Assembly: GCA_003971905.1 (NCBI GenBank)
Contig: RSEE01000017.1
Coordinates: forward strand, 124,001 to 188,000
DNA from: Moniliella sp. 'wahieum'
Lineage: Eukaryota > Basidiomycota > Moniliellomycetes > Moniliellales > Moniliellaceae
Direction: 5' to 3'
Length of the DNA: 64,000 nucleotides
Shown: positions 1-64,000 of the stretch, piece after piece
Layout: every line of letters starts with the position of its first letter
How positions within the stretch are numbered: position 1 is the first letter of the stretch
Made by a program: the position numbers and the translations under genes
The notes under the pieces: generated by a model
Databases searched by the model: none
The model's input: only the letters and a program-made list of their open reading frames with translations
Told to the model about the DNA's origin: nothing

Positions 1-100
1 CACCCATCCACTCCTCTCCTCGCAACCAACGCATTCTCGTACCCCTCTGTGCCCCCCATTCGGTTCCACTCCTATTTCCCACTGCCCCTCCTCATCCATC

Positions 101-538
101 ATGGCGCCCCGCTCGTACCTCAAGGTCACCCTCAAGCCTGAACACCGCTCTCAAGAAGAGTTCCAAGTCGTTGTCAATGGCCCCGAGTACGAAGCGTGGA
201 AGAAAGACCGGTCGGTCCCGCTCGCCGACGTGGTCGATTCGTTTGACGTGTTTGTCACGCTCCAAGGCTCCCAGGGCATGATGGGCCGTGCAAGCAAATG
301 CAGCTCGAAAACTCCTTCCCCGGTGCAAAGGAAGTGGAGGTGGTAGAGCAGATTCTTGAGCGCGGCACGCTCATGTCTTCCAGTACGTTTTCTTCGCCCT
401 CTTCCTCCTCTTGCGGTCTTGTGAGGCACTCGTCTGACGCTTGTATATAGCTACCAAGGGCGGGTACACGACAATGACAGCAAGCTGGGCGGCAACTCGG
501 TCTCGCGCGGCGCAAGCGGCGGATTTGGCGGCCGGTAA
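101..538 (+). CDS. SBDS-domain (FYSH) protein, RTC3-like
   Basis: Small protein resembling the N-terminal SBDS/FYSH domain found alone in yeast Rtc3, a family linked to RNA metabolism and stress. The start MAPRSYLKVTLKPE, a central DVFVTLQGSQGMMGRASK and a downstream NSFPGAKEVE / VVEQILERGTL segment match the family order. The reading frame shifts by one base near 296: the frame from the ATG reads GRASKCSS and then runs off, while the neighbouring frame reads QMQLENSFPGAKE. An intron with a GTACGT donor at 383 and acceptor AG at 450 fits. The exon after it reads YQGRVHDNDSKLGG and ends at TAA 536-538, but needs one further base change to join in frame. Expected size is about 110-120 residues. 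Family assignment comes from pattern recognition, and the C-terminus is the least certain part. Confidence 0.6.
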
Positions 539-1426
539 ACCCTCGGTCCTTTTGCCGTCAAGTGTCGGGGGTTGGGGTCCCTCATTTCAAGCCAACCTTC
601 CTCGTCTTTCTCATGACCATTGGGAGATGCATTGGCCCCCATTGGATCGCATGCCCGCCATCGTGGTCCGGCATTAAGCTTCCCCCCACCTCTGTACTTT
701 CACAAGTTGTCTGTGTCTCCCACTTAACGCATAACCACATTGAGTAGTAATCATCCAGTGTCCTTGTGGGTTAGCCCTGGCGTTGGGCACGTCGGATAGT
801 TTGCGCAATGGCAGTAACACACACGCCTGGAACGATGAAGGGGACCGAGAAGAGATGAGCGGCAGAATCGACTTGATTGCGCTTGGGGGAGGAGTGGCAC
901 CTGCTCTATGTAATGCAAGGGAGCAAGGGTAGACTGAGGGTCTCTTCGTTGCTGGGATGCATACGTTCGTACAGGCGCAATGAATAGGCGAGGCTTCCAT
1001 GCAAGGGAGGGACTGGCGTGCGGATGGGGTGCGATCAAGGCGGGCAGGCGACGCAAGTGAGGTTGAAGCGCCATCCAATTGGCATCTGCTGGGTGGCTGC
1101 CAGTGCACGGACCAGCCGAGGCAGCCACACTGGCGCGCTGCGCTGCCATGTGCTGGCGTCATGCGGTTGGGACACACTGCTGCCGTGCGGGGCGGGGGCG
1201 CGGTGGTCGCCGGGGACGCGGGACGCGGGACGGCAGAGGCAGAGCACGCAGAACCCTAGCGGCCACACGGCGCCGTGCGGGCGGGTGCGCAGCCGCAACC
1301 GGCCGCTTATCGCCACGCGGCCCCAGGCGCTGGGCGCTTAAAAGACGTTGGCCACCCGCACGACGGCGGCTGTACGAGCCTCCGTCCTCCCGCCACCGCC
1401 TCCCCCGCCGCTGGACTGGACCCACG
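539..1426. other. intergenic, upstream of the subtilase gene
   Basis: No convincing coding signal. Open frames here lack codon bias and family resemblance. The last 250 bases are very GC-rich with no clear TATA box before the subtilase ATG. Confidence 0.5.
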
Positions 1427-3105
1427 ATGCGCCTCTCCACTGCCTTTGGCCTTGCCCTCGCTGCTGCCGTCGCCTCCGCGCGCCCCGCCCCCCAGAACCG
1501 CTTTGTGCCCGGCGCAGACGTGCAGGATGCCTCGGTCATCCCCGCTGCCCTCCGCAGCGCTCAGGACCACTTGGGCGAGCTGCCCGGCAAGTACATGATC
1601 AAGCTCAAGAACGGCGTCTCCACCGCCTCCTTCCTCGCCCACCAACAGCTCATTGCTGCCGCCCAGGTCGAGGCCAGTGCTTACCGCGGCTTTGGCGTGG
1701 CCACTGCCGCAGAGCATGGCATTCGCCACGTCTACGACCTGGATGAGCACCTCCAAGGTTACGCCGGCCAATTCACCGACGATGTCCTCGCCTTTATCCG
1801 CGCCCAGCCTGAGGTGGAGTATGTCGAGCGCGATTCGATTGTCACGACGCAGGAGATCCGCCCGGATGAGCATTCTGCCTGGCTCCATGACTTTTCCACC
1901 CCTTCCGTTTCCACCAAGGAGCACGAGCACCTGACTGAGAAGGGTGCCCCCTGGGGTCTCGCCCGCATTTCGCACCGCGAAGAGTTGGGCTTTGGCAACT
2001 TCAACAAGTATGTCTATGACGAGGCTGCCGGCGCAGGTGTGACTGCCTACATTATTGAGTACGTTTTTGAATGCCCCCCTTTTCCGTGCTGTTCCGCCCC
2101 GGAGGCTGACCTTGTTTCCCCAGCACTGGCATTTACATCAACCACAATGACTTTGAGGGGCGTGCCCGCTGGGGCAAGACCATCCCCTATGGTGACGGGG
2201 ATGTGGACGGCAACGGACACGGCACCCACTGTGCCGGCACGATTGGCGGCAAGACGTACGGTGTGTCGAAGAATGCCGACTTGGTTGCTGTCAAGGTTCT
2301 GAGCAGCTCGGGTTCGGGCACCATGTCGGATGTGACAGCGGGTGTGCTGTGGGCTGTGAACGATGCCAAGGAGATCTCGGCCAAGCTTGCTACGGCGGAC
2401 GCGGCCACGCGCAAGAAGCACAAGGGTTTCGTCGCCAACATGTCGCTCGGCGGTGGCAAGTCGCCCACCCTCGACGCAGCTGTCAACGGTGCCGTTTCGT
2501 CTGGTCTCCACTTTGCCGTTGCCGCAGGCAATGAGAATGCGGACGCGTGCAACACTTCGCCTGCTGGTGCCAAGCTGCCCGTCACGGTGGGTGCATCTGA
2601 TGTCGGTGACAAGCGTGCCTACTTCTCCAACAAGGGCGCCTGCGTCGACATTTTTGCGCCCGGTTTGAACATCAAGTCGACGTGGAACACGGGCAAGGAC
2701 GCGACTGCGCTGCTGTCCGGCACGTCGATGGCCACGCCCCACACGGTGGGCCTTCTTGCCTACCTGCTTTCGATCTATGGATCGGACGACTTTGCCACGA
2801 TCAAGGGGGCGATCCCGATGCCCACGCTCGAGTCGGTGGCGGCGGCTAATGCACAGCGGGACTTGACGCAGGTGTTGCGCAAGCACGCTGCGACACTGCT
2901 GCAGGCTGCGCCTGTGCCCGCTGCTGCGCTCGAGTGGATGCTCGGTTCGCTCGTCTCGGCGCCCGAGACCAAGGCGTCGATTGTGTCGGTGCTGCACCCG
3001 ACGGATCTGAAGGATGCGTTGCTCGGATTTGCCACCAAGAACACCCTGACGGATGTCCAGGGCAGCCCCAACCTGTTGGCCTTCAACAATGCTACCTCTT
3101 TCTAA
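1427..3105 (+). CDS. PRB1: vacuolar proteinase B-type subtilisin (cerevisin family, S8)
   Basis: Serine endopeptidase of the proteinase K/cerevisin family, expected in the vacuole lumen or secreted, where it degrades proteins and activates other hydrolases. The N-terminus (MRLSTAFGLALAAAVASA) is a signal peptide. It is followed by an inhibitor I9-type propeptide (GKYMIKLKNG and a YVERDSIV end). The catalytic triad is visible: Asp211 in YIIDTGIY, His243 in NGHGTHCAG and Ser412 in SGTSMATPH. One intron (2059-2123, GTACGT...CAG) splits the Asp codon. Splicing gives an uninterrupted protein of 537 residues, so this gene has no frameshift, unlike many neighbours. After the catalytic domain there is a tail of about 110 residues not needed for the protease fold. 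The ATG at 1427 is chosen because it begins the signal peptide; the frame is open further upstream without similarity. Vacuolar versus secreted location cannot be settled from sequence. Confidence 0.93.
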
Positions 3106-4539
3106 GCATCTCGACCATCTCGACCGGGTGGGTTGGCTTGATTCTAGGTTCTTCCCCTGCCCCCCCCCCCTAACCCCACCTCTACTCTGCCTCTCCAACT
3201 GGCCGACTCCCATTCCATTGCCAGACCACTCTCACCCTCGTCTTCCTTTTTTTTCTTTTCTTCGAGTCTGTCTGCTCCCCTGTGCTTCGGCGACGGGGAG
3301 ACAAGTCTACCCAAGTGTACGCACTAGAGCATGTACCTCCCCAATCAAAGTTTCGAGCATCATCTGATGGATCACCGATCATCCGCCGGGTGCTTTGGTC
3401 GGGCGCGGCTAGCATCGGCTGGATCTCGATCAACCAGCGTGATAGAAGAGGTGCGACGTGGTGGGCAGCACAGCTGGGAGCTGGGAGGCAGTTCAAGAAC
3501 TGAACGTTCAGCGCGCCAACGAGCTCCTCGAGCGTTTGCCAGTGTTATGCAGGACCAGTTATGAGTTAGTTTTCTCAAGAGAAGTCGGTGGTGCAGCTCA
3601 AAAACAGGCACTACAGCCTAGGCACTTGGGCAGCAGAGAATGTGAGAACCTTGGCAACGTTAGGCCGTTCCGCAAAGGCAAGGCGCCGGGGATTGGCTAG
3701 CGTGGGACGGTACGTGTTCATCGTTCATCAGATCAGCTGAACGTTGAACCCGAACGAGTGGGGGGGGCTATCAGGGACCAGCTCCCTACTGAACCCGTAC
3801 CCCAGCTGCATGGCACGACCAGCTCCGCTCAGCTCAGCTCTCCGGGCGCGTGCGAGACCCGACCCGCCCACACCACATCACACCACAGCAGAACAGACCA
3901 GACTAAGCCAACGACGGGTGGATTCGTACGTGAATTGGGCAGGGCGCGACGAGCAAGCGGGGGTCCCGAGGGACGGGATGGGCAACGCGACTGGCTCAAC
4001 ACGGGGAATTCAATTCAGACCAAAGGGCGATGAGGGGGGGGGGGGGGTATGAAAGAAGACCAAAACGTCAAAGAAAAAAAGAAAAACTAAAGGAAAGGAA
4101 AGGAAAGGAAAGGAAAGGAGAGCAGAGCAGAGCAGAGCAGAGAAGAAGAGGGGAGGGAGAGGAGAGCACCGAAAAACCAAGCTCGCGCGGTCGTTTGGGC
4201 GGCCCAGGGTACCAACCTCATATACCATACCCCATCGTCTCGGTCCCCCTCCCGCACGTCCCATGTTGCCGGCACGCAGATGCGCCACACCCGCGCATTC
4301 GACCCCGCCCCCGCTCCCACTCCTGCACAGGCACCCACCCCTCGGCCCCATGCGCGTGATCCGCGGCAACACTACGCAACGCACCCCGCACACCACATAG
4401 CGCGCCACGGTCCAACGCTCACCTCTTCACTCTTCACCTGTTAACCTGTTAACCTGTTAACTGTTCACATCACCACGCACTTGCAGCACCCTGCGCCGGG
4501 CTCGGTCTCGGCCGGGGCCGCGGCGCGCCCGCCCGGGCA
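3106..4539. other. intergenic with simple-sequence tracts
   Basis: No gene seen. It holds a pyrimidine-rich stretch after the subtilase stop (3150-3280), a G homopolymer near 4036-4048, tandem AAAGG pentamers (about 4086-4117) followed by GCAGA pentamers (about 4118-4142), and three TTAACCTG units near 4440-4460. Confidence 0.5.
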
Positions 4540-6709
4540 TCAGCCGCCGTACGCCGCTGCGTCCATCGCCCCGGGCGCAGGAGCAGTGGGTACACGTCCT
4601 GCGGCGGGAGGTGCGTAGTAGTTCTGGGCGAACTGGGCGGCAGCATGTGCGCTTGTGGTTGCGGTTGTGGTTGCGCTTGCGGTTGCAGCGGCTGGTACAT
4701 TGCCTGGGGCTGGTGTGGGTGGAAAGGGTGGGACGCCGGTGGCTGCTCCCGGTACTGGTGGTAGGAGAGCGGTAGCTGTTTCTTGCTCTTGTTCTGGCTC
4801 TGGCTCGAGGCGGGACTGCTCGGGGTGCGCGTCACGGCGGGGCGGGTAGGCGTGCGAAAGCGAATCCGAAAGCGAAGGTGAATGGGAATGCGAAAGCGAA
4901 AGCGGCCCTGGGACTGGAGCCGGGCCGGGGCAGAAGGAGAGGCCGCCGATGCCAAGGTCAAAGGCACAGTGGGCGAGGCGGGGTGGAATGGGAAAACGTT
5001 AAGGTCAGGGACACGGCGCCAGCAGGGAGGTAGGGTAGGGTAGGGCAGGGCAGGGCAGGGCAAGACGTACGGTATGTCGCTTGGGCCGGGTAGGGGAGGA
5101 AGCCGGTGGCGTCCGATTCGGAGGCAACGTTGCAGGTGGCGGATGATGGTGAGAAGCAGAGGCAGAAGCAGAAGCAGAAGCAGAAGAGAGAAGAAGAAGA
5201 AGAAGAGGAGAAGGAGGCGCTTCAGTGTGCGGGTGAGCAGGACGAAGTGGATCTCTTTGAGATCGTAAGGGTTGCCATGAATGTCCCACTTGTCCACCAG
5301 CCCGCACAGGGCAAGGCCGAGGCCATGTCAAAGTTGGGATCGTTCGATTGCGGCCAATTGGCGCTGCGCCTCCCCCTCCCCTGCCGCGGCAGCAGCCGCA
5401 AGAAGTTCTTGGCCGGGCCAGACGCGCACGGGGGCCACAGTAGGTATCTCATTAACGTTAGTGGAGCGCTGGCTAGGCCAGGGGGTCCAGGCCCGGGCCG
5501 GACGGCGCATTGGCTGTCTCCCCAGCCTCAGTGTGCGAGCCCGACGGCCTGATCCCTCCCAGCGGGCCAAACTCTTGCAGCTCAGTCGAATCAAGGTTCT
5601 TCCGCGCGGCTTGGGCCAAACGTTTGCGCTTGGCCGATGCCTGGGAAGCAAGGATCTGCGACACACTCGTGTCCCCGTCCACGTCCGGGTTCTCGTCCGC
5701 GTACCGCTCCGCATCCTGCCCCCACTCCGGCTCGGACCGGGCAGGCGTGCCATTGGACGCGCGGAACGGGTCAGGTGCCAGGGCAGGTGGGCTGCGCTGG
5801 GGGAGCGGGGGGGCGGGTACCGTTTGCGCTGGGCGGGAGAACGGCGGGGCGGGGGCGTCGTACCGGATGGCGCAACGCCATTGGCACGGGACCGACGAGG
5901 CGTGCGCTCGTACGGTTGGCCCGCTCTCGCTGCGCCGTGGAGCTGGTGGGCTTTGGTGGCGAAGCGGGCGGCGGCTGCGGCTGCGGCGCGCGTGCGGCCG
6001 CAGATTCCGGGACAGGAGGGCTAACCTGGCTCGGGCTGAAGCAGACGCAGGCAAGCTGACGTCGGACTGAGGAAAGGCGGAGGCCAAGCTGGGATCCAAC
6101 GAAGCCGACGCGGGCAACGTGGGTGCGGCCCGGGCGTGGGCGGTGGCCAGGCGCGGATCCAATGGACGCGAGAGCTTGCGCGGGCGCGCGTCCCACTCAA
6201 CATAGCGTTCGCTCACGTCCGGCGCCGGGCCGCCCAGCGGGCCAAACTCGTTCCGTTCCTCGGGCGTCAGGCGCGCGGCCTGGGACTTGAGCCGTCTGCG
6301 GCCGAGCGGGGTGGTGCTCATGTTGGCGCTCGTGTCGCGTTCTGGTTCTGGTTCGGGTTCTGGTTCTGGCTCCGGCTCTGGCTCTGGCTCCCGTACCTGC
6401 TCCCGCTCGGGGGGAGGGGTAGGATGGGGGAGGGGGAAGGCAGATGGAGCGGATGCATAGGGGCCCTGCTGCTGGCTCGGGGGGTGCTTAGGCCATTGCT
6501 CTTGCTCGGGGGCGCGCAGGGATCGGGCAGCGGAGGAGGGGGCAGCGGCAGCGACAGCGAGAGCGGCGGCGGCGGCGGGAAGGCGGCCGCGGGAGCGGGA
6601 GCGGCTCGGGGCTGGCGGAGCGAGTCGAGCGGCGCCCACTCGTGGTTGGGCGGCGGGGCGGGGCGGGCGGGGCGAGGATGAGGATGGTGCTGGCAGCAAC
6701 CACCGCCAT
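4540..6709 (-). CDS. unrecognised proline/serine-rich protein with two EFGPLGG motifs (frameshifted)
   Basis: I do not recognise this family. The minus strand encodes a mostly disordered protein. From the N-terminus: a Pro-rich segment and an (EP)n run near 6345-6395; then RRRLKSQAARLTPEERNEFG followed by PLGG (EFGPLGG at about 6229-6249); a long A/P-rich linker; then a second copy, KRKRLAQAARKNLDSTELQ followed by EFGPLGG (about 5554-5574). Both motifs lie in one frame about 225 residues apart. After that come SQLNFDMASAL and VDKWDIHGNPYDLKEIHF (about 5240-5330), split over frames. A probable intron starts with GTACGT near 5072, and the C-terminus is Q/P-rich, ending QFAQNYYAPPAAGRV...DAAAYGG at TGA 4540-4542. 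At least four frame changes are needed. The start is uncertain: 6709 or 6321 (MSTTPLGRRRLK). Confidence 0.45.
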
Positions 6710-7650
6710 GGTGTGGGGAACGCACAGGCCGCCGGGCGGGCGCTGTGCCGACGACGGAGAGAGACGCCGACGGCGACGGAGACGAGACGGGCGGACAGAC
6801 GACAAGCGAGGCTGCGGCGGAGGTCCTCTGATTGCCCAGCGGTGCAGTGGCCTGGGAAAAGGCACAGACAAACAAAGGCGCCGCGCCGCCACAATGGGCT
6901 GCCCACATGCCCGTCTGCCCCGCCGCACGCGCGCACGCACGTCACGCTTACTGCCTCACACGTCGCATGAAACACCAGCCAATCGTCAGCTCCATTACAC
7001 ACCACACCGCACACCACACACCACACCCCCATCCATCGTGCCCTCGTCGCCGCCCTCCACACCGTCCCCAGAGCGCTGGGCAGACGGACGCGCACCCCAA
7101 AAATCCGGGGCAAATCCTGGATGTCTCGACCGTGATCGGCAGAGCACAGTTTGCCTCCTCCCCGTGCCGCAGCTAGCCGGCACACCCACCAACTCGGACG
7201 ACGGACCCAGAATGGGGATGGTGTGGCTCCTCTGCCAGTGTCCGTCGAGCACGGGGGAGAGCCCGCGGCGCGCATGCACGTGATGGGCGCCTCGGTCGCT
7301 CCTGCGGACGACGCTCATCGTCGCTCGGTACGGGATGCCTGTGGGGCTGCCGAGGCGAGTGCTTCCGTGTAGTCCAGGACAGCTAGACAAGCGTTTGGCC
7401 CACCGCGGCTGTCTGCGAGGGCACCACGAATCCTCCCACAGCACGCTCCTCCTCCGTCTCGACGGTGTACTGGGCTGTTCCTCTCGGCCGTGGGGAGCAG
7501 GGTGAAAGAATGGCGGCTCGGGCGAAGCACTACATGGGCGATCAAGGGGGAGCGGGGTGAATCGGTCGCACCAATGAGAATGAGAGCCCAGAAGCGCGGG
7601 TGTCCGTCAACCGCCCAGTAGCTTCGCTACTAAGCTAAGGACGATTGCAC

Positions 7651-7720
7651 TGTACAGGGCGGAAACAGTCAGAGATAGCTTCTTGTAAGCTCCTGGCGTT
7701 AGTCCCACCTTGAATCCAAC
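7651..7720 (+). repeat. imperfect direct repeat, copy 1
   Basis: Seventy bases beginning TGTACAGGGCGGAAAC and ending TTGAATCCAAC, matching 7787-7856 at about 60 of 70 positions (136 bp apart). One frame reads LYRAETVRDSFL and then stops. Confidence 0.85.
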
Positions 7721-7786
7721 CGTTGCCAAAAGGACAAGCGCCAGAAGCAGGAAGAGAACAGCAGGAGAAAGAAGAGGAAGCTCACC

Positions 7787-7856
7787 TGTACAGGGCGGAA
7801 ACCGTCAGAGATAGCTTCATGGAAGCTCCTTGCGCTATCCCGACCTTGGATGCAAC
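7787..7856 (+). repeat. imperfect direct repeat, copy 2
   Basis: Second copy of the 70-base unit. Here the same frame stays open (LYRAETVRDSFMEAPC) because TTGTAA is replaced by ATGGAA. Function unknown. Confidence 0.85.
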
Positions 7857-8587
7857 AGGGAGAAGAGGAAGGAGGGGAACCAGGCGCGACGGTATACCCA
7901 GTCAGGAGCGCCCGAGTCGCGGAACACTATAGCCAGTAGTTCCGGTTGCCGGTTGCCAGCGACATGGCCGATCAAGCCATCACACCAAGTGGGGTCACAT
8001 ATGCACATGCGCATGCCACATACTCCAACCCAGAGGAGGGGGATGTGGAGTCAAAGTCAACGCTAGTCACTCTTCGGTTCTCCTCTGTTCTGTTATTCTG
8101 TTTACAGTCACTTAGTCTTCTCACGTCTCCTTGCTCTCCCATTCTTGGTCTAACTTGTTGGGGGGACCTTCTCCATGAGCACAGGCACAGGAAGGACCGA
8201 CCCCCCCAGTGCAAATGACGCCAGCCTATTTCCCTCTTGCCCTTTCCTAAGGACTAAGATCTAAGGTGGAAGCAATGGAGTGAGCGCCACACACATGCCA
8301 TCACTTTCGCCAGGGGTATAGCGTCGGCGTGCCTGCAACCAGGCATCATGCAATCGTGGGGCGAGGATGCCCACTGGGTGCGGGAAGGAGGTGGCTGGTG
8401 CGCTCCGATTGCCAATGGCCGATCGCGCGGGGAGGGGGGAATGTGTCGAGCGGGGCGATGCACGATGGGAGAGAGGAGTGGTGCGATGTGCGAAATGCAA
8501 CGGATGGACTGGCCGCGCCTCTTTGCAATCGGTCCACCCGCGCTGCGCTGGCCGCTTGGCCTGGCAACCCAAAACAAGAAGAAAAGG

Positions 8588-8618
<31 letters not shown>

Positions 8619-8700
8619 CCCATTGCTTTTATAACCCCCCGCTCGGGCCAGCGCGGAGCGCGCTTGGGCCACTGCTCGGCTCGTCTCTCCAGCCCCAGCG

Positions 8701-9653
8701 ATGGACAAGACTGTCAACGAGTTGGCGCTCCAGCTCGAGGCGCGCGCTGAAACGTACGTGGATGAATCTGGATCTGGATCTGGGAGGGGCTTGGCGTGTG
8801 TGTGCCCCCGTTGTTCGCGCTCCCGCTCACCACGACCCGCTTGCGGCAGTGTGAAACCAGGCGAGCGCTACGTCGTCGCGCTGTGTGGCATCCCCGGTTC
8901 GGGCAAGTCCTCGCTCGCCGCCGCGGTGGTCAAGCAGGTCAATGCGCTCTGGCACCAACGCCACCCGACAAGGCAGGACGTGGCCGTCGTGGTCGGTATG
9001 GATGGGTGGCATTTCAGTCGGAAACAACTGGATGCCTTCCCGGACCCCAAGCTGGCGCACGACCGACGCGGCGCGCCCTTCACGTTTGATGGCGAGGTAC
9101 GTTTTGGCTCGGGGCACAGCGAAAGCAAAGGCACGCGGCCGGAGGGGGGGGGCGAGGCGAAGCAGCAGGCTGATTCGTGTGATGGCGACAGGCATTTTCC
9201 GACTTTGTCGTGGCGCTGACGACGAGCGCGGGCAAGAAGTGTGGGCGCCGGGCTTTTCTCATGCGGCCAAGGACCCGGTGGAGCATGGCGTGCGCGTCTG
9301 CCCGTACCACCAGGTGGTTGTGGTGGAAGGCCTGTACTGTACCGCGGACGAGTTGCCGTGGCGGCGCGGCGCCGAGGCGCGCGAATGAACGGTGGCTGCT
9401 CCAGGTGGACCGGGACGTTGCGCGAGAGCGGCTGGTCAAGCGCCATGTCGAGACGGGCGTCGCGCCAGATGCTGAGACGGCGCTCTGGCGCGCCGAGACG
9501 AATGACCTTCCCAATGGAGATTGGGTGCTGGCGCATGCGCTCCACCCGTACCGCACCATCGAGTCGAAGAGCGACGTGGCTTGGACTGGCGGAGGGCAAG
9601 AAAGAGTAACGGCAGCATGCCGCTCGTCTTGCTCGTGGACCTCCCCCGGGTGA
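8701..9653 (+). CDS. P-loop kinase, uridine kinase / YFH7 family
   Basis: Predicted small-molecule kinase of the phosphoribulokinase/uridine kinase group. Exon 1 (8701-8753) reads MDKTVNELALQLEARAE. An intron of 96 nt (8754-8849) follows. Exon 2 carries the Walker A motif GIPGSGKSS and then GMDGWHFSRKQLDAFPDP and HDRRGAPFTFDGE, a block typical of the YFH7-like branch. A second intron starts with GTACGT near 9096 and ends about 9191. Exon 3 has AFSDFVVAL, VVVVEGLYC, the lid-region RERLVKRHVETGVAPD and a final HPYRTIES. The frame changes near 9225 and returns near 9380, so two compensating indels are likely. The true substrate is not known for this branch. The stop is taken at 9651-9653; a neighbouring frame would end at 9609. 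Confidence 0.72.
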
Positions 9654-11263
9654 ATTAATGATATCAGTGGCTGGTGCAGGAGGTGGCCGTGTGCTCACAC
9701 GCTTCAAGCTTGAACTTGAGGCTGCTCAATCCAATTGCCACAGTCTCCTTTGTTTGGGTAATGTGGTTGGAACGTGCTTCGCGTGATCAAGGATTCATGT
9801 TGGCAGAGGGAGTGGTGGATCAGGATGGTGCCCTGGTCGTTTGGATGCGCTACTGCAGTAGAGGCAGAGACATGCACACAAATGCCTAGTCCAATCGAGA
9901 CGGATGTACATGTTGCGTTTTACAGTGTGGTTTTGTATGTAGCACCCTCCCAATGTGCACGTATCCTCTCGTGGTTCTTCTGGCGCAGCTGAGGGGACGA
10001 AGAAAGATGATCGATGAGTGTGGCACAGGCGAAATAGGTCGGGACACAACACACTCCTCGGGTAGTCTGTGCACCCGAACGCACAGCGGGAGTGGCAACT
10101 GTGTATACGCTACTCTATCTAGTGGGCTTGTACATCGCACGTTTCCGACGAGAAATCGCGATAGCACAGGCGCAGAAGTGTACCCACACATGTGGGGTGC
10201 TGTTCTAAGCGGGATGTCCTCCAGGCGGGGCACTGAGTCTGGACAGAAGAGGGGGTGGGGGAGGGTTCGTTTGCTGTTCAAGTGAGCTCGGGCGGCCAAA
10301 AGAGGGGGTGGAAGAAAGCACGCTATCGATTAACGTCTAGAATGCGCTCCGTAAGCTTTGCTCCTCGGGGGATGCGTGCGGGGGGCATTAAGGTCTTGTT
10401 CGTGGGCCAGCATGGGAAGTACTTGGCTTGCGCGCCCACTCGAGCCGACTGGCGGCCACATCAGCCGGCGTGGGCGGCGCAGTGCCTGGCCGCGCACCCG
10501 GCGCTGGCCCCCGCCCCGCACCCCAAGGCCCGAGTTATATGCAGCCAGCGCCCGGCCCGCACCGCGCCCGTGTCGGCGCGGTGGCCCGCCGACCGCAGGC
10601 CCAGGCGCACGGGTCTGTGTCGGCTGCCCGCCGACGCACCCACAAGGCGCCAGGCCTAAGACCTAAAGCTAAGGCCTAAGGTAGGCCTCAGGTGAGCTCA
10701 GGAGCGCCAGTGGAAGGCGCCGGGGGCAGACGCAGGAGCAGGGCGCCGCCTCCACCGGATGTGCAGACACGGGCGGCAGGAGGCCAGCAGCGGTGGGTGC
10801 TTGTGGTGGCGGCAGAGCCACATGCCTCGCCTGCAGCAGCGCCCAGAAAGAGAGCGGTGGTGGCCTGCATTGCCCACTGCATTGCCCACGTACTGCATTG
10901 CCCACTGCATCGCCCACAGTGCATCGTCTGCAGCGCATCGGCTGTGCTGTGCCCCTCGTGCGCTCTGTTGTGCAGCCACCGGCCACCCCGCTCTCCTGCG
11001 CCGTGCCTGCCCTTTCCCCCTGCGCCTGCCCCCTGCAGCTGCGTCTTCGGCCCAGCGGTCCGTGCACCCTGCAGCAGCGCATCCAGCCCTGCACACACAG
11101 CCTCTGGCAGCCCCCCCTTGCCCCCACACCAGCAGCCGTATATAACCAGCCCACCCACCCGCCCCACCATCCTCTTCTCTCCACCTGCGCCGCCACACGC
11201 TCCCCTCTCTCGCCCCTCGACCAGCACCCCACCCCTCTTCGCAGCAAAAGCCTTCCCCCCACA
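9654..11263. other. intergenic, long GC-rich upstream region
   Basis: No supported gene. Contains a CTAAG-rich patch (about 10653-10690) and four degenerate GCATTGCCCACT units (about 10868-10925), then a C/T-rich leader before the alanine-rich gene. Confidence 0.45.
11139..11145 (+). promoter_or_regulatory. TATA box of the alanine-rich protein gene
   Basis: TATATAA, 119 bp before the ATG at 11264, in an otherwise C-rich leader. Position fits a fungal core promoter. Confidence 0.5.
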
Positions 11264-13405
11264 ATGGCCTTCTTCGACCCCTCCCTCGCCTCTACCGCCG
11301 CCGCTGCGTCTCTTGCAGCCCCACTCGCCGCCAGCTCCCTCCTGGCCCAGGCGCCCAAGACCATCGTCTTCCTCGGCGAGGCCGACTACGGCCTGCCCGT
11401 CGCTCTGGGCCTGCTCAAGTCGGGCCACCGCGTCCACCTCGTCGTCCCTCGGCCCTCACCCTGCAGACCGCCCTGACTTCGTTTTCCTCCTTTGCCCCCG
11501 CTCTCTCGGGCTCCGTCCTGGCCTTGGACGCGGCACCCAACTGGCCACCGGCGGTATCGGCCCGAAGCCGCGTACGCGCGCCTCTTTTCTGAGCCCAGCG
11601 TCGGGGGTGCTACTGCGGACCTGGTGTACAATGCAGTCGGGTGCTGCCCTTGCCGGAGCCGACATTTTGTCTTCGCGCATTAACCAGGAGATTGCGAGGA
11701 ACGCTTTGCTCAGTCGGTGGTGGGCCTGAGCCAGATCCCAGCAACAAGCCGCCACCCTGGTTTCGGCCAACAAAAGGCCGCTCGGAGGCCAGCCAGCTAT
11801 TCTCCGCTTCCTCGAGCTGGCTGCCCAGCAGTCCAACTTTTTCGCCTCCAACCGGAGGTCTCGTCCCAGCTGCCAGCGAGGCCGCTATCAGGCCAACCAA
11901 GCTGCCGAAGGTGGCTACCTTGGCTGCCCAGACGGCGGCACGCAAGTCGCTCATCGCCTCCGAGGCCGCCGATTCGGCCGTGATCAAGTCAGCGGCAACC
12001 ACCGAGGCGAGCAACATTGCTACCGCCAACCGCCAACCTGTTGTTGTCATCTCCCCGTTGCTTTCCGACCTTTTCCTGACTAACCTTTGAATCTTCTTCC
12101 GTCCCACAACAAGCTTGCGTATGAGAATGGCATTGCAACCGTCGGATCTACCGCCGCTCTCCAGGCTGCGGCTGCTACAGGGTTGACGGGCTACGACTCT
12201 CTTGCTGCTGCTCAGACCGCAGCTGCGGCTGGCCTGACGGGCTATGGATCCGTGGCTGCTGCCGAGGCCGCGGCTGCTGATGCCGCTGTTCTGGGCGGCT
12301 ACGGTTCCCCGCTGCCCTCCAAGCTGCCACGGCTGCTGGACTGACCGGGTACGGATCTACCGCTGCCCTCCAAGCCGCTACGGCCGCTGGGTTGACCGGC
12401 TATGGGTCGGCTGCTACGGCTAAGGCTACTCTTGCTGCAGGTATTTCGGGCATTGGATCTGCCGCTGCTCTGGAAGCGGCTACCGGGATTACCTCGGCCG
12501 ATGTGGCCGCGGCACTTTCGGAGACGGTCGCGTCGCGTTCCATCCAGACTGCCCTGGACAGCGCGCTGATTCAAGCTGGTGTGACTGGGAGCAGCATTGC
12601 CTCGTCGTTGGCGGCCATTAAGAATTCGGCCCTGACCCAGGCTGCCATTTCCAGTGCGGTCCAGTTTGCGGCGGCGAGCGGCGCGTATGAGCAGCAGGCG
12701 ACACTCAAGGCGGCTGCCTACGCGGCCGTGGCTCAGTCCTCGCTTGCCGCGTCGGTGGTCAAGGCGAGCCAAGCGGCCGCGGTGGCACGCGCGATCCAGG
12801 CCCAGTCGCTCGGTGTGGCAGCGACCTCGGTGGTGGCCAGTGCGATCCAGCAAGCTGCTGCGTCCAGCTACGCTCGCTCGGTCGTAGCGCAGGCCATTCA
12901 GCAGCGCGCTGTGGCCCAACAGGTCGCCGCTTCGAGCCTTGTGGCGGCGCGGGCGCAAGCTGCGGCTTCGAGCGTGATTGCCGCGCGCACCCAGGCCGCG
13001 CTGGCCGCGTCGGCGCAGTCGAGCGTGACGCAGGCCATTGTGGCCAACGCGGTGGCGCAGTACGGTTCTTCGGTGCTCAACTCGGCGGCCGCGGCGGCCG
13101 TGGTGCAGGGTGCGTTCAACACTGCCTTTTCGCAGGCGTCGCTGTTGGGTGGGGCGGGCAAGGTGGCGCAAGCGGTGCGCTCGGCGTCGGTGCTGGAGCA
13201 CCTGACTGGCACTCGGCAGCCGCTGCTCGAGACGACCAAGGCGCTGGCTGCGATCAACTATGGCATTGCGCCCTCGGCCTCGGTTGCTGGCCTGCTGGCG
13301 GGGTTGCCGGCCAACTACCCCGTCTCGTCGGCGACGCGTCTCTTCTCGCTCAATGCATCCCCGCTGGCGGCGCTGGCTGCTGCGCGTGGCTTTGCTCGTC
13401 TCTGA
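11264..13405 (+). CDS. alanine-rich silk-like repeat protein (frameshifted)
   Basis: A large intronless gene of about 710 residues when frameshifts are allowed for. I do not recognise the family. The start MAFFDPSLAST leads to a beta-alpha segment (KTIVFLGEADYGLPVALGLL) resembling the opening of a Rossmann-type fold. The middle is rich in Ala, Ser and Gln. From 12180 to about 12490 there are about six 17-residue units of the form GLTGYGSxAAxxAAxAA, encoded by 51-bp DNA units. The rest (to LAALAAARGFARL at 13405) is almost entirely Ala/Ser/Gln/Val in helix-like registers. No signal peptide or obvious membrane segment. Frame changes occur near 11450, 11530, 11600-11660, 11720, 11880, 12090 and 12310; the last removes one base from a repeat unit. 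The composition recalls silk-type structural proteins, but that is only a resemblance. Confidence 0.62.
12180..12490 (+). repeat. 51-bp coding tandem repeat
   Basis: Units begin at 12180, 12231, 12338, 12389 and 12440, each starting GG(G/C/A/T) and encoding GLTGYGS or GISGIGS followed by an alanine-rich half. Spacing is 51 bp between adjacent clean units. The unit between 12231 and 12338 carries an extra few codons and a one-base loss. Confidence 0.85.
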
Positions 13406-14459
13406 GGGTAAGGGCTCTCGGTTCACGCGTTGTCATCCTGCTCGGGACCAACGCTTTGCTTCCTGGGGAGAAGGTGGAGGCGTGAACTGCAAGAAGCAAT
13501 AACCCCCCTCTGCTTGTCATTTTTTTGATCTCAGCACCAGGCCGCTTTTCTCACCATTTTCCACACTATGATCGTCTCTTCCTTTTTCCACACAATGACA
13601 TACATCAAACCCATGAGGTCGTTTGATCGCTGTGATGGTCGGATACGAGCATAGATCCTAGCCATTAGTCCTCTCTGCCGTCGCAATATAGTTGCACCTC
13701 CATACTTTTGTCCGAGAAGTGGAATCCTCCGAAGATCATACACACACAGATCTATCGAGATTCAAAAGGCTGGAATGGACGATTTCCTGCCGCCTTCAAC
13801 TACACGACGAAAGGTGCACAAGACGCATTCTCTACGCTATCATACCAACAATGGTCTTACGACGGACCTGCGCCATCCTCGCGACTGAAGGAGAAACAGA
13901 CGGGAGAAGTTGGATCCAGACCGTGGGGGGGCCTGATATGTAGAGGAGTTAGTAGACGAGAAATGTCTTCATCACGAGACGGAGATGATGATTCTTGAAT
14001 CATCTTAATCATCAGTGCTGTAGCTTGGGGGTTAAGCTTGAGATTGCTTGCCAGCGCGGCAGTACGTTCCAATTTTTGCGCGGCGCACACATTCACCCAG
14101 CATCTCTTGTGATGAGACATGGAGTCCTGATGGTCCTCGAGGGTGATGCAATTGCACTGATGGTGGTGGTGGTGGTGGTCTAAGCCAACCAACAACGCCT
14201 ACAGAGGAGCATCAAGCAGCGAGTCGCCACCAGGGGCTAAGCTGCGGAACAAGGAAAAACAGCAGAGAGAAAAAACAAGGGAAACTCCCAGGCCTGAGGA
14301 GGAACTGAAGGGGCATTGGTCAAAGTACGAGCCCGCCGATGGCTCAACATCGTGATCTTGCCGACCCCAAAGCGAAGGCTCCGCAGCAGCACCAAGAAAA
14401 CCCCGACCCGAACCGTGTCTCAATCATTCATCGCGGGGCGCAACAAACCAAAAAAAGTT
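13406..14459. other. intergenic, with dispersed repeat
   Basis: Downstream region of the alanine-rich gene. Apart from the repeat at 14111-14348 I see no gene; short open frames here show no family resemblance. Confidence 0.45.
14111..14348 (+). repeat. dispersed repeat, copy A (possible degenerate mobile element)
   Basis: Begins GATGAGACATGGAGTCCTGA and ends GATGGCTCAAC. It aligns throughout with 56838-57076 in the same orientation, with small indels. It lies 112 bp from a tRNA gene. Both copies share a minus-strand frame resembling FSLxCFxLFRxLAPxGDSLL. No target-site duplication was recognised. Confidence 0.8.
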
Positions 14460-14559
14460 GGGGCTCAGCGGGAATTGAACCCACGACCACCTCTATTCGA
14501 ACTGAGTCCAGCTCGGGAACGAACCCGAAAGAGGCATGATACCACTACACCATGAGCCC
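14460..14559 (-). tRNA. tRNA-Pro(CGG) with 28-nt intron
   Basis: Read on the minus strand: acceptor GGGCTCA pairs with TGAGCCC, the D arm is GGTGTAGTGGTATCAT, the anticodon stem CCTCT/AGAGG is perfect, and the loop TTCGGG+T holds anticodon CGG. The T arm GTGGGTTCAATTCCCGC is standard. An intron (14496-14523) sits between positions 37 and 38, as expected for eukaryotic tRNA introns. The loop TTCGGGT is the usual one for proline CGG. Confidence 0.82.
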
Positions 14560-14837
14560 TAGTTGCTTTGGAGCCAGACGCATAGGTCCTAGCCTTACAC
14601 AAACCCAACTCCCCGCTCTGCCGTGGTCTGCGGCTGGGACAGTCGTGGAGGTGCGTAACGCGTAAGGCCCAGTGGACATTACATTCGTGTGCGTGTGCGG
14701 GAGGAGCCGATGGGTCTAGAAACGAGGGTGACTCAGACCCAGCCAAGGACACCAAGACAGCCGAGGCACCACCCCCCTCCTCGACTCGGGTTTAGCAAAA
14801 GCTATCCCCCCCCTCGGTGGTAGAAGCTAAAAAGAAA

Positions 14838-14922
14838 CGCCCCACGTGGGACTCGAACCCACAACCGTGAGATGGACCTCTGCAGTAAGAGTCTCAAATT
14901 CTACCGATTGAAATAGCGAGGC
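14838..14922 (-). tRNA. tRNA-Lys(CUU) with 12-nt intron, copy 1
   Basis: Minus strand: acceptor GCCTCGC pairs with GTGGGGC, D arm TTTCAATCGGTAGAA, anticodon stem TGAGA/TCTCA, loop C-T-CTT-A plus A after the intron, T arm GTGGGTTCGAGTCCCAC. The intron is 14874-14885. A second gene with the same mature sequence lies at 26656-26739. Confidence 0.88.
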
Positions 14923-15197
14923 GCGTTGGCATACCACGCGGCCTCTACCGACCCGATACCCTGGCGGCCCATTCGGTAGCCTCGCACATGTCGATCGCGC
15001 ACCTCTCTTGCCTGTCTACATCTTATTTTCGCAGGGCCGCTATGGCATGGTCTGCTTGGTCTGCCTGATATGGGGCAAGCAATGGGCATCCAGATGAGCA
15101 TGATAAGCATGTTGCAGCCGCACCATTGGCCGCGGCATAGGCAGAGGCAGAGGCAGAGCCAGAGCCGGGCCTGGGTAGGCAGGGCAGGGCAGGACAG

Positions 15198-18100
15198 TTA
15201 AGCCAGCGCCACCCCGGCCACGGTCGGCAGCAGCATCGCATCTACCTCGGGGTGCGTTTCGAGGAGGAAAGCATCGAGCGAGGCAAAGGTGTCGACGTGG
15301 GCATGGGACCCCTTGGGGTGCTGCGACGCCTTTTGCGGGTACATCCCGCTCTCGTCCAGGGCGGTAAAGTCGATGCGCAACCGACTCGGATCGTCCAGGC
15401 CAGGTTGGCCGACACGGACGAGGTGGCTAAACTGCGGCTGTGGACCGCGTTGCTGCGCCGCCTGGCGCGCGGCGGGGTAAGACGAACGAGGAGTTGATGT
15501 CCCATGAGTCGATGCCAAACCGGCTGACTTCCTTGATGTGGTGCCGCTGCAGCCCCGGCGGCGGCGGCGTCGGCCCCACGTCCCACGCGACCAGGTCCGC
15601 ATCGAATGCGACGACAGACCAAATCAGGCCCGGATGCTCAATGTGCAGCGTCACGTTGCGCAGGCCCTGGTCCCAATCAAAGTGCTCGTGCGTGACCGTG
15701 ATGCGGAAGTGCGGGTGGTGGGCAACGCCGTGCTCGGGCGCAGGCAGGCGGTACTTGTACGGCGCGATAAACTGACTGACCGGGTAGAGCGGATCAAAGT
15801 CCGGGTTCCACGGGTGCATCTCTACCTTCTCTGGCAGGCTACCGACAAACCCAGTGTGCTGCGCTGCGTCGTGGATCACCTTGGCCAACGATGCCGAGTC
15901 GGGATCGGCACCGCCCATGTTCATCAACCACTCGCCCGAGGTGAGGTTTTGAGTTTGGTGGACAAAGAGCCGTTGCGGGTGGAGCTGGTCAAACGGCTTG
16001 AACGTGGCAAAGATAGCCATTGTGACGACGGTGGCGCCGGCCAAGAGCTGGATCGCCCGCTGGCGCGACTGGGTGCCAAAGCGGTGAGAGAGCGGGATGA
16101 GCGCCGGCGCAGAGAGCAGGCACATGCCGCCCACGATGGTCGCGATCAGGTGGTCCGCCGGCGCATCTTCCCCCGTACGGCCTGTGAGCGGGGTAAAGAG
16201 GTCGAGGAAGGTGGTCAAACCCTCCAGGCCAACGGTGCAGGCAGAATGGACATGAGAAGGTAGGTGGACCAGTGGACACGCCGGTCAACAGGAATGCGAT
16301 GGAGATCAATGTTGGACATGCCGACCTGGCACATGTCATTGTACGCCATGCTGCTCAACCCCATGATCACCGCCAGCAGAGCCAAGTACGCCGAGCCGAG
16401 TGAAAACACATTGGCAATGAGAAGTGCAAAGACAAAGGTAGCCGTGATGCCGGTGAAGGAGGCGCGTTCCATATACGGCCGGTTCTCGGGCCGAACCAGG
16501 CGCGAAACAGCCGACTGGATCAGCACCATGCCCAATATGGCAGGGGGCAAGTAGAGCACCAACGGGGCCCATGGGTGGCTGAACCAAGTGAGAGGGCGGT
16601 GAAGGACATAGGTCATGATGGCGGCCACCACGTTGGCGCCCACAATCCCGCCTACCATTGAACCAAGGGTACCGAGGAGCGCAGCGAACGAGGCAAGGTA
16701 CACCTGGAATGGCTTATCACCCTCAGCGATCGCCTGGATGGCAAAGTTGAGCCAGACCGTGGTGGCCATAGAGATGGATCGGAAAAAGGTGGGCGAAAGA
16801 AGGACAAAGTAGCGGGCGGCCCAGGTGAAGAAGTAGGGCATCTCGTTGAATGGCGTCGGTTCGTAGACGCTGGAAGCTTGTCGGATGTGGCGTTGGTAGC
16901 AGCCAAGTAGCGGATGAGAGAAAGCACATTGTCGCCCATGTGCTGCACCACGCCGGGCGGAATGTGCTCAGGCGTGTCACGGCGAGTGTGGTAGAGGTAC
17001 GAGTCGCCGACAACGGCCATATCCAGTCCGGTCAAGTTGGCATACTGGACAAACTGACGGAAGTCCGTGTCAGACAGGATGAGTCCGGTAGCAAAGACGT
17101 CGTTGGCCAAAACGGTGCCAAACGGATGCGGAACCTGAGCGTACGCCTCTAGGAACACATGCGACGTGGCCTGGAAGAGCAGCTCGGGTCCCGTAACGCC
17201 ACACGCCTCGAGGTTGATCACACCACGAACCGACTTGACCGTTTCGTGCTTGGTCGAGTAAAGGTGGGAGGCGTCTTGCAGGCTTTCCTCGCCATTGTTA
17301 AAGAGGAGGATAACCGAGTGGTGGAGTTCAGGCAACGGACCCGTCGTCAAGACACGCAGGACATCATCCAGCACTCCCACTGCAGCCGCATCGTCCGCTG
17401 CCCCGGGGGATGGGAGGGTTGAATCGAGATGCGCATTGACCAACACTGCGTTTTCCTACCCCCGATTCCACATCAAGAGGTCAGCTTCCCGTAGCCAGCA
17501 TAAGCGCCAAGAAAATAGATACGCACCTTGCCCTCGTCGGTACCGTCCGAGAGGCGGACGATGACGTTGGAGATGCCATAATACTTCTTTTGCACGACGG
17601 CCGACATGAAGTCGAAGCGGTGCGATCCGTCGTCAATCTGGCGCCAAGCCTCAACCTGGACGCCGGCAAAACGCTCGCCTTGGGTGGAGTTCTTGCCCGG
17701 CACGGAGGGGTTGGGGTACCACCCCACCTTGGCACTCACCCGGTCCCAAAGCCAGTCCTCAGCCTCGACATGCTCGCGCGTGCCGACGATGCGGTAGCCA
17801 ATGTCGTCGCTCAGGTAGCTCATGACCTGGCGTGCATTTCCTCGGAAAAGGGCGCAGCTTGCCGGCGGCCGCAACGGCCGAGCTGGCCTCGAGCGAGATG
17901 GGGTTGGGCAGCTTGTAGTGCAGAAAGAGGGTGATGCCGGTCAGGGGGCATACCAGGCCAGCAGGGCAGGGAGCAGCAGCAAGGACTTGGATGTGAGCTT
18001 GTAGAGAGGCGACGTGGCAGGGTTGGCGTCATAGGGCACCTCGCGCTTGCGGGTGCGCGCAACGGTGCCCGTGGCGGCGACATTGGCAGCCGAGGGCGGG

Positions 18101-18200
18101 GCAGGTGTTTCTGGGGCGGCGGAAGGCGGAGGAGGCGCTGCGGCTGGGCGTGCGCCCGAGGCATTGCGGCTCTTGGCGGCCTTGGAGCGCTTGGGGGCAT
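15198..18200 (-). CDS. M28 membrane metallopeptidase (ERMP1 / Pff1 family)
   Basis: Zinc aminopeptidase-type domain anchored in a vacuolar or ER membrane. The N-terminus (PKRSKAAKSR basic start, then a hydrophobic SKSLLLLPALLAWYA) precedes the peptidase domain. That domain opens with YLSDDIGYRIVGTREH and shows the M28 metal ligands in VNAHLDST, GAADDAA, NNGEES and the late His of YLYHTRRDTPEH. The second half has several hydrophobic segments (for example VLYLPPAILGMVLIQ, LIATIVGGMCLL) and a soluble C-terminal part with HPHFRITVTHEHFDWD. One intron (17456-17526) joins DEGK to ENAVLVNAH. Frame changes lie near 18192 (one C missing after the ATG, CCCCC run), 17840, 16874, 16225 and 15482. The stop used is at 15198. 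A divergent promoter is shared with the PHD gene. Confidence 0.85.
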
Positions 18201-18626
18201 GGGGGGGGGCGGTGGGGGAGAGCGGGGGGGCGCAGGCGGCGGGCGGCTGGCGTGCGCTGAGTGGGGCTGCGCCTCAGCTGAGCGTTGCTGGCCAGACGCA
18301 TTTAATTCTTCGTGATTGAATGTTGAAGTCTGGGGTCGTTAAACGTTAATATTTAATCGCTAAGCCTTAGCCTTAGCGCTACGCCAGCGCTGCAGCCCAG
18401 CGGCCACTGGGCTGATTATGTCACGTGCGCAGCATGCATCTGTCTGCACGGGGGCATGCCGTCGTCTGTGGCATCATGCATCATTAATCATTCCGCCCCG
18501 CGGAACACGGCGTGTCTCCGGCGGCCGGCGGGCCAGGCCGAAGCGCTGGGCAGGCACACGACAGCACACAGGCACAGAACCACCCCCACCAGCCAGGCGA
18601 GCACCCCCTCCGCCCTTCGACACGCC
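18201..18626. promoter_or_regulatory. divergent promoter region
   Basis: 426 bp between the M28 peptidase (minus) and the PHD protein (plus). Contains TCGTTAAACGTTAAT (18336-18350), AAGCCTTAGCCTTAGC, and CACGTG at about 18423. Confidence 0.5.
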
Positions 18627-20728
18627 ATGTCACCTCACCCCATCACCACCTCCTCGCCCCACCACCCCTCCCCCCCGCCATGCCCCACCCATCCCCAGCA
18701 TCCACAGCGCACCCTCTCCCTCACCCCCCCACCGACCGAGCCCCACTCCGAGCCAGCAGCAGCTGCCTCGGTGCCTGCCCCTGCCCAGCCCCCCAGCCCA
18801 GCCCCCGCGCCCGATCCCAACACCCATTCTTCTCCCCAGCCATCCGCCCCATCGGAGCACGCGCAGAGCCCAGAGGACGACCACAATGAGAACCCTGCCA
18901 AACCCGACTCATCCGTCCAGGCTCCGCCTCCAGCCAGTGACCACACTGCTCTTGCTGCCGAGTCCGCCAAGCCTGCGCCGGAACCAGAACGCGACTCGGA
19001 CCAGGGTAGCGAAGGCAAGAAAAAAGAAGGAGCGGCGCCTGCCTTCGACACTCCGGGAGCTTTCTCAACTTGGCCTCTCTGCCATTGGCGATGGCGAAGT
19101 AATTGAGGGCCCCCGCCGGCGGAGACGCGCCCAGCTATCCCCGCTGCCCCACGTGCTCTCTTCCAGCTCCTCCGTCCGCGCATCCAGTTCCGAGTCCAAC
19201 ACACGCATCTCCCCTGCCCAAGACGAGGCGGAAGAGCATCATCTTGGTAAAGACAGGGTTGACGAAATCCGTACGACCCGTTTGCAGGGCAAGCACGGCC
19301 CTGTCCAGGATGCGGAGCTCGGAGTGGAGGCTGGATCCGAATTGCCGCAAGCCGTTGACCAAGGCGAGGGCGACGAGGGCGAGACGCGTTGCATTTGTGG
19401 CTCGGTGGAAGAGTCGATTGGACTGATGATCCAATGCGACACGTGCCATTGCTGGCAGCATTGCGTTTGCATGGGCATGGAAGGAGAGGACGAGTGCCCA
19501 GATGTGTATTACTGCGAGCAGTGCCGCCCTGACCTACACATTCGCCTTCTCCGTGACTTGGGCTACCTCAACGGTCCAAGAAGAGCCCCTATGCCTCCCG
19601 ACGCAGCGGTACTGCCACCCGAGCCGAGTTGGACGCAGCCAAACTTGCTGTCCAATTGGCTATTCAGCAACGCAGGGCGCATCCTGCCTTGCCTTCCTCC
19701 AGCACCATGCCCCTGCGCAGCAATCCCCCTCCACCCGCCGCACTGCCTCCCCAGCACCAACCTTACCTCCCACCCCCCCCGCTCGCCCCAGAGCAACCCT
19801 AAACTCGCGCGACAGCAACTATGGCTGGGAACCAATCCCGCCCCATCTGCTAGAAGAGCGGCGGCGCCGGAAGAAAGTCCCAAATCAAAAGAAGTGGGCG
19901 AGCGAAAGCGCAAACGTTCCCCACCGTCCGAAGAAGTATGCATTTGTGTTCTTTTCTTTTCTTGTGTCGAGACAACTGACCAGCATTGCCCCTACGAGAC
20001 CAGGAGGATGAGAGTGACAAAAAGCCCAGGGGACGCAAGGCCAATCGCAAGGAAAGGGAAGCGACACTACAAGAAACGCAGGTCGCAACTTCGTTGCAGG
20101 AACCTTCTCCCTCGCCAACCAAGACATCTCGCGAGCCGAGCCGCGGATCGACATCGACTGTGACGCGGGATGCGCCCCTGGTGAAAGGCCAGTTGCCCCT
20201 GCCGCTGCAGCGGCTGCGCAAGCCTGGGGACTGCCTGACCATCTGCTGCACATGGCCCACGTTTTGCCCTCTTCGCCGGTGGATGTACAGGTGGAGGAGG
20301 CAGTCGAGGTGGCGGAGATGGTCAAGCAAGGGGGTAGTGCGGCGTACCAAGTCGATAAGCGTACCGAGCCAGGTAGCAAGATCCGGTTCCCTGCCCGGAG
20401 GACTACGATGGGGGAGATGCGCAAGCGCATCCGAGCCATTGGGGAGTACGTGATGGGCGCGCAAATTGAGGCAGCTTCCCGTGAGGCACGTCTGCGCCGC
20501 ATGGGGCTCTCGCGACAAGACGCGACTGTGCAGCCATCGTCCGCCCAGGTCGAGGTAGAGATGGAGACGCAGGCACAGGCACAGGATGCTTCCCACCTTC
20601 TCGACGAGTTGAACAAAACTGTATCAATTCAGCAGCAAGTACGGCTCCCTACCGGGTGGCGCGACGACCCTGGCGCGCGATTAGGTGCTCCTCGATTCCC
20701 CTCCTCCCCCTCCCCCTCACCCGTCTAG
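18627..20728 (+). CDS. PHD-finger protein, Cti6-like (Rpd3L histone deacetylase complex)
   Basis: Likely chromatin reader in the nucleus. A long Pro/Ser-rich N-terminus is followed by SQLGLSAIGDGEVIEGP and an acidic lead-in to a PHD finger: GETRCICGSVEES, MIQCDTCHCWQHCVC, CPDVYYCEQC. These carry the expected Cys4-His-Cys3 ligands. The C-terminal block (GSKIRFPARRTTMGEMRKR, then IRAIGEYVMGAQIE) matches the conserved C-terminal region of fungal Cti6 proteins. A 68-nt intron (19936-20003) separates PSEE from EDESDKKPRGRK. Frame changes occur near 19030 (A-rich run), 19575, about 19850 and near 20215. ATG 18627 is taken because it starts the first continuous Pro-rich frame; the exact start is not certain. 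The complex assignment rests on the PHD plus C-terminal block. Confidence 0.76.
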
Positions 20729-21230
20729 ATTGTCTTCCCACGTACATGTTGGCGGGTTTCCGTTTTTGGTACCTTGAGGCCCTCGCTGTTTCCCCTCTGT
20801 CCGTCTTGGATGGATTCTGTCTCCAGAATTTTGTTGTGTTTGTCTTTGAGACCTCCTCCCTGGAAGTTGGTGTACCACTGTATGGCATGATAACGCTGAT
20901 CTTCGACTAAGTTTGTGTCTGCTTTTATTCTGGGTCTCCTTGTGCGTGTGGTGCCATTTCTGGGCCATAGCTGTGGCCACATGCTGCTAGGTACTAGTCT
21001 GTGAGCAATTACAGATCAAATGATTGCCGAATCTGCTCACGATGGCCCACAGTGGCACATGCCTCAGCGGGAGAAATGGTGGGATGCATATCATGCAAAA
21101 ACAGTGGCGATTATCGTGCCCAGGTCAGGATGGCTTGACCTTGGGTGTACAGTGCGAGAGCATACTACAAGTGTTGCACGCTTCAAGCTCCAAGCTTCCA
21201 GCGGCAACCTTCAGCGGCGGGGACGCAGCT
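20729..21230. other. convergent 3' region
   Basis: About 500 bp between two converging genes. No coding or repeat signal beyond a short AAGCTCCAAGCTTCC patch near 21187. Confidence 0.5.
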
Positions 21231-23320
21231 TCACGCGGCGGGATCCTGGGTGATGGCAAAGAAGGCAAACGCCAAGCCATACGGGGTAAACGCCTTGCGG
21301 ATCAACCACCACGACATCTTAGCGCCCACCTTGGGATCCAATGCGTTCTTGGTGCCCACCACCGATTGCGTCACGGCATTGTGCACCGTCCAGCGGTGGC
21401 GGAGCGCATTGGCGCGTGTGCCTCCAGGCACGACGCCGGCGCCCTTGAGGTTGAGCGCGGTGCGCAGCTGGAAACGTTTGTCGAGCCCGAGCGGCTGAAG
21501 GAAATACGTGTGGACCATAAGGGGGATCGTGGGTGGCAGGCGAGGCGAGCGGGGCTGGTGTTGGCGCCAGTTCCTCACCGCATAGTCCCGCAACAAGCTC
21601 CATGCCGACGGCTTGGGACGACCCTGGAGGCGCCATTGGGTGCGTCGCACCCGGTCCACCGTGCTGCCGCCCGCGTCTTGCGCGTCTGCGCCTCGTGAGC
21701 GCCCGATCCATTGGCACCCGCCGCGTTGCTGGCCAAGGCGGTCGACCCGCCTGCCCAACCGATCCGGCGCACTCGATCCCGACGTGTTAGCCATCCGGAG
21801 CGCAGCGAGCGTGGCGCGGCGCGAACCCAAGCTGCGTGCATTCGCCCCGGGCGCCCGCGGCAGCGTTTGCGGCACAGCTCGAGCCGCACGTCGAACCCTT
21901 CGCGGGGCGCGCTGGGCGCCGCCGGCCGCCTCGGCTGAAGCATGACGTCGGCGCCGGAAGGCGGATTGCTGGGCGGCCGACTGAGGTTTGACCTGCTCTT
22001 GCCAAGCACGTTCGCCATCAAATAGGACCGAGCGCATCAGCTCGGCCGGTCGGCCCAGCAGCTCGTACGATGCGGCGCCCAACGCACCCCCGGCAATCAG
22101 CACCACTGCCGCCACGGTGCGGCCCAAGAAGGAGCGCGACGCCTTGTAGGAGTAGTCGTTGTCCACTTCGCTCCCAATGTCGGCAATCTGTACGTCTCCA
22201 TGCGATCCAGGCGCCGGAGCGCTGCGTGGGACGTTGCCCCCTCCTTGGGGCCGGGAAGAAGGGTGGGACTCTTGTTGAAGAAGTAATAGACCATATCGAC
22301 CGCCATCGAGGCATGGTATGCCGCCCGCCGGCTCACTTCAAACACGGCGAAAAAGGATGCAAAGCCCACACTGTCCCGCACCAAGCTCAGCACCAACCCA
22401 GCGCCATGCGCCCCGCCTCGCCACGCATTCAGGTACCGCATCCAGCGATCGTCCTTGCCGACCGCCTTGGTCTTGCCAGTGGCGGCAGGAGACGCCGCCT
22501 GGCGCTCCTTGGCGGCCGAAATGGAATGCTTGACCTTGGCCACCATCCTCTGGTGCTGGGTTTCTGTCGCCGCAAACGGAAGCACCGCCGCGCGAATCAC
22601 CGCGGTCCAGGAGAAGGGACGCCGAGGCAAAGGGTGGCGCGGGTCCGAGGGCGCGGCCTGGGCCAAAACCTTGCGGACATTGTCCAGCGGAGCCGATATG
22701 AGGCACTGTGCTGCACCCGCCACGCCTCCCGATACAGTGACGATCCACAGCGGGCTCCATTGGGTGACCCCCAGCACTATCGACCGGTGGCGGTCCCAGC
22801 CGCGAGGGGACGTAGCGGCGCAGCAAGGTTCGCTCCGTCAGGCTAAACGCTTCAAATAGCGTAAATCCAATCACCGTGTTGATTAGCAACGGCGGCCCGA
22901 GCAGGTGCGCAAAAAAGGCAGGCCGTTCACGCTTCCACACGGTGCGCAAGAAGCGGAAGGACAAGGTGGTGCCTTCGCGCTGCGCCACGCATCTAGTACC
23001 GACAGGGCCGAGATCTTGACCGGACGGTAGAGGCGCACCGGCGCGCGAAAGAAGACGGCCAAGGCGCCGAGCAAGGCACGCGTCAGCGCGCCCTTGAAGC
23101 TGTCGACCCGCGTTACGGGCGTGGGCGCGCCGGGGGAGGCGTCGTCCCCCGAGCTGGGCTCGTCGGCAGCGGGGCGCTTGTCGTCCGCGCTATCTGGGCT
23201 GCGCGGGCTGGCGTGCGTGGACGCGGGCGAGGGTGGGGACGCGTGGCCAGCATCGGACACGACGGCGTGGGCGTCGCCCATGCTCGCCGGCCGAGGTTGT
23301 GGGAGCGGGGCCGACGCCAT
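21231..23320 (-). CDS. mitochondrial-carrier-like membrane protein
   Basis: Start MASAPLPQPRPASMGDAH with a Ser/Pro-rich leader. Membrane-type segments follow: ALTRALLGALAVFFRAP, HLLGPPLLINTVIGFTLFEA, VTVSGGVAGAAQCLISAPLD with a carrier-type P-x-D-x-x-R signature (APLDNVRK), VRDSVGFASFFAVFEVSRRA, and FLGRTVAAVVLIAGGALGAA. It ends MSWWLIRKAFTPYGLAF...ITQDPAA. The signature and repeated helices suggest the mitochondrial carrier superfamily, but the repeats are divergent and the substrate cannot be guessed. Frame changes lie near 22985, 22780, 22215, 21940 and probably elsewhere. It shares a 320-bp divergent promoter with the RecQ helicase. Confidence 0.68.
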
Positions 23321-23640
23321 TCGCCCACGCTCGGCAGGTGCAGGAGAGGGGGACGGAGCGGGGCTTACCCGAACAAGACGAGTACTAGACGAGGACTGAT
23401 TAATGATCCGTGATTAATATTGAAGCCAGCCAGCCTGGCCGGCGGACTGAAGAACGCGGGCGGAGCCTCGTCTATTCCGCAGCCGGCGTCGATGCAGGCA
23501 GCGAATGCGGTGGCCAGGGGGGCTACAATCAGAACACGAATCACAAGTCACTTCGCTTGCCGCCTTGGCTCGCCCTCTCCGCTCGCGTCTTCCACACCTC
23601 CCGCCCCCACCACCAGCGCTCGCGCCGCAAGTGCCCCACC
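23321..23640. promoter_or_regulatory. divergent promoter, carrier-like gene and RecQ
   Basis: 320 bp, with GATTAATGATCCGTGATTAAT near 23397-23417. No TATA box recognised. Confidence 0.4.
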
Positions 23641-26076
23641 ATGCCGCTGCCGCCTTTGGCGCAGTTCGTCGACGGGCTCTCCGAGAGAGATGCACATCGC
23701 GCCCACGCACTTGAATCCGCGCTGGAGCAGGTCGAACTGCAAATCACCAGCTTGCGCAAAGAGCAGCGCCGCCTCCTCGCCGAGCGCCAAACCCTTGCCG
23801 ACCAGGCTCTTCGCGCCCTCGAGCGCCAGGGCGGGCGCACCAACCGCCCGCCCCGCGCCGTCGATTATTCCAGCCCCGTGAATGCCGACGCAGCTGGCGT
23901 TGTAAGGGTGGCCAAACAGTACTGGCCTGGCTTTCAGCAGTTCCGGTACTGTCAACAAGGTGTCCTCCGTGCCGTCTTGGACCGGCGTCACGTCTTTGTC
24001 GTCATGCCAACGGGCGGAGGGAAAAGTTTTTGCTACCAACTTCCGGCACTGTTGCAGCCGGGCGTCACACTCGTCATCTCTCCCTTGGTCAGTCTCATGC
24101 ACGACCAAGTCGAGCATCTTCGCGATCAAGGCATCCCTTGTGACCTGATGACGGCGGCCACCCCACGCGAAGACAAGACGCGTCTCAACCGCTTGGTCCG
24201 CAGCATGACATCGGAAAACAACCCACCTATTGCTGTTTTGGGCTCCAAGACGGTTGCTGCCCTGGTGGACGAGGACGAGCGCCCGCCCAAGCTGCTCTAC
24301 GTGACGCCTGAACAGCTGACCAAGAATAAGACGCTGCGCGCGGCGCTGCAAAACGCCGAGGAGGCGGGCGCCTTGGCACGGATCGTAATCGACGAGGCTC
24401 ATTGCTGCAGTCAGTATGGCCACGACTACCGTCCCGACTATCGCAAGCTCGATCTGCTCACCAAATTCTTCACCCACACCCCCCTCTCCTGCTTCACCGC
24501 CACCGCGCCCTATGCCGTGGTCGAAGATGTAATTGAATGTTTGGGCATACCCCAGCTTACCCCAGCTGACCAGGCCTTGCCCAATGGAACGGTGCACTTT
24601 ACTAGCCCCCTAATCCGACCCAACCTCACATATTCGGTCTTGCCGAAAAACACTGGGAAGGACGAGTATGCGGATGTGGCGAATTACATTCTCTCCTGCC
24701 ACCAAGGCAAGACAGGTATGTGCCACCTCCTCTTTGATAATGTGCCCTGCTAACATTCGACATTGTCCGCAAACAGGCATTGTCTATTGCCTTAGCCAAA
24801 AGAATACGGAGGACATGGCCAAGCACCTCACCCAACTCAGTGAGGGCAAGATTCGTGCTCGGCCCTATCATGCAGGTATGGCAGACACTGACAAGACGCG
24901 GGTCCACCAACGCTGGATAGAAGGGCAGGTCCATGTCATTTGCGCCACAACCGCATTTGGAATGGGCATCGACAAACCCGATGTGCGCTACGTCGTGCAC
25001 GCCACCACACCCACCTCCATCGAGGGGTTGTACCAAGAGTCGGGGCGAGCCGGACGGGATGGGGAACCGGCCGAGTGTGTTCTCTTCTACCGTCCGCAAG
25101 ACGGGGTGCGAATCGCCAGTGTGGCCTCCGATTCGCCAGGCGGCAGCGATAAGGTGCGGGGCGTGCTGGAGTACAGCCAAACACTCGAGTGTCGCAAGGT
25201 GTTTTTCAGCCAGTATTTCGAAGACGCGCACAGCGACCTATCTCCCTGTGGAACGTGCGATAATTGTGTGGGGCATGACGAGTTGGGCATGCGCGACGCC
25301 AGCGTTGAGGCATGGAAATCGCTCCATGCTCTGGCTCGGATCAAGTTAGACCAAGGCCGCGTCACGCTTGGTCAGCTCACCGACCTGGTCCGAGGGAACA
25401 ACCGCGGTCGATACGAAGTTCTTGGTGGGCCAGATGGGCGCTCCATCCCGATCAGTCCAGCCGTGACAAGTGTCAAACCGCCGGGCAACTTGTCCAAGGT
25501 GGGTGTTGTGGATATGAACGACTTTGGGGGCAAGGTGCTCTGACCAAAACCAATACTGAACGCCTCTTGGTCGAACTTTGGGTTCGGGGCCATATCCGTG
25601 AAGAATACGTCCAGACACCACACACGGTGAATGTGTATCTCGACCTGGGGATTGAGTCGTGGGCGCTCCGCAAGATGACTCTGAAGCAAGTGGAGGAGAT
25701 GGTGCGTACGGGCCAAGGTAAGGAACGCGTGTGTGTGAGCGTGTACGGCAAAGACATGGATTCTCCCGCGCGCCAGGGCGAAGCCCTGAAATCCAAACCG
25801 CGGACTACAAAGACCAAGCCCAACGCCAAGACCGAGTCACGAGGGGAGAAACGCCGCCCCCGCCAGTCCCATTCCATCACCCGTGCACCCCATTCGGCCG
25901 TTGTCTTGAACGATGAAGAGAGCAGTCCGGACCAGGACGTGACGATCGCCGCCGACTCGTCCGACGAGGAGGCTTTGGCCGTGCGTACGCTCAAGCGCCC
26001 TGCCACTTCATTCGGCTTTCCAGCAAGCAAAGCTCCGCGCTATGAAATTGTCGACAGCAGTGATGACGAACCATAA
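23641..26076 (+). CDS. RecQ-family ATP-dependent DNA helicase (RECQ1-like)
   Basis: 3'-5' DNA helicase acting in recombination and replication-fork repair in the nucleus. The N-terminus forms a coiled coil (ESALEQVELQITSLRKEQRR). The helicase core shows motif 0 (FQQFRYCQQGVLRAVL), Walker A at M122-S129 (MPTGGGKS), Walker B DEAH at residues 251-254 (IDEAHCCSQYGHDYRPDY), CFTATA, and in the second lobe GIVYCLSQKNTED, TTAFGMGIDKPDVRYVVH and QESGRAGRDG. The RecQ zinc site follows (ECRKVFF, CGTCDNC), then a winged-helix region ending RLLVELWVRGHIREEYVQT. The basic/acidic tail lacks an HRDC domain. One intron (24716-24776) contains the branch site CTAAC. A single frameshift near 25537 separates FGGKV from TKTNTERLL. 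ATG 23641 is preferred over upstream in-frame non-ATG codons. Confidence 0.95.
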
Positions 26077-26323
26077 AGCTTAACGCGTAATGATACCCTG
26101 ACTGGAGCAAGCAGCTCTGCCTACACGACTTCCCTTCGGTCCTCAGATAGACCTTCTACCGCAGGTATTCGTTTGCCTCGCGAACTGGAAATCAATAACG
26201 AGTCACAATAGGTATGTGGATACTGACTGGGAAGGATTGAGGCAGGCGAGTTGGAGAAGAGTTTGGAGGGGATGCAGAGAGCAGAGACAGCAAACGCTGT
26301 TGGCGGGGGAAATGAGCAGCAAA

Positions 26324-26424
26324 AAGCTCCAACTGGGATTCGAACCCAGGTTTCGGGAAGTTGTTATCGCGGAGGTAACCGGTAACTCAAAATCCCACTT
26401 CCTAACCACTGGAAGATCGGAGCT
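26324..26424 (-). tRNA. tRNA-Gln(UUG) with 27-nt intron
   Basis: Minus strand: acceptor AGCTCCG pairs with TGGAGCT, D arm CTTCCAGTGGTTAGGAAG, anticodon stem TGGGA/TCCCG, loop TT-TTG-A plus T after the intron, T arm CTGGGTTCGAATCCCAG. The intron is 26360-26386. Loop TTTTGA is usual for glutamine UUG. Confidence 0.82.
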
Positions 26425-26655
26425 TATGGTCCCGTGGCTGTAGTTTCGGAAATAGTCGTGTGAGATGCTTCTTGTCTCTTCTCCTCCCTCTCTATTACGC
26501 CCGTGTCATCTACTAACATCAGCGTTCAGCCATTCAGCTGCAATAACTTTCTCAAATTCTCCAAATGCCATGAATTCAAAGGAAAGCAGGGTTAGTATAC
26601 CAGGCCAGGGTTTTTATGGTGCGTATCGAAGTCAGAGGACTGCGGTGCAAAAAGG

Positions 26656-26739
26656 CGCCCCACGTGGGACTCGAACCCACAACCGTGAGATGGACCTCTG
26701 AATAAGAGTCTCAAATTCTACCGATTGAAATAGCGAGGC
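26656..26739 (-). tRNA. tRNA-Lys(CUU) with 11-nt intron, copy 2
   Basis: Mature sequence identical to the gene at 14838-14922 as far as read. The intron (26692-26702) is one base shorter and differs at its 5' end on the tRNA strand. Confidence 0.88.
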
Positions 26740-27131
26740 AAGATACCAGCATCCAAGTAGTTCAACTCGACTGATATTGATTTTGCACGTTTGGACAGTT
26801 TGATTGACGCCAATTCAATTCTTTTGTGCAAGATGCAATGCCACGATGTGCCTGCTGATGCCCTATCGCAATTTCCAGTACTGTCCTCTTCCACCTCCAA
26901 AACAAGCCACTAGCGCGGAAAACAAAGTAGAAGGAGATCTGAAAGTGGATTGTGGAGTACAAAAAAAGGTATACGAAACTCGAGGACCAGGGGGTGCTTT
27001 TACTTGGCAGAGACACAGCCAATGTTAAATAGATGGCCACGGCTGTGTATCAGAGGAAACCCTGCAGAGTGCACAATCAAGCCTCCCCATCCCGGTCCAC
27101 TCACAGAGGGGGGAACCAAGCGCGTCTGCAC
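26740..27131. other. spacer after tRNA-Lys
   Basis: About 390 bp of AT-richer sequence between the tRNA gene and the CCC1 stop. The 247 bp between the RecQ stop and tRNA-Gln, and the 231 bp between the two tRNAs, likewise hold nothing recognised. Confidence 0.5.
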
Positions 27132-28368
27132 TCAAAGACCTGTGTCAGGGCCCTCGAGCATCTTAACAATGAACCACGACGAAGCTGCAGCCGCGCCACC
27201 GACAGCCAAAGTTGTAAGGGCTGACCAAGCATACGACTTGGGCGATTCCTCTCCGCCCGTGACGCGGTGCTTGGCCATGCCAAACAAGAGCAGGGTAATG
27301 CCTGTGATGATCGTCGATGCCACCAGCCCCTGGAAAGCAGTGGCGAAGAAAAAGTACGGAGCGAGGGGAACCAAGCCTCCCAGAAGATAGACCAGGCCAA
27401 TGTTGATGGCCGAACGAGTAGAGCGTTCGGACGAGACGGGCTCCAACCCCTGTCCAAGACGTAGAAGGAAAGGCGTTACTCCCCGTCCGGCCAGCTCGTC
27501 CCGATCGCCCGCAGTCAATGAGGACTTGTCCAAAGCAATGCGCTGTTGTTTTGTCGCTTCAGCCTGCTGCAGCTGCATTGCCACTTGAGTTGCCACCGGG
27601 CCCACAATGCCATAGGGTGCCAAAATATCGAGCACCTCGGATTGGATTTGCTCATCGCAGCTCTGGGCCACACGGCCAGCGGTGTTGACCTCGCTATGAT
27701 CGTAGTGCTCCTTTTCGGCTTGGGCAGAAAGGTACCCACCAATGGCCATGCTGATCGCACCCGACGTGAGCTCGGCCACACCAGCAATGACAACAAGTCT
27801 GGATGAACCGACCGAGGAAAGGCCAGCAGTAAGAGCAAAGGGGACCTAATGGCGACATGGGTCAGTTGGAGAGTGGAGGGAAAGGTGTACCTGCCTGCAC
27901 ACCGTCTGCTTAAGGCAGGGTAAGATGAAGAAGGAAGGAACGACGTACCGTCAGGCCGTCAGACAGACCAATAATGATGTCACGGATTGTATCGGGGTCA
28001 ACCAGGGCACGTTTCTCTTCTTCTCCCTTGAGTTCACGGCAGCAGCGGCCATTGAGGATTGCACTGTTGCGAGCGCATTGGGAGCCCGGTGACTCAGGCT
28101 CAATGGGGATGGCCGTATGGAGGGGGGTACGCTTTACGGCGGCAGAGCACTTGCCGCTAGCGCACTTGCCCCCAGCACCTCCACAGCAACCAGAAGCGGG
28201 CCTAGCTGGGGCGCTAGCCCAAAGCAGCGGTTGGTGCTCGCCGGATTCTTGGCGCGGAGGCAAAGGCAAGGCCCCGTAGGTGGCAGATGAGCTAGCCTGG
28301 CTGTTGGGGGAAGACATGGAGTGGATGCTGCCGTTGCAGGCGGAATCGTTGTTGGAAGTACTGGCCAT
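27132..28368 (-). CDS. CCC1: vacuolar iron/manganese transporter
   Basis: Transports Fe2+/Mn2+ from cytosol into the vacuole for storage and detoxification. The spliced protein is 377 residues and fully in frame (intron 27846-27948, 103 nt). The CCC1/VIT core is clear: DPDTIRDIIIGLSDGLTV ends exon 1, VPFALTAGLSSVGSSRLVV opens exon 2, then ELTSGAISMAIGGYLSAQAE, the cytosolic helical arm, and two C-terminal membrane hairpins (IGLVYLLGGLVPLAPYFF; STIITGITLLLFGMA). The hydrophilic N-terminus includes a Cys-rich patch (CCGGAGGKCASGKC) not required by the family core; it could sense metal, which is inference. A TATA-like sequence sits 85-94 bp upstream and a GTCAC heptamer array lies about 345 bp upstream. 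Confidence 0.95.
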
Positions 28369-28452
28369 GTCGAAGGTGGTGGTAGAGTGATGAAGACGAA
28401 ACGAAGGGGGCTGTGGTCTGAGAGGATAACAGTGCGTCGGCGGGTTGCCGAC

Positions 28453-28462
28453 TTTTTATATA
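28453..28462 (-). promoter_or_regulatory. TATA box of CCC1
   Basis: TATATAAAAA on the minus strand, 85 to 94 bp upstream of the CCC1 start codon. Confidence 0.55.
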
Positions 28463-28712
28463 CCGCGCAGCGGGTACTTGGATCTTTTTAGCTTTTCGCG
28501 GGCATTTTGTTCGCGCAGCTGTCGCACTAGCCAGCGGGAGGCATTCCAACATCCCAATCTTCAGCCCTTTCGCTCCCGTCGAGGGAGGCTGCCGCAGTGG
28601 CTGCTGCCACCTTGGATTAGCAATGCGGGCGGATGACCAGCACGGGGGCTGTGTGCGTCCTGGCCTCCACGACCCTTTTCCCATTGGTCGTGTGAGACAG
28701 TCTACTTTATCG

Positions 28713-28788
28713 CTAGTCACCAGGTCACTGGTCGCCGGTCACCGGTCACTGGTCACTAGTCAAGCTAGTCACTAGTCACTAGTCACTT
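28713..28788. repeat. GTCAC heptamer array upstream of CCC1
   Basis: About ten head-to-tail variants of a seven-base unit (GGTCACC, GGTCACT, CTAGTCA), located about 345 bp upstream of the CCC1 start. Confidence 0.85.
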
Positions 28789-28829
28789 GGCGTGTTGGGC
28801 CGGTGAGTGTGATGGATGATGTATGTGCA

Positions 28830-28868
28830 GGATGCATGATGCATGATGCACATGATGCATGATGGATG
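28830..28868. repeat. ATGATGC-type array
   Basis: Consecutive GCATGAT units (GATGCATGATGCATGATG...). Similar patches occur near 55047-55080 and 57490-57525. Confidence 0.8.
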
Positions 28869-29227
28869 CTCGTCACGCGTCAGCTCTCCCTGAGCTCACC
28901 GGTCGCCCTGAGTGCAAGTGCCGAGCGAATGCGCTAGCTCCGCGGCTTGAAAGATTTTGTTTGTTTGGAAGGCGGTTTGTCACAGCAGCGCTTCGTAGCG
29001 CTTGTTATTCACCGGCGTCTTCTGGCCATGGCAATGCCGACTTCGGTCGACCTCGACCCCCACGGAGTACAGAGCCCTGGCAGCGGTTTCTCCTCGTCGG
29101 AAGATACCCCGTCTTCGCGTCGTCCCTCAACATAATATGCGCATCTGAGCAGCTGTACTAGATGGATGGGGCTAATGCATGAGATATGTACAACATTCGT
29201 TGGCAACAGCAGCTTAGAAGACGCTGC

Positions 29228-32079
29228 CTACGTCTGCTCCAACAGCATGGGGCGTACCTGCAAACCAGTGTGCCGGAGGCAGGTATGACATGCGATGGGT
29301 CAGCACACAGACCATAGAAGACGCACGGAGCAGGAAAGAATGAGTGGTGCAGCGATTCACGTACCAGCTCTAGGAACTGTGGGAGTAGCTTGGGGATCTC
29401 AAGTAGCTCTGGCTCTGGCAGTAGGCGAGGGTCGGGAATGCCCCCCTTCTCAAATGGCGATGTCTCTGCCTGCGCATCGGCCTCCATCTCTGTTGCCCCG
29501 CCGGTGGTGGTCGAATTAAATCCGAGGATGGAATGGCCAAACGTGTCTCCCTCGAGTCCTTGGCCACTCTGCGCCGCAAGCTGTCGACGAAGGCGTACCT
29601 CCCGCAGCCACTTGGCCTTGTACGCATGAAGGATCAACACATCCGTCTCGCGCAAAATCGCATCCCGCATCGGGTCCCACTCTTTCGGTAAAAGCGCCTC
29701 CATATCCACCTCGCCAATCCCTTGCCGTTGCGCCACATCGGCACTGGCGCCCTGGCCACGCAAAAAGTCAATAAACCGCTGCGCATAGTCGATTAGTCCG
29801 CCAAAGAGAACATGGCCCTTGACTTGGGTTTCGTGGATAAAACGATAGATAGCCTCCTCATGACGGCCGACGAGATCTTGGAAGACCTGGTACATAACTG
29901 TTGGGTTTTGTCGATAAACTGGCGCGGGAGAAAAGTCAGCGTGGCGCAACAAGATGGCTAAAGGGAACCTACCTTCCTGGTTGGCCTTGACCGTTTGGGC
30001 CAAGTCATCACAAAATGACTGTATGTCCCCCACAAAGTCGGAGGCATGCGCGTCACGGTAAATCAGCCAACGGCGTGATAAACATGGCGACCACATCGCG
30101 GAAGAGATCAGCGATAATACCCCCCGTGACCAACGACTCGAGCTGTTCATTGTCGTGGATCTTGAGTTGAGCAACCATAAGTGCATGGAAATCGTCCAGG
30201 AGTGTCGAAGGCCCAGTGAACTCACCTTTGGCTCGCGACACCCTGGCCTTCTCTACCCGCTCCGCCTGGGATGGCGACAAAGGCGGGCCACATACAGTGC
30301 TGGTCAGAACAACAACGGGGAGGGGGAGACGCTCCCGTTGAGAATGCATCTTGAGTTGCATTCGCTTCTCAGTCGGCAGGTCCACATATGCGCTTAACTT
30401 TTGGACCATCAGAGGGTCGTTAATCCGTAGCGCTGCGCTCTGTGCCATCGCGTGTCGCTGTTTCGTGCCCTCGGAAAGACTTGCGCCGCTTATGCGTTGC
30501 AACAACGACTTGCTCCCCAAGGGTTGCGCCAGAAATACGTTCATCACCCCTTTGATCATGGCCGCTGGGTTGGTAATGTGCAAAACAGCCGACAAAAGTG
30601 AATAGGGCATGAGAAAGTTGATTTTGCTGAAAGAGGCAAATGTCGCGCTCCCATTGTTCGAACCAATAAAGGACGTATAGAGCGAAGCGGCCATACTCAT
30701 CTTGACCCAACCCATCATCGCGCGGTAGTCCTCAGGTAAGTCCTTGAGCTGGGAAGTGGTACGAAACACTGAAAAGACCTTGTCGAGTCCATCAGGCTGG
30801 GACACTTCGTATTTGAGCTTGCTGAGCAACGACCGTAACTCCGCTGCTCGTACTTCACTCGCTTCAGCAAATCCTACTGTCGCTGTCTCCCGACGAGCGT
30901 CCATTTCGATCCGGAGAGAAGCGTCCTCCATCTCCGCCTCTGTAAGCTCAATCGGGGAGGCATGCAAAAATGAGTCGAGGGTCTTGCTCGTCCGCATCAC
31001 TGGTATCTCGGCCAAGTCGCGTAGGTAGGCACGTAACGATTGGCGATTGGTTTCCCGCGCGAAAACGGGAGAAGATGAGGCGGCGGACACATCCCGGTTC
31101 GGCGTGCTAGCACCGCTAGTTGGGGTGGAGTTGGAACTACTACTACCCAGAGTCAGGCCAAGTAATCTGTCGGACAGGGACTTGCTCACACTGCGTATCC
31201 TCTCATCAGGGGCAGGGTAGTCTTTGGGAGGGAGGTCAGGTACCCAGACCAGAGGTCCGACTTCTTTTTGAAGCCTGTGCTTGAGATGTTCAAAGTCAGT
31301 ATATGTACGGGCGACATAGGTGTCGTCCGTTCCTTTGCCCGCATTGGACGCAACAATAAACTGCGAATTAGCCAAGTCGGCCTTCTTGCCCGGCGCAGCG
31401 TGAGGTACGCGAACTGCAATAATGTTAATCGCCAGTGTGGCCACATCTTGCTCACCACTGACACCAGCCTGCTCGGCAGCCGTGATGGCCTGAAGATCTT
31501 GGTCGGTCAGCTCAACAACCTGCTCCGCCTCGCCTGGTGGGATGCCAGGTGGGGGCTTTGCAATGATAGCCGCAGCAAAGAGCAGCGTGACGTAGCGCTC
31601 CCCCGATTTGCGATTTTGCGGCGTTTGCTGGGCTCTTCGCGATCACCAGAATCGGAGATGTTGGACTCGTAGAACTCTTGGGCCAACTGTTGGACTTTGG
31701 GGAAAAAGCCAGCGGAGGCCTGCTTGACAAGGGGGAAGGTGAGGACCCACTGCTGGAAAACATAACGAAGAAAAGGCAGATCTGCGGCCTGGATGGGGGC
31801 GCCGGGGACCGGATGGAAGGGAGCGCCGAGCGCGGCCAGAGCATCTGAACGTACGGGTCCAGGCGGAAGGAGCGGGGGGAAAGGGGGGAGGGGAGGTTAG
31901 GGTCAAGCGAGTGACGGAAAGATGCAAGACGACGAACTATTCTGGTTGAGGATGGCAAGCTCGTGCTCGACCTGGAGCTGGACGAGGGCCTTCTTGAGGT
32001 AGTGAGTACGCAGCGGCGTGAGTACGCCGGGCGGGCCCGGGTACGGCGGCTGGCCTTGGGGCACCTGAGCCGGAGCCAT
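29228..32079 (-). CDS. PX-domain lipid-binding protein (YPR097W / Lec1 type)
   Basis: Membrane-associated lipid-binding protein of the fungal YPR097W group, linked in yeast to lipid distribution. Exon 1 opens MAPAQVPQGQPP with LTPLRTHYLKKALVQLQ. The next exon carries LGAPFHPVPGAPIQAADLPF and RYVFQQWVLTFPLVKQA, which form the characteristic N-terminal associated domain. The PX domain follows (YVARTYTDFEHLKHRLQ, VPDLPPKDYP). Then comes the long C-terminal associated domain (VKMSMAASLYTSFIGSN, HEEAIYRFIHETQVKGHVLF), ending EIPKLLPQFLELVRPMLLEQT. Introns: 31845-31937 (GTTCGT donor), 29919-29972 and 29258-29364. Frame changes: about 31607 in a G run, and about 30063. It converges on the CCC1 upstream region and diverges from TOM20. 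Confidence 0.87.
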
Positions 32080-32662
32080 GGCGCGCAGGTGGCCAGCGCC
32101 GCTGACCGCGAGGGGGCGAGCGGGAGCGGGGGCGGGGGGGACGGAGCGAGCCACGCGGGATGCTTCGTTGGAAGCTGGGCGTCGGAGGCGGTCGTGGGAT
32201 TCCCCCGATACAGCCGGCCGGGAGAGAAGAGAGAGAGAGCAGGCCACCTACTGTCTACTGCCGCCACCCACGGCCGAGATGCCAGATCACGTGACGCGCG
32301 TCATATGCGCTCACTCATGCATCATGGAGCTATCCAATATCACGCGCCCACACCATGACGTCCCCGTGGCTACGCTCGGCGGGAGCGGACTGGAGCACGC
32401 TGTGTCCTGTGGCGCTTGCTCAGTCGCTCGCGTCTCCCCGGCCGGGGTGCAGTGTGCGGACTCAACCCTAGCAGCCGCGAAGCCTGCTGCAGCCAGATTT
32501 GTTCCTCTGCTGCTGCTGCCCTGCTGCTGCGAGTGGCCAGAGTGACAGTCAGTCACCGGCACCGGTCACCGTCACCAGTTACCAGTCGCTAGTCACTAGC
32601 TACTAGTCACCTATCCCACAGCCTCCCCCTCCTCCACCACCACCACCTCCACCTCCGCCTCC
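32080..32662. promoter_or_regulatory. divergent promoter, PX protein and TOM20
   Basis: 583 bp with TCACGTGA at 32287-32294 and a GTCAC heptamer array at 32548-32612, 50 to 115 bp before the TOM20 start. Confidence 0.55.
32548..32612. repeat. GTCAC heptamer array upstream of TOM20
   Basis: Degenerate run of CAGTCAC, CGGTCAC, CCGTCAC, CTAGTCAC units ending 50 bp before the TOM20 ATG. Confidence 0.8.
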
Positions 32663-33873
32663 ATGAAAGCATCAACTGCTGCCGCCGTCACTGGCCTGAC
32701 GCTCGCCGGCTGTCGTCGGTTACGCTGCGTATGTTTTTCTCTGCACCTGGCCGCCACACACTGCTGCTCCCTTCATTGGTGCTGACACATCTTCTCCAGC
32801 TACTTTGACTACCGCCGCCGCCATGATGCCACCTTCCGCCGCTCCCTGGGCAAGCAGTACAAGCGTCAAAAGAAGGCCGAGGCCAAGAAGGACGAGGAGT
32901 CCAAGAAGGCCACCGAAACTGCCATTGCTGCTGCTGTTCTAGCACGCGTGCCGCTCTTGCTGACGGCACCATCCCCAAAGACCCTGCCGCTCGCGAGGCC
33001 TACTTTATGGAGCAAATCACCATTGGTGAACTCCTCTTCAACCGCGGCCAGGACTTCCACCTCGACTCAGCCACTGCCTTCTTCCGTGCTTACAAGGTGT
33101 ACCCGCAGCCTTTTGAGCTGCTCATTATCCTCCAGAAGACGGTGCCACCCGAGGTGAACACGATCATTATGAAGATGGTCGAGAAAGACGTGATTTTGGC
33201 TAAGGGTGACGCTCCCTCCAGCTCGGCCAGCGCGTCCAACCGTGTCGATGAGGTTGATGATGAGGCCCCCAACGCCTCTAAGGACGACGCATCCAAGAAG
33301 GAGGAGTCCAAAGATGAGTCCAAAGATGAGTCCAAGGACGAAGAAGAAAGAGGGAGAGGAGGCCAAGGAGGCAGCCAAGCCTGAGTCTGTCTCCGGTTCC
33401 ACAAACGAGTGGGACGTAGTTTCCGCCACGTCGGATAAGCCGGAGGAGGAGGCTACCCTTGGCAAGGACTTTGGCGCGGCTGCTGAGCCGGTTGCGTCCA
33501 CCGCGCCGATTCACTTTGGTTTTGGCAGCGACAAGCCCACTGAGACTGCGGCTCCTGTTGAGACCCCCAAGGTTGAGGAGGCTGCCAAACCAGCTGAAGA
33601 GACCGGGACGCCCAAGGAGGACGTTCCTGCGCCTACTCCAGCCCCCGTGGAAGAGACTGCTCCTAAGGTGAGGAGCCTGTTGAGGAGATTGCTCCCAAGG
33701 CCGAGGAGCCTGTTGAGGAGATTGCTCCCAAGGCCGAGGAGCCTGTCGAGGAGATTGCTGCCACGACCGCGGATCCTGTTGAGGAGACACCCAAGGAGCA
33801 GAAGTCTGCCCTTGAGGAGCCTACAGGGGAGGTGGAGGAGCCCAAGGCCGAGGTAAGCGAGGAGTCTTCTTGA
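32663..33873 (+). CDS. TOM20: mitochondrial import receptor Tom20 with long acidic tail
   Basis: Outer-membrane receptor that binds mitochondrial presequences for the TOM complex. The N-terminal anchor (MKASTAAAVTGLTLAG, AVVGYAAYFDYRRR) is followed by a basic linker (KQYKRQKKAEAKKDEESKK) and the receptor domain (REAYFMEQITIGELLFNRG; ATAFFRAYKVYPQPFELLI; QKTVPPEVNTIIMKMV). A Tom20 of this family would normally end near here. This one continues about 220 residues through KDESKDESKDE, NEWDVVSATSDKPEEEA and three 11-residue repeats (EEPVEEIAPKA) to VSEESS. Intron 32729-32799. Frame changes near 32707, 32942, 33345 and 33669; the last is a missing base before the first repeat. The tail is acidic and likely disordered. 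Confidence 0.88.
33670..33768 (+). repeat. 33-bp coding tandem repeat in the TOM20 tail
   Basis: Three copies (33670, 33703, 33736) of GAGGAGCCTGTTGAGGAGAT and 13 further bases, encoding EEPVEEIAPKA. The third copy ends EEIAATT. Confidence 0.88.
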
Positions 33874-35255
33874 ATGTGAGCCGCACTCCTGAAAAAAAAG
33901 ACTTTGGGTGCGTCCAGTGCTGCCGGTATACGCCAGGATGGTTCTGCACGATTGAGCCGCCTTTCCTTTGTGGGGCCAACTGATCCTTCCTTTTGACAAG
34001 AATCACTCGTTGTCTCCCGTCCATCCGTAATATTCTCGCCACCGGCTACTTTTCATTTGTTGCACCTCCTGCATGGTGCCAGATCCAGCTTTGCACGCTT
34101 CGGGAGTTCTTCGTCCCCGAGGCAATGAATTTCACTTGCCTGACGCCTGACGCCTCACGTCTTTAATTGTCCATTCTCAACGCTCTTTCTGGTACCTTAG
34201 TGGGTCACGCCCGTCATAATACATTCCCTAACGTCCGTGTTGTTACACACATTGGCGCTGCATCATGATGCTTCACGGTACTGCATCACATAGTGAGCGA
34301 CAAGGATGGCAGCGTTCTAAATTAAAGTGCAATACTGAAACACATGGGGCACAGCACCAGGACAGAGTCCTCAGGGAAAACGCAACACGACACGCTTCTT
34401 TCCTCCGCAGAAGCAGGTCACCATATAGGATTAGAAAACGCGTTCAAATCTGCACGCTCGTGTCGTGATCGATTATCGATCGATCAGCCATATACCGTTT
34501 TCCCCGCGCTTCAAACACCCCAAGGTTAGCGATTCCATAATAGTCTGTAGCTCTACCGTGTGCCTCTCTGCTTTGCTCTCATCCATTTTCTTCGGAGAAG
34601 AGTACAAGTGACGGGGCGCTTTGATGTCGGCGAAGTGGGGAGCTCTCTGGGGCGCCAAAAGGGTCAGATTAACAGCAGAGTATGGGGCTCTCTGCAAAAT
34701 ACTATAACGAAAACGGACCCCCCACACAACCATCAGTGTGGCACTCCTTTCCGACCACACATGTCATCGTCAACCATAAACGATCCTGTTTGGGGGGGGA
34801 GGGGAAGCACAACCGGATATATTGAGTTGTATGCGTAAAAGGACCCGAGACAAGGCCCGTTATAGAAATGTATGGCTTCGTCTCTCCCATTGTTCTCACA
34901 ACTGGAGTGTTTCAATCCCAAACCCCCAGATTCTCGCGGGCTTTTTCGAGATGCCAATAGTCTAATACACATTGGTATGTGAGAGACCCACTCGAAAGGT
35001 CCACAGCTCAGCAAGCCCGTGACTACCATCACGTCCACAACATAGCATAGCACACCCTGCTCAATCCAGCATACTGTGTGAGCTGTAACTTAGGGCAGGC
35101 TGTACTAGGTTCTACAATGGCAGTAGCTGACCCTGGAGTCCTGAGTGATAAAGATTTCGAAGATTATTAGCGGAACAAGTTGAGTGAGAAGTGAATGTTA
35201 TTGTCAGGAGCTTGTCGAGGAAGTTGAGAGTACTATACGCATAAGTCATTCCATC
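33874..35255. other. convergent intergenic region
   Basis: About 1.4 kb between TOM20 and the alternative oxidase stop. I see only short AT-richer sequence, a palindromic CGATCGATTATCGATCGATC patch near 34469, and no gene. Confidence 0.5.
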
Positions 35256-36819
35256 TTATGCCACAATACGGCAGGCCGGGGTAGAAGCAAAAGGCCAGAG
35301 TACAAAAATCACCGCTTTGATGCCGTAGGGCGAAGGAGAGGGGTGTTGGACCTCTTCGGCGGCAATGTCACCCTTGTTCTGGGCCAAAGCTGCTTTGGCA
35401 TCGGCCGAAAGAGGGTCGGCAACAACTTCGTGCATGATATCGGGCTTTTCCGCCGTAGGTGGGTTGTTTTTATGAGAGTCCGCTTGAGCACGTGTCGCCC
35501 AAGAAAGCGCCTCCTCCCGGGTCAAACCGGCCACGCTGCCCGAAGTTGGGGTGAGGGCATGTGGTTGGCAAAAGGGTTAAAGTCCTTGGTGGGATCAAGA
35601 GAACCCAGAGTATGGTTGACAAAACGGTGGGTGGCTTCATCGGCGCGGATGGCATAAATCACATCCCGCATGGTGGCCGAGTCGGGAAGGCCCCAGTACT
35701 CTTTGGCAAGTTTGACCGCCGGAAGCGTTTCCCACTCGGGAAGACGGCCTTCCTCAATGTCCTCGATGATGGACGCTGAAAAGAAATGCATGCCGATGGT
35801 TAGTATACCATTCTGCAAAGCTAGAGGACAAAAATAATGGAAAACGTACTGTAAGTGATAACCGCCTCTTCCTCCAAAGCACCAACAAAACGATGGGCAG
35901 CCTTGGGTGCAACGAGATATGCAGCGAAGAACATGTTCCAAAAACTCCCTGTGCAACGAGGATCATGGTGCGCATAAACGGGCCCACATGTCCAACGTAC
36001 TGCATCGCAACAAGGAGTGCATCCGCTCATTTTCGCGTTCGAGCAAAGTGTTAATCCAACCTTTGTCCCGGCGGCATGAGACGGAGTGATTGAAGATGCC
36101 GGCAAGCTGCGGCCACTAGACCAGGGATACCAGCCACGGTCTCGAGAAATACAAACGCGTCATCCAAGCACTCGGAGTCATGCTGATTCTTCTTGCGCAT
36201 CTCGGCCAAGTCCATGGTTGTTGGGATCCACTGCGTCCATCCTCTCTTCTTGGGTAGCGAGACTTTGAAACCGGGGGAAGGACCTTCTTTGCTCTGATCG
36301 AACCCTTTGACAGTAGGGTACATGGAGGGGTGGTGGTAACGGGTGGCAAAATCAAATGTTTTGCTGAAAAGCACGGGCAAGCGAAAAGGTGTTAGCTTCC
36401 TGTCACAACAGGGCGAGAGATATACTACAGGATTGTGGATGAGAGCAGAAAGGGTAGGAAGAAAGCCCCAAGAACATACCGAACAAGATGGATCATCCCA
36501 AATGCCAATTTGTCGGTCCAATTTTGAGGCTTGAAGTGGGAGACTTCAACGGCCTGCACATCCTTTCCCGTGTAGAGAGGCCGGAAAAGGGTCGGCGTGT
36601 CGACGGTGCTGCCCCACTGACCGTCGGCTTGGGTTCCGCTTGACTTCCTCTTGCGTGTAATTGGTCAAAGTGCGGTACATTCCGTACATGGGGCGCACAT
36701 GCGAGCAGGCCATTGTACGGGAAGAGGCAGACATGGCAAAGCAACGCCTCTGCCCGTTGCGACAGGAGCAAGCCGGGTCGGCATGCCGTCGTCGTGGGCG
36801 CGCGGAGGCAGGGAATCAT
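35256..36819 (-). CDS. AOX1: mitochondrial alternative oxidase
   Basis: Di-iron ubiquinol oxidase of the inner mitochondrial membrane that bypasses complexes III and IV. The start at 36819 (MIPCLRAPTTTACRPG) gives an Arg-containing presequence-like N-terminus. Exon 1 ends HFKPQNWTDKLAFGMIHLVR. Exon 2 has KTFDFATRYHHP, FVFLETVAGIPGLVAA (first iron-ligand Glu), GWINTLLERENERMH (ENERMH motif), QYVGHVGPFMRTMILVAQGV, and ALEEEAVITYT (LEEEA motif). Exon 3 has IEDIEEGRLPEW and AIRADEATHRFVNHT (final Glu and His ligands), so the diiron set is complete. Introns 36364-36479 and 35776-35849. Frame changes near 36600, 36050, 36010, 35945 and 35535. The C-terminus extends with LTREEALSWATRAQADSHKN. A TATATA lies about 128 bp upstream and a heptamer array about 205 bp upstream. 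Confidence 0.92.
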
Positions 36820-39188
36820 AGCCAAAATAAACTGAACGATGAGTGGCACAGGTTGGTGCGTCTGCGGTGTGGGTGGCGTCGAATGGGTAGGTGTGGGCGT
36901 TTTGATGGGAGTTGGGGGCGAAATGGCGGGAAGAGCTAGGCTGTCTATATACCAAGAGGGCTCGGCGAGATTTGTCCAAAAGAAGAAGTATATCATTGGG
37001 CGATCGATCGATGATGGGTGGAGAGTCACCGGTCACCGGTCACCGGTCACCGGTCATCGGTCATTAATATTCCGCATCGCACTATGCCAGTCTCGCTGCT
37101 CTGACGCCAGCGGGCCTGTAAGGGGCAGGCCAGCACTCGACACTGGATGGTGCTTTGCGCCGTCGGAGAAGCGAAGCAGCGCCGGGAAGGCCCGGTTGCC
37201 TACAGAGTCTAGACGCGGTACAGGCCGGGACAGTTTCTAACAGTTTCTGACTAGTGCAATGTCCAATGCACCCATGGGCGTGTGCTGGAGGGTCGTTGCT
37301 GCGGAGGCCCCCAAATAAAGTCGCCGCGCACACACCGGTCTAACCTCCTAACCCCACCCCAATTCTCATAAATTCCTTTTGGCAACGGAGCGATCTTTCT
37401 ATAACCACCTCTCTCGGCATCTAATGAGCCTCACCTCGGCGGCAACCGGGACCGTGCTTTTCCGTGCTTTATACCGGAAAATACCCCGAGGGCTTCCACC
37501 ACAGGATGACTTCAATGATGTGAGGATCTCAGCCTCTCCGTTTGCCTTTTATCGTTCTTCCGGGATGTCCCGCCCGAAAAGGGGGGCTACATATATCGAC
37601 AACCCCGTGGACGTACGTGTCGACATGGGCTGGTGTTACAAACATGTCCGAGGACATAGGGAAGCTGAGAGCATACCCGCATCTCGCCTATCTGTATCAG
37701 CCTATAGCCCTCAGTGCCCTCTTCATCAGCGGAGATTCTTTTAGCAACTTCGTTGTAAACATGTGCCGCGTGAACACAATCCGGGCAATGTCGGGAAGCT
37801 GGCATGCGGATCCCCGGAACTTCGAGAGGAGAGCAAAACAAAATACAGTTTCGTATATCGATCATCGACCATAATAAGACACCCAAATATGGACGCCCTC
37901 TCATATCGGGGGGGGGGGGGGCGGGAAGGTCGGGCACGCCCGGAAAAGGGTCATTACTCTCTGTATATACTAGCGGTGGTGAAAACCACTAATAAGCATT
38001 TTGTCCTGAAGGATGTGTTGCCTTCGCGTAGGTGGTGGGCGTTGTGGTAGCTGTGGGTGGGCGCTGCGGGGTCAATGCGGCAATGCTTGACGGTGGCAAA
38101 AGGCTTTTATCAGCCCGTCTTCGCTCGTGACGCGTGACATTAATAAAGCAATTAAACACCTGAGCCTCAGGCCTCACAGTCAACCGCATGGAGCGAAACA
38201 TAACCATCATGCATCAACGTTCGCAACGCATCAACGTTAGGACGGGCCCTATGGTGCTTGTATGATAGGAATGCACAGGGCATAGAAAAAACGGAAGTGA
38301 GACAACGTCGGAAGCCCGGCCTATAGGGGAGGTATAAGGGACCAGCCTGAGCCAAACGCACGGACCACGGGCCCATGACTCGCGACAACAGCCACGGCGA
38401 CTACCGCACATACGGGACAGTTAGGAATCATTTACAAATTGCGTTCTCACATACCTCTCTTCAGGTATTATATAGAGAGTTCCCTCCAAAAATATGATGA
38501 GCTCTAAGGAGGGGTCCCATAGACACGACAGGTGGTCATGTCACCTCACCGCCCCCTTGATCCTGCCAAAAAGCACAGGACTGTGTAGCCGTCACATGTG
38601 GCCAAAAAGAGGAAAAATAAGCATTTGGGCTTTTCCTCGGCCTTGAAGAATTTGAAGTTTGAACGTTGAACGCCAAGATGTTGCTGTTTTTGGTGTGTTG
38701 GGGGCTACCCAACAGGGTGGGGGGGGTGCGTGAGAGGCCAGAGGCCCATGGCAAGCTTTTCTGATTTCGTCAGACCTTTTCTCTCCATATATGATGGGGC
38801 ATTCCTTCTATCCCCGATTGTAGACAAAGAGACAGAGGGTCATGGCAATGGAAAGAGATACTGTTTCGAGCTATATTTTGCCCGTCGGCGCTGGTGCAGA
38901 ATGTATGATGCGGTGCCAGGAGAGGGCAAGGGAGGCGCCGCTGTTGGGACGAGGCAACCCTCGGGTGTCCGGCGACAGGGTGACGCGTCACGTGACGTAC
39001 GCGGTGCGGTTGTGGAGCGGCAGGGCAAGGGCGGGGCGGTGCTTGCGCGACGTGCGCTTCGCAGTTCAGCCCGGCAGATATCAGTTGCGCTGCCTGCTTT
39101 GCTGCTCGCTCTGCCTTGCGGTTCGTTGCCGTTGGCAGTTGTGGTCGCCGCCGCCATCTCCATTGACGCTGCGTGCGTGGCGCTGAAC
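36820..39188. other. intergenic, AOX upstream and UPF0132-like gene upstream
   Basis: About 2.4 kb. Contains the AOX TATATA (36946-36951), a GGTCACC array (37024-37065), a G homopolymer near 37911-37921, GTGACGCGTGAC (38126-38137) and TCACGTGA (38988-38995). No gene recognised. Confidence 0.5.
37024..37065. repeat. GGTCACC heptamer array upstream of AOX
   Basis: Five to six nearly perfect seven-base units (GTCACCG), the cleanest of the arrays in this window, about 205 bp upstream of the AOX start. Confidence 0.9.
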
Positions 39189-40002
39189 ATGCTGGTTGAC
39201 GCCAAGCACACCCTGCCTCCTCCCCTCCTTCCGACCGCCCCCGCCGCCCGCAGCGTCCCCCTTCCTCCCACCCTCCGACAGCGGCCTCTGCGCCCGCCGC
39301 CCCCGAAGCACGCCGATCCTTTGATGACCACGAGGGATATGACATTGACTCGTATCAATCTGGCTCACACGGCTTGCCCCCACCCTATGCCTCGTCGACC
39401 CCAGCCCCATCCCCGGCCTCTGGCACCCGCCCACCGCCTGGCCACGTGCCCACCCCCTCCATCAGCAGGACGCTTGGAGCTGGCATTAGTCCAGGAACCC
39501 AACACCGAGGCACCACCGCCTATTCTTCCTCCCACGGCTGGAGCATCTCCAACCTCTGTTGGGCTGCCTGGGCTCTTCCTCCGTTTAGCAGCGTTGCAGT
39601 TCTCATCTACGAGACGGAGAATGTACGTTGAGTTGGGCCACTCCTTCGTGGGACTGGGTCAGAAGGGCTGACAAGTGTCTGCATGTGGTCTTACTTTTGT
39701 TTCTGCTTTTTCCGTTTGCTTTCGCGGTTTGGTTTGACCCCTACTTTCTTTAACCTTGCCAGGACTTGGCTCGCTTCCACGCGTACCAATCCGGCGTTTG
39801 TGGGGGGGCATGGATTGTGGGGTTTTTGGTCTTGAACATCCTCTTTCGCTGGAAGGTGCTCAGCTTCATCTTCCTACTGGCCGGTCTGGGCTGGTCCTGG
39901 GTCTGCGGTTCTGTCGCAGCTGAGAATGCGCCGTCATTACAGCGGGTGCCATACATTGCCTATGCCGGGCCACAGGCGGAAGAGTGGCTAGCTGAGGAGT
40001 AA
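39189..40002 (+). CDS. small membrane protein, UPF0132/DUF4870-like
   Basis: Two exons joined across a 140-nt intron (39623-39762, GTACGT...CCAG). A Pro/Ser-rich N-terminus (RRSFDDHEGYDIDSYQSG, GLPPPYASSTPAPSPASG) leads to membrane segments. The junction reads IYETEN-DLARFHAYQSG, then WIVGFLVLNILFRWKVLSF and IFLLAGLGWSWVCGSVAA, ending EEWLAEE. The E-x-E-N...RFHAxQS block before a hydrophobic hairpin is the hallmark of the UPF0132/DUF4870 family, whose function is not established. The start is uncertain: ATG 39189 opens a different frame from the conserved part, so a frameshift near 39250-39310 or another upstream exon is needed. Confidence 0.55.
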
Positions 40003-40216
40003 GCGAACAAGCAAGCGAACTAGCCCTGGTTAGTCTGCCATGCATTATCAACTGTCCGCTGCCAGCCATGCCCATCCATTTGCCGCGCAAATGTTCTTCT
40101 ATATGGGTGTCCTTTATTGTTTCTCTTTTAATCAACCCATTTCTATGTGGGTCGTGCACAGATGATTCAACGCCTTGGCCAGGCTTGTAGTTTACCGTGC
40201 TCTCACCCAACACAAG

Positions 40217-40885
40217 TTATCCCTTCTCGCCATACATAAATTTGGCAGCTAGTGCACCCAGGCCACCCGAGCTCTGTAGCTGTGGTATTACACCATAGCA
40301 AAGACTAGGATTAGTACAGGTAGCTGCGTTCGGCCAGCCAGTCTCACGTACCTTTTCTTTCATCACCATCTTCATCACCATCTCACCTGCTTGTTGCACC
40401 GCATCGTTCTTGGACGCACTCGAAAGCAGGCCTTGGGCCTGCTTCGACTCGAAAATGTCCGAGGCATGGGCCATCGCGACACCCATCAATTCAGACTCGA
40501 TCCCGCCGCTCCCTCCACTGGAACTGGCTGAAGCGGAATGACCCTGCGAGCCACCGAGCACCGATTGGATAGCGCTCAGCGCGGCAGAAGCACCAATGTC
40601 ACGAGACGAGACGGGGGCGTTGCCCTGCTGGACATTCTTGTTCAAGGCCTTGATCTCCTCCTCGCTCGCACCCGGGTCGCTGGGATTGTCTTTCTTGGAG
40701 AGGAGCGAGGAAGCAATCGAGCTGAACGCACTGGCGTCCATCGTGCCGCTTCGATGCGTGCTGGTGGCAGCCCGAACCATGCTGCCCAAATCAAAGGCGC
40801 TGGAGGAGCTTGGATGGGGCTGCTGTTGTGCGACATGCGTGTCCCCGCCCAAGACTTGAGTTGCGGCGGTGACGAGGTTCTCCAT
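40217..40885 (-). CDS. DUF7721-like protein ('beta-flanking' type)
   Basis: Intact protein of 198 residues with one 72-nt intron (40280-40351). It begins MENLVTAATQVLGGDTHV and shows the fungal family pattern: SAFSSIASSLLSKK, EEEIKALNKNVQQ, DIGASAALSAIQSVLGG, LMGVAMAHASDIFESKQAQG, then DAVQQAGEMVMKMVMKEK and a glycine-containing end SSGGLGALAAKFMYGEKG. Soluble, helical, Ala/Ser-rich. The family is widespread in fungi without a known function; the name is from memory of the pattern. ATG 40885 is the only start giving this N-terminus. Confidence 0.72.
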   Translation of the reverse strand: MENLVTAATQVLGGDTHVAQQQPHPSSSSAFDLGSMVRAATSTHRSGTMDASAFSSIASSLLSKKDNPSDPGASEEEIKALNKNVQQGNAPVSSRDIGASAALSAIQSVLGGSQGHSASASSSGGSGGIESELMGVAMAHASDIFESKQAQGLLSSASKNDAVQQAGEMVMKMVMKEKVRETGWPNAATCTNPSLCYGVIPQLQSSGGLGALAAKFMYGEKG

Positions 40886-42287
40886 GGTGGGTGTTGGTTG
40901 AGAGGGGCGAGTGGATGAGCTGTGGGGGTGAGGAGCAAGAGGAGTGTCGGTATGGGCACATCCCAAATGGCCAACCCTCAGGGGCCGATCCCCTTTAACA
41001 GCAGAAGAGCTTGGACTGTTGGACTGGTGGTGGGTGGCGGATTGTGGCGCAGCGCGTTTAAAGCTCCCGAACAGTAGCTCTCTCCGGAGCAACGCAAGTA
41101 AAAATATAAAACGTACACAGCTTCCCTTCCCTAGCCTGTGTTTTGCGCACGGATGCGTCTACTAGCTATACCCAGCTCATAGCTGTGTGGTCAGGATGCC
41201 CATGCAGCCCTCTAGACATAAATGGCATATGAGTATGCCACGCAATGGTATGCCTACGAGAGAGCCAATTCACAATAAACGCAACAGACAACTTAGGGAA
41301 AAAAGCCACTGTGTGGGCAGGCGTTTACACGTGGATTAGTACAGCCCACCGGGGGAAACGAGGATCGAAAGTGACTTGAGAGGGCAGACGCTGGCGCGGT
41401 ACGCCGCTAGGTTCTCAGTCTCGTTGATGAGGCTGCACCGCGCTCATCAGGTGCGGAAGCATAAGTCGCAAAGTTCACACTGCGGGACGATCGCATGGGC
41501 CGGGCGCAAAACAACGCCCACAATTAAGCAGATCGAAGCTTCGACCATATCTCTTGCTCCAACGAGGGGACTCGACGGCACGACATGATTTGGGCGCATA
41601 GAGTGCTCAGGGGCTGCCACCCGTACAGCCTTGAAGCTTCTCGATTGCGCCTTTTACATCTTCGACGGGACGTCCGGGAATGGTTTAATAGGCATGCAGT
41701 GGGCGAACGCCATCGCCCCTCAAGCTTCAAGCTTCAAGCTTCAAGAGAGAGAATGAAAGTGAGAGCCATGATGGGCAAGCTGCAACAAGGACAAAGGAAG
41801 TTGCCCCGTGACGCGTGACGCAGCAACGTGTCGAGCCTTTTTCTCCGCTGCTGCACGAGAGCCGCAGCCGAAAGCCGTGCGAAAAGGGAGCGGGCAGTGA
41901 AATAGGAAATCGCTATAGGACTGGATGCGGATACACGCAAAATAAGCAGAGGGCGAACGGGATTCAGACGGAAGATACATAGAGCGCGCAATAACAACCA
42001 ACTATAGAGACAGTGAGCTTGCTATTGGGTACTACCAGACCTCTCCACCAGCAAACTTTGGGTGCGAAACAGAGGCATCATTCTTTTGGACGCGCCCGCC
42101 AATGATCCCACTGACTGGCCAGGCCGTCGTGAGAAGCCGAATGAGAGATCAGAGCAAGGGCAGAGCGAGCGTGGGGCACACAGAGGCCAAAGCAGAGCTT
42201 TTCTTGGACAACCCAAACCGGGTCAGGAAAGGAAGGTACGAGCGGGAAGGCAGGGTCATGCGAGCTGCCGATTCAAGCACCTTCATC
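40886..42287. other. intergenic between DUF7721 gene and SEC31
   Basis: About 1.4 kb upstream of the DUF7721 gene and downstream of SEC31. Holds the CAAGCTT run (41721-41745) and GTGACGCGTGACG (41808-41820). No gene seen. Confidence 0.5.
41721..41745. repeat. CAAGCTT heptamer run
   Basis: Three and a half head-to-tail CAAGCTT units. Single or double copies of the same unit recur near 9703, 55031, 58098 and 58910. Confidence 0.85.
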
Positions 42288-45200
42288 TCAACGCATATGG
42301 GAGACGAGCTGCTTGATGCCCACGCACGCGCGTTGCAGGTCCCCAGAAACCATGGTGGCCAGTTGGACGTGGATGTCGAGAGCGGCAGGCGCGTTGCGCG
42401 CCACGATCGCCTTGCACAGTTCGTGCAACAAGGCAATTACCGGTTCAGGCACAATCTCATTGTTGAGCGCATCCAACAGCACCCAATCCGTCCCTCCACG
42501 TCATCCGCCATTCGCTTCGGTACGCCACTGGCACGGAACTTGGCCACCTCGCCGCTAAGAACACCAACGATGGGCTTGTGGGCCGGAGGAACATCGTCCG
42601 GTCGCCGGCGGGTACTTCAGACCCGGGACCTGGGGCGTCGTCGGCCGCGGAGGCGGCGGCCGGCCCCACTGCCAGGCGGAGGTGCCATCGCAATACCAGG
42701 GGTGCCCATAGCAGGGCCCTGAATCGCGGAGGGACAAAGCCCGGCGGTCCCCCGGTCAACTGGGGCGTGATCGGAGCAAAGCCAGGGGCGGGGCTGGAGC
42801 GGTAGCCGTTGACACCACCCTGCGGTGCCATCGATGGCGGTGGCGCGTAAGGGTTTGGCTGGGGTGGACCCATGGGTGTCCGGGCTCGAAGCGGAGGAGA
42901 AAGTAGACCCTGCCCCGCGGCGCTGCTCAGACTACCCCGTGGGGGACCCATCAGTCCACCACGCATCGATCCCGCGGCGAACCAGGAACCGGCATACCCG
43001 GAGTACGAGCACGCATAGGAGGACCCATTGGCGGTCCACCAAGCAGCAGAAGCAGAAGTAGAGCCCTAGGGGTCAGCCCCGGGGGGACCCTGAGGGGGGC
43101 AATGGGCGGTTGTCCGGGTGCGGAAACAGCAGGCATATTGGGGAACGGGGCTGTGATGGGAGCAGCAGATGCCCCATTCCGCTTGCTGGACGTCGGGCAG
43201 CGAGGGTCGGGATGTCGTTCCAACCGCTCACGTCTCGCTTGGGCGGCGGCGTGGCGGGAGTGGCGGCGGCTTGATGCGCCAAAGTCTGAGCCGTTGTCGG
43301 GGGGGCGGGACCGGGGCTCCATAGGGCGTCGCCCCGTACGGAGTGGCAAACGAGGTGGCAGGTGAGCCAACCCCGGGCGCAGGCGCATACGGATTGGACG
43401 GAGAAGCATACGGGTTCGAGGCCGTGGCAGCCGGGGGTTCCACCGTGGGCACCATAGGGGCCACAGGAGTGTAAGGACTAGCAACGGCAGTGCAGGCGCG
43501 ACAGGCTTAGCTGGAGAGGAGGAGCGTACTACTCCCCCGTACCCCCATTTACCACAGATGGAACGGCAGGGGCGGATGGGGCGTACAGAGAAGAGGCAGG
43601 CGCAGCACCATATGGGTGGCTGAGGGCGCAAGCGAAGCTGACCATACCCCGTGCCGGTGCGTGCCACCCCCTTGGCCTGGAGGAGCTCGAGGGCAGCATC
43701 GGCGCCCTTGAGGGACAAATACCCAGCTGGGTGCGCTGAAGGAACGCGGCAGCTGCGTCCGTCAAGCCCTGGTCCGCCAGTAAGTTGACGTACTCGAGAA
43801 GACGGCGTAAAGCGGGGCAAGCTTATAACCATCTTCTGGGACCGAACCAGGTGGGTTTTGCAAGTCCACATCCACATACCCCACCGCCGATTCGAGACAT
43901 AATTTTCTCAATGAACGCTTGCAACGCCTCGGCGTGGGCTGAAGAGGCGCCGCGCTGAGAATAGGCCGGGTCCAGTGTACCGTTTTGGGCAGCCGCAAGG
44001 ATGGCAGCCTCTGCTCCGCCATCTCGTCACCCCAAATTTGGGCCATCTTTTCCAACCTGCCAGCTGCAAGGTAGCAACTGTAGCGTTTTTTGCGGGCGTT
44101 CGGATCTTGGCCAGAAGAGTACAAGTCTTCCAAGCGTTGGCCCAGTGCTTCGGTCAGTACGCCAAAGTCCTCCGACTTGGCGCAGGTGCACAGCACCACA
44201 AAAGTTTTGCCAGTCGGCAAGTTGGCAAAGCCACAACGTCCGCAAGGTCCTCCGAAACAATAGATTGGTACACACGCAGAAGGAGCTTGTACTACTGTTC
44301 TTGGCAAAGTAAACCGACTGGGTCTTGGCCAGCAGCTCATCTCCGCCGCGGACCGCAAGGAGAATAGCGTCTGCGTACCGATCCACCGATAAGCACAGGG
44401 ACACCGCGCTCTCAAAGTCACCCAAAATCAAGGCACGGGTTATACCTGGTCCACCGAATTCTCGTGAGCAGGGTAGATGGAGAAGGGGCCTTTTTCGACC
44501 ACTGCGGCGGGCACATCTCCCGAGACAGGAGCAGCAGCAGCAACAGGGGCTTGGGCAGAGGCGCCCAGGTTGTCGAAAAAGTCTTCGCCTCCATTCGCAT
44601 CACCATCGGCGAAAGGATCGGGTTGAGGAGGTGCAACAAGCTCCTCTTGAACTAGGGCCTCCTGGCTTGGACCCAGAGGTCACCAGAGAGTCCCTAGCTT
44701 GCTCGAGGGCAGGCACAATGGTTTCCAGCTCTTGTTTGTCACTCAAGAAGGGTGATGAGCTCATCCGTGCACTGCATTGAAACAGGGTTTGGAGGGAGGC
44801 CCAGTTAGAGCCTCCTCGGGTTGGAGCCATCGGTATCGGCAGCTTGGCCTTGCTCCGCAGCAAACTCGGCCAGGGTGCCGCTTGCCACAGCTTGTTGAAG
44901 CGCTCGGCTCGGTCCACAATGCCGGGCTCAGTGACGACTTGGCGGATGTGTACCCCAGAGTGGTTGGGATGAATGGAAACGAGCTGCCCGCCAAATGAGA
45001 AGGCAGCCGCGACGGGACGCCGAAGCCATTCGGGGCTGAACCAATGACACCACCGGGCAACGTGGGAGCAGTGACGCTGGGGAGGTTGTTGAAAAAGTCG
45101 TTGTCGTCCACCGCGCGGCCTGTTCGTGTTCCCGGGCCAGCAGCCGCAGCCGTCCTCCTCATTCTCGATTGATTGGAGTGTGGACGCCAATCTGGCGTCA

Positions 45201-46271
45201 AAGCTGGCCGTAGCGATCAGGTTGGGATGTGGGCACCACTGAGCGTCAAAGGTCCAGTTGGTACTGGGGGAGAGCTCACCCACATTTTGGCCGGTCTTCG
45301 GGTTCCAGAGAAGGGTGCGGTTGCTTTGCCGCACGATACGAGCAGGTCCTCGTCAGCCATGCACCACCCGACAGACAGGATCCCCCTCGTGTGGCCCTGA
45401 AGAATAACCTCAGGGGCGTGGGCATTGCGCAGGTTCCATACTGAGATGACCGGATTGGCATATCTTCACTTGCCGTGACAAGACGAGTAGCAGTTGTGTG
45501 GTGCCAGGCGACAGAGCTAGTACCACCTGAACGTGCACCAGGTGCTCCAAAGGCGCGGTTCCAGCCGGGCCAGCGCCACCGTCTTATGTCAGGCAAGAAA
45601 CCTCCGACTTGTTACGCAAGTCCCAGAACAACTGTATTGCCGCTGTGGATGCCGATGCTAGAATAGGAGGCACCTTGTTGTCCAGGCAAGGGCGGTGATG
45701 TCGCCAAGCTTGGCTGAGCGCTCGCCGGGCGAGTAGGCCTGGCGTGGGTCATGCAGGCCCCAAATGTAGATCTCGCCGTTGACACCGCCCGAACCTAGCA
45801 GGTTGGGCGAGAGCTTGTTGAAGTCGACGCCGCGCACAGGGCCACGGTGGCGGTTGTTGCGGAAGATTTGGGCATCGTTCACTGATCCAGCGAGCAGTTT
45901 GGAAGCATCCCAGGCGGCAAAACTCCATTGTCGAGACCAGCAGCAAGCACACCACTGGGGTGAGCCGGAGCCACGTGCCCCCACTTGAGGCGGTGGAAGT
46001 GGAAGGGAGAATGGTCAGCAATATGAGGGAATGGACCCACAAGAGAGAGACAGGGACACATACCGTGCGCCTGCCGACACAGAGACGATAGGCTTGATGT
46101 CGTCGCGGCGGCCGGCATAGTCGGGCTGCCAGAGCTCAAGGACAGAGTCGGAGGAGAGAGGAGTCGTCGAGGGCGCCCGATACAGTGCCGGTGGCGAGGA
46201 TGGGCGTGCCGGTGGCCAGGCCCTCAGGCGACCAGGCGACGGTTGGCCGTGCGAGGCAAGGCAGCCTTCAT
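42288..46271 (-). CDS. SEC31: COPII outer-coat subunit Sec31 (heavily frameshifted)
   Basis: Forms the outer cage of COPII vesicles with Sec13 at ER exit sites. The start at 46271 (MKAALPRTA) leads into the seven-bladed WD40 domain: ILATGTVSGALDDSS, KWGHVAPAHPSGVLAAGLDN, HRGPVRGVDFNKLSPNLLGS, GGVNGEIYIW, SVAWHHTTATRLVTASED, LLWNPKTGQNVGELSPS, AQWCPHPNLIATASFDA. The alpha-solenoid follows (VDQVITRALILGDFESAVSL, CLSVDRYADAILLAVRGGDE, LLAKTQSVYF), then a Pro-rich Sec23-binding region (about 42560-43700) and the C-terminal helical domain ending LQRACVGIKQLVSHMR at 42288. An intron interrupts the first WD repeat near 46050; its acceptor is not clear, perhaps damaged. At least a dozen frame changes are needed. 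Because SEC31 is essential in yeasts, assembly error is likelier than loss. Confidence 0.93.
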
Positions 46272-46664
46272 GCTCGGGCAGGCGGGCTGGGCGATGGAGG
46301 GGGAAGCGAAGGAGCGGCGGCGTGGGCGGCGCAGCGGACTGGGCGGGGGGAGGGGGCAGCCTGGCACGGGGCGAGTGTGACGTGGTGTGGCCAGCAACCC
46401 TAGCGCGTGGGCCGGCCGGCCTAGTCCAGGCAAGCGCCGGCTGGTGCGCACGCAGCTGGGGCAGCCAAGGGCACACGCGGCACGGCGGCCACGTCAGCAG
46501 TCTGTTTCAACATTGCATTTGTGTTGTCTGTTCTGCCAGTCCAGCATTTCTGCAATTATCCCACTACTCTCGCATGGGCAATGGGCAGTCCTCTCGTCTC
46601 GCAGACACGCATCGATAGCATCAGTACAGTACAGCCCAGCACATCACATCGCACAGCAGCTACA
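46272..46664. other. spacer between SEC31 and CGR1
   Basis: About 390 bp upstream of SEC31 and downstream of CGR1, both on the minus strand. No further feature recognised. Confidence 0.5.
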
Positions 46665-47109
46665 TCAGTGCGCAATCTTCTTGGTAAGGCCCATGCGGCG
46701 CTTCTGCCGCTCCAGGCGCTTGCCCGACATCTTCTTGGCAAGCTCCTCGATCGTGCCTTGTTCGCTGCCTTTTGTCTCCGCTCCTTGATGCGCGCCACAT
46801 GCTGTTCACGTTCCGTCTCGCGCTCCGTTTTGAGCTCGCGCTCGAGCGCTTGATGCCAGCCTGCTGCGCCCGATCGCGCATCCTGCGCTCCCACTTGGTC
46901 TTCTTGGGCTTGCACGGCACATCGTTGGCCGGTGGCAAGTTGGCGTCCTGGCTGCTGACCGCCCGCTTATTGCTCGGCACGGAAGCGGCCGTCGACGACT
47001 CGGCATAAGGCGACCTGGCACGCCCGAGTCAGTACGCGCACGGGCAGCAGCGATCGCGAGAGGGAGGCACTACGCACTTGCTTGTGGTTGTGGCAGAGAT
47101 GGGCGGCAT
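46665..47109 (-). CDS. CGR1: rRNA-processing protein Cgr1
   Basis: Small basic nucleolar protein required for 60S pre-rRNA processing. Exon 1 encodes MPPISATTTS, with the lysine codon split by a 63-nt intron (47015-47077, GTGCGT...CCAG). Exon 2 continues SPYAESSTAASVPSNKRAV and the conserved core KPKKTKWERRMRDRAQQAGI, ALERELKTERETEREQHVAR, IKERRQKAANK, then ELAKKMSGKRLERQKRRM and GLTKKIAH. The spliced length is one base off a multiple of three. Frame changes lie in the core near 46850 and near 46757. About 126 residues, the usual size for Cgr1. Divergent from HSP90. Confidence 0.87.
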
Positions 47110-47531
47110 GATTGGAGCAGTAGGGGGGGGTGGTTGGTAGGCACAATGCGCCGCAAGAAAAGCGGGCGAGGGAAATTTTGAGCGGAATGCTGCAACAGCG
47201 GAACCGAGCACTGATTGGCGCCGGATGGGACCGGGTGGGACATGGGATGGCTGTGACCAATCGGTGATGATGCAGGCGTCACGTGACGTATAGATGAACA
47301 TTGCAGATGGCGGCTGGCTGGCGCTGTGGCAGCCGGGGGAAGCGAGTGGAACACCTTCGTCCAGGTTCCACTGCGGGGGCAAACGGCGGTGGCTGCCCCC
47401 GTGCCCAAGCTTCCTGCGTCCGTCGACGCGGGCCCGTGTCCCGAGCGCACCACCCGGCGTATAAAACGTCGCCAGCGCTCGCCCCCTGCGCCTGCTTCCC
47501 CACCACATTCCTTCCCCTTGCCGTCGTCACC
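47110..47531. promoter_or_regulatory. divergent promoter, CGR1 and HSP90
   Basis: 422 bp containing CCAAT (47257-47261), TCACGTGA (47279-47286), a perfect inverted repeat AGTGGAAC/GTTCCACT (47345-47352 and 47365-47372) and TATAAAA (47460-47466), which is 72 bp before the HSP90 ATG. I did not find a clean heat-shock element (alternating GAA/TTC at five-base steps). Confidence 0.6.
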
Positions 47532-49614
47532 ATGTCGTCGTCCAACTCGGAAACCTTTGGCTTTGCCGCCGACATCAGCCAGCTGCTGGACCTGATCATC
47601 AACACCTTCTACTCCAACAAGGAGATCTTCCTCCGTGAACTCATCTCCAACGCCTCGGATGCGCTCGACAAGATCCGCTACGCCGCCCTCACCGACCCCA
47701 CTGCTCTGGATGAGGAGAAGGAGCTCTACATCCGCATTACCCCCGACAAGGAAAACAAGATCCTCTCCATCCGCGACACCGGTATTGGCATGACCAAGAC
47801 GGACCTGATCAACAGCATTGGTACCATTGCCCGCTCGGGCACCAAGGCATTCATGGAGGCGCTGTCCTCTGGTGCCGACATCTCTATGATTGGCCAGTTC
47901 GGTGTGGGCTTCTACTCGGCCTACCTCGTCGCCGACAAGGTGCAGATCATCACCAAGAACAACGACGATGAGCAGTACATCTGGGAGTCCGCTGCTGGTG
48001 GCACCTTCACCATCACCCAGGACACTGTCAACCCCTCGATTGGCCGCGGTACGGAGCTGCGTCTGCACATGAAGGACGACCAGCTTGAGTACCTGGAGGA
48101 GAAGCGGATCAAGGAAATCGTCAAGAAGCACTCTGAGTTCATCTCGTACCCCATTCAGCTCGTCGTCACCAAGGAGGTCGAGAAGGAGGTCGAGGTTGAG
48201 GAGGAGGCTGCCGACGATGATAAGAAGCCTAAGATCGAGGAGGTCGAGGATGAGGACAACAAGAAGGAGAAGAAGAAGGTGAAGGAGATTGTCAAGGAGG
48301 AGGAGGAGCTCAACAAGACGAAGCCTCTGTGGACCCGGGATCCCAAGTCGATTGAGCCGGAAGAGTACAACTCCTTCTACAAGTCTCTGACCAACGACTG
48401 GGAGGCCCTCTGGCTGTCAAGCACTTCTCGGTTGAGGGCCAGCTCGAGTTCAAGGCTCTTCTCTACATTCCCAAGCGTGCTCCCTTTGATCTCTTTGAGA
48501 ACAAGAAGAAGCGCAACAACATCAAGCTCTACGTTCGTCGTGTGTTCATCATGGACGACTGTGAGGACCTCATCCCCGAGTGGCTCTCGTTTGTCAAGGG
48601 TGTTGTCGACTCGGAGGACCTGCCGCTCAACATCTCGCGTGAGACCCTGCAGCAGAACAAGATTCTGAAGGTGATCCGTAAGAACATTGTCAAGAAGGTC
48701 CTCGAGTGCATCTCGGAGATCGAGGAGGACGAGGAGAACTACAAGAAGTTCTACGAGGCCTTCGGAAAGAACATCAAGCTTGGTATTCACGAGGACTCGA
48801 CCACCACCGCAACAAGCTCGCCGAGTTCCTTCGCTTCAACTCGACCAAGTCGGGCGATGAGCTCACCTCCCTCAAGGACTATGTGACGCGCATGCCTGAG
48901 GTGCAAAAGAACATCTACTACCTCACTGGCGAGTCGCTTCAGTCGATCAACGACTCTCCCTTCTTGGAGGCGCTCAAGAAGAAGGGCTTTGAGGTTCTCC
49001 TCATGGTGGACCCGATTGACGAGTACGCGGTTACGCAGTTGCGCGAGTTTGACGGCAAGAAGCTGGTCTCGGTCTCCAAGGAGGGGCTTGAGCTTGAGGA
49101 GACGCCCGAGGAGATTGCCGCGCGTGAGGAGGAGGCGAAGAAGTTCGAAGGTCTGCTCAAGGCTATCAAGGACATCCTCGGGGACAAGGTTGAGAAGGTG
49201 GTTCTTTCGAACCGCCTTGTCGGCTCGCCCGTTGCTCTTGTCACTGTCAGTTTGGCTGGTCGGCCAACATGGAGCGGATCATGAAGGCTCAGGCCCTGCG
49301 GGACACTAGCATGAGCTCCTACATGTCTTCCAAGAAGACGCTCGAGGTGAACCCCAAGAACCCCATCATTAAGGAGCTGCAGGCCAAGGCTGATGCTGAC
49401 GCGGCCGACTCGACGGTGCGGGACTTGACTTGGCTGCTCTACGAGACTGCCCTGCTCACTTCGGGCTTTAGCCTGGACCAACCCCAAGACTTTGCCAACC
49501 GGCTGTTCAAGCTCATCTCGCTCGGCCTCTCGATTGACGAGACGGAGGGAGCCTGAAGAAGAGAAGGCGGCTGAGGAGCCCGAGGGCGAGAGCACCATGG
49601 AGACGGTCGACTAA
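47532..49614 (+). CDS. HSP90: cytosolic chaperone Hsp90 (four single-base frameshifts)
   Basis: Essential ATP-dependent chaperone dimer of the cytosol. N-domain: [20 protein letters not shown], catalytic Glu36 in [22 protein letters not shown], and [17 protein letters not shown]. The charged linker ([19 protein letters not shown]) follows, then the middle domain ([37 protein letters not shown]) and the C-domain ([27 protein letters not shown]). The frame is lost four times: near 48405 (base missing in GGAGGCCCTC), 48801 (base missing), 49246 (base missing) and 49547 (extra G in GAGGGAG). Correcting these gives about 694 residues with no intron. The C-terminus reads STMETVD before the stop, whereas the family norm is MEEVD, the anchor for TPR cochaperones. 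Confidence 0.98.
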
Positions 49615-50144
49615 AACAGCTCATTCATCTTCCTCCCCCCCCTTTCCTTCGGCAGCCTGGCCCACTTTTGCGCCTACTATGCACCATGACTTCTTGTACC
49701 GTACCCCCCTTCCCCCGGGCTGCCCCCCCCCCTATCAATACACTGTCTTGTCCCAAGCAAACCGTCCTTCTGTAGTCCTCCAGTTTTGATAAGGGATAGA
49801 TGGATGGCCTTACAGGCAGGCTTGCATGGGAGAACTTTGTATCTAGATAAACTGAACTAGCATCATGTGCTATCCATTGGAACCTTGCGTGTGATCTGAT
49901 CAATCCTCAATCAACAATGGGGCCGAACACTGGCAGAAGCGAGACCCGGCGGGCATGAAGTAGATCAAGATAGAGGGCATGCGCAACTGGGGTATTAACA
50001 TGCACATACACATGAAAAAACACATCAAACGGTGTTTGGATGGTGCCACTGCCAGCACGGAGGGGCAGCTACATATATAGACCCTACTAGTAGAGCATCG
50101 AGGCGGCCCCGGTGGGCGAGGATGGCGTAGCCAGCCAAGCCTCA
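49615..50144. other. convergent 3' region after HSP90
   Basis: About 530 bp between converging genes. C homopolymers near 49636 and 49723; nothing else recognised. Confidence 0.5.
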
Positions 50145-53100
50145 CTAGTCCCCCTTTGGGCGGAGCCGACGAGTGGTCCAGTAACCGAATGCGGTTGGCG
50201 CTGTACTCCTTTGGTCGATGCAACTAGGCAACTCAAGTGCATGGCTCTCGAAGGGTATTAGGGGTGGGGGTGAACTGGACAAGGCGGAGAGAACTCTGGT
50301 GGTGGTGGAGGTAGGATGGCAAGTAGTGGAGGCGGCGGCGTCGAGCGAGGGCTGACGATTGAGCCATGGTGGACGGAGCCAGCTGCACGAGGCCAGGCGA
50401 CGCAAACTGGGTGCCGAGGGGGGTAGGGGGACGGTAGAGGATGGAGGAGCGACGGGAGAGGCTGCCAACCAGAGGCTCGTCCTGGTCCTTGGAACTGGTA
50501 ACAAGGTCTTGTTTGCTTCGGAACGTTCGGGTTGTGCAACCGGGACGGGCAAAGGAGGGCGGGTGGGCGTGTCAGCAGCGCTCGTTGCTGGGCGCGCCCC
50601 TGCCATGCACAGGGCTTGCAAGGCAGAAAACCATGTGTGGTGAGCGTCCACGGAAGGCGCTGACAAGTAGAGTTCTTGCCCTCTGGGCGAAACAAGGGCG
50701 AGCGAGGGGGTGGGCAGGCTCACCCTGGCCTCGACCCCGGGACACTTGCTCCCTCCGCCATAGAGCGTTCCATCCGGATCAAATTCCGCGCAGACCGCAC
50801 TTGAGCAACCAACATGTACTTGGTGTCGGCCCCCCTGCGTGGGGCGCGACGCCAGGACGAGGGGGAGACCAACAGAGGTAAACCCCCTCAGCACTGGGGT
50901 GGATCCAACAAAAGCGCACGTGTCTACGCTCCCATAAGCGTTTCCGTCGTCTCGCTCTCGCGGTATCGCATCTCCATTTGGGTCTTGCTCCGAAAGGGGC
51001 ATCGAGCTGACGGGCGTGAGGGACGGGAGCGAGCGCCTTGTTCCAGGGTGCCCGTGTATACTTGATCATCAACATCCCCGCTCGGACCTGGGCAACGGCA
51101 TCGGCAATTGTCCCGGCTTGGTCGGTGTGTTGACTAGTTTCAGGCCTCACCACAGGTTCTCTTGGATGAGGGGAGGCAAAGCTTCCCCCCGCCGCACGCA
51201 AATTGCCCATTGACCGGGTGTTTCGGCCGGTCTTGCCAAAGTAAGAGCCGAGGGTGTTGTAGCGACGGGCACCTATGGGGTTGTCGAGCGTTCGGAGTGG
51301 AGGGTTGCGCACCAAGCTGAAAGAATTGCTGCGTGCACGCTGGCCATTCAGATCGGCGGAGCGATCAATCATAATGCTCTGCAGCGTCATGTGGTCTGTA
51401 CGTGGCAGACGAAGGGATGAGGGGCTCGATACGGGCTCGGTCAAAGAGCGTACCACAGCAGGTTCGTGGCTGGGCACGTCGACGGCCAGGTTTGCAGAAC
51501 CCGAATGGGCCCTGTTTCGCATTCGCTGATGGTAACTGGCAGGAGGGGTGCATGAGAAGAAGCTGGGGTCCACTCCCGCATGTCCTTTACCCCGTCATCC
51601 CTGTTCTCATCCCTCAGCCGAGTGGAAACTGATAGTGATTGGGGCGCTCTTGCAAATGCCAGAGGGCGGGCATAGGGGTCCATGCTTGATGAACTAGCCG
51701 CTGGGCAGACAGATGAGACTGAGTGAGAGGTGGTGGGGTATACCTGCGTTGGAGACGGGAATCGAGGGAGCTGGGGTTGTAGGTACGGTCGAATCCAGCG
51801 CGGAGTAACTCGTATGTGTACCCTCCATCCTGGAGAATTGTCCGACGGAGGCAACGGCAGCGTCCCCACTTCGGTCGTAGACCGAAGTGGGTCGAGAGAG
51901 CGTTGAGTCAAAGGTGCACCTCCTTCGTTGCGCGTCGGTAGTCCCTCTTCAGACGGGTGGAAGCGGCCTCATTCCATAAAGATGGCGGCTCAACAACTGC
52001 AGGAGGCGAAGGGTTGCGACCGCCTTCTTCAGCCATCACCATGTTTGTTCAAATCCGAAGAGAAGAGAAAAGGCTGGAGATCCGGATGTGTTTGAAGCGC
52101 CTTGTCGTCTCGTTCATTAGGGGCAGTGCTCCTCTCGATCTCGACCATAGGTGTAGAATCATGACTGTCATTAGTGGTAAAAACGGCCCGATTTAGCATA
52201 GGATTGGACGAGGGGCGCAAGAGAGAATGTCCAAGATCAAGCTCCGATACGCCTAATAGACTTTCGCGAGCATCTTGGAACCTATCTGCATCACCGTCCG
52301 ATCCATGCATGTCTTGACAATACGGCGGCTGCCAGGGTTGACGTGGGCTTGTACGTTCTTGGGCTGTGGGCCCGAAGGGCATATCCTCTTCCAAAGACCT
52401 GACCGCGGATTCATTGGAGGCGGTGATTGCTCAACAACGGATAACTGACAGAAGACGTAGACGGAGCGGAGCCAGTGGGCGGCTTGGTGGAATTGGATGA
52501 CCGGTAGAAGCAACAGGCACAGGTTCAGGTTCAGGTGACTGAGCTTGGTTGGGTCCCATCCCTGGGAGGGTACTCTGCTGCTGAAGTTGACCCGTGTTGG
52601 TATCTAGCAACAAGCGTAACGAAGCCTCGTGACGTTCTGCAATGGATTGAGGTGGACAGCGAGAGAGTCGGTAATGGAGTTCAAAGACATGGTGGTCGCA
52701 ACCCCTCGTTCCTCGTTCCCTTCTGCCGGTGCCTGCGTTGTATCGGGGACGCTTCCTCTGCAAAAGGGGGGCTAAGACGAAGAAGCACTTCCTGTGGCTC
52801 AGGCGAATGGACGGAAGGGTCGAAAGGAAGGGAGGCTGAGCGGTCGTCGTCGTTGAGATGCGGATCTGGTACCAACAGAGACTTGGAGGGGGTGGTGGCC
52901 ATGGGCAGGACGGGGTGGTATGACAATGGCGAAGCAGAAGGTTCTGTCACCCAATCGGTATTTCGTACATCGACTCCAGGCCCGAGGCCTAGCACCCAAT
53001 TTGCGATCATCTTCAGATCCTCTATCTCTTGGTCCGTTGCCAAAGAAATAGAGGGGAAACTAATTGGTTTGCGTCTCCGACAGGGCACGTTGCGCCCTAT

Positions 53101-54598
53101 CCCGCTCCTCTGTAATAGATTGAATGCGGTGATGAAGGTGAAGTGCTTCCTGCTGGGCCTCGTTCCGTTTCTCCTCAACAAGAACCAGCTGCATGCGAAA
53201 GCCATCGATTTCCTCAGCGTGCTTGGCAAGCATCTCATCCTTTGCTTTGCCGGCAGCGATCGACCTGGCTTGCAGTTGCGCAGCCGAAGCTTCCGCCTGA
53301 ACAACTTAATCCGTAGATCAGACAGTTCCCCTTGCGCCACTTCATGGCCAGGTGTAGATCATATAGCTCGGTGGACATCATATCTAGGGAACAGGAATCG
53401 ATGATCAGATCTCAGTCGCTTTCAACTTTTGATAGGGGAATTGGGGGTGTGGATGCCTAGCAAAAAAGCGAGAAAAAGACGTACCTTTGGCATGCTGGGC
53501 TGCATTGAGTTGGGCCAGGTACCCTCGCTTTTGTCGTGCAATTTGGTAACAAGCGTATCGCGCTGGGCTTGCTTGACTAGCAGAGCCGATTCGATTCGGC
53601 TTAGCGTCTCTTCGCGCTCTGTCCGTACCAACGAAAGGGAGGCGGTGAGGGAAGCATTGTCAGCTTGTAGTCGCCGTAGCTCAACTAGTAATTTATCTTG
53701 CATGTTTCTCGCAAACAGTGCGTCCAGATCGATCGGCTCCGATTCATGGCTCAGCTTTTCCCAGGGCTCCTTTTCGTTGCGAACTCGACGGGCGGCTTGC
53801 GTTTGGTCCCGCTGGTGCAACGAAGCCTTGGAGGGCGATAGTGAACGGTCAATGTCTTTCCCAGTCGGAGTGGCGAGAGGCACAGCAGAGGTGTTGAGAG
53901 GAAGGAGATCCTTGGGAGACAAGGCGCACGAGATGGTCTAGGTGTTGCTGACGCTCTTGGGCGAAACGTGTCTGAGCCGAGTTGATCTGGGAGCGCAGCT
54001 GGTAGATGCTGGTTTTCACGCCGTGGGCGTGGGCTGCTGTGTTCCAAGACGGTGTGGGCTTATCACTGGTGACTGCAACAGGCGTTAGGGGAGTTACAAA
54101 ACCAGACCAATGCTTTGTGCGCTCGATGTCGTACTGGGTAAGCTGAGCCAGGTGGAGTTGTTGAAGAGCGTGAGCGAGAGTGTCAAGCCATGCCTGGGTG
54201 GTGCTGTGGTGACGGTCGAGGGCGCTGGTAAATTGCTTTGCAGCCTGGAGTTGTGCATTGAGGGTGATGCGGTATTGCTCGAGCTCAGTGCGACACGCCG
54301 CTGCCTCGCTGACAATGGGCTGGGCGTCGACGTCCAGAAGAGGCGGGGACGAACACGGAGGCGTCGAACACAGAGGCGTCGAGGCGGGGAAGGGGGTGGG
54401 AGGGCCATCTCCATCCGCACGGCAGAGACGCGTGTGTGGGGATGGGTGGGTGCGCCAAAGAGAGGCGTTGGGACGCAGGATGCAGCCGGCGGTGCTGGTG
54501 GTGACGGCGGCAATAAGGAAAAGTAGGCAGGAGACCAACGGGGACAGGACTGGAGAGGCGGATGAGTGGGAGTTGATGTAGAGGGGCGGTTGGGGCAT
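50145..54598 (-). CDS. Num1/Mcp5-like cortical anchor with coiled coils and PH domain (frameshifted)
   Basis: Probably the cortical protein that tethers dynein and mitochondria to the plasma membrane. The N-terminal part has coiled-coil segments (EAAACRTELEQYRITLNAQL; QLRSQINSAQTRFAQERQQH; LLVELRRLQADNASLTASLS; ASAAQLQARSIAAGKAKDEM; VEEKRNEAQQEALHLHHRI). A long Ser/Pro-rich region follows. Near the C-terminus lies a PH-type domain: IADAVAQVRAGMLMIKYTR, RHVRFCWIHPSAEGVYLCW, and the closing helix APSVDAHHTWFSALQAL, which is the pattern of the Num1/Mcp5 PH domain. Introns are likely near 53400-53480 and 51690-51750. Many frame changes are required, so exon limits are rough. ATG 54598 is tentative because the first 50 residues are low-complexity. 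The assignment depends mainly on the PH end and coiled-coil layout. Confidence 0.55.
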
Positions 54599-56837
54599 GC
54601 GAGTGGCTGTGTCCCATCCACGTATCCTTGGCGGCCGACGGATGTGTGTGTGGGTTTTGTCGCGTGTGCAATGTGGGTTGGTTCCAATAGGATGCGGATC
54701 GGCGAAGGCACCGCAACAAGGCGATGCAATCCCACTGCCACGCGCCCATCAACCATCAGCCCGCCATCCACCCGCGTGCAGCCCCCCCTGCACCAACCGC
54801 ACACGCTGCCCCCACGCCCTTTCCGCAGCCCCTCTCTTGCTAGGTCTGGCCTCCAGCTGCGGGTGGTGGACAGTTGGACCACTTGGCAGTCCTCCTCGAC
54901 ATCCTCTCTCTCCTGTCTGTCCTGCCCTCCTCAAGGCTCACCGGCCTCACCCAGCGCGCCAGGGGCTTCGTTTCATTGTCAGCGTTCAGCGTTTTTATCA
55001 GCCCCGCCAAAGTCCGCAGGCATCACCCATGAAGCTTGAAGACGCGTCATGCATCATGCATCATACACGTCATGCTCATGAAGCTTGGTCCTAACAATTA
55101 ACGTGTCGGTTACTGATCTGCCTCTTCGCAGCTCCCCACCGGCCGCAAGCTTCTGCTGTGAAAACCGAAACGCACGCCCATATATCCGTCTTCCGACTCC
55201 ACCCTTTTCACACATCAAACAGAATTGGATGTCGCTCCCCCTATACACCTGCACTACAGCTACTGTATAGCCACCCTCTACTCTCCCCTTCCGACCGCAG
55301 CCCCCACATCATCCGAAAAGCCGATCAATAAGAATCCTCATTTAGTAATCGCTCCGACACCCCTACTATAGAGCCTGGTGCTCGCTGCCATCTCCCGCAC
55401 CCGACCGGGAACGGTCCTACAGACAGAGCGCCTACACTGATGCATCCGACGTATATACGTCTGACCCCCCCGAGCCTCCGGCACCACTCTGTGGTGCTGC
55501 GTCAAATTTCAAACAAACCCAACAAGCTGTGTCCAACTGATGCGGGATTAATATATAGACTTCGCGTCGATCAGGTCGCGCCAACCTGTGCGCAACTCTC
55601 CGTTCTCCCAGCGTGGGTTGCATGAAAAGCGATCAGATCGATCATCGATCATGGCGATTCCAATGCCGGTTCCGGTTCCTCCTTCAAACGCTGCCTTCCA
55701 ACCCACCCCGTCCTGCAGCCACCGCAGCTCTCTGATCCGGTGGGGTTCGCTAGCTTCTCTCCACACTGCAGTCATCGAGTCATCGTCAAAAACCCCCATC
55801 AAAATCTCAACGTTATTGTTTTGCCACACCGGCTGGACGATCATCTAAAGTGTCTCCCTTCCCATCTCATGCTAACAACGAAAAGGAGCACTGCTCACAG
55901 CCCATCAGCCACACAGCAATTCGTGTAGCTGAGCGAGGGGATAGAGTGTGGAATGAGGGATGGATATGGGTAGGTGTAACGCCAAAATCACTATCTTTTA
56001 CTGACCTTATTTGGTCTGGACGAACAAGAGGGAAGACGCCAGTAAAGAACCCCCCGCCGGGCCTCCAAGCTGCGTACTTCTCTCTCTCCAACTTCCTTTT
56101 AATGTGTGTATGTATGGCTATATAGCCCCGGCACCCGCTGCCCACGCCACCGTCACATGAAATCAGTCATCCGTCCACCTTGGTTTCATTGGCGTCTTCT
56201 CCAGCCGATCTCTCGCCACTGCATCCCAGTCCCGGTAGTGCCACACCCCCATTCTTTCATGAGTGCATGAGCCTTTTCAGGTTAGGCCGTCTCCAGAGTT
56301 GGAGGACAAAAGGTGGAGGAATGTGATGTCCTCTCTCGTACAAATTGACCCCCGATACTTACACCTTGAAAAAACATATATTCTGTCGGTGGCGTGGACG
56401 GCACGAGAGAGCAAGTTTACGCCCCCTCCGACTGCTGCATACTAGTATTCCTTCAATTCAATACATTGTACGTTGAAGTGTGCACTGGCCATTGATCATA
56501 ATCTCCATCCGCTCGGCCATCAATCTGACAAGCGAAACGCTAGTATTGCCTTGCTCTCATTGGCTCACACATACTGAGCCTTTAATTTTGCTACGCGAGC
56601 CGAGACGCCCCGATCACGTGTGCCTCACACCCACAGTCTCAATCTAGCTCCGTTTTTATAGATATGCTAACGGTGTATTTGGGCTGGATCCATGGCGGTG
56701 TGCTGTGCGTCATTCTAGAAGGAAACGCGCCCCTATGAATTGCACGCCGGTACTCAATCCGGTGCTGGCCTATGACGAATGGCATTCGTGCGTCTCTAAC
56801 CCAAAAGCGAAAATTCGACGGATTCTACTAAGGGGAT

Positions 56838-57076
56838 GATGAGACCTGGAGTCCTGATGGTCCTCGAGGGTGGTGCAATTGCACTGTTGCCAGGTGGTGG
56901 TGGTGTGGTAACCAGCAATGCCTACAGATGAACTCAAGCAGCGAGTCTCCGTCAGGGGCTAAACCGCGGAACAAAGGAAAACAGCCGAGAGAGAAAACAA
57001 CGGAACTCCTGGGCCTGAGGAGAGGAACTGAAGCTTGAAGGGGCATTGGCCACAAAGCACGAGCCACCCAGCTCAC
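56838..57076 (+). repeat. dispersed repeat, copy B (possible degenerate mobile element)
   Basis: Same orientation as 14111-14348. Begins GATGAGACCTGGAGTCCTGA and ends CCACCCAGCTCAC, colinear throughout with small indels. No flanking duplication recognised. Confidence 0.8.
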
Positions 57077-57656
57077 ATGTCACTGTGGAGACGTGAGTTT
57101 GTTTGGTGTGGTCACAGCCCCCAACGTAAACAGCCCTTCTTGTTCCCCCAACGTGCAAACTATTCACCGAGCTGCACGCCCAAACCCGAGTGGCTGATCC
57201 GGAGATCCGCTTCCAAAAGTCGTAGCGAGACAGTCCAAGGACATAGTAGGTGACATTACACTTGAGCCACTGAGTAGTAATAGCACCCTGAGAGTACCCT
57301 CAGACGGAGTACTTCTGGGAATTTGAGAGAGGCAGAGGGTCAGAGCAGTCACTAGTCACTAGTCAGTGGCAGAGCTTTCAAAGGGTAGGATTACAGCGAG
57401 AACTGGGCACAGTGGTTCTGTAGAAGCTTTTGCCATTTAATAACGAGAGAGACGGCATGCGTCATGCTTGAAGGATGGTCGATGATCAATGTTAATGATG
57501 CATGATGTACATGATGCATGATGGAAAGTTGGATACTTGCAAGGGATATTGGATACTTGGGGACTGTGCCCTAGTGCCCAATTATTGTTTGACAGTGGAA
57601 AGAAGCCGATGCATCGAACATCAGTGCATCGTGTGATTGCGATCTGTGAAAATGTC

Positions 57657-57730
57657 CTAGTCACCATAGTCACTAGCACTAGTCTCATTCACAAGTGACC
57701 TAGTGACTAAATGTGACGCGTGACAGTCAC
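57657..57730. repeat. degenerate CTAGTCAC / GTGACTAG cluster
   Basis: Units occur on both strands (CTAGTCAC, CACTAG, GTGACCTAG, GTGACTA), followed by GTGACGCGTGAC. A shorter run is at 57347-57368. Confidence 0.7.
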
Positions 57731-60279
57731 TTGTTGCGCTCTTCTGTCCGCGGAGCGCACCGACGTACTCTGGTCTGAGCAATGATATACTACAGCTGGA
57801 TACTAGTAGTAGTAGACTTGAGAATCTGAGAGAGATCCGTTCATCGAATTCATCCATGCCATGGTATCCACATGCCAAAATGTGTTTTGCCTGTCGCCAA
57901 TTCAGGTACGCAACACGAGCCAATATATGCGGGTTCTGATGCGACTGATACTCGATCATCGATCATCAGCATCATCTAACTTTGGAGCTTGATCAATATG
58001 ATTCGTACCGCGCATACAAAACGCGTATATATTACGCGTTGATTAATGGACGCGTTTTTACTACTGCTACTGGCGCTTGCGCTCAAGCTCTGAAGTCTGA
58101 AGCTTGAAGGGAGTCCAAAAAGTGGTTTGAGATCCTGAGATCTGACTCTAGACGCCTCAGCGCAGTTGAGCGTTTCTAGGCTTGAGGCCTGAGGAAGCAC
58201 CGCGGTAAAAGACTGAGAGTTTTAGGGCGTTGAAAAGGTTGAGGCCGGAGGGGAGCAGTCCTACTATTATCATTGACATGGGCACTTAACACAAGCGTCC
58301 GGCCCTACTCCTCCCCCCCCAGCCTTCTACAAGCGCGTAAAACGCCACAACAGCCACATCAAATATACACATAGAGATCGGAGTGTTGTTCAGTAACATT
58401 CCAGGCATATTCTACTACAGCTGTGTGTGGGCGGATGGTGGGGCGGCAAGGTGGATACGGTGGGAATGGTGGGTGGCTACCGTCACTCCAGCGGGTATTT
58501 TGTTGAAGGAAGAATGGGGGGTGGGAAGAGGCAGGAATGACGGATGTTTTGATGCTCTTGGTGATACCAAAAGCCAAGGTGAACGTTGAACTTTCGCCAC
58601 ACGCAGGAGAGCTGCGATGGCTGCAGGACACCACCAGCCCTTCCGTCGAGATTGCAGGAAGGCCCCGGGCGTCCAGTACGTAGGATACGGTACAACAATC
58701 ATGTTGTCTCTTCTATCTTTATATTAATAGAACTTTTTTCTTGATGGTTCCAGGGCAAAACGATCTAAGAGGCGCAGTGTCAGAGCGCCGTGGTAGCTTT
58801 TGGTGTCGGCGCGCCAGCACTTCCATGGTCATCACAATAATGGCCTTTTCATATATCAAGACGTCCAGCCTCCCCACTCAGGCCGACTTCTCAGGTACTC
58901 AAGACTCCAGCTTCAAGCTTCAAGCGTCAAAAAGTTCAAGCTGCAGTCGGAGTAACCCGGTTTCCTCAGGCCTCAGGCTGATGGCTGAGAGCTGAGGCCA
59001 CTCTTCTCCAACCACAGCAGTCCGACTGTGTGCCGTGCACGCCAGCTGACAGCGTCACACTCTTTCTGGCGCACATGTCAAACAGCCAGCGATCGAGGCG
59101 ATGGAAATGCTTGATGGCCGATGGTTGATGATCGAGATGATCGATGAATGATCGATGAATATTGAATTCATTGTTCAAATTTCACCATACCTTACTTTGT
59201 GGTCGGTGGATCTGCGGTGCCAGTGCGGGCGCCTTCCTTCCCCTTCGATGTGATAGGCTGGATGGAATAGAATATTGGCCGGCCTGGTGTGCTTCGATTA
59301 CGCATGGGATTGCACATGTCAAGCGTCAGCACCAGCTTCACCCCCCACGCAGTCTGGCCCTGTCCGCCTGCGGCATAGACGCCGACGGATGCTTCTACAC
59401 GCTTCTCGCTGCGAACATACAGCCTGGTGCTCAGCGCCCACGAGTCACTGCGAAAAAAGCTTATTGAGACTGGGCTGTGGCGGCGTTACTCAGTACGCAC
59501 TACATGGGGGCGCTCGTTAAACGTTAATCATTAACCATTAAGCACTACTACTCATTAATACCCTTCCACCACCTTCATCCCATTATCTCTCTTCCGTCCG
59601 CGACCTGCCCTGGGGAACGCTCGCAACTCAGGACCAACAGCAACTTCTTTTCCAGCCTCGTTTCCCTCTCGGCCTGAAAGCCCCCTTGGGCTTCTTGGGC
59701 CTTCATTCCCCCCATCCTCATTCTATCACACGCCCTCGTCACACCCCTCCTACACATCGACCCCGTCGCTTCCTCGGGAAACCCCAAGCGGCATTTCCGC
59801 CATTGATCTGACCCTCACGCTGCCAGCCATCTTCACGCCAATCTTCAGCGCGCACCCTTTACTGCCGACGGTTTTGAGCCTTCGTTCGAGTTCGTCCCCC
59901 CCTCCTTTCCGTCCCTTCTGTACGCATGTGTGGCAGTGAATATACAACCGCGGCTTGACACTTCTTGTTGCTAATGCCCGGTGCCCCTCACTACTTTTTC
60001 CGCGTGGACTGCTAACCGTACCTTCCCCTAAGACTGTCTCAACCTTCTTTCTTCTTCTCTCCTCGTCTCCTCAGTGCCACAGGCTTTGCTCTCTTTCTGC
60101 CAAGAGCGTTACTCCTCAGACACCAAATCCTCCGCCCACCACTACCTTTGCTTGCAGTGGCGGTTGCGCCTGACGTGCTCTCAAGCCCCCCATTAGTTTC
60201 GGCGTGACTGGTAGTTCCCCGAGCTTCTTTTTGTCTTGCCTTCATTCAACTCTCCATACTATCCATCGCTGGGGTCATA

Positions 60280-63230
60280 ATGCCCTCAACTCCTGATCCT
60301 CCCTCACCAACAGACGCAAAACGCAGACAATCTCTCCCTTCTCGTGTCCAAACCCGAGACCAAGCTCAAAGTAAGGACATGTCTTCTCCTTCGCAACCAG
60401 ACCACTGGACAAAGTCTGACGCTCAACCCTCAACTGACCCAGGTCCAGGCAGAGGTCCTCCTCCCCCTCTCCCGGCCATACATCGGCGGCAACACACAGC
60501 AGCAACAGCAGCAGCATCCACAACGGTCCCGCCCACATGGTGGTCCAGCATATGTCTGGCCTTACGCCACAGCTACCCGACTGTTGCCGCTTACCCCCCT
60601 TACACTGTACCGTCCGCCCGCTTTGGCCAGGAACCCGCGACGACATATGCGGTTCCATCACAGATGCCACCGTTTCCACCGCCTCAACCTCCCGATTATC
60701 CTTCTTCCACTGGATCTCAATCCCAATACGACCGTCACCACCCTTCTTACCGTCTCCTTGCTCCAGCCCACCACGTGCCAAACACCGGTGCCGTGGTGGG
60801 CTCAGGCCCAGCATTCTATGCACTGGGAGTGCCACCGGTAAGCTTACATTTCTCTCTCGTGACCGCATTGACTTGTCGTGCCCTCGCGGCAAGATTGGCT
60901 TTAGGCTGTTACTCACCACTCCAGTCTCATGCAGGTTGTTGATCATCCTCTTACGATGTATCGCTCTTGGCCTACTTACCAGCCAACGTACGAAACCTAT
61001 CCAATGGCCCCCCTTCCCATGTACCAAGCCCCACCGCCTTTGTGGTCGTCAACATCGAATCAGCCTGCTTCGTCCAACACTGCCGCTGGCGCCGTACCCT
61101 CTGGCGCGGTCTCGTCTTTCTTGCCGGTGACGAGCCACGAGCTCTCCTCTCAAACCACCTCAGCCACCCAGTCACCTTCCGCGATGTCCTCACCCCTCCC
61201 ACTGAGACGGGGACCCAACCGCGTGTCAAGCCTTCATTGGCGGAGAAGGCTGTGGCCGTCTCGGTCCCGGAGCCGAGAAAAGTGGGTCTTGGCAAGCCGC
61301 ATCCGACTGGAGAGGCGAGGACCGGCCTTGATCCTGCTGAGAAAGAGCCAAGCAGCATGCTCACCGACGCGGCTGCGAGGTCTGCTGCTTCACCAGTCAA
61401 GCCCGAAGACGGCCAAGGAGATGACCGCAAGCTTGTCCGTTCTGAACATGTGATGTGGGTGGGCAACGTGCCCAAGGACGTCACTGCGCTGCAGCTCTGG
61501 CACTTTCTCCAAAACAGCATCCTTCCTCCGTCTTCCTCGCCCCCTGCCCACCTCAGGTTCGCCTTACCCGCTCTTCCCTCTCCCGGCGAGACCAACATGG
61601 ATGCCAGTTCTTCTCTCTGGGCTCCCTCACGGGAAACGATGAGCAGCCTCACTGCCTCTGAGGTTCCCGAAGCTTTGGACTGCGGCATTGTGTCGATCTA
61701 CGTGATTGCTCGGTCGAACTGTGCGTTTGTCAACTTTGATAACCACTCCGATCTTATTGCCATGGTCGAACGGTGCGATGGTGCTCGTCTTCGGATGGGA
61801 CGGGACGAACTTCCGCTTGTCGCGCGGGTACGTGACCGGCACGAAGAAGTGGAAGCCGGTGTGGCTGGCCAACGGGGCAAGGGCTTCCATGCTGCGTATG
61901 CGCGCAACTACAATCGCACCAAGTTGGCGCAGCGCCAAGCTCGGCTCAAGCAGGGCATGGATCGCATGGCCATTGGCGAAAGTAACGACCTCGTGGGTCG
62001 CGCTGGTCCCTTGTCCGATGAAGAATCCATGGGTAGCTGGGTATCGGTCGAAACCAGCGCTTCTACCGATTCGTCCTTGCTTCGCCACCCTGCCTTTGCC
62101 CAGCGTTTCTTTATCCTCAAGTCGCGCACGGTCGCTGAGTTGGAGAAATCGGTAGAGACGGGTACCTGGACCACACAGCCACACAACGAAGCAGTATTGG
62201 ATCAAGCCTTTCGCAATTCAAAGGACGTGTTTATCTTCTTCTCGGCCAACCAGAGTCGATCTTGGTTTGGTTATGCTCGCATGACTTCCTCCCTTAATTT
62301 CACCGACGAGCCCTTCCAGCTTCTTTCCCATCCGCCAAGCGGCCAGAGCCGCACGAAACACACGTTGGCTAATGCTGGTGGTACTGCCGCCCTTGGCCCC
62401 TCACCGGCATGCGTTCCCGACAACCACAAGGAGGGAGAAGGAGAACCAGCCGAAGGCACGCCGGCCAGCCCTGCTCAGCGGCCCCCCTGCACCATACCTC
62501 CTCGGGCTTTTCCGTCTCCTCTCCCTCGATTTTGGAAGGGTTGGCGCGGTATACGTTGGCCAAAGCTGCAGGCATTCGATGGGATCCGGGGCAAGAGTAC
62601 GACCCCCCTTCTCCCCTCGTATCCCCCTCTTCGAACGACGGGTCGATAACATCCACAGTCGCCCACTCGGCCCCGGCTGTCGTGCAAGCGCAGCACGCGG
62701 GCCGATTGTTATGCGACTTGTCTGACGGAACGGGGAAGCAAGACCGATCCCTTTCTCCTACCTCGACGTTTTCGGGAGGCAAATCAACAGCCCATCCGCT
62801 CTCCCCCGAACCCAAAACCTTTTCCATTGAGTGGATCAAGGTGGAGACCATACCGTTTGTTGCGTCACGTGGGGTGCGCAATCCGTGGCGGGGCAACAAG
62901 CAAATCAAAGTGTCCCGTGATGGGACCGAGCTCGAGCCAAGCGTGGGCCGAAGCCTCAAGGCGCTGATGGATTCCTACTCCTCTGAGGCTCTCACCGCAA
63001 GAGGAAAGGGCAAGTTAGTGGATCAGAGAGAGTCCACAGCATCCAGCCTGCCCATCCCTACTCATGCCCCATCGTTTAACTTACCCCTCTCCCATGGCAC
63101 CTCCCAAACCCAAGCAGCCCCTCCGCTTCCCACCAAACCTTCCACCTTGGTCCCAATTATTCCTGGCAAGAAACGGGCGGGTCTCGACGCAAGGGAGGTA
63201 AGAAACCAAGATCAAGCTAGGGGGAAATAA
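60280..63230 (+). CDS. YTH-domain m6A reader with RRM (Mmi1/YTHDC-type)
   Basis: RNA-binding protein that reads N6-methyladenosine or directs selective RNA decay. A Pro/Gln-rich N-terminus (MPSTPDPPSPTDAKRRQS) continues over a 97-nt intron (60838-60934) into VVDHPLTMYRSWPTYQPTY. An RRM follows: EHVMWVGNVPKDVTALQLWH (RNP2-like) and IYVIARSNCAFVNF (RNP1-like). The YTH domain starts RFFILKSRTVAELEKSVETG, then WTTQPHNEAVLDQAF, SANQSRSWFGYARM, is interrupted by roughly 180 residues of low complexity, and resumes FSIEWIKVETIPFVASRGVR, NPWRGNKQIKVSRDGTELEP. Tryptophans suited to the aromatic cage are present (WTTQ, SRSW). Frame changes lie within exon 1 (60420-60600), near 61200 and between 62400 and 62570. 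The stop at 63230 follows a possible GTAAGA donor, so a further short exon cannot be excluded. Confidence 0.9.
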
Positions 63231-64000
63231 CTTATCCACCTACATCCCTCACTTGCTATCTCGCATCTTTTCAATGCGGTCTCCAGCCTGGTCCCTCCCA
63301 TGGACTTTCCACCCACTCCAGCATATTTTATCATATCAGGGCAAAGTGGCGCTCTTGATGCGGGGGAGAAGGCGGATGAGACAACATCGATGATCCAGGG
63401 AGAATTAAAACAAGCGCATCCTAAAACACGAATGGTGTGCTTGGCCCATCACTACTCTCCCACGGAGCGGAGAACAAGAAAAGACAAAGTACCATGTGCG
63501 TTGCTAAACACGAATCCTGCACTCGGCCCATTCTTGTGTCCTCTGCCAGCAACAAAAAGAGGAAACACATTGAAGCGTGCCCATCACACCAAACACGAGA
63601 TGAGCGGTACGCTTGCCCAACCTTCCTCTTCTTTGTCTGCTGTCATCCCCCCCCGCCTTTACCCCCATACCTCTCTTTCTCTATACGTCATATGGGCCTC
63701 ATTCGTCGCAGGCGGCGCCCCATCCCCCAACACACACACACAGAAAATAAGAGAAACACTCTATTAAAAGACACTTTCGTAGTTGTCGCCTCCCCCCCTC
63801 ACGCCTCCATCATACATAATCCTCCTTTATCCAATCCATTCGCATTCTTGTGTTCCATCCATATGTCATTCAATTCTGAGAATTGGTCGGACCCCTGCCT
63901 TTTCCCTCCATTCCACTTTTCTATACTGTGTGCCTCCCCGTTGCTCTTCACTTCATGCGCCCTTGCTGTTACGATTGGATCACAGGCCTATATACATCTC
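63231..64000. other. 3' flank of the YTH gene
   Basis: AT/CT-rich sequence to the window end. A possible last YTH exon could follow an AG near 63290; otherwise nothing recognised. Confidence 0.4.

Follow-up and report, generated by a model that had tools for sequence, protein, structure and literature searches.

Silk proteins, whether spidroins or fibroins, combine glycine-rich repeats with long polyalanine blocks, and proteins of the LEA and perilipin types are strongly charged, the LEA proteins being built of highly charged 11-residue repeats. SDRs carry a GxxxGxG cofactor motif and a catalytic YxxxK. The disordered proteins associated with the septal pores of ascomycetes are intracellular, of low complexity, and gather at the pores. 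Among fungal repeat proteins, Cprp, which carries S-Y-G-S repeats, gathers next to septa in a basidiomycete, as observed with Cprp-GFP, and its core motif was likened by the authors to a motif of human granule-forming RNA-binding proteins; according to the same paper, DDR48 and Cprp have an abundance of Asn, Ser, Asp and Gly and are predicted to be disordered (PMC10512284). The gene described here lies in a window of 64,000 nucleotides, by which we mean the whole stretch of DNA that was analysed. As judged from its sequence, the encoded protein was matched here to no known family of Pfam, NCBIfam or PDB, and a description of such an alanine-rich repeat protein was not found in the open-access literature searched. 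We tentatively propose, at somewhat less than even chances, that it has a structural role in the cytosol, probably without catalysis, as a helical scaffold with a disabled Rossmann-type head.

Gene structure, coding signal and the 17-residue repeat

The locus at 11264-13405 is a real gene, the features of which are collected in Table 1. The ATG at 11264 and the opening KTIVFLGEADYGLPVALGLLKSGHRVHLVV share one reading frame, and the predicted intron contains a branch-site-like CTGACTAAC and ends in AG in all four copies compared (window, C66, C16 and C4); its donor reads GTGTGT in C66 and GTATGT in C16 and C4, the GT being altered in the window copy. A TATA[AT]A element is also found at -126 (C66), -107 (C16) and -102 (C4) relative to the ATG, the density of this pattern in the window being 0.24 per kb with both strands counted, and was not seen in the 250 bases 5' of one ATG of C26, a copy of which the true start is uncertain.

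Table 1. Coordinates of the repeat gene and its parts in the window
Feature	Position	Strand	Remarks
Gene	ATG 11264, stop 13403-13405	+	from window sequence
TATA-like element TATATAA	11139..11145	+	125 bases 5' of ATG
Exon 1	11264..12040	+	short Ala/Ser-rich lead, Rossmann-type N-terminal part, Ala/Gln/Ser-rich stretch; several frame breaks
Probable intron, phase 0, 73 nt	12041-12113	+	from comparison with three other copies
Exon 2 including stop	12114..13405	+	frame break near 12300; open 12311-13402
Repeat segment, 17-residue units (Gly-Tyr-Gly turn and putative Ala-rich helix)	12129..12535	+	
Ala-rich, predicted helical domain, common to three paralogues	12602..13117	+	172 residues
C-terminal tail VLEHLTG...RLFSLN	13180..13402	+	common with C16/C4

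Between 12449 and 13390 the differences between the window and C16 copies number 67 among 307 first, 44 among 309 second and 134 among 307 third codon positions, and by this codon-position bias the 3' half of the gene is coding. Over the same interval the window and C66 differ at 6, 1 and 6 sites, which are too few to judge. In exon 1, the comparison of C66 with C16 gave 60, 68 and 80 differences by phase over the whole exon; when this exon was divided into five 150-column blocks, two displayed one strongly dominant phase (not the same in both), one a slight excess and two none.

Strict repeat units following the pattern G(L/I)(T/S)G(Y/I)(G/D)S begin at 12180, 12231, 12338, 12389 and 12440, accompanied by the degenerate units GIATVGS at 12129 and GGYGS at 12294 and by a terminal GITSADV at 12485, and GYGS itself occurs in the units beginning at 12231, 12294, 12338 and 12389. 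Over the 110 residues with which the open piece 12311-13402 (364 residues) begins, the identity at lag 17 is 0.366, a value reached by none of 2000 composition shuffles at any lag from 2 to 39; the 17-residue repeat is far above chance. Neighbouring units of this piece differ in DNA at 11, 3 and 23 of 36 sites each at codon positions 1, 2 and 3, and since the differences fall mainly at third positions the repeat is maintained at the level of the protein; no 51-bp period was reported by Tandem Repeats Finder. The initial annotation had recognised a real repeat protein here, as the shuffles bear out, and its count of about six 17-residue units is fair because five are strict and seven are reached with the degenerate ones. 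It had also asked for a correction of the frame, rightly so, since no single frame stays open throughout from 11264 to 13402. In composition, the open piece contains 32% Ala, 13% Ser (12.9%), 9% Leu, 8% Gln, 8% Val, 6.6% Gly, 1.9% Asn and 0.5% Asp, and its longest alanine run is of five residues; charged residues amount to 6.6% of this piece and to 14% of the C54 piece.

Paralogues, apparent haplotypes and neighbouring genes

Upon searching the genome assembly (69.5 Mb, 223 contigs) at least three related loci were found, all of them as pairs (window/C66, C16/C4 and C54/C26), and on the strength of these paired matches each pair apparently represents the two haplotypes of one locus. Identity is 95% between the window and C66 copies and about 70% between the window gene and its C16 and C4 counterparts; C54 and C26, compared as protein, show an identity of 45-53% with the window copy in those pieces that were found. 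The C16 and C4 copies adjoin the same two tRNA genes and the same M28 peptidase gene as the window copy. At the DNA level this peptidase gene is 81-82% identical between the window locus and C16/C4, compared with the about 70% of the repeat gene, which on this measure therefore evolves faster than the peptidase gene.

The C54 and C26 pieces carry the Rossmann-type N-terminal part and the Ala-rich helical domain, while no GYGS unit was seen by eye in the pieces read from them and the C-terminal tail was not recognised in the C54 piece. In C16 and C4, five and six looser Gly-Tyr units, respectively, are found together with a long AAQTY-like stretch. As no GYGS unit was seen in the C54 and C26 pieces, which retain the N-terminal and helical parts, the silk-like stretch is a variable segment lying between shared parts rather than a shared core; it was either gained in the first two pairs or lost in the third.

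Several observations were made on the surroundings. Between C16 and C4, a segment of about 4.5 kb containing the gene and the two tRNA genes is inverted (L010:2040-6515 versus L011:1461-5972) with collinear flanks, and the inversion may be either real or an assembly error. The tRNA genes of the window identified with Rfam, all on the minus strand, lie at 14460-14559, 14838-14922 and 26656-26739, the last of which resembles the counterparts of the second (98% in C66, 97% in C16 and 96% in C4). The M28 peptidase gene, which is also located beside the C16 and C4 copies, occupies 15186-17182 on the minus strand, downstream of the repeat gene; Peptidase_M28 matched at 16655-17455 with an E of 5e-38 and ERMP1-TM only with an E of 0.057, and the frame of this gene is also disturbed in the window when compared by eye with C16. 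Elsewhere in the window, open pieces at 2110-3102, 23407-24750, 30056-31642 and 60943-62646 match the subtilase, DEAD-box helicase, PX-DUF3818 and YTH-domain families, respectively. Another contig of the assembly (C178:1-8000) starts with CCCTAA telomere-type repeats, followed by an 18S match that is truncated 5' and then by 5.8S and 28S; as the 18S pattern also occurs in C2 and C33, in both cases 185 bases into the contig, the rDNA may abut telomeres. By eye, this 18S looks divergent for a fungus. Taken with one dynein heavy chain at each of two places in the genome, an STE3-type receptor scoring above the Pfam cut-off and a search for IFT57, run with no positive control, that gave no match, it would point to a fungus devoid of flagella, perhaps one of the Dikarya, and a basidiomycete is plausible.

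A probable Rossmann-type N-terminal part and a predicted helical domain rich in alanine

C26, the copy open across the N-terminal part, was used as query. Against NCBIfam with E up to 10 it gave four matches (E 0.006-0.12, far below the curated cut-offs), namely two 'SDR family oxidoreductase' models, gluconate 5-dehydrogenase and D-xylose 1-dehydrogenase; when trimmed to 143 residues it kept three of the four (E 0.012-0.07), the best match having weakened to E 0.012. Its sole match in the PDB was a short-chain reductase (E 0.15) and its sole match in Pfam was NAD_binding_7 (E 0.098). Likewise, a 40-residue N-terminal fragment of C66 matched sulfolactaldehyde 3-reductase (E 0.007), and a PDB search with a profile built from five fragments of C26, C54, window and C66 returned eight rows (E 0.13-1.9), six of them from dehydrogenases, reductases or dipicolinate synthase and two from alpha-protein kinase 1 chains. 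Six of the seven controls (one reversed and six shuffled sequences) were without matches, and the remaining one, a shuffle, reached E 0.007 with unrelated families, so that the E-values of the Rossmann matches, taken by themselves, do not exceed chance. What favours a Rossmann type is not these weak values but the concordance of two paralogues and of three libraries, and the Rossmann-like opening proposed in the initial annotation is upheld by matches that are weak and mostly consistent across NCBIfam, PDB and Pfam.

Four strands can be distinguished by eye (KTIVFLG, RVHLVAP, GSVLALD and DLVYNA), and the domain seems to end there. In the in-frame pieces of window, C66, C26 and C54, also inspected by eye, the GxxxGxG cofactor motif was not found, the glycine pattern being GxxxxGLP in window and C66 and GxxxxGAS in C26 and C54. 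No YxxxK was seen by eye at a matching place common to the paralogues; a YEEAK present far downstream in C54 and C26 is not conserved in the window copy. With no strand apparent beyond the fourth and with a changed glycine motif, the domain has probably lost catalysis.

Alignment of the helical domain from the window, C54, C4 and C16 pieces (four of the six copies, two being partial and beginning out of frame) revealed 31 invariant columns, 15 of which are alanine. AlphaFold2, run on single sequences, modelled the 364-residue piece as helix only, with a mean pLDDT of 46.1 in the best model, in which three repeat units form helices of 12-13 residues and the next one a helix of 8; the helical domain alone was modelled as two long helices (pLDDT 70.6 in the best of five models and 68.3 to 48.7 in the others; pTM 0.36). 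Since alanine-rich sequences are readily predicted as helix, these models are suggestive only, and so is the helicity of the repeats and tail that they would imply. An amphipathic-helix periodicity was absent, the observed helix power being reached by 181 of 200 shuffles in the window helical domain, 115 of 200 in the third paralogue and 180 of 200 in the repeats. The window pieces and the C54 helical piece had no significant match in Pfam or PDB, nor did the helical pieces in NCBIfam. Matches to TraT (E 0.05 and 0.06), to an engineered protein (E 0.58) and, with a C4 piece, to a reovirus domain (E 0.035) were attributed to composition and discarded. Among prokaryote genome contigs the 172-residue helical domain gave 309 pattern stretches, none of which was confirmed, and no match was obtained among plasmids.

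Frame integrity, function and comparison with known systems

It may be asked whether the gene still yields a protein, as all four alignable copies (window, C66, C16 and C4) are frame-broken, mostly at differing places, and frame changes are also found in C54 and C26, where introns are possible. The four-copy alignment contains 56 frame-changing gap runs in the gene, a count that takes in the intron, the start-codon region and a poorly alignable expansion at about 12382; 49 are located before 12449 and 7 after. The same asymmetry is observed within the pairs: between window and C66 there are 23 gap openings and 60 mismatches per 1159 aligned bases in the 5' half and 3 gap openings and 15 mismatches per 950 bases in the 3' half, and between C16 and C4 the figures are 24 and 81 per 1592 bases and 2 and 41 per 1006 bases, respectively. 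A decaying gene family, in which the breaks are real and some copies are left without a protein product, would agree with four broken copies out of four and with a concentration of the breaks in the 5' half. Nevertheless, 39 of the 49 gap runs of the 5' half are private, with the gap in one copy or in three; the codon-position bias persists in the 3' half; and indels are common between haplotypes elsewhere, one 9.2-kb alignment having 186 gap openings versus 137 mismatches, even though mismatches exceed gap openings in the other four main haplotype alignments (264/203, 85/48, 106/52 and 54/46). In addition, a dynein heavy-chain match is interrupted at both places found in the genome, where an intron is possible. 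We consider decay very unlikely, and assembly error the likeliest cause of the frame breaks, although it does not fully explain the nearly clean 3' half.

If a protein is made, its nature has to be weighed among several possibilities, of which a silk, a LEA-type protectant and an active enzyme are all less likely than an intracellular helical scaffold. The initial annotation had considered the protein silk-like, and a secreted silk-like or cell-wall structural protein would be in line with the alternation of Gly-Tyr turns and Ala-rich blocks, as well as with a beta-type periodicity in the repeat segment that only 9 of 200 shuffles reached in a hydrophobic-moment test. Such a protein is highly improbable, however, given the Rossmann-type head, the variability of the GYGS stretch among paralogues, the helix-only outcome of both models and the composition of the 364-residue open piece, in which, with 6.6% Gly and no alanine run beyond five, neither glycine-rich repeats of the silk type nor long polyalanine are found; moreover, no signal peptide is obvious by eye in the first 35 residues, as had been noted before. 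Of the earlier suggestion of an intracellular fibrous or scaffold protein, the intracellular scaffold is thus plausible and the silk-type fibre is unsupported. The abundance of alanine and the predicted helicity might instead indicate a stress protectant or coat (LEA-like, antifreeze-like or a lipid-droplet coat), whose helices would form on drying, ice or lipid. We regard this as unlikely, since the 6.6% and 14% of charged residues in the window and C54 pieces depart from the strongly charged LEA and perilipin types, no amphipathic periodicity is present and the best period is of 17 and not 11 residues, that is, the highly charged 11-residue repeats of LEA proteins are not found. The weak N-terminal matches, mostly to dehydrogenases and other Rossmann proteins, would be expected of an NAD(P)-dependent oxidoreductase that is active and is anchored or clustered by means of a long, alanine-rich tail; this is decidedly unlikely in view of a domain that, by eye, ends after about four strands, of GxxxxGLP or GxxxxGAS in the place of the SDR GxxxGxG, and of the lack of a YxxxK at a matching place across paralogues.

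Returning to the helical scaffold, we hypothesize that the Rossmann-type half domain would constitute a head, followed by the 17-residue units as short alanine helices linked by Gly-Tyr-Gly turns and then by a long alanine-rich helical rod, and that rod and turns might self-associate to give a scaffold or a condensate. That the site of action is a septum or a condensate is a conjecture by analogy. A broader proposal, which we rate as possible and rather on the unlikely side, is that of a new fungal family whose members have an alanine-helix rod headed by a disabled half domain of dehydrogenase type, and whose paralogues bear exchangeable self-association modules between the conserved parts; the fast change of these modules would adjust how a scaffold inside the cell, perhaps a septal plug, assembles. 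One pair would have the 17-residue GYGS helix-turn units in regular form as its modules and the second the looser Gly-Tyr units with the AAQTY-like block, none having been seen in the third. If this is right, it would be a structural repeat protein built in parts, from a non-catalytic enzyme-type fold, a helical rod and paralogue-specific low-complexity modules between them, and the three paralogues would offer a natural comparison for the contribution of Gly-Tyr-Gly helix-turns to self-assembly in living cells.

Among known systems, spider and insect silks resemble this protein in the alternation of Gly/Tyr-containing turns with Ala-rich blocks and differ from it in that here glycine is low, alanine runs are short, no signal peptide is obvious and the models are helical. 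SDR and other NAD(P)-binding Rossmann proteins are weakly similar in sequence to its first three to four strands, whereas here, by eye, the glycine motif is altered, the domain is apparently truncated and no catalytic motif is held in common. With the septal pore-associated disordered proteins of ascomycetes the analogy is a functional one only. The septal analogy with Cprp rests on a short motif, and the composition of Cprp differs: relative to the published description, the window piece, with 32% Ala, 1.9% Asn, 0.5% Asp and 6.6% Gly next to 12.9% Ser, does not show an Asn/Ser/Asp/Gly-rich repeat of the DDR48/Cprp type, and it is further set apart by a Rossmann-type head and predicted helix. 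Like DDR48 and Cprp as portrayed there, the window gene nonetheless encodes a fungal repeat protein with a Gly/Ser-Tyr-Gly/Ser core, multiple copies of which are found (PMC10512284).
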